Origin: a virus
DNA: 48,688 nucleotides
Direction: 5' to 3' (one strand)
Virus record (IMG/VR): IMGVR_UViG_3300042301_001415
Coordinates: 1 to 48,688 of that record
Below the pieces are notes generated by a model that was given only the letters and a program-made list of their open reading frames with translations, was not told the origin of the DNA and searched no databases. Below are positions 1 to 48,688 of the stretch, piece after piece (position 1 is the first letter of the stretch; each line of letters begins with the position of its first letter). Both the position numbers and the translations under genes were made by a program.

Positions 1-107
1 GGGTTGTGGAAATTCATACTGTCTTGCATTTCTTCAATTACTAATAGAACCATTTCTCTTGCGTCTTCATAGCCAAGATAGTAGTCTGGTGTGTCTGGGG
101 TATCCAT
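1..107 (-). CDS. hypothetical protein, 3' part outside window
   Basis: The first 35 codons are visible (begins MDTPDTPDYYLGYEDAREM) and the frame stays open to the window edge. Start chosen because a purine-rich AAGAGAGAG lies about 7 nt upstream and the next gene ends 15 nt before it. Acidic, no recognised domain. Confidence 0.6.
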   Translation of the reverse strand, partial: MDTPDTPDYYLGYEDAREMVLLVIEEMQDSMNFHN

Positions 108-122
108 TGGGTTTTCTCTCTC

Positions 123-647
123 TTAGAAGTGGAAGTCTACATATACAAGATACCAGTTTTTCTCGCCTTTGTCAATGCTTTCTAGCATAAACTTTTGGCT
201 GACTGACTGGTTGTGCATATCAAAGAAATATGAGTTGTAGTTCCATTTACCTTGCAGCATATCAATCATCATACTGAGGTCGTATAGGTCTAGTGAGTAG
301 TCTGTGCTACCGTCATAACTATCTAACTTAGCATTGATGTCTACTGCTCTCTCGTCGTAGTATTTGCGGTAGCGATTGAACTCGTCTACACGAGACTGCA
401 TAGCCACAGCAACCTCACTAATAAACTTATCAGGCTCTTCCTCATATGAGATAGTCATGTTGTTGTCTTCTTCGTATTGGCTATCGGGATTGATGTTCCA
501 CCTGCCACCGCCTGTTACGAACCAGTCATACCAAGCATGAGATGAATAGTCGTTGTTACCCATTTCTTGTTCTAGGGTATACTTCACATCTCTAAAGGCT
601 TCGTCTTTGCTATCTGACTGAATGGCAATACGCTGCAATACATGCAT
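123..647 (-). CDS. hypothetical protein, 174 aa
   Basis: Acidic, Tyr-rich soluble protein (many Y/D residues, e.g. RYRKYYDERAVD near the middle); I do not recognise a family. Start preceded by AAGAGAAAGAAACCCTA, a leader shared with the next two upstream genes (CCCTAARAGAAAG), and by a consensus promoter at 679-707. No signal peptide or membrane segment. Function unknown. Confidence 0.75.
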   Translation of the reverse strand: MHVLQRIAIQSDSKDEAFRDVKYTLEQEMGNNDYSSHAWYDWFVTGGGRWNINPDSQYEEDNNMTISYEEEPDKFISEVAVAMQSRVDEFNRYRKYYDERAVDINAKLDSYDGSTDYSLDLYDLSMMIDMLQGKWNYNSYFFDMHNQSVSQKFMLESIDKGEKNWYLVYVDFHF

Positions 648-678
648 TAGGGTTTCTTTCTCTTAGGGTTATGTATCT

Positions 679-707
679 ATTTTACAGGATTAGGCGGTAG
701 GTGTCAA
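679..707 (-). promoter_or_regulatory. sigma70-type promoter
   Basis: On the minus strand TTGACA, 17-bp spacer, TAAAAT; drives the 174-aa gene. Confidence 0.75.
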
Positions 708-1211
708 GGCTTTCCAAGCATTTAGATAAGCCTCTTCGCTAGGAAGTTCATCAAGACTGAAAGTGATCGTGTCACCATTGAACCAAGAGATGAACTCTCG
801 TGTCTGAAAGTTTAGGGTGTATACACCTTCGCAGAATAGAGTGTCTTGTTCGAATGAACTCTCGTCCGATAGGGCAACATCTTCGTTAGAATAAACAATT
901 ACCTTGAGAATGTCTACGCCTGTGTCACGAGAGAGGCTTGGGTAGATAATGTGAAAGCCCTGATACTGGTCACGAGCCTCTGCCCACTTAGTGACCTCTT
1001 GAAATCTAAACCACATCTGGTCTAATTCTGCCTGCTCAATGAAACGGCACTTAGCCAATGCCACTTCAATCTTGTTTAGAATAGTAGGCTCTGCAATGAA
1101 GTCTAGCATTCGTGTTCCTGAATAGGTTGGATAACCATCCCATTGTCCGTATTGTGCTACTCGTAGTGTTCCGTCTTTATCAATTACTTTAGTGAGGTTG
1201 CGTGTTCCCAT
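690..1211 (-). CDS. conserved phage/bacterial protein, MGTR-QYGQWDGYP family
   Basis: Begins MGTRNLTKVIDKDGTLRVAQ and continues with YGQWDGYPTYSG. This N-terminal signature (MGTR.LT.V....G..KVAQYGQWDGYP) is one I know from many phages and some bacterial genomes, always uncharacterised; after it the family members diverge. 173 aa, no membrane segment. SD AAAGAAAGG-type before ATG and a consensus promoter at 1241-1269. Biochemical role unknown; family assignment is from pattern memory only. Confidence 0.85.
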   Translation of the reverse strand: MGTRNLTKVIDKDGTLRVAQYGQWDGYPTYSGTRMLDFIAEPTILNKIEVALAKCRFIEQAELDQMWFRFQEVTKWAEARDQYQGFHIIYPSLSRDTGVDILKVIVYSNEDVALSDESSFEQDTLFCEGVYTLNFQTREFISWFNGDTITFSLDELPSEEAYLNAWKALTPTA

Positions 1212-1240
1212 TATGGGCCTTTCTTTTAGGGTTATATATA

Positions 1241-1269
1241 ATTATCTCAAAAACTGGGGGATTTGTCAA
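1241..1269 (-). promoter_or_regulatory. sigma70-type promoter
   Basis: TTGACA, 17 bp, GATAAT on the minus strand, upstream of the MGTR gene. Confidence 0.75.
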
Positions 1270-1282
1270 GTGCTTCGTAATG

Positions 1283-1516
1283 CTAATTTCTAAATACGTT
1301 GTAGCCAGCCATGCCGATCAGGTCCACTGCATACCGTTGGGCCTTCATCCAGGCTGTCTCGCCAAAGAAGTACTTAGGCTTACCACCCGAGGGTACCACT
1401 TTGTAGTAGTCATAGAAGTTATCTGCCTCATAGACAGAGATGTTGTTAGTGTGGAAGAAACGTGTCCATGATGTTACTTCAGATACTTTAGGTTTCTTGT
1501 CTGCATATACTTGCAT
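1283..1516 (-). CDS. hypothetical protein, 77 aa
   Basis: Small basic/aromatic protein (MQVYADKKPKVSEVTSWTRF start; Phe/Tyr-rich centre). No recognised domain. Preceded by TAGAGAAAGAATAAC as SD and a consensus promoter at 1546-1574; resembles its two downstream neighbours only in its leader. Confidence 0.7.
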   Translation of the reverse strand: MQVYADKKPKVSEVTSWTRFFHTNNISVYEADNFYDYYKVVPSGGKPKYFFGETAWMKAQRYAVDLIGMAGYNVFRN

Positions 1517-1545
1517 GTTATTCTTTCTCTAGGGTTTATATATCT

Positions 1546-1574
1546 ATTATCCCATAATTCGGGGAAAAAGTCAA
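1546..1574 (-). promoter_or_regulatory. sigma70-type promoter
   Basis: TTGACT, 17 bp, GATAAT. Upstream lies a unit with two TTTACGA motifs and the dyad site at 1652. Confidence 0.7.
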
Positions 1575-1651
1575 TAGGTTCGTAAAGAATTCGGGAAAAT
1601 TAATAGGATCATCGTAAAGGTATTTTCATCTTTGTTTGTTTTGGGCCACAT

Positions 1652-1661
1652 GCATCGGTGC
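1652..1661. promoter_or_regulatory. dyad site GCATCGGTGC
   Basis: First of 14 copies of GCAYCGRTGC; followed by a small CC-TTTCG-GG hairpin read on the minus strand. Confidence 0.6.
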
Positions 1662-1678
1662 CCCGAAAGGATTCCTAC

Positions 1679-1801
1679 CTAGAGGAATTCAATCGGGTCT
1701 CGGTCTTGGAAGATTTCCTCAAAGTCAGCAAATGAATACTGCTCGGGGTTTGCGTAGTAGTCTTCCAACGCTTCACGAATCTCTTGTGCTTGCTCGTCCA
1801 T
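1679..1801 (-). CDS. hypothetical acidic microprotein, 40 aa
   Basis: Begins MDEQAQEIREALEDYYANPE; highly acidic and helical-looking. Its ATG shares one base with the TAA of the upstream 61-aa gene (TAATG), so translation is probably coupled. Last gene of an operon running 3044 to 1679. Function unknown. Confidence 0.7.
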   Translation of the reverse strand: MDEQAQEIREALEDYYANPEQYSFADFEEIFQDRDPIEFL

Positions 1802-1986
1802 TAGTTCTCCGTTTCTTCATACAAGTTGTCGATGTTCCATTCAACCTGTCCGTTTTTGTATTGTGGCTCGTGGTCTTCTGTGAAGTCGCCTTGTATTACA
1901 ATTGCTTTGGCTTCCTCAAGGCTGTCTGCCTCAATCTCATACCAGCCAGTTTGGTCTTCATAGAACGGCAGAATAAATTTTGCCAT
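1801..1986 (-). CDS. hypothetical protein, 61 aa
   Basis: MAKFILPFYEDQTGWYEIEA start followed by DSLEEAKAIV: a beta strand then the (S/T)xEEA helix typical of small phage proteins that modify nothing known. TAATG coupling on both sides. Same pattern (strand, then acidic helix) as the 59-aa and 51-aa genes upstream, suggesting paralogy within this operon. Confidence 0.75.
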   Translation of the reverse strand: MAKFILPFYEDQTGWYEIEADSLEEAKAIVIQGDFTEDHEPQYKNGQVEWNIDNLYEETEN

Positions 1987-2165
1987 TAGTCTTCCTCTTC
2001 CTCTTCTTCATCTTCCATTACCGCTTCAACATCAACAGAGTAAACTCCGTCATAGCCAAGTTCCTCTCCCCAAGCGGAGAATGCCATTTGCTCTGCTTCA
2101 TCTTCGCTACTTGCTTCAAGGTAGCCAGAGAAGTCCACACGAACCTCAACATAGTATTGTGCCAT
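1986..2165 (-). CDS. hypothetical acidic protein, 59 aa
   Basis: MAQYYVEVRVDFSGYLEASS followed by EDEAEQMA and an acidic tail of nine E/D residues. Too short for common ORF cut-offs but bounded by TAATG overlaps at both ends, which strongly supports it. Strand then xDEAE helix like its 61-aa neighbour. Function unknown. Confidence 0.78.
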   Translation of the reverse strand: MAQYYVEVRVDFSGYLEASSEDEAEQMAFSAWGEELGYDGVYSVDVEAVMEDEEEEEED

Positions 2166-2401
2166 TATTCCTCTTCCTCTTCTAGTTCTTCAATTATACT
2201 CATAGCCTCTGACATCCAAGCCCTGAAGAATTGTGATGACTCATCACCGAATGAATCATTGTTCATTAGATAGTTAGTTATATCTTCAAATTCATCTGCA
2301 AAGTATGGCGTGTACTCCTGAACCATGTACTGAAATACAATTGGTTCATCTAGTTTGTGATTGCGTTGTAGTTGGTCGATCAATTCTGCTACCGTTGCCA
2401 T
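2165..2401 (-). CDS. hypothetical acidic protein, 78 aa
   Basis: MATVAELIDQLQRNHKLDEP start, which resembles the common phage opening M.TV.ELI..L...p.d.pV (a short helix then strand), and an EELEEEEE tail. TAATG overlaps both neighbours. Unknown function. Confidence 0.78.
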   Translation of the reverse strand: MATVAELIDQLQRNHKLDEPIVFQYMVQEYTPYFADEFEDITNYLMNNDSFGDESSQFFRAWMSEAMSIIEELEEEEE

Positions 2402-2556
2402 TAGAGTGCCTCGCTTCCGTAAACCTCAAAGTCCTCTTCGAACAAATCCCAGTCGCCATTCTCTTCTGCTTCTGCGATTGCTTCGTCAAGGTTCGTTGCC
2501 ATAAGTGTCTGGGTAAAGTAAGTGGTGTATCTCTTGACTACTACAAATTCTTTCAT
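2401..2556 (-). CDS. hypothetical protein, 51 aa
   Basis: MKEFVVVKRYTTYFTQTLMA then TNLDEAIAEAEENGDW: beta strands plus DEA helix, same architecture as the 61- and 59-aa genes of this operon. TAATG overlaps at both ends. Confidence 0.75.
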   Translation of the reverse strand: MKEFVVVKRYTTYFTQTLMATNLDEAIAEAEENGDWDLFEEDFEVYGSEAL

Positions 2557-2735
2557 TAGTTATCCTCTTCTAGTTCTTCAATCTCTACGCTGTCTAGCAT
2601 TTCCTCGTGAATCAGAACAGGGGCAGACAAGCCCTTGCCCTGATTGAACATCTCCCAAGCGGTGTCTTCGTCTGGTGCTTCTAGTTCTACTGTATACGAT
2701 TTTTCGTAGTCGTATGTGATTTGGTATTTAGGCAT
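2556..2735 (-). CDS. hypothetical acidic protein, 59 aa
   Basis: MPKYQITYDYEKSYTVELEA then PDEDTAWEMF, acidic C-terminus EELEEDN. Another strand-plus-acidic-helix member of the operon. Starts 8 nt inside the end of the upstream 39-aa gene. Confidence 0.75.
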   Translation of the reverse strand: MPKYQITYDYEKSYTVELEAPDEDTAWEMFNQGKGLSAPVLIHEEMLDSVEIEELEEDN

Positions 2736-2847
2736 AGTCTTCCTCTTCGTCTAGTGGTTGAAACATCATTGACGCTTTGATTAGTGTGTCGTATTCCCAA
2801 GTGCGAATTACTTCCCACATCTGCGGTGTTAGTTTGTCTAGGTTCAC
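2728..2847 (-). CDS. hypothetical microprotein, 39 aa, GTG start
   Basis: VNLDKLTPQMWEVIRTWEYD followed by an acidic tail. GTG chosen because AAAGGA lies 7 nt upstream; it overlaps the end of the 66-aa gene by 4 nt (GTGA) and the start of the 59-aa gene by 8 nt. Unknown. Confidence 0.65.
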   Translation of the reverse strand: MNLDKLTPQMWEVIRTWEYDTLIKASMMFQPLDEEEDYA

Positions 2848-3044
2848 TTGTATTTCCTTTTCCTGATTATTCTCTTGACCCAATTGTCGTTTGCCATTGC
2901 TTCTATTCTGTCTAGTTTATCAATGACCTCTGACATTATGTCCTTGACATACCATTCGTCTACATTGCCGTCTAGGTTCATCCACTCGGTATGTAGTTCT
3001 TCACTTGCCATACCAGCATACTTAGCAATCCTTTTACTCTTCAT
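2844..3044 (-). CDS. hypothetical basic protein, 66 aa
   Basis: Starts MKSKRIAKYAGMASEELHTE and ends with the basic RIIRKRKYK, unlike its acidic neighbours. The frame is open further upstream, but that part overlaps the 64-aa gene; the ATG at 3044 gives an 11-nt overlap with that gene, with AGGTGA just before it. Function unknown. Confidence 0.65.
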   Translation of the reverse strand: MKSKRIAKYAGMASEELHTEWMNLDGNVDEWYVKDIMSEVIDKLDRIEAMANDNWVKRIIRKRKYK

Positions 3045-3228
3045 CTTCACCTGCTGGTGCGTGTCCGTTGAGAATGATGTAGGCAGAACGCAAGCCAAAG
3101 TAATAACCTTCGGCTTCTCCACGCTCAATGGAAAGCATAGCGTCGCTGTATCCACCATCCGCTTCTTGCTGTGCGATTTCATCCCAAGCGGTCTTGGCTT
3201 CTTTGATTTTCTCTATTAGTTCATTCAT
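3034..3228 (-). CDS. conserved phage protein, 64 aa, leaderless
   Basis: MNELIEKIKEAKTAWDEIAQ then QEADGGYSDAM...EGYY: a helical small protein type I have seen in actinophages, function unknown. The frame extends upstream (to give MSVGKDTI) but that part is the promoter box; the ATG at 3228 lies 7 nt after the TACAAT -10, so the mRNA is probably leaderless. Confidence 0.75.
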   Translation of the reverse strand: MNELIEKIKEAKTAWDEIAQQEADGGYSDAMLSIERGEAEGYYFGLRSAYIILNGHAPAGEDEE

Positions 3229-3235
3229 AGTGTCT

Positions 3236-3259
3236 ATTGTATCCTTACCCACCGACATT
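3236..3259 (-). promoter_or_regulatory. box promoter (AATGTC-N12-TACAAT)
   Basis: Drives the leaderless 64-aa gene; box and spacer are the last codons of the upstream 56-aa gene (Asn-Val-Gly-Gly-stop). Confidence 0.75.
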
Positions 3260-3415
3260 GATTAGGCGGTCTTTGCCAATAACGAAGTTGTGTTCCTGGC
3301 GTAGAATCAGGTCAATTGTGGCCTGGCGTTCCTCAAGGGTAGCGATAGCAGTCTCTAGTCCCTTGTATTCCTCAATGTATTCTGCGATTACATCTTCATT
3401 TACATAGTCATTCAT
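3245..3415 (-). CDS. hypothetical protein, 56 aa
   Basis: MNDYVNEDVIAEYIEEYKGL followed by ETAIATLEERQATIDLIL, an amphipathic helical pair, ending INVGG. Stop lies inside the next promoter. GAGAGG upstream; overlaps the end of the 35-aa gene by 8 nt. Confidence 0.72.
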   Translation of the reverse strand: MNDYVNEDVIAEYIEEYKGLETAIATLEERQATIDLILRQEHNFVIGKDRLINVGG

Positions 3416-3515
3416 TGTTCATTGCCTCTCTTAGTTGTTCGTCTGTTAGTGATTCAATTGTATCAAGACCCTCCGACACTATAAGTTCGATCAGTCTGCG
3501 GTATTCATCAAGCAT
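3408..3515 (-). CDS. hypothetical microprotein, 35 aa
   Basis: MLDEYRRLIELIVSEGLDTI then ESLTDEQLREAMNNE; reads like a single amphipathic helix pair. Overlaps neighbours by 8 nt on both sides. Carries the 3457-3480 box promoter within its coding sequence. Confidence 0.65.
   Translation of the reverse strand: MLDEYRRLIELIVSEGLDTIESLTDEQLREAMNNE
3457..3480 (-). promoter_or_regulatory. box promoter (AGTGTC-N12-TACAAT)
   Basis: Inside the 35-aa gene; would drive the 56-aa gene. Confidence 0.6.
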
Positions 3516-3735
3516 CCGTTACCTCCACATCAATCCAGTCCCAAAGGTATTTCTGGTTATGAAAATCTGTTAGCATTTCATACAGTTCATCACGAACCAG
3601 AGTTCTTAGTTCCTCTGGCGTTCTGTGATTATCTTTTATTTCATCTTCGTCATAAATATCAAAGTCACCCTCTAGCAACCCATTTTCGTCAGGGTAGATG
3701 GTGTATTGAATTGTTGCTCTGTATACCTTAGCCAT
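3508..3735 (-). CDS. hypothetical acidic protein, 75 aa
   Basis: MAKVYRATIQYTIYPDENGL then an acidic loop, RTPEELRTLVRDELYEMLTD helix and a final strand WIDVEVTDA: a beta-alpha-beta layout like the 61-aa gene family downstream. Overlaps the zinc-ribbon gene upstream by 8 nt. Confidence 0.75.
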   Translation of the reverse strand: MAKVYRATIQYTIYPDENGLLEGDFDIYDEDEIKDNHRTPEELRTLVRDELYEMLTDFHNQKYLWDWIDVEVTDA

Positions 3736-3898
3736 TATTCTCCTTTATATAAACAATGTCGCCTGTGTCTTCGTTGTATTGCATCTCACAACCATCGGGA
3801 CAATATTCACCATTGCCCTCACAGATTGAACAGAATGAATTACAATCGAAACTGCCCTCATGGTTGGGGCATTCTAAGTGTTCGTGTGTGCATATCAT
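3728..3898 (-). CDS. Cys-rich zinc-binding-type microprotein, 56 aa, leaderless
   Basis: Starts MICTHEHLECPNHEGSFDCN; C3, H5, H7, C10, H13 plus CSIC and CPDGC give enough ligands for two zinc sites. The ATG at 3898 is 7 nt after TATAAT; a more upstream ATG overlaps the -10 itself and cannot be transcribed. Zinc binding is inferred from Cys/His spacing. Confidence 0.72.
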   Translation of the reverse strand: MICTHEHLECPNHEGSFDCNSFCSICEGNGEYCPDGCEMQYNEDTGDIVYIKENNG

Positions 3899-3905
3899 AG
3901 TGTCC

Positions 3906-3929
3906 ATTATAGGACTACCCACTGACATT
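3906..3929 (-). promoter_or_regulatory. box promoter (AATGTC-N12-TATAAT)
   Basis: Drives the 56-aa Cys-rich gene; overlaps the stop of the 37-aa zinc ribbon gene. Confidence 0.8.
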
Positions 3930-4028
3930 GGCACAATCAAGGCAGCCAAAAAATTCCAACAATGCGTCTGCTGGATTATCGCTGGTAAAGTCGCAGGTAT
4001 TACATTTGTAAATAGTCTTGTTAGTCAA
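3915..4028 (-). CDS. zinc-ribbon microprotein, 37 aa, TTG start
   Basis: Reading TTG as start gives MTNKTIYKCNTCDFTSDNPA ... FGCLDCANVSG, with CNTC and CLDC knuckles 16 residues apart, a minimal zinc ribbon. Overlaps the end of the 68-aa gene by 8 nt; its last codons (Asn-Val-Ser-Gly) are the promoter box of the next gene. The TTG start is the weak point. Confidence 0.55.
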   Translation of the reverse strand: MTNKTIYKCNTCDFTSDNPADALLEFFGCLDCANVSG

Positions 4029-4227
4029 GTTCATCAACTCCATAGATAGTAGGGATTAGGTTGCTTGGAACGCCAAGCATTCTTAGGACAGATTGGCTTC
4101 GTTCGATACAACCTTGTAGATAATCTCCAAAGCCATCGCTGTCGCCATCGTGTTCGATTTGTCGGGGTATCATATCTTGGATATCAGCAATAAGGTATGC
4201 GATAATCTCTTCATTAGTTTTCTTCAT
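4021..4227 (-). CDS. hypothetical protein, 68 aa, leaderless
   Basis: MKKTNEEIIAYLIADIQDMI helical start, C-terminus ends IYGVDELD. ATG is 7 nt after TATAAT with no SD in between, so leaderless. Unknown function. Confidence 0.75.
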   Translation of the reverse strand: MKKTNEEIIAYLIADIQDMIPRQIEHDGDSDGFGDYLQGCIERSQSVLRMLGVPSNLIPTIYGVDELD

Positions 4228-4234
4228 AGCCTCT

Positions 4235-4258
4235 ATTATACAGACCCCCACTGACATT
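4235..4258 (-). promoter_or_regulatory. box promoter (AATGTC-N12-TATAAT)
   Basis: Drives the 68-aa gene; TTCCCCCAAA and TTACGAAG elements lie just upstream. Confidence 0.8.
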
Positions 4259-4327
4259 GTAAATATTTGGGGGAAAAATAATGATCTTCGTAATCAAAAT
4301 ATTATGTCTAATAGTATTATGTCAAGT

Positions 4328-4337
4328 GCGTCGATGC
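4328..4337. promoter_or_regulatory. degenerate dyad site
   Basis: GCGTCGATGC, two mismatches to the GCACCGATGC form, in the usual position upstream of a box promoter. Confidence 0.4.
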
Positions 4338-4362
4338 CGATCCCTGCCTACCCTGGCAATAG

Positions 4363-4389
4363 AAAAACCCCTACCGTTTCCAGTAGGGG
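4363..4389 (-). terminator. intrinsic terminator
   Basis: Minus-strand CCCCTAC...GTAGGGG perfect 7-bp stem (with a further TG/CG) and TTTTT, 17 nt after the DUF932 stop. Confidence 0.85.
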
Positions 4390-4405
4390 CTAATCTATTT
4401 TTATG

Positions 4406-5422
4406 CTACGCCATTACGCTTTGCACAATTTTCATCAAGCGGTTTTTCTCTGCGTTGATTACAGGGTCAAAGCCACTTGCACTTGCATAAATGCTTTCGT
4501 TGTTTCCACCACGAGCATTGCGATACCAATCCAAACGCTCTGTTAGTGCATTGAACGCACCCCAAGCAGTTCCGCTGATTGTGTTGTTGTATTGACCAAT
4601 GTAAATGTCGTGCAACAAATCAATCTTGCCTGTGTGCTTCTTGATTGAACCCTTAGCGTCTTTCTCTGGTGCAGGGTAAGCGAGTTCGACAATCTTTGCA
4701 AACTGTGCATCTGTGATTTCAGTTTCAATCATCTTGTTTGCAATGAGAGAAAACTCGTCAATGTATTTGTGAGCAAGACCTAGTGCTTCACGAGCAACCG
4801 CAATTTTTCCTTCGGCTGTCTGTGTGTGTCTAATCTTGAAAGATTGCTTCGCTGCGTTCTTACCCTTGAATGATGATAGTGCAAGGTTGAGAGTGTTTGC
4901 ACATACAACACGAACAGGTGTAATGCTTGCCTGAATTGCAATCGAACCATCGTGGCTTGTGTTGATGAGCAGGTAGTTATCAATCTTGTCTGCACGACCA
5001 TTAGGGTCAAGAGTAATGCTGTCTTGCAATGCAATCGAACCAAACACTACACGCCCACCCTTGATTGAACCAGCAGTTTCCCAACGACCACCGCCATCAA
5101 GAATGTTGTCGCCAAATGAAAACAACTCTTCGTTTTGCAATGGCACATAACGCTCACCAACAATTCCTAGAACATCATTCTTAGCGTTGTCGAATGGGTT
5201 AGTGCGAGTTACGAACGAGTAAGACTTGTCGCTCTCAAATGTTTCTGGGATTACAACATCTTCAAGACGAACATTCCAATTGTCTAGGTGTGCAAGTTCC
5301 AACATCTGTTGGGTGTTTACTTCATCTTGAAATACAGTTCCAAGATTGTGCCAAGCAGGTTGGCGTAGAGAAGCGAAAGACGCTTCGCCTGTTGCTTCGT
5401 TTATTTCTAATTCGTGAGCCAT
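4406..5422 (-). CDS. DUF932 / TIGR03299 phage-plasmid protein
   Basis: 338 aa, opens MAHELEINEATGEASFASLR then QPAWHNLGTVF, the hallmark of the DUF932 (TIGR03299, phage/plasmid-related) family; typical length 310-350 aa. Middle part has the SITPVRVVCANTLNLAL motif conserved in the family. The molecular function is not established. ATG at 5422 chosen because AAAGGTG is 6 nt upstream and family members begin here; 49 upstream in-frame codons cover the promoter. Strong terminator follows, so it is a single-gene transcript and probably one of the most expressed leftward genes. Confidence 0.9.
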   Translation of the reverse strand: MAHELEINEATGEASFASLRQPAWHNLGTVFQDEVNTQQMLELAHLDNWNVRLEDVVIPETFESDKSYSFVTRTNPFDNAKNDVLGIVGERYVPLQNEELFSFGDNILDGGGRWETAGSIKGGRVVFGSIALQDSITLDPNGRADKIDNYLLINTSHDGSIAIQASITPVRVVCANTLNLALSSFKGKNAAKQSFKIRHTQTAEGKIAVAREALGLAHKYIDEFSLIANKMIETEITDAQFAKIVELAYPAPEKDAKGSIKKHTGKIDLLHDIYIGQYNNTISGTAWGAFNALTERLDWYRNARGGNNESIYASASGFDPVINAEKNRLMKIVQSVMA

Positions 5423-5462
5423 AAGGTTCACCTTTCTATTTGTAGGGATTTCTAATAAGTCT

Positions 5463-5491
5463 ATTTTACAGGATACCACCGACAAAGTCAA
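5463..5491 (-). promoter_or_regulatory. hybrid promoter (TTGACT -35 plus TTTGTC box)
   Basis: TTGACT-17-TAAAAT, and also TTTGTC-12-TAAAAT: the only leftward promoter with both element types. Drives the DUF932 gene. Confidence 0.75.
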
Positions 5492-5553
5492 TAGATTTTG
5501 GGAAACATTTCGGGGACTTCGTAAAGGTGTTCGTAAACTGATCTGGGGAAAAG

Positions 5554-5562
5554 TTATCCACA
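5554..5562 (+). other. perfect DnaA-box sequence
   Basis: TTATCCACA matches the bacterial DnaA box. Only one perfect copy seen, so an origin is not supported by this alone. Confidence 0.35.
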
Positions 5563-5565
5563 GGG

Positions 5566-5575
5566 GCATCGGTGC
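5566..5575. promoter_or_regulatory. dyad site GCATCGGTGC
   Basis: Between the end of the 158-aa gene and the hybrid promoter; two TTTACGAA motifs at about 5517-5537. Confidence 0.6.
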
Positions 5576-5624
5576 GGTTGGTGGGCCAGTTTGTCATCAT
5601 GGCCCAGGATGTTAGCGTCCCCTG

Positions 5625-6101
5625 CTAAATTTCTTCTATCGAAACATCAGTGTCGTCTACTTCAAAGTCAGTTCCGCCAATGTCGTTTAGGGTTATGTCT
5701 AGGTCGTATTCGCTTAGTTCGATTTCTTCACCAAACGGAGCAGACACAGAAACTCTCCAACGACCAACAATCTCAAACTCTTTTACATTTTCAAGAGTAA
5801 TGCCCATTTCGTGAGCAAGTTCGACAAACACTTCGCTCGTTGCTCCGTGGTCTTGTGCGTAAGTGCGAAGAACATTTTCCAACTTTACCTTGTAGTGAGC
5901 AAACTCGCTGTATACAGAATAGTAGCGTTGCTGTGTTTCGCCAACATTTACTCTGTGCTGCTCGTTCTCAACTTTTAGTTTCTCGTTCTCGGTTGTGAGA
6001 GTAGCAATCTGCTCATACAACTTAGAGAGAACAGGGTGGGTGCTTTCAGGGGTAGCGATGTTGAAATCAACAGTGCCGTATTCGTTTTCGTATTCGTTCA
6101 T
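5625..6101 (-). CDS. hypothetical coiled-coil protein, 158 aa
   Basis: Residues about 25-60 (LYEQIATLTTENEKLKVENE) form a clear coiled coil; the C-terminal half is a beta-rich acidic domain (SVSAPFGEEIELSEYDLDIT). No family recognised. SD AAAGGA 6-7 nt before ATG; box promoter at 6126-6149. A TGGGCCA/TGGCCCA hairpin lies just after the stop. Confidence 0.78.
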   Translation of the reverse strand: MNEYENEYGTVDFNIATPESTHPVLSKLYEQIATLTTENEKLKVENEQHRVNVGETQQRYYSVYSEFAHYKVKLENVLRTYAQDHGATSEVFVELAHEMGITLENVKEFEIVGRWRVSVSAPFGEEIELSEYDLDITLNDIGGTDFEVDDTDVSIEEI

Positions 6102-6125
6102 TATTATCCTTTGTTAGTTAGTTCA

Positions 6126-6149
6126 ATTATACAGGGGGGCACTGACATT
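6126..6149 (-). promoter_or_regulatory. box promoter (AATGTC-N12-TATAAT)
   Basis: Drives the 158-aa coiled-coil gene, with an SD-bearing leader. Confidence 0.8.
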
Positions 6150-6285
6150 ACTCTATGTCGCCATTCATTATTGCTTGTGCCATCTCTAAGCCCTTTAGGT
6201 ACATTAGGGCTGGCAGGTTGTCGTGCTCTTGGTATCTCTGCTGTGCTTGCTTTATCTCGTCTGCAAGTATTTCCATAGGGGTCAT
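6148..6285 (-). CDS. hypothetical protein, 45 aa
   Basis: MTPMEILADEIKQAQQRYQE then LPALMYLKGLEMAQAIM: two amphipathic helices. ATGA overlap with the 91-aa gene upstream shows coupling. Ends in the next promoter box. Confidence 0.7.
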   Translation of the reverse strand: MTPMEILADEIKQAQQRYQEHDNLPALMYLKGLEMAQAIMNGDIE

Positions 6286-6557
6286 AGTTCCACAACCTTT
6301 TCGATACCGAAATCGTGTGCCAAATCTTCTAGGCTGTCGCTGTGGAAAATACCCTTGTCTATCTGCTTGTGAATGTCTGCTGGAATAATAGGCTCGTCAT
6401 TCTCGTCATACTCGTATTCGACACCTGCGTATTCAGCAATTTCTAGTAGAACATTTGGGTCAGTAATCTTGGCGGTATCAAGAATGTAAAGTTTGGTAGT
6501 CATAGTTTCGTCTACGCTCCACCAATCGCCATTCTCGTTTGCGATAATAATTGCCAT
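6282..6557 (-). CDS. hypothetical acidic protein, 91 aa
   Basis: MAIIIANENGDWWSVDETMT start; strand-rich N-terminus, acidic middle (EYEYDENDEP), helical C-terminus. SD AAAGGAAACTA before ATG. Unknown. Confidence 0.78.
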   Translation of the reverse strand: MAIIIANENGDWWSVDETMTTKLYILDTAKITDPNVLLEIAEYAGVEYEYDENDEPIIPADIHKQIDKGIFHSDSLEDLAHDFGIEKVVEL

Positions 6558-6584
6558 TAGTTTCCTTTCTTAGTTGTGTGTCTA

Positions 6585-6608
6585 ATTATACAGGTAGGGT
6601 AAGACATT
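6585..6608 (-). promoter_or_regulatory. box promoter (AATGTC-N12-TATAAT)
   Basis: Drives the 91-aa/45-aa pair. Confidence 0.8.
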
Positions 6609-6849
6609 AGGCTCTTAGCCAAGACAAATCAAACTCGTAGTCATTAGCAAACTCGGCAAGTCGTTCTTCGTCTTCGTCAAGAAGGGCAACGATAAAGTCA
6701 ACTCTTGATAGTTCGTAGATGTCTTCTAGCAATGCCCAAGCCTTCGGGTATTTTTCGTGGAATAGGTCAGTATCAAAAGTGATAATGCTCTCAACGCCAT
6801 AGTTTCCGTCTTCGGCAACATAAGCCTTGTATCCGTATTCGTATTTCAT
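6607..6849 (-). CDS. hypothetical protein, 80 aa
   Basis: MKYEYGYKAYVAEDGNYGVE start, acidic and aromatic, ends FDLSWLRA. SD AAAGAAAGG 9 nt before ATG. No family recognised. Confidence 0.78.
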   Translation of the reverse strand: MKYEYGYKAYVAEDGNYGVESIITFDTDLFHEKYPKAWALLEDIYELSRVDFIVALLDEDEERLAEFANDYEFDLSWLRA

Positions 6850-6875
6850 TAGTTAGCCTTTCTTTGTATGCGTCA

Positions 6876-6899
6876 ATTATAGCAAGACCCACCGACATT
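6876..6899 (-). promoter_or_regulatory. box promoter (AATGTC-N12-TATAAT)
   Basis: Drives the 80-aa gene; spacer is of the GGTGGG type. Confidence 0.8.
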
Positions 6900-6950
6900 G
6901 GCAAGGATTTGGGGGATTTTTATTCATCATCGTAAAGCAGGGTGGGGATC

Positions 6951-6960
6951 GCATCGGTGC
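6951..6960. promoter_or_regulatory. dyad site GCATCGGTGC
   Basis: Extended to CGCATCGGTGCG, so it can also fold as a small hairpin. Confidence 0.6.
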
Positions 6961-6978
6961 GTTTCGATCAGGGCAGAA

Positions 6979-7010
6979 GAAAACCCCCACCGCTAGCAGT
7001 AGGGGTTCTT
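6979..7010 (-). terminator. intrinsic terminator
   Basis: Minus-strand CCCCTACTG-CTAG-CGGTGGGG followed by TTTTC; sequence-related to the terminator at 4363. Confidence 0.75.
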
Positions 7011-7019
7011 GATAGTTCT

Positions 7020-7111
7020 ATTTATCAACTAACAACTTCATCACCAGATTTTGGTGAGTGGTGAGTCAGTTTAGACACTTGACTCAGGTGTTATGGCTTA
7101 CGCCAATGGTT
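7020..7111 (-). other. structured 3' untranslated stretch
   Basis: About 90 nt between the 148-aa gene and its terminator hold three hairpins (GGC-GCC, GAGTCA-TGACTC and a CACCA-TGGTG stem) and no credible ORF. Confidence 0.4.
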
Positions 7112-7558
7112 TTATAGCAAGTCCATTACAGACGAGTAAGTGCTTGCTGATACTTCTTCCTGTGCGGTTAGTTTGAGAACACGCAAGGTCTTCTCCAACA
7201 TCTCCAACGGAGTGCTGTGCTCACGACCATACCAAGTGCGTGAGTTTGGGTCGCTCGGCTTCTCTGGTGCGGTAGGGAAACCAAGTGCGTTTGCGTCTAG
7301 GCGAACATCAACGCTTCCGCTGTATCCAAGTGAAACACGAATTGGCTTCTCGTATCCATCACCAACCAACTCTGGGTTTTCGGTAAGTGCCTTGATTGCC
7401 AATGATACCAATGACTTCTGGTAGTTAGAGTAGTCTGTCTCATACTGCTTTACATCAGCAGGGTAAGACGCAGACTTTGACTTGATGTCCGCAATCTTGT
7501 CTTCTACGAGAGTGATTAGTGATGCGGTTGGGACTTTGACGGCGAGTGCTCTTGCCAT
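7112..7558 (-). CDS. hypothetical protein, 148 aa
   Basis: MARALAVKVPTASLITLVED, helical, with a Ser/Thr-rich C-terminus. Codon use is richer in GC than neighbours (like the DUF932 gene), hinting at high expression. SD AAAGAAAGAAG; own promoter and own terminator. I do not recognise it. Confidence 0.8.
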   Translation of the reverse strand: MARALAVKVPTASLITLVEDKIADIKSKSASYPADVKQYETDYSNYQKSLVSLAIKALTENPELVGDGYEKPIRVSLGYSGSVDVRLDANALGFPTAPEKPSDPNSRTWYGREHSTPLEMLEKTLRVLKLTAQEEVSASTYSSVMDLL

Positions 7559-7597
7559 TTTATCTTCTTTCTTTTAGGGTTGATTTGTTATGTGTCT

Positions 7598-7621
7598 ATT
7601 ATAGCAGGGGGGTAAGACATT
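7598..7621 (-). promoter_or_regulatory. box promoter (AATGTC-N12-TATAAT)
   Basis: Drives the 148-aa gene. A CTTAGGGG...CCCCTAAG hairpin with a second AATGTC in its loop lies just upstream (7626-7662). Confidence 0.8.
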
Positions 7622-7625
7622 CACT

Positions 7626-7662
7626 TAGGGGCAGACATTTCTAGAATACCTACCCCTAAGCA
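7626..7662 (-). terminator. 8-bp perfect hairpin
   Basis: CTTAGGGG and CCCCTAAG separated by about 21 nt, downstream of the 51-aa gene; no strong T tract, so termination is only likely. Confidence 0.4.
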
Positions 7663-7747
7663 AAAGGGATTAGTTAGACATTTCCATAGTGTGTGAGCAG
7701 TTATTTTCACAAAGACTTGCTCAGGTCTTTTCCCTACTAAAAGGGCT

Positions 7748-7903
7748 TTACTTGATAGTTGTCCAGCGGTCTGTGCCATTCACATCAAGACGGACACGGA
7801 AAGTGCCGTTCTTGTTTGCTACTACTTCCTGAACAATACCCGATACCTTAGATACTGCGGTAGTGAATGGTGAGCCAACCTGTGGTGCTGTGATGTTCGA
7901 CAT
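7748..7903 (-). CDS. hypothetical protein, 51 aa
   Basis: MSNITAPQVGSPFTTAVSKV then a basic beta-hairpin (NGTFRVRLDVNGTDRWTTIK), compatible with a small OB/SH3-like nucleic-acid-binding fold, but this is only a guess. AAAGAAG SD 5 nt before ATG. Two tandem promoters upstream (7954 and 8038), so probably well expressed. Confidence 0.75.
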   Translation of the reverse strand: MSNITAPQVGSPFTTAVSKVSGIVQEVVANKNGTFRVRLDVNGTDRWTTIK

Positions 7904-7953
7904 AGTGTCTTCTTTCTGCTTCATTTTTATACCAGCGGAATTACTGATACTCT

Positions 7954-7982
7954 ATTGTCCCATAAAATCAAGTGAAAGTCAA
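7954..7982 (-). promoter_or_regulatory. sigma70-type promoter
   Basis: TTGACT, 17 bp, GACAAT; proximal promoter of the 51-aa gene. Confidence 0.65.
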
Positions 7983-8037
7983 GCATTTTCTCAATTATTT
8001 TTTATCTTTTTTTCATCTTGTTTTCTGGTACTCGTCT

Positions 8038-8061
8038 ATTATACAGGGGGGGTACGACATT
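8038..8061 (-). promoter_or_regulatory. box promoter (AATGTC-N12-TATAAT)
   Basis: Distal promoter of the 51-aa gene, followed by a long A-rich leader. Confidence 0.75.
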
Positions 8062-8128
8062 GTAGTGTAGCGACACGCCGTAATTTGGGGGAAAAAGATC
8101 GATCTTCGTAAACTAGTTTAGGGGGGGG

Positions 8129-8138
8129 GCACCGATGC
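8129..8138. promoter_or_regulatory. dyad site GCACCGATGC
   Basis: Directly followed by the hairpin at 8142. Confidence 0.6.
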
Positions 8139-8141
8139 CTG

Positions 8142-8157
8142 CCTGGCCCGAAGGCCA
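8142..8157 (-). terminator. UUCG tetraloop hairpin
   Basis: Minus strand CTGGCC-TTCG-GGCCAG, an extra-stable cUUCGg loop 3' of the 20-aa membrane peptide gene; no T tract, so terminator or 3' stabiliser. Confidence 0.5.
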
Positions 8158-8166
8158 GCCAGTTTG

Positions 8167-8229
8167 TTATTGCTGTAAAATAAAATATACTATTACGATT
8201 ATTAAAATAATTCCTATAAGATTTTCCAT
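8167..8229 (-). CDS. membrane microprotein, 20 aa, leaderless
   Basis: MENLIGIILI then IVIVYFILQQ: one hydrophobic helix. ATG lies 5 nt after the GATAAT of a 17-bp-spaced TTGATT promoter, so it can be translated without SD. Same style as the 19-aa peptide at 14785. Very short, so moderate confidence. Confidence 0.5.
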   Translation of the reverse strand: MENLIGIILIIVIVYFILQQ

Positions 8230-8234
8230 ACTCT

Positions 8235-8263
8235 ATTATCCCACACTCTCGCCAACTAATCAA
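8235..8263 (-). promoter_or_regulatory. sigma70-type promoter
   Basis: TTGATT, 17 bp, GATAAT, overlapping the end of the 173-aa gene; drives the 20-aa peptide. Confidence 0.6.
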
Positions 8264-8781
8264 GAGTGATTGCCACGCACAATAACCCAGATGAGTGCTT
8301 GCATTGAGCGAGGTGTCATTCCATACATAGTTGCGGTAGCGGTAACAGCGTCTGCTAATTTTTTGTATTGCGATTGCGTTGGTGACTTCTTTTCGATTCC
8401 AACTGCTCTCAACATCCATACATCTATCACGACTGCATTCTCATCACCAGCGATTGCTTTTGCGAATGCATTAGTCTTTGCACCATTCAATGCCTTGAAG
8501 CCTAATTCAAGTGAAGCGTTCGCCATACGGATGTTGTTGCCCAATGCAGTTACGGTTTCGCCTAGTGAGAATGCGATTGCTTTTGCAACATTCAATGACC
8601 AACGCTCACGAGGTGAGAATGCAGATACAACACTTGCACCCTTTTCAAGGGTAACGCCTAAGTTAGTTGCAACTTGGTCTGCTACTCTCTCAGCGTCAAG
8701 ATACCACTTAGACGCTTGCTCAATTTGACCGTATGTTGCACGGCTTGCGATTGCAGAATAAGTTTCAATGTATTCGTTCAT
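8260..8781 (-). CDS. conserved phage protein, DUF7178 / HhH-glycosylase-like
   Basis: 173 aa, all-helical. The pattern ...VVSAFSPRERWSLNVAKAIA ... GAKTNAFAKAIAGDENAVVI-D-VWMLRAVG matches a family I know from phages and Streptomyces (A.LSP...W..N...a ... GpK...F...I.GD.daV.iD.w), suspected to be remote from HhH-GPD DNA glycosylases: the D after VVI occupies the position of the glycosylase catalytic Asp. No activity is demonstrated. Start by GAGAGGCAACCCCT ahead of ATG and box promoter at 8812. Confidence 0.7.
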   Translation of the reverse strand: MNEYIETYSAIASRATYGQIEQASKWYLDAERVADQVATNLGVTLEKGASVVSAFSPRERWSLNVAKAIAFSLGETVTALGNNIRMANASLELGFKALNGAKTNAFAKAIAGDENAVVIDVWMLRAVGIEKKSPTQSQYKKLADAVTATATMYGMTPRSMQALIWVIVRGNHS

Positions 8782-8811
8782 AGGGGTTGCCTCTCTTTGA
8801 TTGATAGTCCT

Positions 8812-8835
8812 ATTTTACATCTACCGTCTGACATT
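8812..8835 (-). promoter_or_regulatory. box promoter (AATGTC-N12-TAAAAT)
   Basis: Drives the 173-aa gene. Confidence 0.75.
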
Positions 8836-8876
8836 TGGGGGATTTTTTATGTCTATCGTAAATAGGAAAGATCTCC

Positions 8877-8886
8877 GCATCGGTCC
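8877..8886. promoter_or_regulatory. dyad site variant GCATCGGTCC
   Basis: Overlaps a perfect GGTCCC-TTCG-GGGACC hairpin (minus strand, 8882-8897). Confidence 0.5.
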
Positions 8887-8897
8887 CCGAAGGGACC
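8882..8897 (-). terminator. UUCG tetraloop hairpin
   Basis: GGTCCC-TTCG-GGGACC on the minus strand, 14 nt past the stop of the 110-aa gene. Confidence 0.5.
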
Positions 8898-8910
8898 CGA
8901 AGGCTAGCGA

Positions 8911-9243
8911 CTACTCGTCATCACTTTCATCCCAATACTCATCGCCATCGCTAATCATTAGCCAAGCGTCAAGGTGTGCGTGTTCAGCAATTGCCCAAGC
9001 AGGTGCGGTGTTCATTCCACGCCAAGTTACTTGAAACGGCTCACCATTGCTGTCTACGCCATCGAACGGCATTGGAATCTCACGCTCTGCGTCACCATCT
9101 TTTAGTGCGTCAATTGCCTGAATACAAACTGGCACCATCACCTGTGGAATTGGTGGATAGTGATTACCCGATAGGTGCCAAGAGATTTGCTGTTCAAGAG
9201 TTGTTTCAGTTTCAGTCATACCAATTGCGTTGAATAGTCCCAT
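8911..9243 (-). CDS. conserved actinophage protein, 110 aa
   Basis: WHLSGNHYPPIPQVMVPVCI, later WRGMNTAPAWAIAEHAHLDA and WL: this N.HYPP.P..MV..C..Ai.a ... TAPA.aI.EgH.LDAW pattern is familiar from actinophage proteins of unknown function. Starts 1 nt inside the end of the next gene (TAATG). Confidence 0.78.
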   Translation of the reverse strand: MGLFNAIGMTETETTLEQQISWHLSGNHYPPIPQVMVPVCIQAIDALKDGDAEREIPMPFDGVDSNGEPFQVTWRGMNTAPAWAIAEHAHLDAWLMISDGDEYWDESDDE

Positions 9244-9458
9244 TAGTTGCTCTCCTTTGTTGTTGAATCTATTTTACCATTAGGGTGTGACACAGACTGC
9301 TTGCCTATCATCCATGCCAAGTTAGTTACTTCGATTAGTTGCATTGATACCCATTCCTGTGCTTCGCCTAATTCTCTTTCATCTGCATCTCGCATCTTGA
9401 AGATTAAGTCCCACAGAATCTCTTTGGCATCGTCATAGTCCTGCTCAGTAATCGTCAT
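9243..9458 (-). CDS. hypothetical protein, 71 aa
   Basis: Starts MTITEQDYDDAKEILWDLIF; helical. The frame stays open upstream through a repetitive Met-Thr run that is the antisense-frame reading of the Asp repeat of the gene before, so ATG at 9458 (14-nt overlap) is preferred. Contains the promoter of the 110-aa gene near its 3' end. Confidence 0.68.
   Translation of the reverse strand: MTITEQDYDDAKEILWDLIFKMRDADERELGEAQEWVSMQLIEVTNLAWMIGKQSVSHPNGKIDSTTKESN
9271..9294 (-). promoter_or_regulatory. box promoter (TGTGTC-N12-TAAAAT)
   Basis: Inside the 71-aa gene, serving the 110-aa gene. Confidence 0.55.
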
Positions 9459-9825
9459 CATCGTCTTCATCTCCGTAGTGGTCTGGGTCATCGTAGTCAT
9501 CGTCATCATCTTGCCAATCTGCTCCCTGTTCGATTAGGCTGGTAAAGCCTTCGTTTGGGTCTACGCCTTCTGCCACAGTTGAAACGCCGTGGATAAAGCG
9601 TAGTGAGCAACTGTCGTCATACCAACGCTCAAGAGTGTCTAACATCTCTGCCTTGCTCATCTTATCGGCGGTAAGCAGATAACTTCCGTCATCATCACCA
9701 TAGCCGTAAGTAGTCATCTTTGCCACTTGCTCTTTGTCCATAAGCACATAGATTTTGTGGCAGCCGTCAAACGCAATTCCCTTAGCGTGTGGCAAAACAA
9801 TTTCTACATCAGTCCAATCAATCAT
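9445..9825 (-). CDS. hypothetical protein with poly-Asp tail, 126 aa
   Basis: MIDWTDVEIVLPHAKGIAFD start; ends in a run of D/Y/H residues (WQDDDDDYDDPDHYGDEDDD). ATG at 9825 chosen: TAATG overlap and GGAG 6 nt upstream; a GTG 12 nt further is possible. The acidic tail could mimic DNA or bind divalent ions (inference). Confidence 0.75.
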   Translation of the reverse strand: MIDWTDVEIVLPHAKGIAFDGCHKIYVLMDKEQVAKMTTYGYGDDDGSYLLTADKMSKAEMLDTLERWYDDSCSLRFIHGVSTVAEGVDPNEGFTSLIEQGADWQDDDDDYDDPDHYGDEDDDDDY

Positions 9826-9989
9826 TACTTGCTCCACATCTCAATAATTGTTTTGTATGCCTGTTCGGTAATCATACCCGACATAACGCCAATTAGGTAT
9901 GCCTTGAAAAAACGGTCATACTTATCAACTGGGGGATTTTGTGTTTCGTTGTATCTTGCCAATACTACTTTTTCCAATTCGTCAAACAT
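9825..9989 (-). CDS. hypothetical protein, 54 aa
   Basis: MFDELEKVVLARYNETQNPP then KYDRFFKAYLIGVMSGMIT; helical. Leader with AAAGAAAGGCAGACTAG before ATG, promoter at 10016. Unknown. Confidence 0.72.
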   Translation of the reverse strand: MFDELEKVVLARYNETQNPPVDKYDRFFKAYLIGVMSGMITEQAYKTIIEMWSK

Positions 9990-10015
9990 CTAGTCTGCCT
10001 TTCTTTGTTGGTCTA

Positions 10016-10039
10016 ATTATACTTGGTGCCACCGACATT
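10016..10039 (-). promoter_or_regulatory. box promoter (AATGTC-N12-TATAAT)
   Basis: Drives the 54/126/71-aa gene run. Confidence 0.8.
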
Positions 10040-10208
10040 ACTGCTGTTCAGCAATTGCCTTACGCTTGTTAGTCTGGCGTGAACCCTTGCGGTCGCTAGG
10101 TGTTTGGACTAGGTGTGGCGACAACATCAGCGAACGGAACAGTTCTGCCGAGTGTGCCTTACGCCTTGCTTCGTTTGCCTTGTTGAGTGGCTTCTTGTTC
10201 TTTTTCAT
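10038..10208 (-). CDS. basic protein, 56 aa, leaderless
   Basis: MKKNKKPLNKANEARRKAHS start and ...SDRKGSRQTNKRKAIAEQQ end: very Lys/Arg rich, so nucleic-acid binding is plausible. ATG is 6 nt after TATAAT, no SD. Confidence 0.72.
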   Translation of the reverse strand: MKKNKKPLNKANEARRKAHSAELFRSLMLSPHLVQTPSDRKGSRQTNKRKAIAEQQ

Positions 10209-10214
10209 AGTCCT

Positions 10215-10238
10215 ATTATACATTAGGGGTAAGACATT
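10215..10238 (-). promoter_or_regulatory. box promoter (AATGTC-N12-TATAAT)
   Basis: Drives the leaderless basic protein gene. Confidence 0.82.
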
Positions 10239-10282
10239 CTGGGGAAATTTTATGGTGTGTCGTAAAAAGATCTAGGGGGGGG

Positions 10283-10292
10283 GCACCGATGC
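10283..10292. promoter_or_regulatory. dyad site GCACCGATGC
   Basis: Overlaps a GCCC-TTCG-GGGC hairpin (minus strand, 10291-10302). Confidence 0.6.
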
Positions 10293-10307
10293 CCCGAAGG
10301 GCTTGGG

Positions 10308-10382
10308 CTAAAAGTCACCCTCGTAGATTGAGTATTCTTCACTCGCACATCCGCAACAAGGGCGGTCTTCACAATTACACAT
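10308..10382 (-). CDS. Cys-rich microprotein, 24 aa
   Basis: MCNCEDRPCCGCASEEYSIY then EGDF. CNC...CCGC gives five Cys in the first 12 residues, suggesting one metal site. TAATG overlap with the 31-aa gene upstream supports translation. Confidence 0.6.
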   Translation of the reverse strand: MCNCEDRPCCGCASEEYSIYEGDF

Positions 10383-10477
10383 TAGTATCCTGCTTTCTCT
10401 AAAATGGCAAGCAACGCTTCTGCTTCTTCGTCAGTTAGTTTTGCGATAGACTCTTCGTTGATTACATTATCAAACAT
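10382..10477 (-). CDS. hypothetical acidic microprotein, 31 aa
   Basis: MFDNVINEESIAKLTDEEAE then ALLAILEKAGY. Overlaps the upstream 60-aa gene by 8 nt and the downstream one by 1 nt; GAGGAAAA serves as SD. Confidence 0.65.
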   Translation of the reverse strand: MFDNVINEESIAKLTDEEAEALLAILEKAGY

Positions 10478-10652
10478 TTTTCTCCTCTGGGATTTCGATA
10501 CCGTGGTCTGCTAGCATTTCATCAACCTGCTTGTCGGTGATACGAGCGGATAGTGTGCCATACATACGAGCGTAGATGGTTCGCTGGTCTGCGTTAGGGT
10601 CTAACTTTTCGAATTTCTTTTGTAGCAGGTCAATCTTTTTATACTTGTTCAT
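10470..10652 (-). CDS. hypothetical protein, 60 aa
   Basis: MNKYKKIDLLQKKFEKLDPN, then TDKQVDEMLADHGIEIP. SD AAAGGA 6 nt before ATG. Unknown. Confidence 0.75.
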   Translation of the reverse strand: MNKYKKIDLLQKKFEKLDPNADQRTIYARMYGTLSARITDKQVDEMLADHGIEIPEEKNV

Positions 10653-10675
10653 AGTTGTCCTTTCGAGATGAGATA

Positions 10676-10699
10676 ATTATAGCAGGGGGGTACGACATT
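10676..10699 (-). promoter_or_regulatory. box promoter (AATGTC-N12-TATAAT)
   Basis: Drives the 60/31/24-aa operon. Confidence 0.8.
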
Positions 10700-10898
10700 A
10701 CTTTTCGCACACCGCACACTCGCAGGGTTCGGTTTCGTCAAGTTCGCAAAACGCACAACCCTGCTTTACATTAGAGCGGAAGCAATAAACATAGTTTTGG
10801 TATTCATCGCAACAGATGAAACTTTCATTGCTTAGGTTTTGGTAAAAGTATGGGCTAATGGCGATTACATTGTCGCCTAGTGAGTTAGTAGTGAACAT
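10698..10898 (-). CDS. Cys-rich protein, 66 aa
   Basis: MFTTNSLGDNVIAISPYFYQ then ICCDEY...CFR...CAFC...CECAVC; nine Cys, likely two zinc sites. SD GAAAGGA 6 nt before ATG. Confidence 0.75.
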   Translation of the reverse strand: MFTTNSLGDNVIAISPYFYQNLSNESFICCDEYQNYVYCFRSNVKQGCAFCELDETEPCECAVCEK

Positions 10899-10922
10899 TG
10901 AGTTCCTTTCGTTGATAGTTCG

Positions 10923-10946
10923 ATTATAGCAGTAGGGTAAGACACT
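10923..10946 (-). promoter_or_regulatory. box promoter (AGTGTC-N12-TATAAT)
   Basis: Drives the 66-aa Cys-rich gene. Confidence 0.78.
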
Positions 10947-11148
10947 ACTTCCAATAGTCAGCAGGGAAATCAAAGTTAGCGATTAGAATTCGCTTGTAGT
11001 CTGCCCAATAGAACACTTCCAAGAGAGTTAGAATTTCGCTAACTCGGGTCATTCGTGGGTCTGGGTTTTCGTCTTCGTTAGAACCTGTAAAGTTCTCGGC
11101 TTCCAATTCTGCTTTTAGAGAGAGCAACTCTGTTTCCAATTCGTTCAT
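10945..11148 (-). CDS. hypothetical protein, 67 aa, leaderless
   Basis: MNELETELLSLKAELEAENF (short coiled coil) then a hydrophobic C-terminal helix ending FPADYWK. ATG is 6 nt after TATAAT. Unknown. Confidence 0.75.
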   Translation of the reverse strand: MNELETELLSLKAELEAENFTGSNEDENPDPRMTRVSEILTLLEVFYWADYKRILIANFDFPADYWK

Positions 11149-11154
11149 AAGGCT

Positions 11155-11178
11155 ATTATACATCTACCCACCGACATT
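11155..11178 (-). promoter_or_regulatory. box promoter (AATGTC-N12-TATAAT)
   Basis: Drives the leaderless 67-aa gene. Confidence 0.82.
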
Positions 11179-11222
11179 GCTGGGGATTTTTTGGGGTGTG
11201 TCGTAAAAAGATCTAGGGGTCG

Positions 11223-11232
11223 GGACCGATGC
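11223..11232. promoter_or_regulatory. dyad site GGACCGATGC
   Basis: Embedded in a GACCG-ATG-CGGTC inverted repeat. Confidence 0.5.
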
Positions 11233-11251
11233 GGTCGCCTGGCCCACCCAC

Positions 11252-11413
11252 CTATGGTAGGCTTCTGCCAGACTCGCACTCTTCACAATTCTCTGGGCAC
11301 TCTTCAGGGTCGCAGTCCTGACAGAACACAAAGCCTTGCCACAAGAAGCCACCTTCATCAAGGTCGAACTGCTCGTGGCAGGTAGAGCAAAGGTAGTAAG
11401 AAACATCAGCCAT
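11252..11413 (-). CDS. zinc-binding-type protein, 53 aa
   Basis: MADVSYYLCSTCHEQFDLDE, then CQDC and CPENCEEC: three CxxC-type knuckles, treble-clef-like spacing shared with the 57-aa gene at 11669 and the plus-strand 58-aa gene at 16682. TGATG overlap with the upstream 69-aa gene. Confidence 0.75.
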   Translation of the reverse strand: MADVSYYLCSTCHEQFDLDEGGFLWQGFVFCQDCDPEECPENCEECESGRSLP

Positions 11414-11622
11414 CAGAAATCATCTCCAAAGTGTCCATAGTCCTCGTCAGTTCCCCAGCCAGCAGAGGCGAGGGCATCCCCATCCATCCAATCGCCATCT
11501 TCCTCAAAGAACTCGTCATTGGTTTCGCAATCGTGTTCATCAAACTCAACCATTTCCATTGGCTTGTCTATGTTGAACATGCGACCGCAACCCGAGCATT
11601 TAGTGTATTCATATTCGTTCAT
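11413..11622 (-). CDS. acidic protein with CxxC knuckle, 69 aa
   Basis: MNEYEYTKCSGCGRMFNIDK followed by DEHDC and a strongly acidic C-terminus. SD AAAGG 7 nt before ATG. Confidence 0.75.
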   Translation of the reverse strand: MNEYEYTKCSGCGRMFNIDKPMEMVEFDEHDCETNDEFFEEDGDWMDGDALASAGWGTDEDYGHFGDDF

Positions 11623-11646
11623 GTGATACCTTTCTTAGTTGATTGA

Positions 11647-11670
11647 ATTATAGCAGTAGGGTCTGACGCT
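11647..11670 (-). promoter_or_regulatory. box promoter (AGCGTC-N12-TATAAT)
   Basis: Drives the 69/53-aa pair. Confidence 0.72.
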
Positions 11671-11842
11671 AGCAAATCCAGTTCTCAAACATAACTACAT
11701 TATCAGCGTTCTCGGTTTCGGGTGAGATACAAGAGTAGCAGAATACCTTAGTGCTAAGGTCGGTGTAGGTGACTTGGCAGACATCGTCAATGTCAAAGCC
11801 GTAGCCACAGATTTCGCAGGTGGTGTTGTGAAAGTTGGACAT
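11669..11842 (-). CDS. zinc-binding-type protein, 57 aa
   Basis: MSNFHNTTCEICGYGFDIDD then VCQVTYTDLSTKVFCYSC: CxxC-x6-DDV-x(V)-Y..D-x5-CxxC, alignable by eye with the plus-strand 58-aa gene at 16682 (CDECQKWFATDDV...CVYC). SD GAAAGGA before ATG at 11842; upstream in-frame codons overlap the promoter leader. Confidence 0.75.
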   Translation of the reverse strand: MSNFHNTTCEICGYGFDIDDVCQVTYTDLSTKVFCYSCISPETENADNVVMFENWIC

Positions 11843-11868
11843 AGTGAGTTCCTTTCGATGATGCCACA

Positions 11869-11892
11869 ATTATAGCAGGGGGGTCAGACATT
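11869..11892 (-). promoter_or_regulatory. box promoter (AATGTC-N12-TATAAT)
   Basis: Drives the 57-aa gene. Confidence 0.8.
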
Positions 11893-11958
11893 GAGCCAGA
11901 TCTTTTCGGGAAAAACTGGGGAAAATTCTTAAAGTGTCGTAAACGAATCTAGGGGTGG

Positions 11959-11967
11959 GGCCGATGC
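11959..11967. promoter_or_regulatory. degenerate dyad site GGCCGATGC
   Basis: Followed by two direct CTCGGGCGTGTCG repeats (about 11977-12005) and a CCGAC...GTCGG inverted repeat. Confidence 0.45.
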
Positions 11968-11976
11968 ACCGACGCA

Positions 11977-12005
11977 CTCGGGCGTGTCGGAATCTCGGGC
12001 GTGTC
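11977..12005 (+). repeat. two direct CTCGGGCGTGTCG repeats
   Basis: 13-bp repeats 16 bp apart; the same motif recurs at about 13793 and 15387 directly before a dyad site, and as CGACACGCC near other sites. Confidence 0.6.
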
Positions 12006-12019
12006 GCAACGCCTAACCG

Positions 12020-12199
12020 CTAACGTGTCTTGTCTATCAGTAGGTCAATAAACTGCTTGCGGTCTGCTTCTGGCAGAGTAGCAAAGGCCTTGCGGTCAAG
12101 GTAGCGAACACCATTGCGAATTTCTGGTGTAGCAAAAACGATAGCGGAAATACGCTCAACAAAAGCCTTTTCGCTTTTAGTCATTCTAGGTTTTCTCAT
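12020..12199 (-). CDS. basic protein, 59 aa
   Basis: MRKPRMTKSEKAFVERISAI, helical and basic, ending LLIDKTR. SD AAAGGAAACCAA before ATG. Unknown; could bind nucleic acid. Confidence 0.73.
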   Translation of the reverse strand: MRKPRMTKSEKAFVERISAIVFATPEIRNGVRYLDRKAFATLPEADRKQFIDLLIDKTR

Positions 12200-12212
12200 T
12201 TGGTTTCCTTTC

Positions 12213-12425
12213 TTAGAAACGCTTAGTAGTGAACATTGGAGTAGTGAATTCAGCGGTAGGCACAAACTCAACTAGGTAGTCATCAGCATAAACAACTGAT
12301 TCAGTAGAGATTCCACACTCGTGAAATTCTTCTAGGGTTTTCATCTCACGAATTGTGAGAGAGCGGAATTCTTGCTTACAAGAATCGCAATTAGATTCAT
12401 AGAATCTATCGTTGTAGTGATACAT
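12213..12425 (-). CDS. hypothetical protein with CxxC, 70 aa
   Basis: MYHYNDRFYESNCDSCKQEF start: one CDSC knuckle near the N-terminus and a lone Cys at HECGIS. SD AAGAAAGGATACTT. About 95-nt leader from the promoter at 12526. Confidence 0.73.
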   Translation of the reverse strand: MYHYNDRFYESNCDSCKQEFRSLTIREMKTLEEFHECGISTESVVYADDYLVEFVPTAEFTTPMFTTKRF

Positions 12426-12525
12426 AAGTATCCTTTCTTAGTAGTCATCTTATTATTTGCTTTTGGTTTATTTGCTATTTCTAGGCTCACCCAAAAGGCT
12501 CAAAGATTTATTTTGTTATGTCTTG

Positions 12526-12549
12526 ATTATACAAGGGGGGTACGACATT
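12526..12549 (-). promoter_or_regulatory. box promoter (AATGTC-N12-TATAAT)
   Basis: Drives the 70-aa and probably the 59-aa gene through a long A/T-rich leader. Confidence 0.75.
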
Positions 12550-12612
12550 GGAAGCCCTTTTTGGGGGTGTGTCGTTACAAACTTTTCTCTATTTATTTGT
12601 AGGTTTTCACAA

Positions 12613-12705
12613 CTAGCAGTCGCATTGTGAGTAAGACTGGTAGCAGTCTGGGCAGGTGTTGTCAGCGGTATCCCACTGCTCATCTAGGCTGTATCCGTTA
12701 TTCAT
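12613..12705 (-). CDS. Cys-motif microprotein, 30 aa (paralogue of 16475)
   Basis: MNNGYSLDEQWDTADNTCPD then CYQSYSQCDC. Shares the DEQ(W/F)DTADNTCPDC core with the plus-strand gene at 16475, so one duplicated across the divergence point. CPDC plus CDC form a four-Cys metal site. SD AAAGGATACAG. Confidence 0.72.
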   Translation of the reverse strand: MNNGYSLDEQWDTADNTCPDCYQSYSQCDC

Positions 12706-12728
12706 CTGTATCCTTTCTAACTAGTCTT

Positions 12729-12752
12729 AGACTAGCATAGGGGTCTGACATT
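12729..12752 (-). promoter_or_regulatory. box promoter (AATGTC-N12-TAGTCT)
   Basis: Weak -10 but exact spacing; drives the 30-aa gene. Confidence 0.6.
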
Positions 12753-12812
12753 TAGGGCCACGACACGCCCAAGATGAAAAAACTCACAGGAATTGTTAAC
12801 CTAGTTAAATCG

Positions 12813-12822
12813 GCACCGATGC
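12813..12822. promoter_or_regulatory. dyad site GCACCGATGC
   Basis: Followed at once by the hairpin at 12826. Confidence 0.6.
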
Positions 12823-12825
12823 GAC

Positions 12826-12856
12826 CTCCTACATCCCTTTATTTATAAGGGTTGTA
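12826..12856 (-). other. hairpin family member 1
   Basis: Stem CTACA(T)CCCTT / AAGGG(T)TGTAG closing a TATTTAT loop; covaries with hairpins at 14402 and 15412. Confidence 0.6.
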
Positions 12857-12868
12857 GAGCCGTTTAGA

Positions 12869-12988
12869 TCAAAATGGCGGTGCGTTATCCGCTTCACCCT
12901 TGCGGTATCCCCAAGTCTTGCCTAAGCGATACGCAAAAAAAACTAACACAATGTCGATTAGCAAATTGAATCCGTTGTAAAAAAACAT
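12869..12988 (-). CDS. membrane microprotein, 39 aa
   Basis: MFFYNGFNLLIDIVLVFFAY: single N-terminal membrane helix, then a basic/polar tail ending APPF. TAATG overlap with the upstream 68-aa gene. Shares its -PPF end with the membrane protein at 14447. Confidence 0.68.
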   Translation of the reverse strand: MFFYNGFNLLIDIVLVFFAYRLGKTWGYRKGEADNAPPF

Positions 12989-13194
12989 TACGCCACCAAC
13001 TTTTTTTCGTAGTATTCAATCCAAGATTCAAACTCTGTTTTTGGAATCATTCCAAAAACAATTGCTTCAAGATAAGCGACAAATGAAATGTCATTTTCAT
13101 CAACTGCTTCAAGTTGGCACAATTCAATTCGGTCTTTGTTGAATGAAGCAAGAGCCTTAGCCTTGAACATTTTTTCTAATTCGTATTTTTCCAT
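12988..13194 (-). CDS. hypothetical protein, 68 aa
   Basis: MEKYELEKMFKAKALASFNK, helical throughout. SD AAAGGAAAACTAA. Unknown. Confidence 0.75.
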   Translation of the reverse strand: MEKYELEKMFKAKALASFNKDRIELCQLEAVDENDISFVAYLEAIVFGMIPKTEFESWIEYYEKKLVA

Positions 13195-13218
13195 TTAGTT
13201 TTCCTTTCGAATGATTTT

Positions 13219-13242
13219 ATTTTACAGCAACCCTACGACATT
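13219..13242 (-). promoter_or_regulatory. box promoter (AATGTC-N12-TAAAAT)
   Basis: Drives the 68/39-aa pair. Confidence 0.75.
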
Positions 13243-13412
13243 TAGTTTTCGGGTTCTAGTTGGCCTTGTGCGTATTCGATAGCGTAGTCTAGGCCAACGC
13301 ATACATCACACTCTTTTAGGTCTTCATCACATTCCAACTTTTGATTCATTAGAGCGATGATGATGTTGTGGCGAGCAAGGTTGCGGTTTAGCAATTCGAT
13401 TTTCTGGTTCAT
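13242..13412 (-). CDS. helical CDED/ECDVC protein, 56 aa (paralogue of 15695)
   Basis: MNQKIELLNRNLARHNIIIA then CDEDLKECDVCVGLDYAI. Same length and CDED..(K/R)ECDVC.GL..AI core as the 58-aa protein at 15695: a clear duplication. Three conserved Cys plus a conserved ARH could bind a metal. SD AGGAAAACTA. Confidence 0.75.
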   Translation of the reverse strand: MNQKIELLNRNLARHNIIIALMNQKLECDEDLKECDVCVGLDYAIEYAQGQLEPEN

Positions 13413-13438
13413 TAGTTTTCCTATTCTTAGTTAGTTAG

Positions 13439-13462
13439 ATTCTATCAGTAGCCTACGACATT
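13439..13462 (-). promoter_or_regulatory. box promoter (AATGTC-N12-TAGAAT)
   Basis: Drives the 56-aa gene. Confidence 0.75.
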
Positions 13463-13658
13463 ATGATTCGTAGGGTTCTGGGCAATACTCACTGAAACGA
13501 TAAGAGTTCTTTCCTGTTTCGATAGTGTGAAGCCACGCATTGCCAAAGCGTGATTTGTGAATGTGAACGCCACACATTGAGCATACGCCAAAGTAGGTGT
13601 TGTCTAGGCGGTAGCCTTGACGGATTTCTAGGGCTTTGAAATTGGTGCTAGTGAACAT
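13461..13658 (-). CDS. zinc-binding-type protein, 65 aa
   Basis: MFTSTNFKALEIRQGYRLDN then CSMCGVHIHKSRFGNAWLH and a late Cys: CxxC plus His/Cys ligands. SD AAAGGAACTAA. Confidence 0.74.
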   Translation of the reverse strand: MFTSTNFKALEIRQGYRLDNTYFGVCSMCGVHIHKSRFGNAWLHTIETGKNSYRFSEYCPEPYES

Positions 13659-13685
13659 TTAGTTCCTTTCTTTTTATCTACCTTG

Positions 13686-13709
13686 ATTCTAGCATAGGGG
13701 TATGACATT
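13686..13709 (-). promoter_or_regulatory. box promoter (AATGTC-N12-TAGAAT)
   Basis: Drives the 65-aa gene. Confidence 0.75.
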
Positions 13710-13807
13710 GGAACGCTTGAAACGCCCTATTTTGCCCTATTTTGAAATTGTTTACCTATTATTCATTTGATGAATTTTTCCTGTGAATGTTTCTCGGGCG
13801 TGTCGGG

Positions 13808-13816
13808 GATCGGTGC
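13808..13816. promoter_or_regulatory. degenerate dyad site GATCGGTGC
   Basis: Immediately preceded by CTCGGGCGTGTCG. Confidence 0.45.
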
Positions 13817-13845
13817 AGCACCTATGACACTGGTGCGAGTGATTG

Positions 13846-13974
13846 TTAGACTTGCTCCCACCACTCATCACCAAAGGTTGCTAGGCGGTCTACTTCTGCC
13901 CAGAACGCTACGCCATCAAGGGTAGTTCCCATTGCCGATAGTTCGGTTGCGATTTCGATTTGTAGTTCAGTCAT
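13846..13974 (-). CDS. hypothetical protein, 42 aa
   Basis: MTELQIEIATELSAMGTTLD then a Trp-rich end (FWAEVDRLATFGDEWWEQV). SD AGATAGGAAACAAG. Unknown. Confidence 0.68.
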   Translation of the reverse strand: MTELQIEIATELSAMGTTLDGVAFWAEVDRLATFGDEWWEQV

Positions 13975-14000
13975 CTTGTTTCCTATCTCTTGTTAGTTCT

Positions 14001-14024
14001 ATCCTAGCCTATGGCTACGACATT
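14001..14024 (-). promoter_or_regulatory. box promoter (AATGTC-N12-TAGGAT)
   Basis: Drives the 42-aa gene; its box begins 2 nt after the 3' end of tRNA-like A. Confidence 0.65.
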
Positions 14025-14026
14025 GT

Positions 14027-14136
14027 GGGTAGTGAGAGATTCGAACTCTCATCTTACGCCCTAGCCTATAACGATAAGTTTCACGCCTAGTATCTAAGTG
14101 TCTCTTAGGTTGCTTTACCAATTAAGCCAACTACCC
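14027..14136 (-). tRNA. tRNA-like RNA A, oversized anticodon region
   Basis: Minus-strand folding gives a perfect 7-bp acceptor (GGGTAGT/ACTACCC), 4-bp D stem (GCTT/AAGC) with a GG-containing D loop, and a perfect T arm (GAGAG-TTCGAAT-CTCTC). Between D and T arms there are 60 nt instead of about 22. No standard anticodon arm with U33 can be drawn; a CCTA/TAGG stem can close an insert of about 42 nt. Total 110 nt. No CCA is encoded (ACA follows). Could be a tRNA with an insert, or a tRNA mimic; amino acid not assignable. Confidence 0.55.
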
Positions 14137-14154
14137 TTATTTATTTATATTTAT

Positions 14155-14178
14155 ATCTTAGCCTATGGCTCTGACATT
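14155..14178 (-). promoter_or_regulatory. box promoter (AATGTC-N12-TAAGAT)
   Basis: Drives tRNA-like A with a predicted leader of about a dozen A/T nucleotides. Confidence 0.65.
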
Positions 14179-14180
14179 GT

Positions 14181-14295
14181 GGGTAGTGGAAGAATTGAAC
14201 TTCCAATAAACGCTCAGTTGCCTAGATACTTCGCTAACGCTTCTTCTGCTGTTTCCTGATTCTTTGAGTTTGTGATTCCGTTTCACTAACTACCC
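14181..14295 (-). tRNA. tRNA-like RNA B, oversized anticodon region
   Basis: Same acceptor (GGGTAGT/ACTACCC) as element A, 4-bp D stem GTGA/TCAC with GG in the loop, T arm GGAAG-TTCAATT-CTTCC, all perfect. The D-to-T interval is again far too long; CTCA/TGAG can close an insert of about 48 nt. 115 nt in total, no orthodox anticodon loop. Its D and T arms differ from element A by compensated changes, so the fold is selected. Confidence 0.55.
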
Positions 14296-14313
14296 TTATT
14301 TATTTATAGTTCT

Positions 14314-14337
14314 ATAGTATAGGGGGGGTCTGACATT
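14314..14337 (-). promoter_or_regulatory. box promoter (AATGTC-N12-TACTAT)
   Basis: Drives tRNA-like B. Confidence 0.65.
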
Positions 14338-14390
14338 GTCAATGCGACACGCCGAAAGATCGAAATTTCTTTATAACAGGTTGATAACAG

Positions 14391-14400
14391 GCATCGGTGC
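14391..14400. promoter_or_regulatory. dyad site GCATCGGTGC
   Basis: Followed by hairpin at 14402; preceded by CGACACGCC at 14346. Confidence 0.6.
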
Positions 14401-14401
14401 G

Positions 14402-14440
14402 ACCCTCTGACACCCTTTGTTTATAAGGGTATCAGGGGCG
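14402..14440 (-). other. hairpin family member 2
   Basis: CC(TC)TGA(CA)CCCTT...AAGGGTATCAGGGG around a TGTTTAT loop; stem differs from members 1 and 3 by compensatory changes. Confidence 0.55.
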
Positions 14441-14446
14441 ACACTT

Positions 14447-14590
14447 TTAGAAGGGTGGCAAATTCGCTTCTAGGTCATTTTCCAATTTGCTAATTTCTTT
14501 TAGCAACATCAAGACAATTGAGATTAGAGTGATTACCATCACAACACTACCAATTGCGAAAATCGAAAAGATAAAAAATAGTTCGTTCAT
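14447..14590 (-). CDS. membrane protein, 47 aa
   Basis: MNELFFIFSIFAIGSVVMVI then TLISIVLMLLKEISKLENDL: one long or two short membrane helices and a polar tail ending LPPF. One-base overlap with the upstream 58-aa gene. Confidence 0.7.
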   Translation of the reverse strand: MNELFFIFSIFAIGSVVMVITLISIVLMLLKEISKLENDLEANLPPF

Positions 14591-14766
14591 TAGTTGCTCT
14601 CTTTCATTACAGCATCAATAAATTTTGCGTGGTCAAAACGCTCGTTGTCTTTTCCAAACATCTCAGCAAACTTTTCAGCAATGTTTGCGAGAGTGATGAA
14701 ATCAATTTCATCAGCAACTGAATTTAGAATTTCAGCGGTAGAGATGTAGTCTTTTCTAGTCATCAT
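14590..14766 (-). CDS. conserved phage protein, 58 aa
   Basis: MMTRKDYISTAEILNSVADE ... AEMFGKDNERFDHAKFIDA: the MTRKDY...IA..L ... A..F..DN.RFD..rF..A pattern is common in small phage proteins, function unknown. Either of two tandem ATGs could start; GGAAATAAA precedes. Confidence 0.78.
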   Translation of the reverse strand: MMTRKDYISTAEILNSVADEIDFITLANIAEKFAEMFGKDNERFDHAKFIDAVMKESN

Positions 14767-14784
14767 TTTTTTTATTTCCTATTC

Positions 14785-14844
14785 TTATTGGTTGATTAGT
14801 ATCGCAATTGCGACAACGACAATTATAGCAATAGCCACAGACAT
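14785..14844 (-). CDS. possible membrane peptide, 19 aa
   Basis: MSVAIAIIVVVAIAILINQ, a pure hydrophobic helix with GGAAAG 8 nt upstream. The same DNA is the box promoter of the next gene, so the ORF may be fortuitous. Confidence 0.3.
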   Translation of the reverse strand: MSVAIAIIVVVAIAILINQ

Positions 14845-14845
14845 T
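14822..14845 (-). promoter_or_regulatory. box promoter (AATGTC-N12-TATAAT)
   Basis: Drives the 58/47-aa pair. Confidence 0.78.
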
Positions 14846-14848
14846 AGA

Positions 14849-15034
14849 CTACTTTCCATTTAGGTAGTAGTCCAACATCATTTGGCGTTGGTCATTAGTT
14901 AGAATTGCCCAAGCAAACCCTAACGCTTTCGCATAAGCAAGGTTGCTAGCCTGCTCGGCGTTGTAGTTGGTTTCTTCCTTGACGCTCTTAGCGATAGTAA
15001 GAATGATTTCGTTTAGTTGAGTGATGTTAGACAT
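14849..15034 (-). CDS. hypothetical protein, 61 aa
   Basis: MSNITQLNEIILTIAKSVKE, helical, ends MMLDYYLNGK. SD AAGAAAGGGCAACTT before ATG at 15034; upstream in-frame codons cross the promoter and are rejected. Confidence 0.75.
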   Translation of the reverse strand: MSNITQLNEIILTIAKSVKEETNYNAEQASNLAYAKALGFAWAILTNDQRQMMLDYYLNGK

Positions 15035-15061
15035 AAGTTGCCCTTTCTTGATAGTAGTTAG

Positions 15062-15085
15062 ATTATAGCAGTAGCCTAAGACATT
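15062..15085 (-). promoter_or_regulatory. box promoter (AATGTC-N12-TATAAT)
   Basis: Drives the 61-aa gene. Confidence 0.78.
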
Positions 15086-15251
15086 AGGCGTGTGTTTGGC
15101 AGTAGCCGTTCCAATTGTCTTTGACGGCTTTGCCTTCGCATTGCGATACAGGGCAAATACCCTGTTGCTTCTTAGCCCAAATACTTTCACTCGCAAGGGC
15201 AATTTTCGCACCTGCGGTGTTTAGGGCTTTGGTTGTTGCTTTGGTGTTCAT
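15084..15251 (-). CDS. Cys/His microprotein, 55 aa
   Basis: MNTKATTKALNTAGAKIALA, then CPVSQC...GYCQTHA: C-x4-C-x12-C-x2-H zinc-finger-like tail after a basic helix. Leader with AAGAAGGAATA before ATG. Confidence 0.72.
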   Translation of the reverse strand: MNTKATTKALNTAGAKIALASESIWAKKQQGICPVSQCEGKAVKDNWNGYCQTHA

Positions 15252-15275
15252 TATTCCTTCTTTCTAACTACTACT

Positions 15276-15299
15276 ACATTACCACAAGGGTAAGACATT
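15276..15299 (-). promoter_or_regulatory. box promoter (AATGTC-N12-TAATGT)
   Basis: Drives the 55-aa gene. Confidence 0.65.
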
Positions 15300-15399
15300 G
15301 GAAGGCCTTTTTGGGGGTGTTTTGCGACTTTCCCGAAAGAATTCATCAGGTTAATTCTTCCTGTGAATTTGATCGAAATTTGCATCTCGGGCGTGTCGG

Positions 15400-15409
15400 G
15401 GACCGATGC
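15400..15409. promoter_or_regulatory. dyad site GGACCGATGC
   Basis: Preceded by CTCGGGCGTGTCG, followed by hairpin family member 3. Confidence 0.55.
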
Positions 15410-15411
15410 AG

Positions 15412-15449
15412 ACCTCCGACATCCCAGTATCTATAAGGGATGTAGGCGG
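15412..15449 (-). other. hairpin family member 3
   Basis: CCTCCGACATCCC...GGGATGTAGGCGG with an AGTATCTATAA loop; CATCCC/GGGATG core stem. Confidence 0.55.
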
Positions 15450-15463
15450 TATGGCCTTACAGC

Positions 15464-15643
15464 CTAGCGGTTTTCATCCCTGCGGAACATTGCGTACAAT
15501 CCCCACATCATCAAGCCAGCACTGCTCACCATAAACAACAACGCTTGTGAAACTAGCGGTGGTGCGAAAAGCGACATTGCTACTGAGAGAATTCCAATTG
15601 AGAGAACAAAGAAACTCATTACTCTAAATTCTTGCTTATCCAT
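15464..15643 (-). CDS. two-helix membrane protein, 59 aa
   Basis: MDKQEFRVMSFFVLSIGILS...LFAPPL and a second hydrophobic stretch (LLFMVSSAGLMMWGLYAMF) ending RRDENR: helical hairpin with a basic C-terminus, holin-like in shape only. Start preceded by GGAAATAAAAA. Confidence 0.7.
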   Translation of the reverse strand: MDKQEFRVMSFFVLSIGILSVAMSLFAPPLVSQALLFMVSSAGLMMWGLYAMFRRDENR

Positions 15644-15672
15644 TTTTTATTTCCTATTCTTTGATTAGTTAG

Positions 15673-15696
15673 ATTGTACCATAAGGGTAAGACACT
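15673..15696 (-). promoter_or_regulatory. box promoter (AGTGTC-N12-TACAAT)
   Basis: Drives the two-helix membrane protein gene. Confidence 0.7.
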
Positions 15697-15871
15697 ACGA
15701 GATTAGGTGTCCTTGCAATTTCGATTCTACAATCTTGATTGCCATACGCAACCCTTCGCAAACATCACACTCTCGTGAATCTTCATCACACTTTATGACT
15801 GAATCCCAAAGTGCAATTACAATTTCGTGACGTGCAACATCTTTGGTTAGCATTTCGATCTGGTCTTTCAT
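15695..15871 (-). CDS. helical CDED/ECDVC protein, 58 aa (paralogue of 13242)
   Basis: MKDQIEMLTKDVARHEIVIA then CDEDSRECDVCEGLRMAI. Aligns end to end with the 56-aa protein at 13242. Confidence 0.75.
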   Translation of the reverse strand: MKDQIEMLTKDVARHEIVIALWDSVIKCDEDSRECDVCEGLRMAIKIVESKLQGHLIS

Positions 15872-15896
15872 TTATTTCCTATTCTTAGTTATCTTG

Positions 15897-15920
15897 ATTG
15901 TAGCATAAGGGTATGACACT
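15897..15920 (-). promoter_or_regulatory. box promoter (AGTGTC-N12-TACAAT)
   Basis: Drives the 58-aa paralogue. Confidence 0.7.
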
Positions 15921-16080
15921 ACTCAGGTAGTGGCAACCCATACTCTACACAGTGGCAGTTATTCTGCGACCACTCGCAACTTGGGCAGTATCCACCCTTT
16001 AGCAATGGCATAGCGTCTAACTCTGCCATTTCCTTATCAAACGCAATAGCGTCTGCCATTTCCAATTCATCTAGTGTCAT
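15919..16080 (-). CDS. zinc-knuckle microprotein, 53 aa
   Basis: MTLDELEMADAIAFDKEMAE acidic helix then YCPSCEWSQNNCHC: CPSC-x6-CHC metal motif like the 30-aa genes. SD AAAGGTCATA before ATG. Confidence 0.74.
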   Translation of the reverse strand: MTLDELEMADAIAFDKEMAELDAMPLLKGGYCPSCEWSQNNCHCVEYGLPLPE

Positions 16081-16102
16081 TATGACCTTTCTTGTTATTT
16101 CG

Positions 16103-16126
16103 ATTGTAGCATAGGGGTCTGACACG
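16103..16126 (-). promoter_or_regulatory. box promoter (CGTGTC-N12-TACAAT)
   Basis: Drives the 53-aa gene. Confidence 0.7.
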
Positions 16127-16129
16127 CTG

Positions 16130-16255
16130 TTAGAATCTAACAACGCTCACAACATCACTCATTGGGATTCCCCTATTGCTAAGGAAACTTCCCCAAATCT
16201 CAGCAGGTACTTCCAATACCTGTCCATCAACTAGTGTTATCTTTACAAATTCCAT
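16130..16255 (-). CDS. hypothetical protein, 41 aa
   Basis: MEFVKITLVDGQVLEVPAEI, beta-hairpin then helix, ends VVSVVRF. SD AAAGGAATACAAA. First leftward gene from the divergence point. Confidence 0.7.
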   Translation of the reverse strand: MEFVKITLVDGQVLEVPAEIWGSFLSNRGIPMSDVVSVVRF

Positions 16256-16281
16256 TTTGTATTCCTTTCTATCTACTACTT

Positions 16282-16305
16282 ACATTAGCATAGGGGTCTG
16301 ACATT
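16282..16305 (-). promoter_or_regulatory. box promoter (AATGTC-N12-TAATGT)
   Basis: Leftward promoter of the divergent pair. Confidence 0.68.
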
Positions 16306-16340
16306 GGGGGGTGCGACACGCCGATCTTTTGGCATTTATT

Positions 16341-16378
16341 ATAACGAAATGGTAACAACGCACCGATGCGTTCGTTAT
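16341..16378. promoter_or_regulatory. nested inverted repeat with dyad site at the divergence point
   Basis: ATAACG...AACGCA-CCGA-TGCGTT-CGTTAT: dyad site GCACCGATGC (16360-16369) at the centre of a longer palindrome, midway between leftward and rightward box promoters. Confidence 0.65.
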
Positions 16379-16424
16379 CAATCTGTTACAAAAAACATCA
16401 ATTTATGGGCGTGTCGTTAGGGTC

Positions 16425-16448
16425 AATGTCGGTGGTATGGTGTAGTGT
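16425..16448 (+). promoter_or_regulatory. box promoter, plus strand (AATGTC-N12-TAGTGT)
   Basis: Same architecture as the leftward promoters but inverted; drives 16475. Confidence 0.65.
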
Positions 16449-16474
16449 AGACAGTAGTTAGAGATAGGAAACAG

Positions 16475-16567
16475 ATGAACGGTTGGACATACGACGAGCA
16501 ATTCGACACGGCAGATAACACCTGCCCTGATTGCGACAAGGCGTATTCCCTATGCTCTTGTGAGTAG
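16475..16567 (+). CDS. Cys-motif microprotein, 30 aa (paralogue of 12613)
   Basis: MNGWTYDEQFDTADNTCPDC then DKAYSLCSCE. SD AGGAAACAG before ATG. Four Cys (CPDC, CSC) for a metal site. Confidence 0.72.
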   Translation: MNGWTYDEQFDTADNTCPDCDKAYSLCSCE

Positions 16568-16681
16568 TGTCTTAGGGTAGTGCTAAACTAAATAAGTAAA
16601 TAACAATGGATGAGCCTTTTAGGTGAGCCTCGCAAGAGCAAATAAACTAAAAGCAAATAAGCCCTAATCGAAAGGAAATCA

Positions 16682-16858
16682 ATGTCTATAAAAATCTATG
16701 ATGTTGAATGTGATGAATGCCAGAAATGGTTCGCAACGGATGATGTGTTCAATGTAGAATTCGCTGATAACAGTATGTGCGTGTATTGCTCAAAGTGTCT
16801 TGATGTTGCTTCAATGGTGTTTGAAATTGTTGATGTATGGAAATCAAAAGATAGGTAG
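16682..16858 (+). CDS. zinc-binding-type protein, 58 aa
   Basis: MSIKIYDVECDECQKWFATD ... CVYCSKC: CxxC and CxxCxxC knuckles, same family as the minus-strand 57-aa protein at 11669. SD AAAGGAAATCA. Confidence 0.75.
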   Translation: MSIKIYDVECDECQKWFATDDVFNVEFADNSMCVYCSKCLDVASMVFEIVDVWKSKDR

Positions 16859-16882
16859 CGTGTCTGTGGCTACTGATACAAT
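16859..16882 (+). promoter_or_regulatory. box promoter, plus strand (CGTGTC-N12-TACAAT)
   Basis: Starts right after the stop of 16682; drives the 42-aa gene. Confidence 0.62.
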
Positions 16883-16907
16883 AGGACTAACTAAGAAAGG
16901 TAAAACT

Positions 16908-17036
16908 ATGCTAAAAGCAATCGCAATCGCAAAGGCAACTAATTTTGTCGTGCGTGAAATCAAGAAGTTTGATGTGAACGTTTCTGTCGATAAGGCAACA
17001 TCAAAAGTCATCATCTCTATCCAACGAAAAAAGTAG
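16908..17036 (+). CDS. basic protein, 42 aa
   Basis: MLKAIAIAKATNFVVREIKK then FDVNVSVDKATSKVIISIQR: helix then beta-hairpin, net positive. AAGAAAGG SD 7 nt before ATG. Unknown. Confidence 0.7.
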   Translation: MLKAIAIAKATNFVVREIKKFDVNVSVDKATSKVIISIQRKK

Positions 17037-17090
17037 TTGATTAGTTTCACAATTCTTGTTTTGAATAACTCTTGATGATAGGAAAATAAA

Positions 17091-17168
17091 ATGGGTGTTG
17101 AAACTATTTTGCTAATTGCTGTGCTGTATGTTTTGCTAAAAGATAAGAAGGCCGATAAGAGTGAGTAA
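17091..17168 (+). CDS. membrane microprotein, 25 aa
   Basis: MGVETILLIAVLYVLLKDKK then ADKSE: one hydrophobic helix and a charged tail. GATAGGAAAATAAA upstream. Overlaps the next ORF by 8 nt. Confidence 0.6.
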   Translation: MGVETILLIAVLYVLLKDKKADKSE

Positions 17169-17295
17169 ACCTTTTATGTTTACAGGCTTAGGGGTGTCTT
17201 TGCTAATCGCTTGGAATTTTATTTCGACAATAAATTTTGGTGCGGTGGCAGGGTGTGTCGCTGGATACACGCTAGTGGACTTTTTATTTTATTAG
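17161..17295 (+). CDS. membrane microprotein, 44 aa, GTG start
   Basis: Two hydrophobic segments (MFTGLGVSLLIAWNFI and GAVAGCVAGYTLVDFLF). GAAGG 9 nt before GTG. The overlapping pair of tiny membrane proteins resembles holin/antiholin-like arrangements in layout, but is far from the lysin; role unknown. Confidence 0.55.
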   Translation: MSKPFMFTGLGVSLLIAWNFISTINFGAVAGCVAGYTLVDFLFY

Positions 17296-17394
17296 CGTGG
17301 CACCAGGGGTCATCACTTTATTTTTTATTGTGGTGGCACCAGGGGTGATCGTTTTTTTATTTTATTAGCGTGGCACTGGGGGGTATTGCCAAAA
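17281..17394 (+). repeat. three tandem repeats of about 36 bp
   Basis: GTGGCACCAGGGGT cores at 17297, 17333 and (GTGGCACTGGGGGG) 17370, separated by T/A-rich TTTTTATTTTATT blocks. First unit overlaps the stop of the 44-aa gene. Confidence 0.7.
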
Positions 17395-17617
17395 CAATCT
17401 CCCTATCTTGAGCAAGATCATTACAATTAGACAATGTGTAAAACAATCTAATTAGTTTTGCTTGTGTGCTCACTATATCGTTTTGCGTATTTTTTGCTAG
17501 TTGTGTATCATACATCTCTACAAAATATTCAGATTTTGTCCAAATCAAAATTTTTTCAGATTTGCCAGGTATGTATTATAACATTTGTATAACGAAGGCA
17601 TAACTTTGGCGGTATGG
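17395..17617. other. AT-rich intergenic stretch
   Basis: No convincing gene. A 63-codon minus-strand frame exists (17357-17548) but begins with TTG and has no SD. Otherwise only A/T-rich DNA leading to the 17618 promoter. Confidence 0.4.
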
Positions 17618-17623
17618 TAGAAT
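17618..17623 (+). promoter_or_regulatory. extended -10 (TGG-TAGAAT)
   Basis: 5 nt before the ATG at 17629; no -35 seen. Confidence 0.5.
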
Positions 17624-17628
17624 TAACC

Positions 17629-17703
17629 ATGACTATTCCTGATGTCCCTAATGAGATCAAAAAAGAATGCAAATGCAATAACTGCAAATGCAAGAATAAC
17701 TAA
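17629..17703 (+). CDS. Cys-rich microprotein with CKCNNCKC tail, 24 aa, leaderless
   Basis: MTIPDVPNEIKKECKCNNCK then CKNN. Alternating Lys-Cys like a metallothionein fragment. No SD; ATG 5 nt after the -10. Confidence 0.5.
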   Translation: MTIPDVPNEIKKECKCNNCKCKNN

Positions 17704-17738
17704 CCTAGTTCGCTAGAAATGTTTCGGGGTATAACAAG

Positions 17739-17756
17739 AGCCACAGGCTCTCTTGA
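17739..17756 (-). terminator. hairpin after DUF6171-like gene
   Basis: AGAGCC/GGCTCT stem at the convergence of the 24-aa gene and the minus pair; weak T tract on either strand. Confidence 0.4.
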
Positions 17757-17969
17757 TCACCAATGCCCAATAGGACACTTAGCATTCTCTAATGTAGTCT
17801 TTAACTTCATAAAGCAGCCACACTGGTTGCATCTCTTTGATCGTTTATTGAAGAAAGGGCACTCGTTACACTTTGATAGGCGGAATTCGATCATCTCTCT
17901 GTCTGATCTTGGCTCTGATGGGTCAAATAGATCGAAGAAGGTAACGTCTTTAGCAGGTTCTCTTACCAA
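17757..17969 (-). CDS. DUF6171-like Cys-rich protein
   Basis: 70 aa; CNECPFFNKRSKRCNQCGCF, then MKLKTTLENAKCPIGHW. The CPFF....RC.QCGCFM..K..L..A.CP...W signature is that of the DUF6171 family found beside phage virion genes; five or six Cys would hold zinc. Overlaps the upstream 256-aa gene by 7 nt, so co-translated with it. Function not known. Confidence 0.82.
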   Translation of the reverse strand: MVREPAKDVTFFDLFDPSEPRSDREMIEFRLSKCNECPFFNKRSKRCNQCGCFMKLKTTLENAKCPIGHW

Positions 17970-18733
17970 TTCATCTCCTCGTTGTAAGTAACGGAATATT
18001 CCCCTCCGAAGATCTCGGCATATGAGATTATATCCTTATTATATTTTATCACAGTATTCTTGCCAACCCTGTCAGTCATATACTTAATACCTGTCGCAAG
18101 GGGCCTATGTGACAAATTGAGACTAGTCAAGGTATCATTCATTTGTTCTATGTACCTGGCTTTTCCAAGGCGTTTAGATACAAAGCCTTGTGCTGGATGC
18201 TTTTCTGCAAGTTCTTCGATAAGTAGAGATATTTCTTCGGTAGGTTCGAATACGAGGTCAAGTTCAAGATGCCTCATCCGTTCCCACCAATTCCTCATGT
18301 TTATGCCGTAACTTTCTAAATTCTTATAGGTAGAATCGGCATAGGACATGTATGCTTGGGTTGTGGCGGATGTGGGTACTCTTGTTGCGAACGAAATTAA
18401 AAACGCCGTTGCATATGGGTATTTATCCGTATACTTATTCACGCCGTAAAAAACATTGGGATTGAAAGACCTGGGCGACATGTTATCCCCCGAACTTAGA
18501 CGCTGGTGATTTCCGATCGAAACAAAATCCGAAGTATTCATGTCGCAGTCTACAAACAAGCACTCTTTCGGGTCTACGCCCTCCGCTAAGACGAGAACGT
18601 TCTTATCGTAGGTTCCAACCACCACCGAACCGTTAAAGGCCTCTAAGAGCCTTGCAGAGGTGAATCCGTCAATATCGGGTGAAACGATTAATTGTTTTGA
18701 ATGGTCAAGAGTTGCGAGAATCTCTGTTTTCAT
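17963..18733 (-). CDS. possible DHH-type phosphoesterase-like protein, 256 aa
   Basis: N-terminal third reads like a degenerate RecJ/DHH domain: SPDIDGFTSARLL (D..DG), FVDCDMN (Asp on a strand) and IGNHQR where DHH enzymes have DHH.R. The remaining 170 residues (helical, with YPYATAFLISFATRVPTSAT) are not recognised. I see similar genes next to DUF6171 homologues in phages, from memory. If the reading is right it might bind a nucleotide or nucleic acid, though the DHH His pair is incomplete and catalysis uncertain. Confidence 0.6.
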   Translation of the reverse strand: MKTEILATLDHSKQLIVSPDIDGFTSARLLEAFNGSVVVGTYDKNVLVLAEGVDPKECLFVDCDMNTSDFVSIGNHQRLSSGDNMSPRSFNPNVFYGVNKYTDKYPYATAFLISFATRVPTSATTQAYMSYADSTYKNLESYGINMRNWWERMRHLELDLVFEPTEEISLLIEELAEKHPAQGFVSKRLGKARYIEQMNDTLTSLNLSHRPLATGIKYMTDRVGKNTVIKYNKDIISYAEIFGGEYSVTYNEEMNW

Positions 18734-18749
18734 TATTTAAATACTCTCT

Positions 18750-18755
18750 TATAAT
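18750..18755 (+). promoter_or_regulatory. -10 element TATAAT
   Basis: 9 nt before the ATG at 18765; a palindromic ATTATA/TATAAT here also offers a minus-strand -10 for the 256-aa gene. Confidence 0.5.
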
Positions 18756-18764
18756 TATAGTATT

Positions 18765-19040
18765 ATGTCTTTGGAAGCATGGATAGGAACAACCGTAGGT
18801 ATCCTAACAATTATAACATCAGTCGCTCTTGGTATCAAGTGGCTAGTCAAGCATTATTTTGACGAGATCAAGGCAGAATTGAAACCTAACAGTGGATCTA
18901 GTTTAAAAGATCAGGTTATCAGACTAGAACGAGAAATGGAATTAGCAAATCAAAAGCGTAGAGACATGTCTAACAAATTAGATCACATGTACGAAATCTT
19001 GCTAGATTATATCGCTAACAATCAAAGACCAAAAAAGTAA
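18765..19040 (+). CDS. membrane-anchored coiled-coil protein, 91 aa
   Basis: MSLEAWIGTTVGILTIITSV: one N-terminal membrane helix (res 8-27), WLVKHYFDEIKAELKPNSGS linker, then a coiled coil (KDQVIRLEREMELANQKRRD). This plan (TM, ELKPN.G.S, short coiled coil) is common in actinophages and often annotated as membrane or holin-associated protein. No SD; near-leaderless. Role in lysis is inference. Confidence 0.78.
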   Translation: MSLEAWIGTTVGILTIITSVALGIKWLVKHYFDEIKAELKPNSGSSLKDQVIRLEREMELANQKRRDMSNKLDHMYEILLDYIANNQRPKK

Positions 19041-19059
19041 AACTCGCAAAACTTAAAAC

Positions 19060-19160
19060 CGATTATTATATATTATATATATAAACTATACTATAGTTAA
19101 TATATCTTATATATTTTATATATCTTATATATAGATATATATTATACACACAAATTTGTT
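19060..19160. repeat. AT-only low-complexity block
   Basis: About 95 bp of almost pure TA/TATATA palindromes, easily melted; could be a transcription boundary or a structural element. Confidence 0.6.
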
Positions 19161-19229
19161 TTGTCAATCCCTTTTTATGTAACAATTGTGTAAACTTTTT
19201 GTAACAATTACGAAACAATACAAATGTGA

Positions 19230-19235
19230 TATAAT
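19230..19235 (+). promoter_or_regulatory. extended -10 (TGA-TATAAT)
   Basis: Predicted start about 19242, exactly at the foot of the 19243 hairpin. Confidence 0.5.
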
Positions 19236-19241
19236 TTATAT

Positions 19242-19296
19242 ACTGGTGCCCAGGGCTGTCTCTCATACCCACCGCCTTGGGCACTAGTTTTTTATT
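19242..19296 (+). ncRNA. candidate small hairpin RNA / terminator
   Basis: CTGGTGCCCAGG pairs with CCTTGGGCACTAG around a loop of about 25 nt, followed by TTTTTT. As its own -10 sits 7 nt upstream, the product would be a RNA of about 53 nt made only of the hairpin; alternatively it simply terminates the upstream gene and insulates the virion genes. Confidence 0.5.
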
Positions 19297-19303
19297 ATGC
19301 TGT

Positions 19304-19309
19304 TATAAT
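19304..19309 (+). promoter_or_regulatory. extended -10 (TGT-TATAAT)
   Basis: 6 nt before ATG at 19316: leaderless. Confidence 0.65.
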
Positions 19310-19315
19310 TAGTTT

Positions 19316-19687
19316 ATGACTATTCAAGATCAATTTGGGCAAAAGCCTATTAATTTTAAGTGGAATGTTGTCCGTGGTGACACAGCCAAACTTCGTATCG
19401 AATTCCTAGAGAACGACGAATCCACATACCTTGACATCTCTGATTGGACATTTGTGTCATCTTCTTATGATACCAAGGGAGAGGCTCTTGACGAACTTGA
19501 TGTTGTTGTTGGCACAGGTTACGTTGATATTATAGCAGACTCTGACATTACTGAAAACTGGGGGGTAGGCTTCTCTTCAGTCGTAGCCGAACTGGCGTTT
19601 GATCTAGAGGTAATCATTGATAACGAAATCTGGACACCAATTATCGGAACAATCGTAGTTGCTGCTGATGTCTCTGGTGGTCTATAA
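19316..19687 (+). CDS. virion protein with RGDT beta-sandwich (BppU N-terminal-like), 123 aa
   Basis: WNVVRGDTAKLRIEFLENDE followed by alternating strands and ...DISDWTFVSSSY. The W.VVRGDT...r......D.S.W pattern recurs at 19807 and 23613 and resembles the N-terminal domain of baseplate/receptor-binding proteins. Leaderless start. Probably a tail-tip or fibre component. Confidence 0.7.
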   Translation: MTIQDQFGQKPINFKWNVVRGDTAKLRIEFLENDESTYLDISDWTFVSSSYDTKGEALDELDVVVGTGYVDIIADSDITENWGVGFSSVVAELAFDLEVIIDNEIWTPIIGTIVVAADVSGGL

Positions 19688-19773
19688 TGGCTGTTATTAG
19701 AGTCTCTACCCCAAGACCAGAACTACCGCCAGTCATTCGCATTGGTCAAAAAGTTTATAAAATAAATAAATAG
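19687..19773 (+). CDS. hypothetical microprotein, 28 aa
   Basis: MAVIRVSTPRPELPPVIRIG then QKVYKINK; Pro/Lys-rich. TAATG overlap with the RGDT gene, the same place the basic 75-aa gene takes after the other RGDT gene at 23613. Confidence 0.62.
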   Translation: MAVIRVSTPRPELPPVIRIGQKVYKINK

Positions 19774-19784
19774 GTTTTGTAGTG

Positions 19785-19790
19785 TATAAT
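19785..19790 (+). promoter_or_regulatory. -10 element TATAAT
   Basis: Upstream of 19807, whose mRNA would have a short leader with a strong GGAGG. Confidence 0.55.
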
Positions 19791-19806
19791 AATCTTTGGA
19801 GGAATT

Positions 19807-20187
19807 ATGGCATTTCCAGGCACATATAATATTAATTACTATAGGGGAGACACCCTAGAATTTCGTATCTACCCGAAAGATGCAAACGGAAACACGTTTT
19901 CTCTTTCTGGCTTTAGCACTGCAAAGTTTTTTATTCAAACACAACGAGGTAATGCAGGCTATGCATCAAGAATAGAGGGTGTTGCTACAATTGCTCCAGA
20001 CTTCTCATATGTTCAGTGTGCTATTGCACCAACTGACCAGCAAGGACTTTCTCTAACGGCAGGAACGGTATATGTTTATGACGTAGAGGTTTCTAAGACC
20101 GTACCTGCATCATATAACCTAGTCTACACACTCTTGACAGGGACAATCTCTGTAACAGATCACGTATCTGGAACGGTGGCCCCATAA
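19807..20187 (+). CDS. virion protein with RGDT beta-sandwich, 126 aa
   Basis: NINYYRGDTLEFRIYPKDAN then LSGFSTAKFFIQTQRG: second member of the RGDT family. TTGGAGGAATT SD. Likely baseplate/fibre part. Confidence 0.7.
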   Translation: MAFPGTYNINYYRGDTLEFRIYPKDANGNTFSLSGFSTAKFFIQTQRGNAGYASRIEGVATIAPDFSYVQCAIAPTDQQGLSLTAGTVYVYDVEVSKTVPASYNLVYTLLTGTISVTDHVSGTVAP

Positions 20188-20188
20188 A

Positions 20189-20755
20189 ATGGTTGACATT
20201 GTATTGGATTCCGAAGAACTTACCGTACTCGGAGGACCTTCTCAGGTATCTGTTCAAGTTGACCTAGGGGCCGAGGGGGACAGGGGTTCAATTTTTATTG
20301 TAGTATCGTCTGACCCCACATCATTAACAGAAAACAACGAACTTGAGGGCAATGTTCTTCAGGCTTTTGATATGTGCATTAACACTCAAAATAAAAAAAT
20401 GTATCAGTATGTTCCTGGCGACGGTGGAGCACTTGTTTGGGTAGAAATCCTATCAATAATCCCAAATACTTACAGCGTAAACAAGACTGTTACATTTTCT
20501 AACGGAGAGGCAACAATCTCTAATATTGCAGTTACTAGCATTGTTGATTCTGGATCTGTGTCTGGGTTAACTGCAGCAAACTTTAATGTCCAGTATTCTA
20601 TCTTGGGTTCCTCACCAATTGCATCGTCTATTTCTGTGTCAAATCCTTCTAACGGTAACCTACCAATTAACCTCTACGCTACCGAATTTGATGGAACAAC
20701 ATGGAGCGATCTATCTGGATCAAAATCAGTACACCTTTTCATTACTGTGGTATAA
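20189..20755 (+). CDS. tail fibre-type virion protein, 188 aa
   Basis: VQVDLGAEGDRGSIFIVVSS: collagen-like GDR element then Thr/Ser-rich beta repeats (SVNKTVTFSNGEATISNIAV). Follows the RGDT gene by 1 nt. No catalytic motif. Confidence 0.68.
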   Translation: MVDIVLDSEELTVLGGPSQVSVQVDLGAEGDRGSIFIVVSSDPTSLTENNELEGNVLQAFDMCINTQNKKMYQYVPGDGGALVWVEILSIIPNTYSVNKTVTFSNGEATISNIAVTSIVDSGSVSGLTAANFNVQYSILGSSPIASSISVSNPSNGNLPINLYATEFDGTTWSDLSGSKSVHLFITVV

Positions 20756-20756
20756 T
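20751..20756 (+). promoter_or_regulatory. extended -10 (TGG-TATAAT)
   Basis: Overlaps the end of 20189; leader with GGTGA to 20774. Confidence 0.55.
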
Positions 20757-20773
20757 TTTATTGGTGATTAATT

Positions 20774-21199
20774 ATGGCTGAATCTATTGGAAATCTAATT
20801 CCTACTCAAATGCCGTCTCTAGATGAGAACGCAGACATTCAGGCTGCCTTGCGTTTGTACCACTATGGAACAGCGTACGACCCAGACAACACAGACCCAG
20901 CAGAACTTGAAGCAGAGTCTATTGCTGGATACATCAATGATCTTGATGGAAGAATTGCTTCTGTAGAAGACTCTGGGCCAGGTAGCGAATATAGTGCTAC
21001 TATGCCAACTGGAATTCCAGATGGATATATTTGGGTAGATTCTACTCAATCTCTAGGAGCACAGCCTGGACTTGTAGCAGCATATCAAACAACAGCCCCA
21101 TCTACGCCAGTTCTTGGATCTTTGTGGGTAGACAGCACAGACACCAACGACCTATCTTTAAAAGTCTATGATGGAACTACCTGGAAGGTGATTGTATAA
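20774..21199 (+). CDS. tail fibre-type virion protein, 141 aa
   Basis: Helical N-terminus, then two copies of a (G)YIWVDST / GSLWVDSTD repeat (res about 82-135) typical of phage fibre stalks, ending LKVYDGTTWKVIV. TAATG with the next gene. Confidence 0.75.
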   Translation: MAESIGNLIPTQMPSLDENADIQAALRLYHYGTAYDPDNTDPAELEAESIAGYINDLDGRIASVEDSGPGSEYSATMPTGIPDGYIWVDSTQSLGAQPGLVAAYQTTAPSTPVLGSLWVDSTDTNDLSLKVYDGTTWKVIV

Positions 21200-21849
21200 T
21201 GGCAGCAACTAAAAGCAACCAGTCAAGAGTTGCCTATGTATTTAAAGAATCAACTCCTGCAGGAAATGGAAGTTGGCACCCAATTATTGGAATCGCTAGC
21301 ACCAACGCAGATTACACATGGACTGGCACACACACATTTAACGACCAGCAAGTAACCTTTGAAGAAGTTGTAAAGGCCCAGGGCGGTGTCAATAATTTTG
21401 AAACAGAGTCTGCTCGTGACGCAGCAATTCCATCACCAGATCACGGAACTGTAGCATTCGTAAAGACTGTAAACGGAGTTAACACCGCAAACCAGATTCA
21501 ATATTATTCTTCTGTAACAAGCAAGTGGGTAAACTACGCAGATACCGCATTTGTTGCAAAGACCTCAGACTACACAATTGCTTTGCCAGATTCATCAAAG
21601 ACAATCACAGTAAACTCTGGCTCAACAGTAACAATCACAGTCCCAACAAACACATCTGTTCCATTTGCCATTGGCACAAAGATTGATTTTGTTGGACTCG
21701 GCAGCGGTACCGTGGCATTTGGAGTTGCTAGCGGAGTAACCCTTAATAGCAAAAACTCTTGGCTAAAACTTAATGCACAATATTCTGGTGCAACCCTAAT
21801 TAAAATAGATACAAACACTTGGGTACTAATTGGTGATTTGAAGTCTTAG
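21199..21849 (+). CDS. virion protein with C-terminal beta-helix-like cap, 216 aa
   Basis: C-terminal ~90 aa (DSSKTITVNSGSTVTITVPT ... GATLIKIDTNTWVLIGDL) is homologous by eye to the end of the 465-aa fibre at 26589 (SSATLLKRASNTWLVFGDL). Probably a fibre subunit or cap. Confidence 0.75.
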   Translation: MAATKSNQSRVAYVFKESTPAGNGSWHPIIGIASTNADYTWTGTHTFNDQQVTFEEVVKAQGGVNNFETESARDAAIPSPDHGTVAFVKTVNGVNTANQIQYYSSVTSKWVNYADTAFVAKTSDYTIALPDSSKTITVNSGSTVTITVPTNTSVPFAIGTKIDFVGLGSGTVAFGVASGVTLNSKNSWLKLNAQYSGATLIKIDTNTWVLIGDLKS

Positions 21850-21862
21850 GAGAGGTGACAGT

Positions 21863-22315
21863 TTGGGTTCAATTGGATATGTTGCTTCGTCTTGGTCTAG
21901 AGTTATAGTTCCAAGCATTATTGGGCTATCTTCTACAGTAGCAAACTCAACACTTGCATCTGCAAACCTATCTGTGGGAACAGTCACAACAACAACAACT
22001 GGAGCAACCTCTGGAAACAATGGAACGGTTGCCTCTCAATCACTTTCTGCTGGCTCAGATGCAGAAAGATCAACATCAGTTTCTTATGTAACATATAATT
22101 ATGTTGAGCCACCGCCAGGAGTTTTGGGTATCTGGTATTCATATTGTGAGCCAAACTTTGGACCTTCTGGGCCAACCTTTGCAGCAAATACAAACTGTGT
22201 TGATAGATATAATCTATTAAATAACCTTGGAGAAATTGGCAGTAGTTGGAGTTGTGCTGTTGGTTATGACAATGACCCAAACAAGGCTGGAATAACCGCA
22301 CCAGACTGTAACTAA
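21863..22315 (+). CDS. PASTA-domain virion protein, 150 aa, TTG start
   Basis: Residues about 15-75 (VPSIIGLSSTVANSTLASAN ... NNGTVASQSLSAGS) fit the PASTA pattern VP...G.....A...L...GL.VG ... G.V..Q.P..G. PASTA binds peptidoglycan and beta-lactams in host Ser/Thr kinases and PBPs. The C-terminal half has six Cys. TTG start has AGGAGAGG 7 nt upstream. Convergent with the endolysin gene (4-nt overlap). Role in wall binding is inference. Confidence 0.72.
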   Translation: MGSIGYVASSWSRVIVPSIIGLSSTVANSTLASANLSVGTVTTTTTGATSGNNGTVASQSLSAGSDAERSTSVSYVTYNYVEPPPGVLGIWYSYCEPNFGPSGPTFAANTNCVDRYNLLNNLGEIGSSWSCAVGYDNDPNKAGITAPDCN

Positions 22316-22890
22316 AGAACGTCTATTAAACTTCTGTAACTAATCTTAGAATACTTCCCACCAAATTGGGTAACTGACTCTACTCTAGTTACTTCGCCTT
22401 TTCTTGGGGCATGAATCATAAGTCCATCACCAATATAGATACCAACGTGATACGCAGTCTTATACCCTTTGTATTTAAAGATTACGAGATCCCCAGGCTT
22501 TGGGTTGTTGGTTGCTCTTCCAGCAATCTGTTGTTTAGAAGCCCTGTGCTCTAGGGGGATATCAAGTTGCTCATAAAACCACATTGTTAAACCAGAGCAG
22601 TCCCATCCAGAAGGAGTACTTCCAGAAAAGACGTACCAGGTCTTACCGACCGTTGATTTTAGTTTCTTGACCACGGACTTGACTTTTAGTCCATTATTAA
22701 CCAGGGTTTGATTTTTTAGATAATGATCGCTCAGTATGGTTCTTTGGGGTTGCACATTAAAAACCGAACTAACGCTAGTCTTTTTCTGATAAACGTTGTT
22801 TGGGTCTTCTATTAATTTAGCACCTGCTGGTACAGAGCAGGTTGTTATCGTTAGGACCACAAGTCCTATTGCAGCAATTTTAAATTTCAT
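22312..22890 (-). CDS. NlpC/P60 cell-wall endopeptidase (endolysin or virion lysin)
   Basis: 192 aa. N-terminal signal-like segment MKFKIAAIGLVVLTITTCSV ending PAGA; NlpC/P60 domain from about residue 70 with Cys98 (SGWDCSGL), His148 (AYHVGIYIGDG) and His160 (MIHAPRKG). NlpC/P60 enzymes cut gamma-D-Glu-diaminopimelate or similar stem-peptide bonds. A signal peptide would export it without a holin. It alone is on the minus strand among plus-strand virion genes, with an AAGGAGG SD and a structured leader, so it is separately controlled. Confidence 0.9.
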   Translation of the reverse strand: MKFKIAAIGLVVLTITTCSVPAGAKLIEDPNNVYQKKTSVSSVFNVQPQRTILSDHYLKNQTLVNNGLKVKSVVKKLKSTVGKTWYVFSGSTPSGWDCSGLTMWFYEQLDIPLEHRASKQQIAGRATNNPKPGDLVIFKYKGYKTAYHVGIYIGDGLMIHAPRKGEVTRVESVTQFGGKYSKISYRSLIDVL

Positions 22891-22919
22891 TTTGCTACCT
22901 CCTTATTTTTTATGTTGTT

Positions 22920-22977
22920 ACTCTACCGCCGATATAGCACGGTATTCTGGCAGACAGTATTCTTTATGAAGTAGAGT
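22920..22977 (-). promoter_or_regulatory. structured leader element of the lysin mRNA
   Basis: A 7-bp stem ACTCTAC/GTAGAGT (distance 44 nt) encloses a second, weaker stem; lies directly before the SD. Candidate RNA switch; no match to a class I know. Confidence 0.45.
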
Positions 22978-22986
22978 CTTGTAAAG

Positions 22987-23011
22987 CAAAAACTTCCTTT
23001 TAAGGGGAAGT
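22987..23011 (-). terminator. promoter-proximal terminator / attenuator of lysin gene
   Basis: ACTTCC-CCTTAAAA-GGAAGT followed by TTTTT, only a few nucleotides after the predicted lysin transcription start. Confidence 0.6.
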
Positions 23012-23020
23012 AGTCATAAA

Positions 23021-23026
23021 ATTATA
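23021..23026 (-). promoter_or_regulatory. extended -10 (TGG-TATAAT), minus strand
   Basis: Only promoter seen for the lysin; leader of about 120 nt. Confidence 0.65.
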
Positions 23027-23063
23027 CCATATTTTGAAGCAAAATCAAAATAAAGAATCGTGA

Positions 23064-23069
23064 TATAAT
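23064..23069 (+). promoter_or_regulatory. extended -10 (TGA-TATAAT)
   Basis: 7 nt before the ATG at 23077; divergent from the lysin promoter. Confidence 0.68.
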
Positions 23070-23076
23070 TAACCTT

Positions 23077-23589
23077 ATGGCATCAGGCGAATCATTAAAT
23101 CTAGAACTCCCATATCCTTTGGAGTCAGATCCAGTAAACGTTCACGGAGACATTAAAACTCTTGTTGACAAACTTGACATTGTCCTACCATCTGCATCTT
23201 ATGTAGAAATTCCAGTTATCAATAAAAGCGGATCAACTCTACCAGCAGGAACACCAGTATTCGTTACTGGTCACGATGGAACCAATATTGAAGTTGATAT
23301 TTTTACACCAGAAGTTACAAATCCAATTCTAGGTCTTTCAAAGGCATCTACGCTAAATAATGCTGTTGGCATTTGTGTTACCGCTGGAATTTTGTCTGGC
23401 ATAAACACTTCTGGTTTTTCTGAAGGAGCAACATTATATGTTGGACAAAACGGTGGGCTTGACGATAGCATTCCTACAGGAGGAAGTCCAGCGGTTGCTA
23501 TAAACGTACTTTCTGACGCAGCAAACGGAATTGTAATTATTGGAGCCAAAGGCTCACCCACCTGGGCATCACTTAAGTCTGGTCTTTAA
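23077..23589 (+). CDS. tail fibre-type virion protein, 170 aa, leaderless
   Basis: VINKSGSTLPAGTPVFVTGH ... LGLSKASTL ... GICVTAGILSGINTSGFSEG ... LYVGQNGGL: the beta-rich capsid/fibre decoration domain seen in many phage tail proteins. No SD. Confidence 0.75.
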   Translation: MASGESLNLELPYPLESDPVNVHGDIKTLVDKLDIVLPSASYVEIPVINKSGSTLPAGTPVFVTGHDGTNIEVDIFTPEVTNPILGLSKASTLNNAVGICVTAGILSGINTSGFSEGATLYVGQNGGLDDSIPTGGSPAVAINVLSDAANGIVIIGAKGSPTWASLKSGL

Positions 23590-23600
23590 GTAATTAGTGG

Positions 23601-23606
23601 TATAAT
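23601..23606 (+). promoter_or_regulatory. extended -10 (TGG-TATAAT)
   Basis: 6 nt before the ATG at 23613. Confidence 0.68.
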
Positions 23607-23612
23607 TTTATT

Positions 23613-23969
23613 ATGGCTAGATCAAACATATATGACCTTGGTAGTATTCCTCCACAAATTGTATGGACAGTTGTTCGTGGAGACACTGCGTCATTTCGGG
23701 TATTCGTAACAGACGACGCAAAGTTACCTCTTCTTATTTCAGAATGGACAATTAGGGCAGATATTAAAAGAGCAGGAGAACTAATTGTTTCTCTATCACC
23801 AGAACAAAAAGATACAGACGGAGAGGGAGAGTTTACCGTCTCACTACTTGACTCAGAGTCAGAAGAATTAGAAACTGGAGATGTGTTTGATATTCAGTTG
23901 TCAAATGATCTTTATGTGTGGACAGTTGCTCAAGGCAAAATGGCAATTATTGAGGATGTAACTGACTAA
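23613..23969 (+). CDS. virion protein with RGDT beta-sandwich, 118 aa, leaderless
   Basis: IVWTVVRGDTASFRVFVTDD then LLISEWTIRADIKRAGELIV, third RGDT member and closest to the BppU N-terminal pattern (D.S.W.....i). Confidence 0.72.
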   Translation: MARSNIYDLGSIPPQIVWTVVRGDTASFRVFVTDDAKLPLLISEWTIRADIKRAGELIVSLSPEQKDTDGEGEFTVSLLDSESEELETGDVFDIQLSNDLYVWTVAQGKMAIIEDVTD

Positions 23970-24196
23970 TGGGAAAGATAACTCTGACACAGACAGAGTA
24001 TCCTGTTGTAAAAAGATTTACTCAAACAGACTATCCTAAAAAAGTCAAAATATCTCAAAAACCAATTAAGGTAAAAATTAATGACAATCTTCCTTTTCGT
24101 ATCAAGTTTTTGCCAGGTGTCATTTCGGAATTTAATCCAAACAATCCAGCCCCTATTGGCATAGCCGTTATTGGTGTTAATAACTATATTCTTTAA
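23969..24196 (+). CDS. hypothetical basic protein, 75 aa
   Basis: MGKITLTQTEYPVVKRFTQT, repeats T(Q)T(E/D)YP and K(V)KI; ends in hydrophobic IGIAVIGVNNYIL. TAATG coupled to the RGDT gene. Likely a small virion partner. Confidence 0.65.
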   Translation: MGKITLTQTEYPVVKRFTQTDYPKKVKISQKPIKVKINDNLPFRIKFLPGVISEFNPNNPAPIGIAVIGVNNYIL

Positions 24197-24204
24197 GATA
24201 ATGA

Positions 24205-24210
24205 TATAAT
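24205..24210 (+). promoter_or_regulatory. extended -10 (TGA-TATAAT)
   Basis: 7 nt before the ATG at 24218. Confidence 0.68.
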
Positions 24211-24217
24211 AGGTTAT

Positions 24218-24655
24218 ATGGCTAGAGTAACCCTAAACCAAGTAAAAGAAAAATTTGAATCTGGAGACAGACCTACACAGGCTGACTATCTAGATCTTAT
24301 TGACACACTTGTTCAACAGGCTACTGATTTGGGTTCCGCTGGAAACAACGAGAATACCGTAAATGGTATTGAAAACGTGACAACAGTAGACTCATACAGT
24401 GCAACTACTTGGAGATTCGTAAAGTATTTAGTTACAATTTCTAAAGCATCTTCAAATCAGTTCTACGCCACAGAGATTTCCATACTTTTTGACGGTACGA
24501 ATATAAACGTCACTGAGTATGGCACACTAGACACGAATGGGGATATTGGAACCATTAGCGTCTCTAAGTCAGGAGATACAGTATCACTTATTGTAACTCC
24601 TGGAGCAATAAAGCCAGTCACTGTGCGATTCGCTCGTATGGGACTTAAGGCATAA
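24218..24655 (+). CDS. tail fibre-type protein, 145 aa, leaderless
   Basis: N-terminal helix (QVKEKFESGDRPTQADYLDL), then a beta domain (YLVTISKASSNQFYATEISI ... INVTEYGTL ... IGTISVSKSGDTVSLIV) that is repeated at the C-terminus of the next protein. Possibly the same trimer cap on two fibres. Confidence 0.75.
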   Translation: MARVTLNQVKEKFESGDRPTQADYLDLIDTLVQQATDLGSAGNNENTVNGIENVTTVDSYSATTWRFVKYLVTISKASSNQFYATEISILFDGTNINVTEYGTLDTNGDIGTISVSKSGDTVSLIVTPGAIKPVTVRFARMGLKA

Positions 24656-24671
24656 ACTAAGGAGATAAAAA

Positions 24672-26186
24672 ATGGCAACAGTCGATAAGGACTTTAGAGT
24701 CAAACACGGCCTAGTAGTTGAAGGAACTACAGCAACCGTAAATGGTGAAGATGTAATCACCACAGGAAGCACTACAGATGATCTACCCGAAGGTAGTACC
24801 AATCAGTATTTTACATCACAAAGAGCAATCGACGCAGTATCGTCAGAAATTACAACAGAGGTTAACACAGCAATTGATGCACTGGACACAGATGACATCG
24901 AAGAGGGTGTTACCAACCTCTACTACACAACAGCCAGAGCAAAGGGCGATGCAGCAGACTTGCTAACAAACGCAACTCTAACAAACATCACTATTACTGG
25001 AAACGAAGATGGTCTAACAATTACCGCTGAGAATGGCGTTGCTGACTCAGATACTGACGACCTCACCGAAGGTGTAACAAACCTTTACTTCACAAACCAA
25101 AGAGCACTAGATGCAACTGCTTCGGCATACGATGCAACTGGCACAGCACAGGGAATTGTTGATGCACTAGACACAGACGACATTGAAGAAGGTGTAACTA
25201 ACCTCTACTTCACTAACCAACGTGCACTAGATGCAACAGCATCAGCGTATGACCCATCTGGCTCTGCATCTACAGCCGAAACCAACGCAAACTCATATAC
25301 CGATACCGCAATTGGCGGACTTGACACAGATGACATTGAAGAAGGAGTAACCAATCTCTACTTCACCAATCAACGTGCACTTGACGCAACCGCATCGGCA
25401 TACGACGCATCTGGTGCTGCTTCTACAGCAGAGACAAACGCAAAGGCATATGCAGATGACCTAATTGGTGACGTTACAGTTGACGGAACTGCAGGCAACA
25501 CAATTACAGACAGAATTGCTACCGCAGTATCAGATCTAGTTGACGGTGCACCAGCACTTCTTGACACACTAAACGAACTAGCAGCAGCAATTAATGACGA
25601 TGAATCATTTGCTACTACAATTGGAACACAGATTAGCGGAAAGCAAGACACACTAACCGCAGGCACTGGCATTACAATTGATCAGATTACAGACACAATC
25701 TCTGTAACCGCAGACACCTACGATGCATTCGGTGCAGCAGCACAGGCACTTTCAGATGCAGAAGACTATGCAGATGGACTTGCATCTAACTACGATGCAG
25801 CAGGAACCGCATCTGGCCTAGTAGATGACCTAAAGGATGGAACTACAGCATTTACCGCCGTAAACATTGACTCTCTTGCAAAGCAGGTAGCAGCAACAGC
25901 AACATCTTTGGGAAGCGTTGTAGTTACAGCATACCAGTTCCCTAAAGCATCATACAAGACAGCAAAGTTCCTTGTTAAGATTGACAACGGCACAGAAAAT
26001 GAAGTAAGTGAGGTATTGTTAACACTAGACTCAGGAGACAACATTGCTATTACAGAATATGCAATCGTTGGTACAAACGGATCTAGAGGCACAATTACTG
26101 CAGATATTTCTGGATCGAACGTTAGACTACGAGTTAACCCAGTAAATGATTCAACAATCAATGTTGTTGGAACACTACTTGTCTAA
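24672..26186 (+). CDS. repeat-rich tail fibre, 504 aa
   Basis: Short N-terminal DKDFRVKHGLVVEG motif, then at least five copies of (D)DIEEGVTNLYFTNQRALDA, a coiled middle and the C-terminal beta domain shared with the 145-aa protein. The EG.TNLY(F/Y)T..RA repeat is typical of fibre stalks. SD AAGGAGATAAAAA. DNA repeats inside are recombination-prone. Confidence 0.85.
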   Translation: MATVDKDFRVKHGLVVEGTTATVNGEDVITTGSTTDDLPEGSTNQYFTSQRAIDAVSSEITTEVNTAIDALDTDDIEEGVTNLYYTTARAKGDAADLLTNATLTNITITGNEDGLTITAENGVADSDTDDLTEGVTNLYFTNQRALDATASAYDATGTAQGIVDALDTDDIEEGVTNLYFTNQRALDATASAYDPSGSASTAETNANSYTDTAIGGLDTDDIEEGVTNLYFTNQRALDATASAYDASGAASTAETNAKAYADDLIGDVTVDGTAGNTITDRIATAVSDLVDGAPALLDTLNELAAAINDDESFATTIGTQISGKQDTLTAGTGITIDQITDTISVTADTYDAFGAAAQALSDAEDYADGLASNYDAAGTASGLVDDLKDGTTAFTAVNIDSLAKQVAATATSLGSVVVTAYQFPKASYKTAKFLVKIDNGTENEVSEVLLTLDSGDNIAITEYAIVGTNGSRGTITADISGSNVRLRVNPVNDSTINVVGTLLV

Positions 26187-26200
26187 TAAACATTAATAGA

Positions 26201-26233
26201 ATACCCCCCATGAAATACTGGGGGGTATTTTTG
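26201..26233 (+). terminator. intrinsic terminator
   Basis: ATACCCCCCA/TGGGGGGTAT perfect 10-bp stem plus TTTTT. Confidence 0.9.
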
Positions 26234-26247
26234 TTCCTAATTAATGG

Positions 26248-26253
26248 TATAAT
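26248..26253 (+). promoter_or_regulatory. extended -10 (TGG-TATAAT)
   Basis: Restarts transcription 15 nt after the terminator. Confidence 0.65.
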
Positions 26254-26271
26254 TAAAAACAGGAGACTACC

Positions 26272-26532
26272 TTGACCACTAATAATAAAGACTTTAAAGT
26301 TAAGAATGGCCTTGCCGTAAATGGCAGCGGTTCATTCGGTGGCCCAGTCGTTGTTGGTAGTCCAACAGACCCAGATCATGCAGTAACAAAAGAGTATTTA
26401 GACGCAGTGATATCTGCACTCCCAGGAAGTAATCTAGATGGTGGAGATGTCGATGGAGCAACATATACAGATGGCGGTACCCCAACAACAGAAGTCTGGG
26501 ACGCAACAATTGATGCTGGAAACATCGAATAA
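26272..26532 (+). CDS. short tail fibre-type protein, 86 aa, TTG start
   Basis: NNKDFKVKNGLAVNGSGSFG repeats the N-terminal motif of the 504-aa fibre (KDF.VK.GL.V.G), then VVVGSPTDPDHAVTKEYLDA (the A.TK.YVD fibre motif) and a Gly/Asp-rich end. Might be a truncated fibre module. AGGAGACTACC before TTG. Confidence 0.7.
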   Translation: MTTNNKDFKVKNGLAVNGSGSFGGPVVVGSPTDPDHAVTKEYLDAVISALPGSNLDGGDVDGATYTDGGTPTTEVWDATIDAGNIE

Positions 26533-26538
26533 TTATGT

Positions 26539-26544
26539 TATAAT
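26539..26544 (+). promoter_or_regulatory. extended -10 (TGT-TATAAT)
   Basis: Leader of about 40 nt with AGGAG before 26589. Confidence 0.6.
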
Positions 26545-26588
26545 TAGTTTATATATGCTTGGGTAGACCCCATTAGGAGAATTTAAAT

Positions 26589-27986
26589 ATGGCAACAAGA
26601 ATGCTACAGAGAAGAGGAACTGCTGCTGAGTGGACCGCTGCAAATACAGTTCTAGCAACAGGTGAGGTTGGTTTTGAAACCGATACTGGTAGATTTAAGA
26701 TTGGTAATGGAAGTACAGCCTGGAACTCTCGTCCATATGCTGCTCCTGCACCTAACGCCGTGTCTGATCACGCTGCCCTTACTACAAACGTACATGGAAT
26801 TGAAGACACCTCTGATTTGGTTGTTACTGCTGATCTAGCCTCTCTGGCTCCTCTTGCTGGCCCTACTTTTAGCGGTACTGTAACCCTTCCTAACACAACC
26901 TCTATTGGAGATGTAAGTGCTACTGAACTTGCATACGTAAATGGTGTTACAAGTGCTATACAAACCCAACTAGACGCAAAACTAGCATCTGCTACCGCCT
27001 CTACTACTTACGCCCCACTATCTGGACCTACATTTACAGGAACGGTTGTTCTACCAAACACAACTTCGATCGGAGACGTTAGTAGCACTGAACTGGGATA
27101 TGTAAACGGAGTTACCTCTGCTATTCAGACTCAGATAGACGCTAAAGCCCCAACTGCAGATCCAACCTTTACAGGCACTGTATCAGGTGTAACAAAGACT
27201 CACGTTGGTCTTGGCAACGTAGACAACACCTCGGATGCTAATAAGCCTATTTCTACTGCAACACAAACAGCACTTGATGCAAAGGCATCACTTTCAGGAG
27301 CAACATTTACAGGCTCAGTTGAGATCGATCAGGACCTCGTTGTTGACGGAAACCTTACCGTAAACGGTACTGAATTTATAGCATCTGCCACCAGCATTAC
27401 AATTGAAGACAACATGATTCAGATTGCTCACACAAATTCAGCAAACACCGTTGATCTTGGTTTAGTAGTTGGATACAATGACGGAACAGCACAACATGCA
27501 GGTATCGTAAGAGATGTATCTGCTAACATCTGGAAAATTTTTAAAGGAGTAGAAACCGAACCAGCAACAACAGTTGCTTTCGGTGAAGGTTCTCTAGATG
27601 ATCTAGCAGTCAATAACATTGAAGTAGCAGGCGTTGTTTTTACTGACGGCACACAGACTAAGGTTGGCGTACCGTCTATCACCACAATCTCGCAGAAGAC
27701 CGATTCATACACCCTCGCCTCCTTAACAGAGCGTGACACAATTATTGAAATTAATAAATCAACTGGAACTACCCTGACAATTCCTACAGATGCAACAGTA
27801 GATTACCCAGTAGGAACTACACTAGACATCATCCAGACTGGCTCTGGTCAGGTAACAATTGCAGGTGCTGTGGGCGTTACTGTTAATGCTACGCCTGGAT
27901 TAAAGTTGCGTACTCAGTGGTCTTCTGCTACACTATTAAAGAGAGCCTCAAACACTTGGCTTGTGTTTGGTGACCTAACCGCATAG
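26589..27986 (+). CDS. tail fibre, 465 aa
   Basis: Begins MATRMLQRRGTAAEWTAANT, GEVGFETDTGRFKIGNGSTA: the RRGT..eW...n..La.GE.g.EtDt..fKIGdG...W fibre head-domain signature. Then two 42-45-residue stalk repeats (TLPNTTSIGDVSATELAYVN), a VDGNLTVNGTEF segment and a C-terminal cap homologous to the 216-aa protein at 21199. Confidence 0.88.
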   Translation: MATRMLQRRGTAAEWTAANTVLATGEVGFETDTGRFKIGNGSTAWNSRPYAAPAPNAVSDHAALTTNVHGIEDTSDLVVTADLASLAPLAGPTFSGTVTLPNTTSIGDVSATELAYVNGVTSAIQTQLDAKLASATASTTYAPLSGPTFTGTVVLPNTTSIGDVSSTELGYVNGVTSAIQTQIDAKAPTADPTFTGTVSGVTKTHVGLGNVDNTSDANKPISTATQTALDAKASLSGATFTGSVEIDQDLVVDGNLTVNGTEFIASATSITIEDNMIQIAHTNSANTVDLGLVVGYNDGTAQHAGIVRDVSANIWKIFKGVETEPATTVAFGEGSLDDLAVNNIEVAGVVFTDGTQTKVGVPSITTISQKTDSYTLASLTERDTIIEINKSTGTTLTIPTDATVDYPVGTTLDIIQTGSGQVTIAGAVGVTVNATPGLKLRTQWSSATLLKRASNTWLVFGDLTA

Positions 27987-27998
27987 TAAGGACCACGG

Positions 27999-28694
27999 AT
28001 GAGTAAAAGAGCAGGAAGAAAGTCGCAGTCGCAAAACGACTTTTTGCAGCCCTCTACGCCAGTAAGCGTATCTGCTACTGACGTAGGAACTAACCGAGCA
28101 TTTAACAACGGAGCAGCCACAGTAACCTTTAGCCTACCTGCTGGTTCTCCTGCAGCCACCTCATTTACCGCAACCTCTAGCCCAGGTAGTTTTACAGCGA
28201 CTGGATCATCGTCACCACTAACGGTTGAAGGATTGCAGTCAGCCACTTCTTATACATTTACTGTTACCGCTACCAACGCAGCAGGTACCTCTAGTGCATC
28301 TTCAGCCTCTACAGCAATCACTGCTACTACTGTTCCTAATACCATTGGAACTCCAACTGCAACCGCTGGAGTTGACTCAGACACATTATCTTGGACCGCC
28401 CCCTCAAATGGTGGTAAAACCATCAATCTTTATAGGTGGACATCATCTGATGGAAAAACTGGAACAACTACATCAACCTCTGTAACAATTAGCCAGGAAG
28501 CAAACACTGCTCAGACGTATCAAGTTCGTGCAGAAAATGACAACGGTAATGGAACGTATTCTGCTAATTCTAACAGTGTAACGACGCTACCCCCATACTT
28601 CCCACCATATTTTCCTCCATATTTTCCTCCATACTTCCCACCCACCTTTGGCCCATATTTCCCACCTTACTTTGGTGGCTTTGTAGGCACATAA
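27999..28694 (+). CDS. fibronectin-III fibre with PPYFPP tail, 231 aa
   Basis: Two FN3 domains (about 15-105: ...SATSYTFTVTATNAAGTSSA; 106-197: ...QTYQVRAENDNGNGTYSANS) and a 30-residue C-terminus of (P)PYFPP repeats. FN3 domains in phage tails attach to surface carbohydrate; the Pro-rich end is a likely substrate for the hydroxylase next door (inference). Confidence 0.85.
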   Translation: MSKRAGRKSQSQNDFLQPSTPVSVSATDVGTNRAFNNGAATVTFSLPAGSPAATSFTATSSPGSFTATGSSSPLTVEGLQSATSYTFTVTATNAAGTSSASSASTAITATTVPNTIGTPTATAGVDSDTLSWTAPSNGGKTINLYRWTSSDGKTGTTTSTSVTISQEANTAQTYQVRAENDNGNGTYSANSNSVTTLPPYFPPYFPPYFPPYFPPTFGPYFPPYFGGFVGT

Positions 28695-28718
28695 CAAGAT
28701 AACAATTAGGAGAAATGA

Positions 28719-29375
28719 ATGACTGAAAGAACTTGGACATCAGAAGAAGAACTAGCACCAGGAATATTTGTGTACCACGATGCACTTCCTAACGGCATGG
28801 AAATAATCAAAAGACTAGAAGCCGTTTTAGAAGACCCTACAAGCCACTATGGATATGCTGAAGCCATGGTTGGTTATGCACAAAAGATGCCTGAGTACCG
28901 TGATTGCTACGATTTCAAATATAAGCGTACAGACATAGATAGCGATCAGTCCCCTGCTGGCGATGAACTTAGAGATATTTGGGATGTAGTTCACAACTCC
29001 ATGGTTGGCCCAGTTGCAGACTATTGCCAAAGATTCCCTATTGGCGAACTTAAGTACTGGGAGGCTAATAACTTTATTAAGTATGGACCAGGGCAACACT
29101 TCCAAGAGCACACTGATCATGGATTCTCATATAACAGCACTCTATCTGCGGTACTCTACCCTAATGATGACTATGAAGGTGGAGAATTGTTTTTCCGCCT
29201 ACAAGGCCTTAAGGTAAAAGCAAAGGCTGGAGACCTATTCTTGTTTCCATCAAACTTTATGTATCCACACCGAGCAATGCCAGTAGAATCTGGATTTAAG
29301 TATTCTATTGTTACCATGCTTGACTACAGTGCAAAGTTCCACACTCCAGAGATGTACAAAGAAACTGGAAACTAG
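28719..29375 (+). CDS. 2OG-Fe(II) oxygenase, prolyl 4-hydroxylase-like
   Basis: 218 aa with the double-stranded beta-helix iron motif His131-x-Asp133 (EHTDHGFS), His184 (YPHRAMP) and 2-oxoglutarate-binding Lys194 (SGFKYS); GGELFF strand between. Such enzymes hydroxylate prolyl, lysyl or small-molecule substrates using 2-oxoglutarate and O2. SD AGGAGAAATGA. Sits directly after the PPYFPP fibre. Confidence 0.85.
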   Translation: MTERTWTSEEELAPGIFVYHDALPNGMEIIKRLEAVLEDPTSHYGYAEAMVGYAQKMPEYRDCYDFKYKRTDIDSDQSPAGDELRDIWDVVHNSMVGPVADYCQRFPIGELKYWEANNFIKYGPGQHFQEHTDHGFSYNSTLSAVLYPNDDYEGGELFFRLQGLKVKAKAGDLFLFPSNFMYPHRAMPVESGFKYSIVTMLDYSAKFHTPEMYKETGN

Positions 29376-29427
29376 TAACCTAGTTAACTTTAACAACTAT
29401 ACATAACCTTAAATTTAGGAACCGCAA

Positions 29428-30159
29428 TTGACAAACATAATTAAGTTTTTTTCTAATCGTCCATGGCTAACTGCTAACAGCATCTCCAAGCCCGAGCCTA
29501 TTATAAAAACCATTCCAGAATGGTATAGGAAAGCAGATAGGTTTGCAGTAGACCCAGTAACTAATGAAGTTTGGAAAGGCCCAGACGGAGGTAAGGTCCC
29601 TACCTGGAAGTCTTGCCCAGCAGTGTTTGACATAATGGGTTCTGGGTATGCACTCAAGACTCCATGTGATCTAGAATTTTATTTAGATGAAGCAGGCGTT
29701 ATACAGGTACGAATAGAAAATCCTGCATACCAAGACTTTTGCACAAAACGTCCACCTATGCCTCAGTTTCAGAATCCTTTAGGATATCACCCACATCACT
29801 TTGCCTGGCTCCCCGACTGGGGCGTTGGTGTCCCAGAAGGATATAGCGTTCTTTACACCCATCCACTAAATAGGTTTGAACTTCCGTTTTTGACCACTAG
29901 CGGTATTATCGATAATGACGCTGTAAATCAACCTGGAATGATGCCATTCTTTGTTAGCAGATCTTTTCAAGGTATTATTCCAGCAGGCACTGTTTATGCT
30001 CAGATGATACCGTTTAAACGAGACAACTGGGAATCTGAACCAGTTATTCAGTCGGTAGAGCAGATGTTTGAAAAGCATAAAGAAACTGCAGAGATATATA
30101 GAATACCAGATGGTGGAGTCTACAAAGATAAAGTCTGGACAAGAAGGTCATACAAGTAA
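29428..30159 (+). CDS. DUF6065-like protein, 243 aa
   Basis: Carries the ...GYHPHHFAWLPDWGVGVPEG YSVLYTHPLNR motif, then TTSGIIDNDAVNQPGMMPFF, GIIPAGT and QMIPFKRDNW, which I associate with DUF6065: an uncharacterised, probably cupin-like family in aquatic phages and bacteria. Several conserved His (HPHH, THPLNR) could bind metal. TTG start, AGGAACCGCAA upstream; TAATG with the sulfotransferase, so functionally linked. Confidence 0.72.
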   Translation: MTNIIKFFSNRPWLTANSISKPEPIIKTIPEWYRKADRFAVDPVTNEVWKGPDGGKVPTWKSCPAVFDIMGSGYALKTPCDLEFYLDEAGVIQVRIENPAYQDFCTKRPPMPQFQNPLGYHPHHFAWLPDWGVGVPEGYSVLYTHPLNRFELPFLTTSGIIDNDAVNQPGMMPFFVSRSFQGIIPAGTVYAQMIPFKRDNWESEPVIQSVEQMFEKHKETAEIYRIPDGGVYKDKVWTRRSYK

Positions 30160-30848
30160 TGTCATCATCAAACAATGCTTATGAAACTATTGCAGAACTT
30201 TTTGCAGAGACAAAAAGCAGGGACGGTAAGTTCGTAACAAGTCCAGATTTTGCTGTTGAAGGTTTTCCAAGATCTGCGAACACATTCTTAGTAACAGCCT
30301 TAAACATGTCTTGGCCTAATATGGCTGTGCAAAGTCATAGTCACGACTCTAAGAATCTAACAACTGCAGATGGTTCATTTCCTGTAGTATCAGTAATTCG
30401 GAACCCCCTAGACGCAATAGCGTCTTGTTCTGTGTACCTTTCGCTAAAAGAACCTGAAAAAGGTAAAAACTTTACAAGGTTAATAGACCTGTACGGAGAT
30501 CTGATCTATTGTGCTCAGAACAATTCTAATGTATTTGTTATACCTTTTGAAAAAGTCACCTCTGACATAGTTGGTACATTGGACTTAATAGAGGCTAAGT
30601 ATGGTTTAGAAAAAAGAGTGCCCCTAAGTCCCGAAAACATATTTGAGAAGACATCTGATCTAAGCAAAATGGTTAATCAAAATGATGAGTCTTTTAGCAA
30701 AAGGGGGCATGTGCCCAGAGACACCCACCCACTTTATTCAGAAATTCTAAAAGAACTACAAAATCCAATTTATAGAGAATCTTTGAGTAACGTAACAAAG
30801 ATATATAACAGTTTGATCCATGATTTTTATCAGTCCTTTAAAAAATAA
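30159..30848 (+). CDS. sulfotransferase-family protein, 229 aa
   Basis: PAPS-binding signatures: 5'-phosphosulfate loop VEGFPRSANTFL (res 33-44, Arg38) and 3'-phosphate motif VVSVIRNPLDAIAS (Arg81, Asp85); His60/His62 near the expected catalytic position. Transfers sulfate to hydroxyl or amino groups in the family; target unknown. Coupled by TAATG to the DUF6065-like gene. Confidence 0.82.
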   Translation: MSSSNNAYETIAELFAETKSRDGKFVTSPDFAVEGFPRSANTFLVTALNMSWPNMAVQSHSHDSKNLTTADGSFPVVSVIRNPLDAIASCSVYLSLKEPEKGKNFTRLIDLYGDLIYCAQNNSNVFVIPFEKVTSDIVGTLDLIEAKYGLEKRVPLSPENIFEKTSDLSKMVNQNDESFSKRGHVPRDTHPLYSEILKELQNPIYRESLSNVTKIYNSLIHDFYQSFKK

Positions 30849-30879
30849 ACTAATAGACAAAACAATTGGTTAAGTATGG

Positions 30880-30885
30880 TAAAAT
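30880..30885 (+). promoter_or_regulatory. extended -10 (TGG-TAAAAT)
   Basis: 15 nt before ATG with AGGAGAAT in between; drives the 1250-aa gene. Confidence 0.6.
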
Positions 30886-30900
30886 TAACCAGGAGAATAA

Positions 30901-33900
30901 ATGTCTAACCCATCCAATATCTATGCTGAAAAAGCCTACAGTGAGCATCCAATTGCCATGTGGGCATTCGACGACCAACTAGACTATGTGTCTTATCTAA
31001 GCGACTCTGGAAGAGACCTAACAGATGGCTGGACTATCCCAGAAGACCCAGACATAAGTGACGATGTTGAGATCACGCAAGACTCATCAAATCTGGGCCA
31101 ATACCTTGGTGGTGGCCTTTATAAGATAACAGCCACAAAAAGACCGCTTGAAGACTTTGTGGGAAAAACTAGAATAACTAGTCCAGTGGTAACAAATTTT
31201 GCAGACATGGACATAGACCTTGCAACCATGTCAATTGGCTCATACTTTTACTCAGATACAGAATATGTAAAGTCAGTTACCCTAGGCTTTACCTATATAG
31301 AAGAAATTACCCAGCAAGTCGTCAGGGTATCAAAAACATTTGAAACTACCATATACAATAACTGGCTATATCTTGCAGAAACCTTTGACATCCCAAACGA
31401 AACAAGTGATGTAAACCTATTTTTTGACATAGAATACTTTGACAGCGAAGATCCAGCAACAGAGTATGTGTTTTATATTAATGGCCTTAGTCTGGGCCAA
31501 TGGTCAGAAGAGTTTCAGTCAGAATCTCTGGGATTAGTTTATAAGGAAGATGGCTCTGGATCAATCATTGACTTCCCAAGTACCATTGCAGTTGACGGTG
31601 CTGACAAAGCGGTAGAGGCAAAAGCCTATGGACTACAAGAGACGCACGGATATTACCTATCTACCCAAAACAAAATATTTGCACAGAACGCTGGAATGCC
31701 AATGGTCTTTGGTGCTGAGTCTGTAACAAGATTGATAGATAATGCTGGGCTACCGTCTGTAATTATTCCAGCAAGCGGAATGCTAAACGATACTGGAAAG
31801 CACACCACCTACACGCTTGAGGCATGGATGAGAATTGATTCTTCGTCAACAACGCCACAAAGAGTTGTTGGGCCAGTTGGTTCTAACGATGGTATCTATG
31901 TAGACCATGAAAGATTCTACCTAAAGATTTCTGAAAACGTTAAGTCTGCACCTGTTCCAGAATGGGGAAGGCCAATGCTTGTTCATCTAAAATACTTCCC
32001 AGGCAGACTTGCCCTAGTCGTAAACACAGAAGAACTAATCAGCATTGAGTTTGATGAGATTAACACCTACTTGCCAGATAAACTCAGTGCATCAGGAAAA
32101 GATCAGGATTGGATTGGTTTCTATTGCACACCAGACGTAGCAATTGACCTAGACTGCGTTGGAATTTATCCATACGATGTTGACAAAACCTTGGCTAAAA
32201 GAAAATGGGTATATGGACAAAACGTTGAATATCCAGAAAACCTAAATTCTGCATATGATGGAAAGACTGTGGCAATAGATTATCAAAGTTCAAACTATGC
32301 AGCAAACTTTGTATTCCCCAAGAACAGTCCATGGACAAGTGGTATATCGGACAATATTAGTTTTACTCAAAATTCAATTGCTAGCCCATTACATCCGCTA
32401 CCAGAGATAGTCCTTTCTTCTGGCTCTAGCACCTTGTGGTTAGAAGACCAGGCACTAAATAACTACGAGGCTGAAACATATTTCAAGATGAGGCCTGGAA
32501 CAAGTTGGGAAACCGTCTATGGCTACCTGTATCTTGACAGTATTTCTTTTATATCTGATCAACTAAAAACAGTTTATGGAATATTCAAAACATTGCAAAC
32601 ATCGTCATTAGAACAAATTCTTATTAAGATAAGGGACAAGTCTTCTGGAAACTACTTCAGTATTGTTACACAGGATGAAGATGTGCTATATAAGTATTAC
32701 AATGGAACATCTGAATCAACAATAAAAACGGTTCCTGTAAACCTTGCTACAGAAATGTTCGTTGCTGGCATAGATCTGGACAAGGTTTCTTCATATTATG
32801 GTCAAGAACTTATTCAATTTTTTGCTAATAGAAATAACTTTGAGATATTCATTGCTGGAGACAATACATTTGAAAACACCTACCTTGGAAATGTGTATAA
32901 TTTCTCGTTATCTACGAGAAGAAACGCAAAAGCAATAGGCTTTATGTTTTCTGAAGACGGCGTAGCAATCGACAAAAACGAATTTGAAGATATTGTCTAT
33001 GACGCAGGAAATAGTTATTTTGGAAATAACTCAGATTACTGGACAACGGTTCTAGATGGTGGAGATCCATTATCAGTAATGTCTGACGTGTTTTACTCAT
33101 ACGTTGCAACCTATAGACTAAGCCCTAAGACATTCTTTGGCAACTTTGTTTTGGACGTATCTACACACTCAATCTGGGAAGACTATGTTCCGCTATCTCA
33201 CTTTGCTAAATACGTAAGGGGAGCAGAAGGCGGAGACTATTACGACCTTGACTTCATTCAGTTTAATATTGGATACCCATCACCAGGAAAGTTCCTGGAG
33301 CAAAAGACAGACACGGACACCTGGACCTATGGAGAACTACAGGCAGAGTATGGCACACCAACTCAGTATACCTATGCAGAACTTGACAATGAACTTTTCA
33401 GTGGATATCCATCTTACGAAGATCTAAAGAATAGAACAAAAACCCAGTATGTATATGACACAAGTTTATATTCAACAAAAACTTATGTGACATTTCAATA
33501 TGTTAGCACTGGGGCAAACACCCCAATAGAAACCTATGTTAATACCGAAAACGTTAGCACAAACAACTTAATTAAGGCAGGTGACGAGTGGGTAAACACA
33601 AAGTATGAAGTAATTGATGGAACCGTTATCTACCCACCAAGATCTGTAAAGTTCTCTGATCTAGCCATTGTCGTTCACGTAGAGATGATTTCAGATGGGG
33701 TAAGAACAAAGCCAGCATCAATTCCTAGCATAGAACTAACCTCTCAGGCATTGGACAACAAACTGCCAACGGCAGTTGGAACAAAGTTTGGAGTGCCACT
33801 ATATCCATACACTAAGAGCGGAATATACTTTAACTACAAAAGGGTCAATCCATTTAGGATATACAAAAGAAGCACACCATACCTATTCCTGAGCAGAAAT

Positions 33901-34653
33901 TCTGGAATTGAGTTGGTGGGTGACTACGAGCCATTAATAAACAGAGGCCTAACAGTTCCACTAAACCCAAAGTTAGCGTCAAAAGCCGATGTGGCAGCGG
34001 TACAGGTGCTGCTCAAATATAGCGGAGACTTCTTCCCATACTCATCAACACCAATCTTTGAGATACAGTCTAAAGATGCGTATATCAAGTTTTATCTAGT
34101 TGCAACACATCCAAATGGTAAAAGAGCAAAGATCTACGCAATCAACTCAAACACTGGCCTTGAGGAAAATGGAATAGCATTCTACATAAACGGAAAACTT
34201 GTTAAAAGTCCAACAATCTCAACTAAGCAGTGGTCAATGCTAGGCATCTCATTTCCTGCAAAACTTAATCTAAATAGTTTCTCTGGGGCATTTAGGATCA
34301 ATGGACCTATCTTGGTAAATCACCTATCATACTACCAGTCAACTGGTCTTCAGGAAAAAATCCTTACCACCTTTAGAATTTGGGATAGGGTTAAAGAAAC
34401 AATTACAAATGAGCAATTAGATTGGGACGACTGGAAGGGCAGCCTATCATCCCTAGGAACGTTCTCATGGAACAATGTTCTTGTAATTGGACAGATTAGC
34501 ACCTTGGGCATTAATTTGCCAGAAATATTTAAGGCCTATGTTGGAACAAACAAAACAATATTTGATGATGACGATGGTGTTAGGTTGTCTGGATATCGAT
34601 TTAGGACATATAGAAGGATAACGCCTGTTACGTTTACCAAGAAGCCATCATAA
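30901..34653 (+). CDS. large minor tail protein with LamG-like domains, 1250 aa
   Basis: Starts MSNPSNIYAEKAYSEHPIAM then WAFDDQLDYV, the known start of giant minor tail proteins in Streptomyces-type phages. Concanavalin/LamG-like beta sandwiches around 295-390 (TYTLEAWMRID ... GIYVDHERFYLKI), 520-680 and near 1060-1150. Probably part of the tail tip or a side fibre binding carbohydrates. Confidence 0.85.
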   Translation: MSNPSNIYAEKAYSEHPIAMWAFDDQLDYVSYLSDSGRDLTDGWTIPEDPDISDDVEITQDSSNLGQYLGGGLYKITATKRPLEDFVGKTRITSPVVTNFADMDIDLATMSIGSYFYSDTEYVKSVTLGFTYIEEITQQVVRVSKTFETTIYNNWLYLAETFDIPNETSDVNLFFDIEYFDSEDPATEYVFYINGLSLGQWSEEFQSESLGLVYKEDGSGSIIDFPSTIAVDGADKAVEAKAYGLQETHGYYLSTQNKIFAQNAGMPMVFGAESVTRLIDNAGLPSVIIPASGMLNDTGKHTTYTLEAWMRIDSSSTTPQRVVGPVGSNDGIYVDHERFYLKISENVKSAPVPEWGRPMLVHLKYFPGRLALVVNTEELISIEFDEINTYLPDKLSASGKDQDWIGFYCTPDVAIDLDCVGIYPYDVDKTLAKRKWVYGQNVEYPENLNSAYDGKTVAIDYQSSNYAANFVFPKNSPWTSGISDNISFTQNSIASPLHPLPEIVLSSGSSTLWLEDQALNNYEAETYFKMRPGTSWETVYGYLYLDSISFISDQLKTVYGIFKTLQTSSLEQILIKIRDKSSGNYFSIVTQDEDVLYKYYNGTSESTIKTVPVNLATEMFVAGIDLDKVSSYYGQELIQFFANRNNFEIFIAGDNTFENTYLGNVYNFSLSTRRNAKAIGFMFSEDGVAIDKNEFEDIVYDAGNSYFGNNSDYWTTVLDGGDPLSVMSDVFYSYVATYRLSPKTFFGNFVLDVSTHSIWEDYVPLSHFAKYVRGAEGGDYYDLDFIQFNIGYPSPGKFLEQKTDTDTWTYGELQAEYGTPTQYTYAELDNELFSGYPSYEDLKNRTKTQYVYDTSLYSTKTYVTFQYVSTGANTPIETYVNTENVSTNNLIKAGDEWVNTKYEVIDGTVIYPPRSVKFSDLAIVVHVEMISDGVRTKPASIPSIELTSQALDNKLPTAVGTKFGVPLYPYTKSGIYFNYKRVNPFRIYKRSTPYLFLSRNSGIELVGDYEPLINRGLTVPLNPKLASKADVAAVQVLLKYSGDFFPYSSTPIFEIQSKDAYIKFYLVATHPNGKRAKIYAINSNTGLEENGIAFYINGKLVKSPTISTKQWSMLGISFPAKLNLNSFSGAFRINGPILVNHLSYYQSTGLQEKILTTFRIWDRVKETITNEQLDWDDWKGSLSSLGTFSWNNVLVIGQISTLGINLPEIFKAYVGTNKTIFDDDDGVRLSGYRFRTYRRITPVTFTKKPS

Positions 34654-34658
34654 TATGG

Positions 34659-34664
34659 TATACT
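34659..34664 (+). promoter_or_regulatory. extended -10 (TGG-TATACT)
   Basis: 7 nt before the ATG at 34672. Confidence 0.62.
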
Positions 34665-34671
34665 ATTGGTT

Positions 34672-35049
34672 ATGAATAATGAAAAACCACGCTTCCCTGG
34701 TCAGATTGGTGACTCAAAGGTAACAGTAATTGACAAACAGTATGATTGGGGCATCTATGTTTGGATTAAAGAAAACGGAAAGCCCTTCACTGACGGTCAG
34801 GGTAACGTCCTAAACATCCCTTCACACCGTGGAGATGTCATTCAAATGGAAAAGTTAAAGAGAGAAGCCTCTGGCCTTGGGCAGCCAAATGGTCGCCCAG
34901 AGTTTTATCCAGGCATGGCAAGAATTTCAGAAGAAGAGTATTCTGAGCAAGTAGACAGAATGAAGCAGGGACTTATCCCAAACCTTAACGATCTAGGTGC
35001 TGTGCAGGCAGCGAAAGATACTATCGCTATGTATGGAGATGAAGAATAA
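34672..35049 (+). CDS. hypothetical protein before portal, 125 aa, leaderless
   Basis: Starts MNNEKPRFPGQIGDSKVTVI, with YDWGIYVW strand and a helical C-terminus. A TTG two codons upstream is in frame but would lie upstream of the predicted transcript start. Coupled to the portal by TAATG. Confidence 0.75.
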   Translation: MNNEKPRFPGQIGDSKVTVIDKQYDWGIYVWIKENGKPFTDGQGNVLNIPSHRGDVIQMEKLKREASGLGQPNGRPEFYPGMARISEEEYSEQVDRMKQGLIPNLNDLGAVQAAKDTIAMYGDEE

Positions 35050-36692
35050 TGTCAGAGCAATACATCCGTGACCTAGGACTTGACGAACTGCAAAAGCAGG
35101 ATGACACCTTTAAGGCACAAGACCCATTTAATCGTTCTTGGGACGAACTAAAAAACTTCTCTGGTATTGAGAAAAACTTTAAGCGTAGAACAGACAGAAT
35201 TGAAAAACTTAACAATGACCCAGTTGTAGAATCAACCCTGCAATATAACAATGTTGACGTAATGTCTCAGGGATACCAGGATAGTGCTCTTGCTGTAAGG
35301 GGCGGTATTAACGGAGCCTCATCTAAGGAGATCAATCCTGGAAGAGTATACCGTAATGGCTATGGTCTATTTGACGTAATCACTCCACCATGGAACTTGT
35401 ATGAATTGTCAAACTACTACGACAGATCTTTTGCAAACCACGCAGCCATTGATGCCAAGGTAGAGAATATCGTTGGACTAGGTTACGAAATGCAAGCCAC
35501 ACAGAGAGTACTCATGGCACTTGAGGCATCTGATAATGTGTCTGCAACAGAAAAGGCACGTAAGCGTATTGAACGTGCTAAGGTAGAAGTTAACGAATGG
35601 TTTGAGTCGCTAAACTCAGATGAGTCAATGACATCTACGTTTATGAAGGTTTGGACAGACTACGAGTCAACTGGAAACGGATACCTTGAAATCGGTAGAA
35701 CCGTAAACGGAGAGATTGGTTATGTGGGACACATTCCTGCAACCACAATGCGAGTCCGTCGCCTTCGTGATGGATACATTCAGATTATTGGTAACAAGGT
35801 TGTTTACTTTAGAAACTTTGGGGCAAAGAACGTTAACCCAATTACAAGCGACCCAAGACCAAACGAAATTATTCACATCAAACAGTATTCGCCGTTGAAC
35901 TCTTTCTATGGTGTCCCAGACATCCTTGCTGCCATTGGAGCATTGCAGGGAGATCTTCTCGCATCGCAATACAACATTGACTACTTTACGAACAAGGGTG
36001 TGCCTCGTTACATCGTAACTCTTAAGGGTGCAAAACTTTCAGAAGAGGCAGAAGACAAGATGTTCCGCTTCCTTCAAACAAGCCTAAAGGGTCAGAACCA
36101 CAGAACCCTATATATTCCACTTCCAGCAGACTCAGACACCAACAAGGTAGAGTTCAAGATGGAAGCAGTTGAGAGTGGTACACAGGAAGCCTCGTTCAAT
36201 GAATACAGGATTAGAAACCGTGATGATATTCTTGTTGCTCACCAGGTCCCTCTGTCAAAAATCGGTGGTGGAGATTCTGCTCAAATTGCTGCAGCACTTT
36301 CACAAGACCGCACCTTTAAAGAGCAGGTAGCAAGACCAGCCCAACGTAACTTTGAAAAGGTCATTAACAAGATCATAAAGGAAAAGACAGATATCGTTGA
36401 ACTCAAGTTTAAGGAACTAACCCTAACAGACGAGATTGCACAATCTCAGATTATTGAGCGTTATGTTCGTAATCAGGTTATGACCAGAAACGAAGCAAGA
36501 GAGAGCCTAGGCCTTCCTCAGATGGAAGAGGCAGACGACTTTCTTGAACTGAACGCAAGGCAGGCAGCAGATGCCACAGCCAATACAGGACAGACTCGTG
36601 AGCGAGATGCAGAAAGAAGTTCAAATTCTTCGGACAATACTGCAACCGTTTCTGGAAGAAATCCAAAAGGTGAAGGACGCTCTGTTCAATAA
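35049..36692 (+). CDS. portal protein
   Basis: 547 aa, PBSX/SPP1-like portal: YDRSFANHAAIDAKVENIVG wing helix, NGYLEIGRT, IIHIKQYSPLNSFYGVPDIL, ALQGDLLASQYNIDYFTNKG and a Gly-rich disordered end. Forms the dodecameric vertex for DNA passage. No terminase gene precedes it. Confidence 0.92.
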   Translation: MSEQYIRDLGLDELQKQDDTFKAQDPFNRSWDELKNFSGIEKNFKRRTDRIEKLNNDPVVESTLQYNNVDVMSQGYQDSALAVRGGINGASSKEINPGRVYRNGYGLFDVITPPWNLYELSNYYDRSFANHAAIDAKVENIVGLGYEMQATQRVLMALEASDNVSATEKARKRIERAKVEVNEWFESLNSDESMTSTFMKVWTDYESTGNGYLEIGRTVNGEIGYVGHIPATTMRVRRLRDGYIQIIGNKVVYFRNFGAKNVNPITSDPRPNEIIHIKQYSPLNSFYGVPDILAAIGALQGDLLASQYNIDYFTNKGVPRYIVTLKGAKLSEEAEDKMFRFLQTSLKGQNHRTLYIPLPADSDTNKVEFKMEAVESGTQEASFNEYRIRNRDDILVAHQVPLSKIGGGDSAQIAAALSQDRTFKEQVARPAQRNFEKVINKIIKEKTDIVELKFKELTLTDEIAQSQIIERYVRNQVMTRNEARESLGLPQMEEADDFLELNARQAADATANTGQTRERDAERSSNSSDNTATVSGRNPKGEGRSVQ

Positions 36693-36698
36693 ATATGT

Positions 36699-36704
36699 TA
36701 CAAT
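36699..36704 (+). promoter_or_regulatory. extended -10 (TGT-TACAAT)
   Basis: Upstream of a second -10 at 36730. Confidence 0.45.
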
Positions 36705-36729
36705 AGAGTAACAAAGTTTAAAAAGGGCT

Positions 36730-36735
36730 TATAAT
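36730..36735 (+). promoter_or_regulatory. -10 element TATAAT
   Basis: 9 nt before the protease ATG, no SD. Confidence 0.55.
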
Positions 36736-36744
36736 TATACTACT

Positions 36745-38082
36745 ATGACTATTTCAAAAGTACATTGGGACACCGAAGGCGAGAACGTTCGCCTATCAAT
36801 GCCGTTCAGCAAAGTGGACAAGGAACGAAGAATCGTTTCTGGATTTGCCACTCTTGACAACGTAGATCGTCAATCAGACATCGTAACGGCAGAGGCTTCT
36901 GTAAAGGCCTTTTCAAAGTTCCGTGGGAACATCCGTGAAATGCACCAGCCACTAGCAGTAGGCAAGATGGTATCGTTCAAAGAAGATAAGTATTTTGACC
37001 CAGAGTCAAAGAAGTTTTATTCTGGCGTTTACGTATCTGCATACGTTTCAAAGGGAGCACAGGACACCTGGGAAAAGGTTCTAGATGGAACACTCTCAGG
37101 TTTTTCTATTGGCGGTAGAATGAACAAGTACGAAGATGCGTACGACGAAAAGATGGATGCCCCTATCCGTATTATTAAGGAGTATGACCTGATGGAACTT
37201 TCTCTAGTAGATACTCCAGCAAATCAATTTGCAAATATTCTTTCAGTTCAAAAAGTAGATGGTGTTGATACCATTAAGGGTGAATCAATCAATGTAGAGA
37301 TTGAGAATGTATTCTGGGATCCAGAATCTGGGATCGTAAAGATTTCAGAAAACGAAACTGAGGTTAGCCCAGCCACAGGAAACCAGATGCAAAATATAGG
37401 TTTTGTCGAAAAATCAGATAATGAAAAGATGGACATGATAAAGTTCTTAGTTGATAGTGCTAAAGGCATTAATACTAAGATGAATAAGGAGGCTAGTCCT
37501 ATGAATGAAACAACAACCGAAGTAGCAGTTGAAGAAACTGTTGCAGTTGAAGAAGCACAGGTCGCTCCAGAGGCAGATGCTGTCATCGAAACTGACGTAG
37601 AAAAGTCAGCAAACTACATGGATGAAGAAGAAAAGTCCATGAAGGAAAAGATGGAAGACGAAGAAGAAGAAATGAAGACTGAGAAATCAGACGACATGGA
37701 AGACGAAGAGTCGGAAGACAACAAAGGATACAAGAAATCTGAAGTTGCCGAAGAGGTATCAAAAGCAGATGCTGTTGCTGAATCAGTAACAGAAATCAAG
37801 AACACTCTAACATCAGCCTTTAGCGATCTAACATCAACTATTAAGTTCCTACAGGAGCAAGTTGATGCACTAAGTAAGTCTGTAGATTCAGTAAAAAATG
37901 AGGTAACTGAGTCAAAGCAGATTTTTAACGAGTTTGGAAAGAGAGTTGACGCTGTTGAGGCTGACACTGCTTTCCGCAAGTCTGGCGATCTAGGCGAGAT
38001 CGTACAGGAAAGCGAACCAGAACAGGTTCGTAAATCCCTATGGGACGGACGTTTCCTCAAAACTGCCGATCTATTTAGATAA
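36745..38082 (+). CDS. XkdF-like capsid maturation protease fused to scaffold domain, 445 aa
   Basis: Residues 1-170 form the XkdF/prohead protease domain: His67 (EMHQPLAVGK), Ser121 (GFSIGGR) and ELSLVDTPAN. The C-terminal 195 residues are acidic coiled coil (EEEKSMKEKMEDEEEEMKTE, TSTIKFLQEQVDALSKSVDS), i.e. scaffold. Protease cleaves scaffold and MCP arm in capsid maturation in related systems. Confidence 0.88.
   Translation: MTISKVHWDTEGENVRLSMPFSKVDKERRIVSGFATLDNVDRQSDIVTAEASVKAFSKFRGNIREMHQPLAVGKMVSFKEDKYFDPESKKFYSGVYVSAYVSKGAQDTWEKVLDGTLSGFSIGGRMNKYEDAYDEKMDAPIRIIKEYDLMELSLVDTPANQFANILSVQKVDGVDTIKGESINVEIENVFWDPESGIVKISENETEVSPATGNQMQNIGFVEKSDNEKMDMIKFLVDSAKGINTKMNKEASPMNETTTEVAVEETVAVEEAQVAPEADAVIETDVEKSANYMDEEEKSMKEKMEDEEEEMKTEKSDDMEDEESEDNKGYKKSEVAEEVSKADAVAESVTEIKNTLTSAFSDLTSTIKFLQEQVDALSKSVDSVKNEVTESKQIFNEFGKRVDAVEADTAFRKSGDLGEIVQESEPEQVRKSLWDGRFLKTADLFR
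37501..38082 (+). CDS. nested scaffold protein, internal start, 193 aa
   Basis: In-frame ATG at 37501 has a perfect TAAGGAGG 8 nt upstream inside the protease gene, the strongest SD in the neighbourhood. Product MNETTTEVAVEETVAVEEAQ... is only the acidic coiled coil, like lambda Nu3 inside C. Confidence 0.68.
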   Translation: MNETTTEVAVEETVAVEEAQVAPEADAVIETDVEKSANYMDEEEKSMKEKMEDEEEEMKTEKSDDMEDEESEDNKGYKKSEVAEEVSKADAVAESVTEIKNTLTSAFSDLTSTIKFLQEQVDALSKSVDSVKNEVTESKQIFNEFGKRVDAVEADTAFRKSGDLGEIVQESEPEQVRKSLWDGRFLKTADLFR

Positions 38083-38117
38083 CAAAAAAACAAAAAATCA
38101 CTCAGGAGGTGAACAAT

Positions 38118-39266
38118 ATGTCGGAAGAAATTATTAAAAATCAGCCAGGAACTAGCGGCAATCTCGGCGGAACCGCTCCAGGTCTATACCAGGGGCAAGG
38201 TGCATTTGCATCAGGTTCTGACGCAGCAGACAACATTCCAGGTAACTACACAGATGGCGGTGCAATTGGAAACATTCCAACAGCACTGACAGGTGTGACA
38301 AACGGTGCAAACGCTGTCAATCCTTCGGGAGAAGCAGGGAGCGGTATCCTTCGTCCAGAACAGGCAAGACGTTTCATTGATTACGTATGGGATGCTACTG
38401 TACTCGCCAAGGATGGTCGCCGTGTGACCATGAGAGCAAACACTATGGAACTTGAAAAAGTTAACGTAGGTGAGCGTGTAATCCGTTCTGCAACACAGGC
38501 AATTGGTGACTACACCAACGCAGGTGCTGCATTCACAAAGGTAGAACTTACCACCAAGAAGATCCGTCTTGACTGGGAAGTATCTGCTGAAGCACTAGAA
38601 GATGGTATTGAAGGTGGTGCTCTAGAGGACCACCTAGTACGTCTAATGACAAATGCATTCGCAAATGACATTGAGGACCTTGCAATCAACGGTACTGGAG
38701 ACAGTGGCGATGGTGCATTCCTTGGTATCATGGAAGGCTTTGTTAACAAGACCAAGGAGAACGGCGATGCTCACGAATCAGTTGTAACTGTTTCAGGCAA
38801 CGCATGGACTCCAGAAGTTATGCAAGACATTATCTTGGCTATGCCACGTAAGTACCGTGCCCTTAAGAGCAATCTTAAGTTCTACGCAGGTACTGACGCA
38901 TTCCAGGGTATTATCAAGAATAACGGTACACTTGCAGACGCAATCGCAGAAGCATTTGCTGGTACTCCAGCAGGTACTCCAGCAAACCGTCAGGCATACC
39001 TAGATGGTGCAGGTCAGACATTCGGTGGAGCACGTACTACTCGTGTTCTAGGAATTGACGTGCAGGAAGTTCCATACTACCCTGCAGGTTACGTTGACCT
39101 AACATTCCCTCAGAACCGTATCTGGGGTTTCCAGCGAGACATCACTGTAAACCGTGAATACAAGCCAAAGAAGGACACAATTGAATACACAGTATTCGTT
39201 CGTTTTGGTGTTCAGTGGGAAGAAGAGGATGCAGTTGCATTCGCAGACGCTGGTGCAGACTCATAG
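38118..39266 (+). CDS. major capsid protein, HK97 fold
   Basis: 382 aa; N-terminal Gly-rich part (to about 70), ILRPEQARRFIDYVWDATVL, then EVSAEALEDG...DHLVRLMTNA (spine helix) and IWGFQRDITVNREYKPKKDT (P-domain). Typical capsid order after protease. ATG at 38118 preferred over GTG at 38109, which is too near GGAGG. Codons strongly biased, fitting a highly expressed gene. Confidence 0.93.
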   Translation: MSEEIIKNQPGTSGNLGGTAPGLYQGQGAFASGSDAADNIPGNYTDGGAIGNIPTALTGVTNGANAVNPSGEAGSGILRPEQARRFIDYVWDATVLAKDGRRVTMRANTMELEKVNVGERVIRSATQAIGDYTNAGAAFTKVELTTKKIRLDWEVSAEALEDGIEGGALEDHLVRLMTNAFANDIEDLAINGTGDSGDGAFLGIMEGFVNKTKENGDAHESVVTVSGNAWTPEVMQDIILAMPRKYRALKSNLKFYAGTDAFQGIIKNNGTLADAIAEAFAGTPAGTPANRQAYLDGAGQTFGGARTTRVLGIDVQEVPYYPAGYVDLTFPQNRIWGFQRDITVNREYKPKKDTIEYTVFVRFGVQWEEEDAVAFADAGADS

Positions 39267-39284
39267 TCTGTAACTACCACTTAA

Positions 39285-39317
39285 GAGGGGGTGGGGCTTA
39301 GGCCCTGCCCCCTTTTT
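39285..39317 (+). terminator. intrinsic terminator
   Basis: GGGGGTGGGG...CCCTGCCCCC stem and TTTTT after the capsid gene. Confidence 0.85.
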
Positions 39318-39329
39318 ATTTTATTCTGC

Positions 39330-39335
39330 TATAAT
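39330..39335 (+). promoter_or_regulatory. extended -10 (TGC-TATAAT)
   Basis: Restarts transcription after the capsid terminator; AGGAGG leader. Confidence 0.65.
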
Positions 39336-39354
39336 TGTAATTTAGGAGGTCATT

Positions 39355-39723
39355 ATGTCAAATGAACTATTTAACGAAGAAGAAGAGTTTCTAGCCCTTC
39401 TTGAAGAAGAGGCAGCAGAACTAGCAGCAAAGACTGACGAAGATGTTTTGGAAACTGTTTCTGAAGAGGTAGAAGAACCAGCCGTTGTAAAAGAAGAGGT
39501 TCTAGAAGTAGAAGACAAGCCAGCAAAGACACCAAAAGTAGAGAAGAAGCCAACAGAAAAGACTGTAGCACTACTATCTACAAGAAGCGTTAGTTGGAAT
39601 GGCGTAGGCAAGGTAGAGGTTGGTTACAACATCGTTACCGAAGAACAAGCAGAAAAGTGGCTTACTCGTAACCACATTACAGTAGCAACTCCAGAGGATG
39701 TAGCCAAGGGGTACGGCCTGTAA
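39355..39723 (+). CDS. acidic head-associated protein, 122 aa
   Basis: Glu-rich helical N-terminus (EEEEFLALLEEEAAELAAKT), Pro/Lys linker, then a compact C-terminal domain (VEVGYNIVTEEQAEKWLTRN) like small head proteins carried after the capsid gene. Precise role unknown. Confidence 0.78.
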   Translation: MSNELFNEEEEFLALLEEEAAELAAKTDEDVLETVSEEVEEPAVVKEEVLEVEDKPAKTPKVEKKPTEKTVALLSTRSVSWNGVGKVEVGYNIVTEEQAEKWLTRNHITVATPEDVAKGYGL

Positions 39724-40635
39724 ATGGAGATATTGAGAATTGCTGAGAACATTACTTCAGAAGGTATTGCGGTAACTATTCAGGTTCCTGGGTCTCACCC
39801 AGAATCAGACCACATTCTTTCTATCATGGATCTCAGCGATCTCTCTATCTCAGAAACAACTGTAGAAACATCTGGGGGAGAAGACCTAACCTTCCACCTT
39901 GACAAGAACTTTGATAGTGAATACGAGGTAGAACTTTTTCTAGATGATGAAGTTATATTCTCAGAAACCTATACAGTAGTAAGACCATATGTGAACCCAA
40001 ACACACTTGGAACTACTGCTTCAGAAATCACGGAATACACAAAATTGGAAAGAATTGCAAGAGCAATTATAGACTCAGTAATGGACAACGTTGACTTCTA
40101 CAATAGGAAAAGCATCTACGAGGTAACAGGAAACGGCCTAGACCTTATGCCTGTATGGAAAGACACAAATGCTGTTTTGAGAATATATGAAAACAATGAG
40201 ATTGTTTATGACATAACAAACGAAAACAATGTGTTTACCTATGGTGTAACAAAAGACAAGACTGCTATCTATAAGTTGTCAACCGAATTAGAAAATGTCA
40301 TAGATACGTTTGGTGCTTATCTCCCACTATCACCAACAGACTACGCATATCTTAATACAAGATACGGTAACTTTAAAATAGGAAGCGATTTTGCATTCAT
40401 TCTTGACTGTGGATATAAAAGACTCCCAACCCCAATTGTAGATGCAGCGACAATGCTCATAGATGACTTAAAATGTGGAAGATTAGACTATTACAAAAAG
40501 TTTGTAACTTCATATAACACCGATCAGTACAGAATTCAGTTTGACAAAAAGATGCTAGAGGGAACAGGTAATTTGGTTGTAGATAAGATACTTGATAAGT
40601 ATACTAAGTCTATTACTAGAGTTGGGGTGCTGTAA
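39724..40635 (+). CDS. putative head-tail connector, 303 aa
   Basis: N-terminal beta domain (res 1-90), then a helical connector-type region (TEYTKLERIARAIIDSVMDN ... TPIVDAATMLIDDLKCGRLD). Position right after capsid genes indicates an adaptor (gp6-like). ATG directly abuts the previous stop. Confidence 0.7.
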   Translation: MEILRIAENITSEGIAVTIQVPGSHPESDHILSIMDLSDLSISETTVETSGGEDLTFHLDKNFDSEYEVELFLDDEVIFSETYTVVRPYVNPNTLGTTASEITEYTKLERIARAIIDSVMDNVDFYNRKSIYEVTGNGLDLMPVWKDTNAVLRIYENNEIVYDITNENNVFTYGVTKDKTAIYKLSTELENVIDTFGAYLPLSPTDYAYLNTRYGNFKIGSDFAFILDCGYKRLPTPIVDAATMLIDDLKCGRLDYYKKFVTSYNTDQYRIQFDKKMLEGTGNLVVDKILDKYTKSITRVGVL

Positions 40636-40636
40636 A

Positions 40637-41086
40637 ATGGCTACCTGCGAAACTACTGATTTTACCTTTCCACTTCTTGCAGATATTTTCTACCCTATAG
40701 TTGAGCAAACCTCACTGGGCAGCATTAAAAAGCAATGGGTTCACGACAAGACTTTGGCTTGTAGCCTTACCACAGCAGGCTCGGCATTCGGAGAAGACGT
40801 AAAGCCAAATGTAAACATTACAAAAGAACTATTGCTTCTAGGTAGAATTAGATCAGATATTCGTATATCAAGTTCAAGCAACAGGAATGCCATAACAAAC
40901 ATCCTAATAACCAACATCAAAGATGTTAACGGAAATGAGATTTATGTAGAAACTTCTGGACCAAGATCTGGAAAGTCTACTCTATTTGAAGTTGCAACAA
41001 ACGAGCCATTTATCAACCCATTTGGCTCTGTAGAATACTACAAGGTAGTTCTGAGAAGATCAGAAAACCAGGGGACTGACGTATAA
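40637..41086 (+). CDS. putative head-closure/stopper protein, 149 aa
   Basis: MATCETTDFTFPLLADIFYP then a beta barrel (IRSDIRISSSSNRNAITNIL ... ITNIKDVNG). Start at 40637 fits the spacing; an upstream frame extension overlaps the 303-aa gene. Confidence 0.7.
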   Translation: MATCETTDFTFPLLADIFYPIVEQTSLGSIKKQWVHDKTLACSLTTAGSAFGEDVKPNVNITKELLLLGRIRSDIRISSSSNRNAITNILITNIKDVNGNEIYVETSGPRSGKSTLFEVATNEPFINPFGSVEYYKVVLRRSENQGTDV

Positions 41087-41751
41087 TGCTAACAATGACA
41101 ACCGATCTAAAAGGCTTTAACAGAGATATGAGTTCTATTATGGCATATGCCAATGGATTTCTAGAGGGAGCAGAAAGGGCAAAGCCTGTACTGCTTGCAC
41201 TCTTTGGAGAAAGATTTTCTAAGATGCTAAGAGAATTTGTTGACTCTAACGCTAGAGTAAATCCAGAATCACTTCACCACGTATATGAGTGGCACAAGAC
41301 TGGAAGCCCAGAGGCAAGGCTATTTGACATTGACTATATTGTGACCAACGGAGGTCTGTCAATATCTTCATCATTTACACAGTCTAGAAGCATAAAGGCT
41401 GGATCAAAGGTTCCTTTCTACGACAAGGCCAGAATTATGGAAGAGGGAACTCCAGTAACAATTGTTCCCAGAACCAAACTAGTCTTTGACGTAAACGGAG
41501 AAACCGTATTTACTCCAAACGCAGTTACCGTTCAAAACCCAGGTGGTCAAACACAGGGAGAATATGAAAGAGTTTTTAATCTATTTTTTAATGTATACTT
41601 GAGACAATCAGTATTAAATCAGACTGGAATCTTTGGCAAGTTAAATCAGGTTAATGAGTTCGATGCCAAGTTCCCATCTGCTAAACGTGGCGGTAGGGCA
41701 CTAGGACTAGCCACAGGATACCAATGGATTCTGAAAGCAGGTAAAGACTAA
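41086..41751 (+). CDS. putative neck protein, 221 aa
   Basis: MLTMTTDLKGFNRDMSSIMA, then YEWHKTGSPEARLFDIDYIV: a gp10-like neck/tail-joining pattern by position, beta rich with PGGQTQGEYERVFNLFF. TAATG on both sides. Confidence 0.7.
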   Translation: MLTMTTDLKGFNRDMSSIMAYANGFLEGAERAKPVLLALFGERFSKMLREFVDSNARVNPESLHHVYEWHKTGSPEARLFDIDYIVTNGGLSISSSFTQSRSIKAGSKVPFYDKARIMEEGTPVTIVPRTKLVFDVNGETVFTPNAVTVQNPGGQTQGEYERVFNLFFNVYLRQSVLNQTGIFGKLNQVNEFDAKFPSAKRGGRALGLATGYQWILKAGKD

Positions 41752-42281
41752 TGGCAATGTCATACCCACCAATTTTTATTAACAAGTATTTGGCTGAAAA
41801 CATCTCAGAGCAGTTTGACGGAAATTTCACCTTGCCATTCTTCCCTTCGCTACCTACTGACATTGACGCTTTAACAGAGACATTTCCACTAAGTAACGGA
41901 ACCTTTGCAGTCTATGACAGAATGTTTAAGTATCGCAGAAGTCCATTTCCACACATTAAAACAGAGCAATTGCTCTATTACTTTTACAAGATGCAGGGGG
42001 ACTCGGAACTTATGGTAGAGGTTTCTCAAAAAGCATATGACCTGCTAGATCGGGAAGACGAATCAGCCCAGGAACTTAACGAGTGGATAAGGTCTTTGCC
42101 AAGAAACCCTAATGGAACTATTTCTTTTGGTAATGATCCGACAGAGTTTTACCCTGTATTTTTCCACAAGATGAAGATGTACCAACTAGAAGAAACCAGG
42201 GATATTATAGACTTTGGCACAGCAAGAACCTACGCTGGTAACAAGATAATCGTTGATTACGACTATCACCAAATTGTTTAA
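41751..42281 (+). CDS. putative tail terminator, 176 aa
   Basis: PPIFINKYLAENISEQFDGN ... YDRMFKYRRSPFPHIKTEQL; located directly before the major tail protein, the usual tail-terminator slot. Confidence 0.65.
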   Translation: MAMSYPPIFINKYLAENISEQFDGNFTLPFFPSLPTDIDALTETFPLSNGTFAVYDRMFKYRRSPFPHIKTEQLLYYFYKMQGDSELMVEVSQKAYDLLDREDESAQELNEWIRSLPRNPNGTISFGNDPTEFYPVFFHKMKMYQLEETRDIIDFGTARTYAGNKIIVDYDYHQIV

Positions 42282-42290
42282 AAAGGCTGG

Positions 42291-42296
42291 TATACT
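42291..42296 (+). promoter_or_regulatory. extended -10 (TGG-TATACT)
   Basis: Drives the major tail protein gene, leader of about 50 nt. Confidence 0.6.
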
Positions 42297-42351
42297 TGGT
42301 CTTGAGGAAACACGCCCCACAATTCCATAACGAAATAAGAGGTGAAAAATT

Positions 42352-43020
42352 ATGGCATACAGCAGAGGTAGCAATACCAACATTATCGTTGGTGCAGCAG
42401 CACTCTTCGTCTACAAGGATGGAGAACTAACTGACACCGACCTACCAGCATATGTTGATGGCAAGTCATTCCGTGACTCATTGTCTGGATTTTCTGGACA
42501 GCAATCAGCAGATGCAACAAAGGCAGCAAACTTCAAGAACGTAGGTTACACCAGCAATGGTCTAGAACTACAGTTCCAGCCTGACTTCGGAGAAGTACAG
42601 GTTGACCAACTACTTGACGTTGCTAAGTTGTACAAGCAGGGAATGCAGGTTAACCTGAACACATCATTCGCTGAAGCAACTCTAGAGAACCTTCTTTACG
42701 CAACTGCAGGTACAGAAACTGACTGGGACAACGGCGACACCGACCCAGACCTATCAGTTTTGAACTTGTCAGCAGGTAACTTGGGTGAATGCCCAATCGA
42801 ACGAGGAATCGTTGCGGTTGGTCCAGGAACAGGTGACTGTTCTCCAGAAGAGCAAATCGAACGTATCTACGTTGGTTACCGTGCACTCTCAATTGAGAAT
42901 GTTACAGTATCAGCAAAGCGTGACGAGGCAACAATGTTTGAAGTATCATTTAGAATGCTTCCAAACAACGATGCATCGTACGGTAAGATCATCGACCGCA
43001 CCATTCCAGCAGCATCTTAA
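42352..43020 (+). CDS. major tail protein
   Basis: 222 aa; MAYSRGSNTNIIVGAAALFV, KDGELTDTDLPAYVDGKSFR, then ...VGYTSNGLELQFQPDFGEVQ VDQLLDVAK and a final FEVSFRMLPN strand, typical of tube proteins. AGAGGTGAAAAATT SD, capsid-like codon bias. Followed by a terminator. Confidence 0.85.
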   Translation: MAYSRGSNTNIIVGAAALFVYKDGELTDTDLPAYVDGKSFRDSLSGFSGQQSADATKAANFKNVGYTSNGLELQFQPDFGEVQVDQLLDVAKLYKQGMQVNLNTSFAEATLENLLYATAGTETDWDNGDTDPDLSVLNLSAGNLGECPIERGIVAVGPGTGDCSPEEQIERIYVGYRALSIENVTVSAKRDEATMFEVSFRMLPNNDASYGKIIDRTIPAAS

Positions 43021-43036
43021 TAACTTAATATAGGGG

Positions 43037-43070
43037 AAAGCCGTCTAGTTCACACTAGGCGGTTTTCTTT
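43037..43070 (+). terminator. intrinsic terminator
   Basis: AAGCCG(T)CTAG/CTAG(G)CGGTT stem plus TTTTCTTTTT after the major tail gene. Confidence 0.88.
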
Positions 43071-43074
43071 TTGG

Positions 43075-43080
43075 TACAAT
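43075..43080 (+). promoter_or_regulatory. extended -10 (TGG-TACAAT)
   Basis: 6 nt before the ATG at 43087. Confidence 0.62.
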
Positions 43081-43086
43081 AGATAC

Positions 43087-43770
43087 ATGGCAAGTAAAAT
43101 ATATAATTCGGCAATGATATTCACCATCCACGGTGAACCGATATACATCACTCCACTCAAGATAAAATATCTTAGATTGTTTATGGATGAGTTTCAAAAC
43201 GTGCGTGAATCTATTGACAACTCAGACGCATTTGAGTTTGTATCTAGATGTGCCCTGATAGCCATGATGCAATACCAGCCAGAAATAAAGACAGTAAGCC
43301 AGATAGAAGACTTGTTCGATCTGCCAACACTTTACAAGGTTCTTGAAATTGCTGGAGGTATTAGTATGAAGGCACCAGAAGAGGCAGGAGAGAGCCTACC
43401 AGAGCAGGCTAATCACGATGAGAATAACTCTTGGGAAAAGATAGACCTAGCAAAACTGGAGTCTGAAGTATTCTTGCTGGGTATCTGGAAAGACTATGAA
43501 GAACTAGAATCCTCGCTATCAATGCCAGAACTATCAGAGACCCTGAACGCCAAAAGAGAAGACATATATAATCAAAGAAAGTTTATGGCAGCCTTAAAGG
43601 GCATTGATATGGAAAGCGAACAAAAGAAACAGGAAGATCCTTGGGAAAAACTTAAAAACAAGGTGTTCAATAAAGGTGGAGACCCCAATGATGTTACATC
43701 TCTCCGAGGACAAAAAGCAGCAAAGGCTGGATTTGGAATCGGCATGGGCCTATCCTATGAAAAGGTTTGA
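43087..43770 (+). CDS. tail assembly chaperone, long form, 227 aa, leaderless
   Basis: N-terminal ~100 aa (PLKIKYLRLFMDEFQNVRES ... DLFDLPTLYKVLEIAGGIS) is homologous to the 106-aa protein downstream; residues 105-227 add a charged extension (gpT-like). In most siphophages this long form arises by -1 frameshift; here it is an ordinary frame with its own promoter. Confidence 0.82.
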   Translation: MASKIYNSAMIFTIHGEPIYITPLKIKYLRLFMDEFQNVRESIDNSDAFEFVSRCALIAMMQYQPEIKTVSQIEDLFDLPTLYKVLEIAGGISMKAPEEAGESLPEQANHDENNSWEKIDLAKLESEVFLLGIWKDYEELESSLSMPELSETLNAKREDIYNQRKFMAALKGIDMESEQKKQEDPWEKLKNKVFNKGGDPNDVTSLRGQKAAKAGFGIGMGLSYEKV

Positions 43771-43790
43771 CCAATCTAATTCGTTTATGC

Positions 43791-43796
43791 TATAAT
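43791..43796 (+). promoter_or_regulatory. extended -10 (TGC-TATAAT)
   Basis: Leader with AAAAGGAGGAAATCAC to 43826. Confidence 0.65.
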
Positions 43797-43825
43797 ATTG
43801 TATACCCTTAAAAGGAGGAAATCAC

Positions 43826-44146
43826 ATGGCAACAACAGTACAAGAAGCAAGAACAGTTACCTTGCTTGACGGAACAAAAATTGAAATCAGACCACTAAAG
43901 ATCTCGCTACTTCGTCCATTCATGGACAAGTTTGAAAAGATTTCAGAGGTTGCTGACAACAATTCAAAATCGATGGACCTTCTTCTAGAATGTGTGGCTA
44001 TTGCTATGAAGCAATACAAACCAGAACTAGCGGAAAAGCCAGAATCATTGGAGGATCTTCTAGATCTACCGACTGTATATGAAATCGTGGAGGAAGCGTC
44101 AGGTCTTAAGATCGCACAAAACGCATCTCCAAATTTCGCAGTATAA
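43826..44146 (+). CDS. tail assembly chaperone, short form, 106 aa
   Basis: IEIRPLKISLLRPFMDKFEK ... EDLLDLPTVYEIVEEASGLK aligns with the first half of the 227-aa protein. Strong SD and promoter suggest it is made in excess, as gpG is over gpGT. Confidence 0.82.
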   Translation: MATTVQEARTVTLLDGTKIEIRPLKISLLRPFMDKFEKISEVADNNSKSMDLLLECVAIAMKQYKPELAEKPESLEDLLDLPTVYEIVEEASGLKIAQNASPNFAV

Positions 44147-44172
44147 AAAAATAAAAAAAGAGGTGTTTATGG

Positions 44173-47100
44173 ATGGCTGATTCTCAGACTAATATCAATA
44201 TTAATATTGATACCAGTCAGGCCTTAGCAAATTTAAAGGCGTTACAGTCTCAGATATCAGCCTTCCAAACACAGATGGCTCGTGGCTCTGCCACACAAGC
44301 AGCAGCAGCAGCCAAACTTAGACAAAATCTAATCAATGATATTAATGCTGCAGGTAAGTTTAATGCAAGCATTCAAAACATCAAGACCACCACAGAGTCT
44401 TTTACAGAAGCACTTGAGAAAAACAAACTCTCAATGGGCCAATACTTTAGGTATGCTGGCGGTGCAACAAAGAACTTCGGAAAACTATTCAAGTCCGAAA
44501 TGTCAACCATTGATAAGGTTGCTCGTGAAAGAGTCAAGACTCTTCAAACCCAATACATCCAACTAGGCCGTGACGCTAGCGGTGCCATGAAGGCAATCGC
44601 AGTTAGACCTCTAGTTCTTGACATGAATGACCTGGGAACAAAAACAGCCATCGCTGCCCAGAAACAACAGATACTAAACCAACTACTAAAGCAAGGATCA
44701 ACTAACCTTCTCAACTGGGGTAAGAACACCCAGTGGGCTGGTCGTCAGTTGATGGTTGGTTTTACCGTACCGCTAACAATGGCAGGTACTGCAGCAGCAA
44801 AGATGTACATGGAACTAGAAAAGGGTTCTATCAAGTTTAAGCGTGTCTACGGAGATTTTAGAACTACTGCAAAAGAATCAGAAGACATGATTAAGAACCT
44901 AAAAATTCTTGCTCAGGAATACACTAAGTATGGTGTTGCGGTAGCAGACACAATGGAAATGGCTGCCGAGGCAGCAGCAGCAGGTAAGGTCGGAGCAGAC
45001 CTTATGCAGCAGGTAGCAAATGCTACAAGACTTGCGGTACTTGGATCTGTAGAACAGGCACAAGCACTAGAAACAACAATGTCTCTAACTAACGCTTTTG
45101 GAATTGCAGCAGAAGACCTAGCAGGAAAGATTGACTTCCTTAACGCAGTTGAAAACCAAACTGTTACATCTATCGAAGACCTCACCATTGCTATTCCAAA
45201 GGCTGCACCAGTTGTTAAACAACTTGGTGGAGACGTACAAGATCTAGCATTCTTCCTGACAGCAATGAAGGAAGGTGGAATTAACGCATCTGAGGGTGCT
45301 AACGCACTTAAGTCTGGTCTTGCATCTTTGATTAACCCAACAGGAAAAGCATCTGAGTTCCTTGCAAGTTTTGGTGTAAATGTTAAGGGCATTGTTGAGG
45401 CAAACAAGGGCGATGTAAAGGGCCTTGTCCTAGATTTTGCTAGTGCACTAGATACCCTAGACCCACTAAACCGAGCACGTGCCATTGAGCAAATGTTCGG
45501 TAAGTTCCAGTTTTCACGTCTATCGACATTGTTCCAAAACGTAATTCAAGAAGGAACTCAGGCACAAAAGGTTCTAGAACTAAGTAACGCAACCACAGAA
45601 GAACTTGCAATCCTGTCTGAGCGAGAACTGAAGAGGGTAGAAAGTTCCCCAATGTTTAAGTTTCAAAAGGCTGTTGAGGATATCAAGGTTAAACTTGCTC
45701 CAATTGGAGAGGCATTCCTTAAGGCAGTAACCCCAATCCTAGATTTTGTTTCTAAGTTCCTTGACGGATTTAACAAAATGTCAGAAGGGTCAAAAGCCTT
45801 CTGGGTAACATTTACAGGTTTGGTTGCTGGTGTTGGTCCACTACTTCTTATGTCTGTTGGTCTAGTAGCGAACGGTATTGCAAACCTTGTCAAGATGTTT
45901 GTCAACATCAAGTCTTTCATTAACAGAACAACACAAGAAACAGGTATGCTTGGAGAATCAACCACATACATGACCGAAACACAGATCAAGGCAGCAGCGG
46001 TAGCAGCATCTCTTGACCAGATTCACCAACAACTAACACAAAGATTTACTTCAGAAGCGGTAGCAGTAGATCAACTAACTCAGTCTTATGTAAGAAACAT
46101 AGATGCCCAGAGAGCGTATAGTCCTGCTGGAACTAATCCAACCAACATTGCTCCACAAAAATTTGCTAGGGGTGGAATGGTTTCTGGACCTGGAACAGGA
46201 ACCTCAGATTCAGTTCCAGCAATGTTGTCTAATGGTGAAGCCGTTATTCCAGCAAAATCAGTAAAGAAAAACAGAGGGCTTGTAGAAAACCTTATTTCTG
46301 GTAAGGTTCTAAAACTTGCTGAAGGTGGAATTGTTAACAAGGGAGAAAAGCAGTTCCTTGGAATGCCACAGTCGTTTAAGGCTAGACAGCGTAGTCAAGA
46401 AGACGCACAGGCGGTTTATGCTAAGTTTGCTGAATCACCACGAGCAGACATGCCAGTAACAAAATACAAGCACCAACTTTCAGTATCTAAGGGACACAGT
46501 TTCCCACTATTTAGAGTTGGTGGAATGTACGAGACCTTTGATGGTCGTAAAGTATTCGTAAAGCCAGTTATGGACTTCCAGTCTGCTATGGCAGAAATTC
46601 GTGGAACAGAGATTGCGAGAGGTGCTCATGGTCTGAGATCACCACAGCAAAGACTTGTTGCAATCAACGACCCTACAGACAAGACTGGAACCAGAAGGTT
46701 CTATGCCCTTGAGTCAGACTTTGACCCAACGTTCTCTGAAGTTCCACAAACATTCTCAAAGGAAGAATATACAACACAACTAGTGGCATCGCTACTGCGT
46801 GGAGATAAAGACCTAGGACAGGGAAACCTCGGAGGAAACATTCTTCCAGATGTCGGAACTGCAGGGGTATTTGCAAAGGCATCTGGATTCAGAGAATACG
46901 AACCTAACATGAAGTCCATGGAAGAACAGGCTCTTATTAATCTTCTTGGAGTAAAGGGTGGTGCAAAGAAATGGTTTGCTGAAAGCACTAAGGGTATTGC
47001 TGCAAGCATGTCACCACAAGAATACCAAGACAGAATGCGTAATGAGATTGAGCAAACGCTTCCAAGACTTAAACAAACAATTGCTGGCTTCCCAGACCTA

Positions 47101-48688
47101 ACACCAGAAGAACAGGCAGTATACGGAAACATGGTTGCTCGTCTAGAGGCTGCAAGAGGTGTAGACTGGACAAAGTATCACGCACTTCACAGCAACCTTA
47201 AACTTACTCCACCAAAGAAGATGGCAGAGGGCGGTATTGTTGGAGAAAACGTTGACCCAAGAAAACCAACATCAATCTTTGACATTGACGACACCCTGCT
47301 TGATCTAAGATCGTTTATGCCTGGACACAGAGCAGCAAATGAAAAACTTCCAGTAGAAGAAAGACTTGACTGGAAAACTGAGGTAGCAAAGAACCCAGTT
47401 GGAATGCCTGCAACCATTGCCAAACTTCACGAAGCACAAGCACGTGGAAACACGATTATTCTTATGACAGCAAGGCCCAAGTCTGCTGATAACATTACCC
47501 TAGAAACTCTAGCCAAACTTGGAATTGACACAACCAAGGTTAGATTGATGTCAAGAAAAGACGGAGACTATCGCAGACCAGAACGAATGAAGTATGAAAA
47601 AACTGCTAGGTTGATGAGCGATCACAAGATTGAAGAATTCTATGACGATATGGATAAGACACGTGGTGCTGTTGGCCTGTTAGGCATACCAGCATTTAAC
47701 CCTCTAAAAATGGCTATGGGTGGAATACTTGAGATGGCTAAGGGTGGAATCATTGGAAAGGGTAAAGTTGTTCCAGAACAAGAACCAGCAGACGTAACAG
47801 AAGCCAGAGGATTCTACGAAACCGCACTAGCATTTGTTGCTATGGAAAAAGCCTATGAAAAATTGCCAGAAGGTAAATATGATAGCCCAGAAACCACCGT
47901 TGCTCGTAAACGCTACGAACAATACTTATTTGCTAACGACCTAATGGATAGCGAAATAACTGACGAGTACTATGACATGACCCCAGAAGAGATTCAGGCT
48001 AAGATCTCTGCAGAGTGGGCACAGTACTTCCCAGGTCGCACACCACCAATGCTTAACCCACTCCCTACTGCTAAAAAGAAGAAAAGCCCCAAGAAAATGG
48101 CTATGGGTGGAATACTTGAGATGGCTAAGGGTGGGCTGGTAGTTAATGGCAAAATTGCAGACCCAATTGAACTTGCAAAGAGCAGGATGAAGAACAATGA
48201 TCCATCTAAGAAGAAGGACCAACTTTCTTATACATACCGCCTAATGAAGAACATTGAGACAAATGGTCCAATGCATGCAATTGAAGCAAAAGACGCAACT
48301 GGTCAAACTCGTGGCGACCTTAAGTGGGATCCAGACAGTGGAGAAATTCTCATGGTCTGGGTTGAAGAAGCATTCCGCCGTCAGGGCATTGCATCAGACA
48401 TGTGGCATGCAGCAAATCTAGAAGCCCTCAAAAACCCATCAGTTATTAAACATCCAGTTCACTCTCCAGAAATATCCGCTGACGGAATATCCTGGAGAAA
48501 CAACGTAGGTGGTGCTAAACTTAGGGATACAAACTGGGTAAGTGACAAAAACACTGTTGACCCACGTGAAGAATATGTTAAGACATTAGTTAACAATAAT
48601 AAGTTTGCTAAGGGTGGAATACTCAAGATGGCTAAGGGTGGTATTCTTCCAGATAGAAAATCTCTTGGACTAAATCCTATGAGTTTTG
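44173..48688 (+). CDS. tape measure protein with embedded enzyme-like modules (3' end outside)
   Basis: Over 1505 residues visible, open to the window end. Starts MADSQTNININIDTSQALAN after AAAGAGGTG. Residues 1-560: helical tape measure with TAMKEGGINASEGANALKSG motif; hydrophobic helices near 555-580. FARGGMVSGPGTGTSDSVPA (664-) starts a string of MAxGGIL/MAKGGIV linkers that separate modules: kinase-like 770-1010 (Lys797 in VFVKP; D878-K-D-L-x3-N885...N889), HAD phosphatase 1033-1190 (FDIDDTL with Asp1037/Asp1039; LMTAR; YDDMD), and GNAT-like 1350-1470 (VEEAFRRQGIAS). Sets tail length and is ejected ahead of DNA in the family. Confidence 0.9.
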   Translation, partial: MADSQTNININIDTSQALANLKALQSQISAFQTQMARGSATQAAAAAKLRQNLINDINAAGKFNASIQNIKTTTESFTEALEKNKLSMGQYFRYAGGATKNFGKLFKSEMSTIDKVARERVKTLQTQYIQLGRDASGAMKAIAVRPLVLDMNDLGTKTAIAAQKQQILNQLLKQGSTNLLNWGKNTQWAGRQLMVGFTVPLTMAGTAAAKMYMELEKGSIKFKRVYGDFRTTAKESEDMIKNLKILAQEYTKYGVAVADTMEMAAEAAAAGKVGADLMQQVANATRLAVLGSVEQAQALETTMSLTNAFGIAAEDLAGKIDFLNAVENQTVTSIEDLTIAIPKAAPVVKQLGGDVQDLAFFLTAMKEGGINASEGANALKSGLASLINPTGKASEFLASFGVNVKGIVEANKGDVKGLVLDFASALDTLDPLNRARAIEQMFGKFQFSRLSTLFQNVIQEGTQAQKVLELSNATTEELAILSERELKRVESSPMFKFQKAVEDIKVKLAPIGEAFLKAVTPILDFVSKFLDGFNKMSEGSKAFWVTFTGLVAGVGPLLLMSVGLVANGIANLVKMFVNIKSFINRTTQETGMLGESTTYMTETQIKAAAVAASLDQIHQQLTQRFTSEAVAVDQLTQSYVRNIDAQRAYSPAGTNPTNIAPQKFARGGMVSGPGTGTSDSVPAMLSNGEAVIPAKSVKKNRGLVENLISGKVLKLAEGGIVNKGEKQFLGMPQSFKARQRSQEDAQAVYAKFAESPRADMPVTKYKHQLSVSKGHSFPLFRVGGMYETFDGRKVFVKPVMDFQSAMAEIRGTEIARGAHGLRSPQQRLVAINDPTDKTGTRRFYALESDFDPTFSEVPQTFSKEEYTTQLVASLLRGDKDLGQGNLGGNILPDVGTAGVFAKASGFREYEPNMKSMEEQALINLLGVKGGAKKWFAESTKGIAASMSPQEYQDRMRNEIEQTLPRLKQTIAGFPDLTPEEQAVYGNMVARLEAARGVDWTKYHALHSNLKLTPPKKMAEGGIVGENVDPRKPTSIFDIDDTLLDLRSFMPGHRAANEKLPVEERLDWKTEVAKNPVGMPATIAKLHEAQARGNTIILMTARPKSADNITLETLAKLGIDTTKVRLMSRKDGDYRRPERMKYEKTARLMSDHKIEEFYDDMDKTRGAVGLLGIPAFNPLKMAMGGILEMAKGGIIGKGKVVPEQEPADVTEARGFYETALAFVAMEKAYEKLPEGKYDSPETTVARKRYEQYLFANDLMDSEITDEYYDMTPEEIQAKISAEWAQYFPGRTPPMLNPLPTAKKKKSPKKMAMGGILEMAKGGLVVNGKIADPIELAKSRMKNNDPSKKKDQLSYTYRLMKNIETNGPMHAIEAKDATGQTRGDLKWDPDSGEILMVWVEEAFRRQGIASDMWHAANLEALKNPSVIKHPVHSPEISADGISWRNNVGGAKLRDTNWVSDKNTVDPREEYVKTLVNNNKFAKGGILKMAKGGILPDRKSLGLNPMSF

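Follow-up and report, generated by a model that had tools for sequence, protein, structure and literature searches.

Does a phage hydroxylate, and perhaps also sulfate, the repeat tail of one of its own fibre proteins? The question is raised by four adjacent genes in a 48.7-kb viral record (48,688 nt; IMG/VR IMGVR_UViG_3300042301_001415), which was analysed over its whole length and is called the window here. The initial annotation, made from the sequence, had read these genes as a possible virion-modification cassette, in which prolines of a PPYFPP tail would be hydroxylated and its tyrosines or hydroxyprolines sulfated.

The gene block and its repeat tail

All four open reading frames were found in the place given by the initial annotation, on the + strand. 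They encode an FN3-type presumed fibre or virion protein of 231 aa (27999..28694), a P4H-type 2OG-Fe(II) oxygenase of 218 aa (28719..29375), a DUF6065-related protein of 243 aa (29428..30159, TTG start), and a divergent PAPS-type sulfotransferase of 229 aa (30159..30848). The + strand half of the window carries, in order, fibre genes, the four-gene block, a 1250-aa LamG-like structural protein (30901..34653, +; weak PF13385 match), and the portal, protease, capsid, and tape measure genes. The FN3 gene sits among the fibre genes, just 5' of the portal, protease, and capsid genes, and an Mtd_N-type fibre protein is encoded upstream of the block (26589..27986, +; PF18454, 7.3e-14). Because the window portal is closest to those of Streptomyces phages (47%), an actinobacterial host may be guessed, but only guessed.

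The FN3 domain belongs to PF00041 (E=3.2e-9, 37.3 bits against a cut-off of 25). From residue 198 to residue 231 (28590..28694, +) the protein forms the tail, PPYFPPYFPPYFPPYFPPTFGPYFPPYFGGFVGT, which is the presumed modification acceptor and contains, as had been noted, PPYFPP repeats in the form of five PPYF units. These units are encoded by differing synonymous codons. The repeat therefore appears to be maintained at the protein level, a sign of selection acting on the protein and not of a recent DNA expansion.

A degenerate DNA pattern for PP[FY]FPP[FY]FPP retrieved the motif from more than 120 IMG/VR stretches. The tails found elsewhere have a median of 13 units and a maximum of 72, are mostly located no more than 60 residues from the C terminus, and consist of 42% Pro, 40% Phe, and 3.6% Tyr; the residue pairs between prolines are FF (1037), YF (198), and WF (8). 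Proline is the constant feature of these tails and tyrosine an optional one. Proline, not tyrosine, is therefore the residue that the common module is proposed to modify. Among 11.3 million bacterial and archaeal contigs the pattern hardly occurs: six MAG contigs matched, and the phage-like members among these six carry a P4H or a DUF6065-family gene. No cultured phage with the same tail was found, and the FN3 protein had no match in phage records. In the regions read, neither the nearest cultured portal relative (the Streptomyces phage, 47%) nor an Arthrobacter fibre relative has the tail or a P4H. In the literature searched, which did not cover preprints and many subscription journals, the motif had not been described for phages. 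Some P/F/Y-rich tail proteins (L008:5768-6478 and L069:977-1879) terminate in a Cys-rich stretch that follows the repeats.

The order of FN3, P4H, DUF6065-related, and sulfotransferase genes is kept in five related IMG/VR contigs, two of which have a second P4H inserted, and a further contig (L127) carries the same four genes. Compared with the window, the block of contigs L006 and L007 is 91% (FN3), 86% (P4H), 84% (DUF6065-related), and 57% (sulfotransferase) identical, and the downstream genes are unrelated. The LamG-like gene is a flank outside the conserved cassette, its position in L006 being taken by unrelated genes; the Mtd_N-type fibre protein partly co-travels with the block (81.5% identity over 249 aa in L006). 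With genes for a tail sheath and a gp19-like tail tube, L006 is a contractile-tailed phage. A block whose gene order persists across tail types behaves as a module. Contig L008 is without the FN3 carrier gene, yet has a long PFF/PYF protein next to five P4Hs.

Other genes were also seen close to the tails. A glutathione-peroxidase-like gene (L075:3231-3809; PF00255, 1.8e-11), whose cluster is present in 16 tail loci, lies 10 bp 3' of the tail gene, and carbamoyltransferase, radical-SAM/SPASM, and PhyH genes (L071:3985-5430, L351:3891-4958, L117:2284-3018) are located 3' of some tails. The tail islands may hold further modification enzymes.

Linkage of the tail to P4H genes

The cassette proposal depended on whether its genes are equally common without the fibre. 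For P4H they are not, and the linkage is tight in both directions. Using a P4H profile seeded with seven window-related sequences, we detected P4H in 84 of 120 tail loci, which had been chosen solely by the DNA pattern, compared with 6 of 120 IMG/VR control loci chosen by a Gly-rich fibre pattern (Fisher 8e-28). The corresponding densities were 28.6 and 0.6 P4H genes per 100 kb. A second control set of 120 IMG/VR loci, chosen by non-aromatic Pro-rich repeats, contained P4H in three cases, which rules out that any Pro-rich repeat attracts P4H. After loci sharing DNA had been merged into lineages, P4H was present in 22 of 37 tail lineages versus 3/104 and 3/111 in the controls (p about 1e-13).

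To avoid dependence on our own P4H profile, the curated PF13640 model was run on whole records. It matched all 30 tail contigs of at least 40 kb as against 3 of 25 control contigs. A further 30 tail records, mostly shorter and including one counted before, gave 25 with PF13640. Among the five PF13640-negative tail records, three are without an in-frame tail, while L016 (7 repeat units) and the edge-truncated L025 have one.

Were tail and P4H no more than joint markers of one phage type, the P4H genes would scatter along the genome. We used a within-contig position test, which controls for phage type, and rotated the P4H set of each contig as a block in 20,000 trials. Among the matches listed, 70 of the 84 P4H genes on 17 contigs lay at most 10 kb downstream of a tail, whereas the circular-shift expectation for the same set was 16.3 on average and reached 48 at maximum in the 20,000 trials. 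Within 10 kb of the tail the P4H density was flat, with no sharp peak at the tail. The claim is therefore one of linkage to a downstream run, not of strict adjacency, and the flat density fits several P4H genes in a row.

The reciprocal set comprised the best 80 IMG/VR loci by nearness to the window P4H (54-90% identity). A repeat tail was present in 71 of these best 80 loci and a DUF6065-family gene in all of them. Eight of the nine tail-less loci start no more than ~1.4 kb from the first P4H, and the upstream gene was therefore cut off. These surveys showed that the tail-P4H linkage is near-obligate across many phage lineages and many uncultured aquatic phages. Judged from the genomes, the tail, the P4H, and the DUF6065 family appear to constitute a widespread phage module.

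Probable proline hydroxylation and the DUF6065-related protein

The window oxygenase is a member of PF13640 (E=5.9e-13, 50 bits against a gathering cut-off of 27). The catalytic set reported earlier was exact, with H131, D133, and H184 as the HxD...H iron triad and K194 as the basic 2OG-binding residue; the triad is invariant across seven diverse homologues. Ordered by distance from the window P4H in a tree, the first 22 P4Hs all derive from tail loci, ahead of any control or cyanophage sequence. The nearest solved sequence relatives are the PKHD hydroxylase PiuC and the lysyl hydroxylase LH3, and the hydroxylated residue therefore need not be proline.

Hydroxylation of the tail by the linked P4H is the best reading of these data, with the repeats as the likely enzyme target. 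To the full reading, a module of a Pro-aromatic-aromatic-Pro tail, one or more P4Hs, and the DUF6065 family in which the P4H would hydroxylate tail prolines, we assign a probability of roughly 0.68. The hydroxylation part of the initial annotation is thus strongly supported by the two-way linkage, the controls, the deduplication, and the position test, albeit by evidence that is genomic throughout and, for IMG/VR, drawn from fragmentary contigs. The P4H-type oxygenase would use O2, Fe(II), and 2-oxoglutarate to modify the tail prolines (in the window, those of PPYFPP) before or during virion assembly. Hydroxylation could rigidify the tail or give the presumed host-contacting fibre tip a new chemical surface (Hyp-OH). 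The DUF6065-related protein would then probably be a non-catalytic partner that either presents the tail or binds it once modified.

Adjacency might also arise without this chemistry, if the P4Hs of a fast-exchanging fibre island acted on some other substrate, be it a different fibre, a glycan, or a protein of the host, the tail being a mere neighbour. The flat P4H density beside the tail would fit such an arrangement, as would the GPx-like, PhyH, SDR, carbamoyltransferase, and radical-SAM genes of the islands. We consider it unlikely, however, in view of the near-obligate two-way linkage to one specific motif type, which generic Pro-rich loci do not have, and of L008, where P4H and a Pro-aromatic protein were retained although the FN3 carrier was lost. 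The window has one P4H by our profile, and many tail phages have 6-12 per genome; a single tail alone therefore cannot explain the copy number.

The proposed hydroxylation of the tail does not extend to all phage P4Hs. The phage 2OG-Fe(II) oxygenases phrog_61 and phrog_3531, which are common in cyanophages, belong to the same superfamily, the window P4H being ~40% identical over the core. Unlike the window, none of the three cyanophage P4H regions and the one methylophage region examined has a P-aromatic-P tail, and some cyanophage P4Hs are located in the replication region next to UvsX/gp41. Since cyanophage P4Hs occur without tails, these sequences indicate that not every phage P4H has the tail as its target. 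Pro-rich repeat peptides reportedly served as substrates of the prolyl 4-hydroxylase of the chlorovirus PBCV-1 (Eriksson, in 1999). The system had been called unprecedented; within the literature searched this holds for phages, but a viral P4H was proposed for PBCV-1 in 1999 (cited in PMC7019647 and PMC9301287). Hydroxyproline was not detected in PBCV-1 virions despite the viral P4H (PMC7019647). Unlike the window phage, PBCV-1 is a eukaryotic algal virus, and a linked tail gene with DUF6065 has not been reported for it.

P4H genes are among the commonest auxiliary genes of Baltic Sea water-column viruses, and their viral use has been called 'cryptic' in one survey (PMC9301287). Structural similarity to human EGLN3 has also been described for phage P4H (PMC12774648). 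In the literature searched, neither a Pro-aromatic tail nor DUF6065 had been connected with a phage P4H. The present linkage names a specific candidate substrate for one subfamily of these enzymes, and connects DUF6065, a family of unknown function, with the P4H-tail module. It also defines a minimal set of four genes that is expressible and suited to mass spectrometry. If the reading is true, many aquatic phages would chemically modify a fibre part that may contact the host, with a bearing on host recognition and on the interpretation of auxiliary metabolic genes.

The description of the third gene product as DUF6065-like stands in the sense of distant homology. PF19541 (DUF6065) gave no Pfam match to it up to E=10, and the protein corresponds to phrog_7084, but profile-profile comparison by hhalign related it to true DUF6065 with 95% probability (E=3e-8). 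Three sequences were matched by both profiles, and true PF19541 members occur in the same module (e.g. L008:9430, 8e-24). The AF2 model (pLDDT 86.7) has a dUTPase/dCTP-deaminase-like predicted fold, dCTP deaminase and dUTPase being the best Foldseek matches in the PDB (E=6.6e-4). The family is present in 63 of 120 tail loci, compared with 0/120 and 1/120 in the controls. The search for same-tail phages in cultured phage records gave no match for DUF6065. In MZ334515.1 (L315:11905-12741) and about 50 related halovirus records (HF1/HF2 group), a phrog_7084-type gene adjoins tail fibre/adhesin genes; the repeat tail was not found and no P4H is annotated in these regions.

Sulfotransferases near the tails

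The window sulfotransferase had no match in Pfam, NCBIfam, PHROGs, a PDB sequence search, or phage records; in particular, no Pfam or NCBIfam sulfotransferase model matched it. Both PAPS-binding motifs noted in the initial annotation are present, PRSANTFL (5'-PSB, residues 37-44) and RNPLDAIAS (3'-PB, residues 81-89), and PRSANTFL and IRNPxxAIAS are invariant in five homologues of 57-100% identity. The AlphaFold2 model (pLDDT 78, pTM 0.75) retrieved as its first 48 Foldseek PDB matches exclusively sulfotransferases or the close homologue retinol dehydratase (E from 4e-6), with human TPST2 in 14th place after SULTs. The cytosolic and tyrosylprotein enzymes (SULT/TPST) share the fold and both motifs with the window enzyme, which is, however, smaller and about 15% identical, with a TM of about 0.45 and no sequence-level match. 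The assignment as a PAPS sulfotransferase thus held in motifs and fold, for a divergent enzyme that no sequence library recognised. It is very improbable that this or another block gene is an inactive, decayed passenger: the sulfotransferase is divergent and escaped the profile libraries, but its motifs are invariant across the homologues and no complete related copy has a broken reading frame.

The window-type enzyme is limited to one clade, with seven distinct IMG/VR contigs, and most tailed loci have no sulfotransferase. About a dozen tail contigs have a second, unrelated family (HIPKTAG/HIPRTSG type; L391:4385-5071; L069:2161-3685; L044:3164-3931; L077:2429-3914; L057:9151-9924) just 3' of the P-aromatic tail; it can be the gene directly following the tail (L391), and in some cases there are two tandem copies. 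One member (L391) passes PF03567, and the family had no match in cultured phage records. Both families together were counted in 12/120 tail loci versus 0/240 controls, and in 4/37 versus 0/104 lineages (p=0.004), by a profile seeded from tail loci and thus biased toward tails. On whole records, the curated PF03567 was not enriched (2/30 tail versus 1/25 control), and we therefore treat the sulfotransferase-tail association as weak. The sulfotransferases of the two families are occasional additions to the module.

In the proposed mechanism, the sulfotransferase, added in the small window clade, would probably sulfate the tail, at Tyr or at the newly formed Hyp-OH, or else a sugar that the tail carries. 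We hold this view tentatively; the enzyme itself and the second family near tails speak for it, but most tails are without such an enzyme and PF03567 is not enriched.

Sulfation of tyrosine in PPYFPP, as first proposed, has some support. YF occurs in every unit of all tails in the sulfotransferase-bearing window clade, whereas FF dominates elsewhere, and TPST2 is among the fold matches. The Tyr share is higher in tails near any sulfotransferase (mean 0.51 vs 0.14, Mann-Whitney p=9e-4), in a comparison whose data points are not independent, 5 of the 14 tails coming from one clade. The repeat was said to supply both Pro and Tyr acceptors, which is true of the window, but the sulfotransferase-linked repeats of L069 and L391 are without Tyr. 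Tyrosine may therefore not be the acceptor, and we regard it as an improbable target. L138 has an all-Tyr tail and ends inside the DUF6065-related gene, so that it is uninformative on the sulfotransferase.

The enzyme might instead sulfate a polysaccharide or a cell-surface glycan and be unconnected with the hydroxylase, an option we take seriously while not favouring it. The second family matches the PHROG 'galactose-3-O-sulfotransferase', and a cyanophage Sulfotransfer_2 gene is located in a glycosyltransferase cluster. On the other hand, the window-clade enzyme always follows P4H and the DUF6065-related gene in the same order and co-moves with them between phage backbones, and the window cassette yielded no glycosyltransferase. 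That phages of several lineages would have dedicated tail hydroxylation with DUF6065 partners, complemented in some clades by sulfation to give a two-step modified fibre tip, is a combination we consider rather doubtful as a whole.

Two features of the window lie apart from the block. Between 10974 and 17718 (~6.7 kb) there is no open reading frame above 120 aa on either strand, and reading TAG as Gln opened no long frames. Residues 1026-1173 of the tape measure protein (44173-48687), which is truncated at the record edge, make up a HAD acid-phosphatase/polynucleotide-kinase-like domain.
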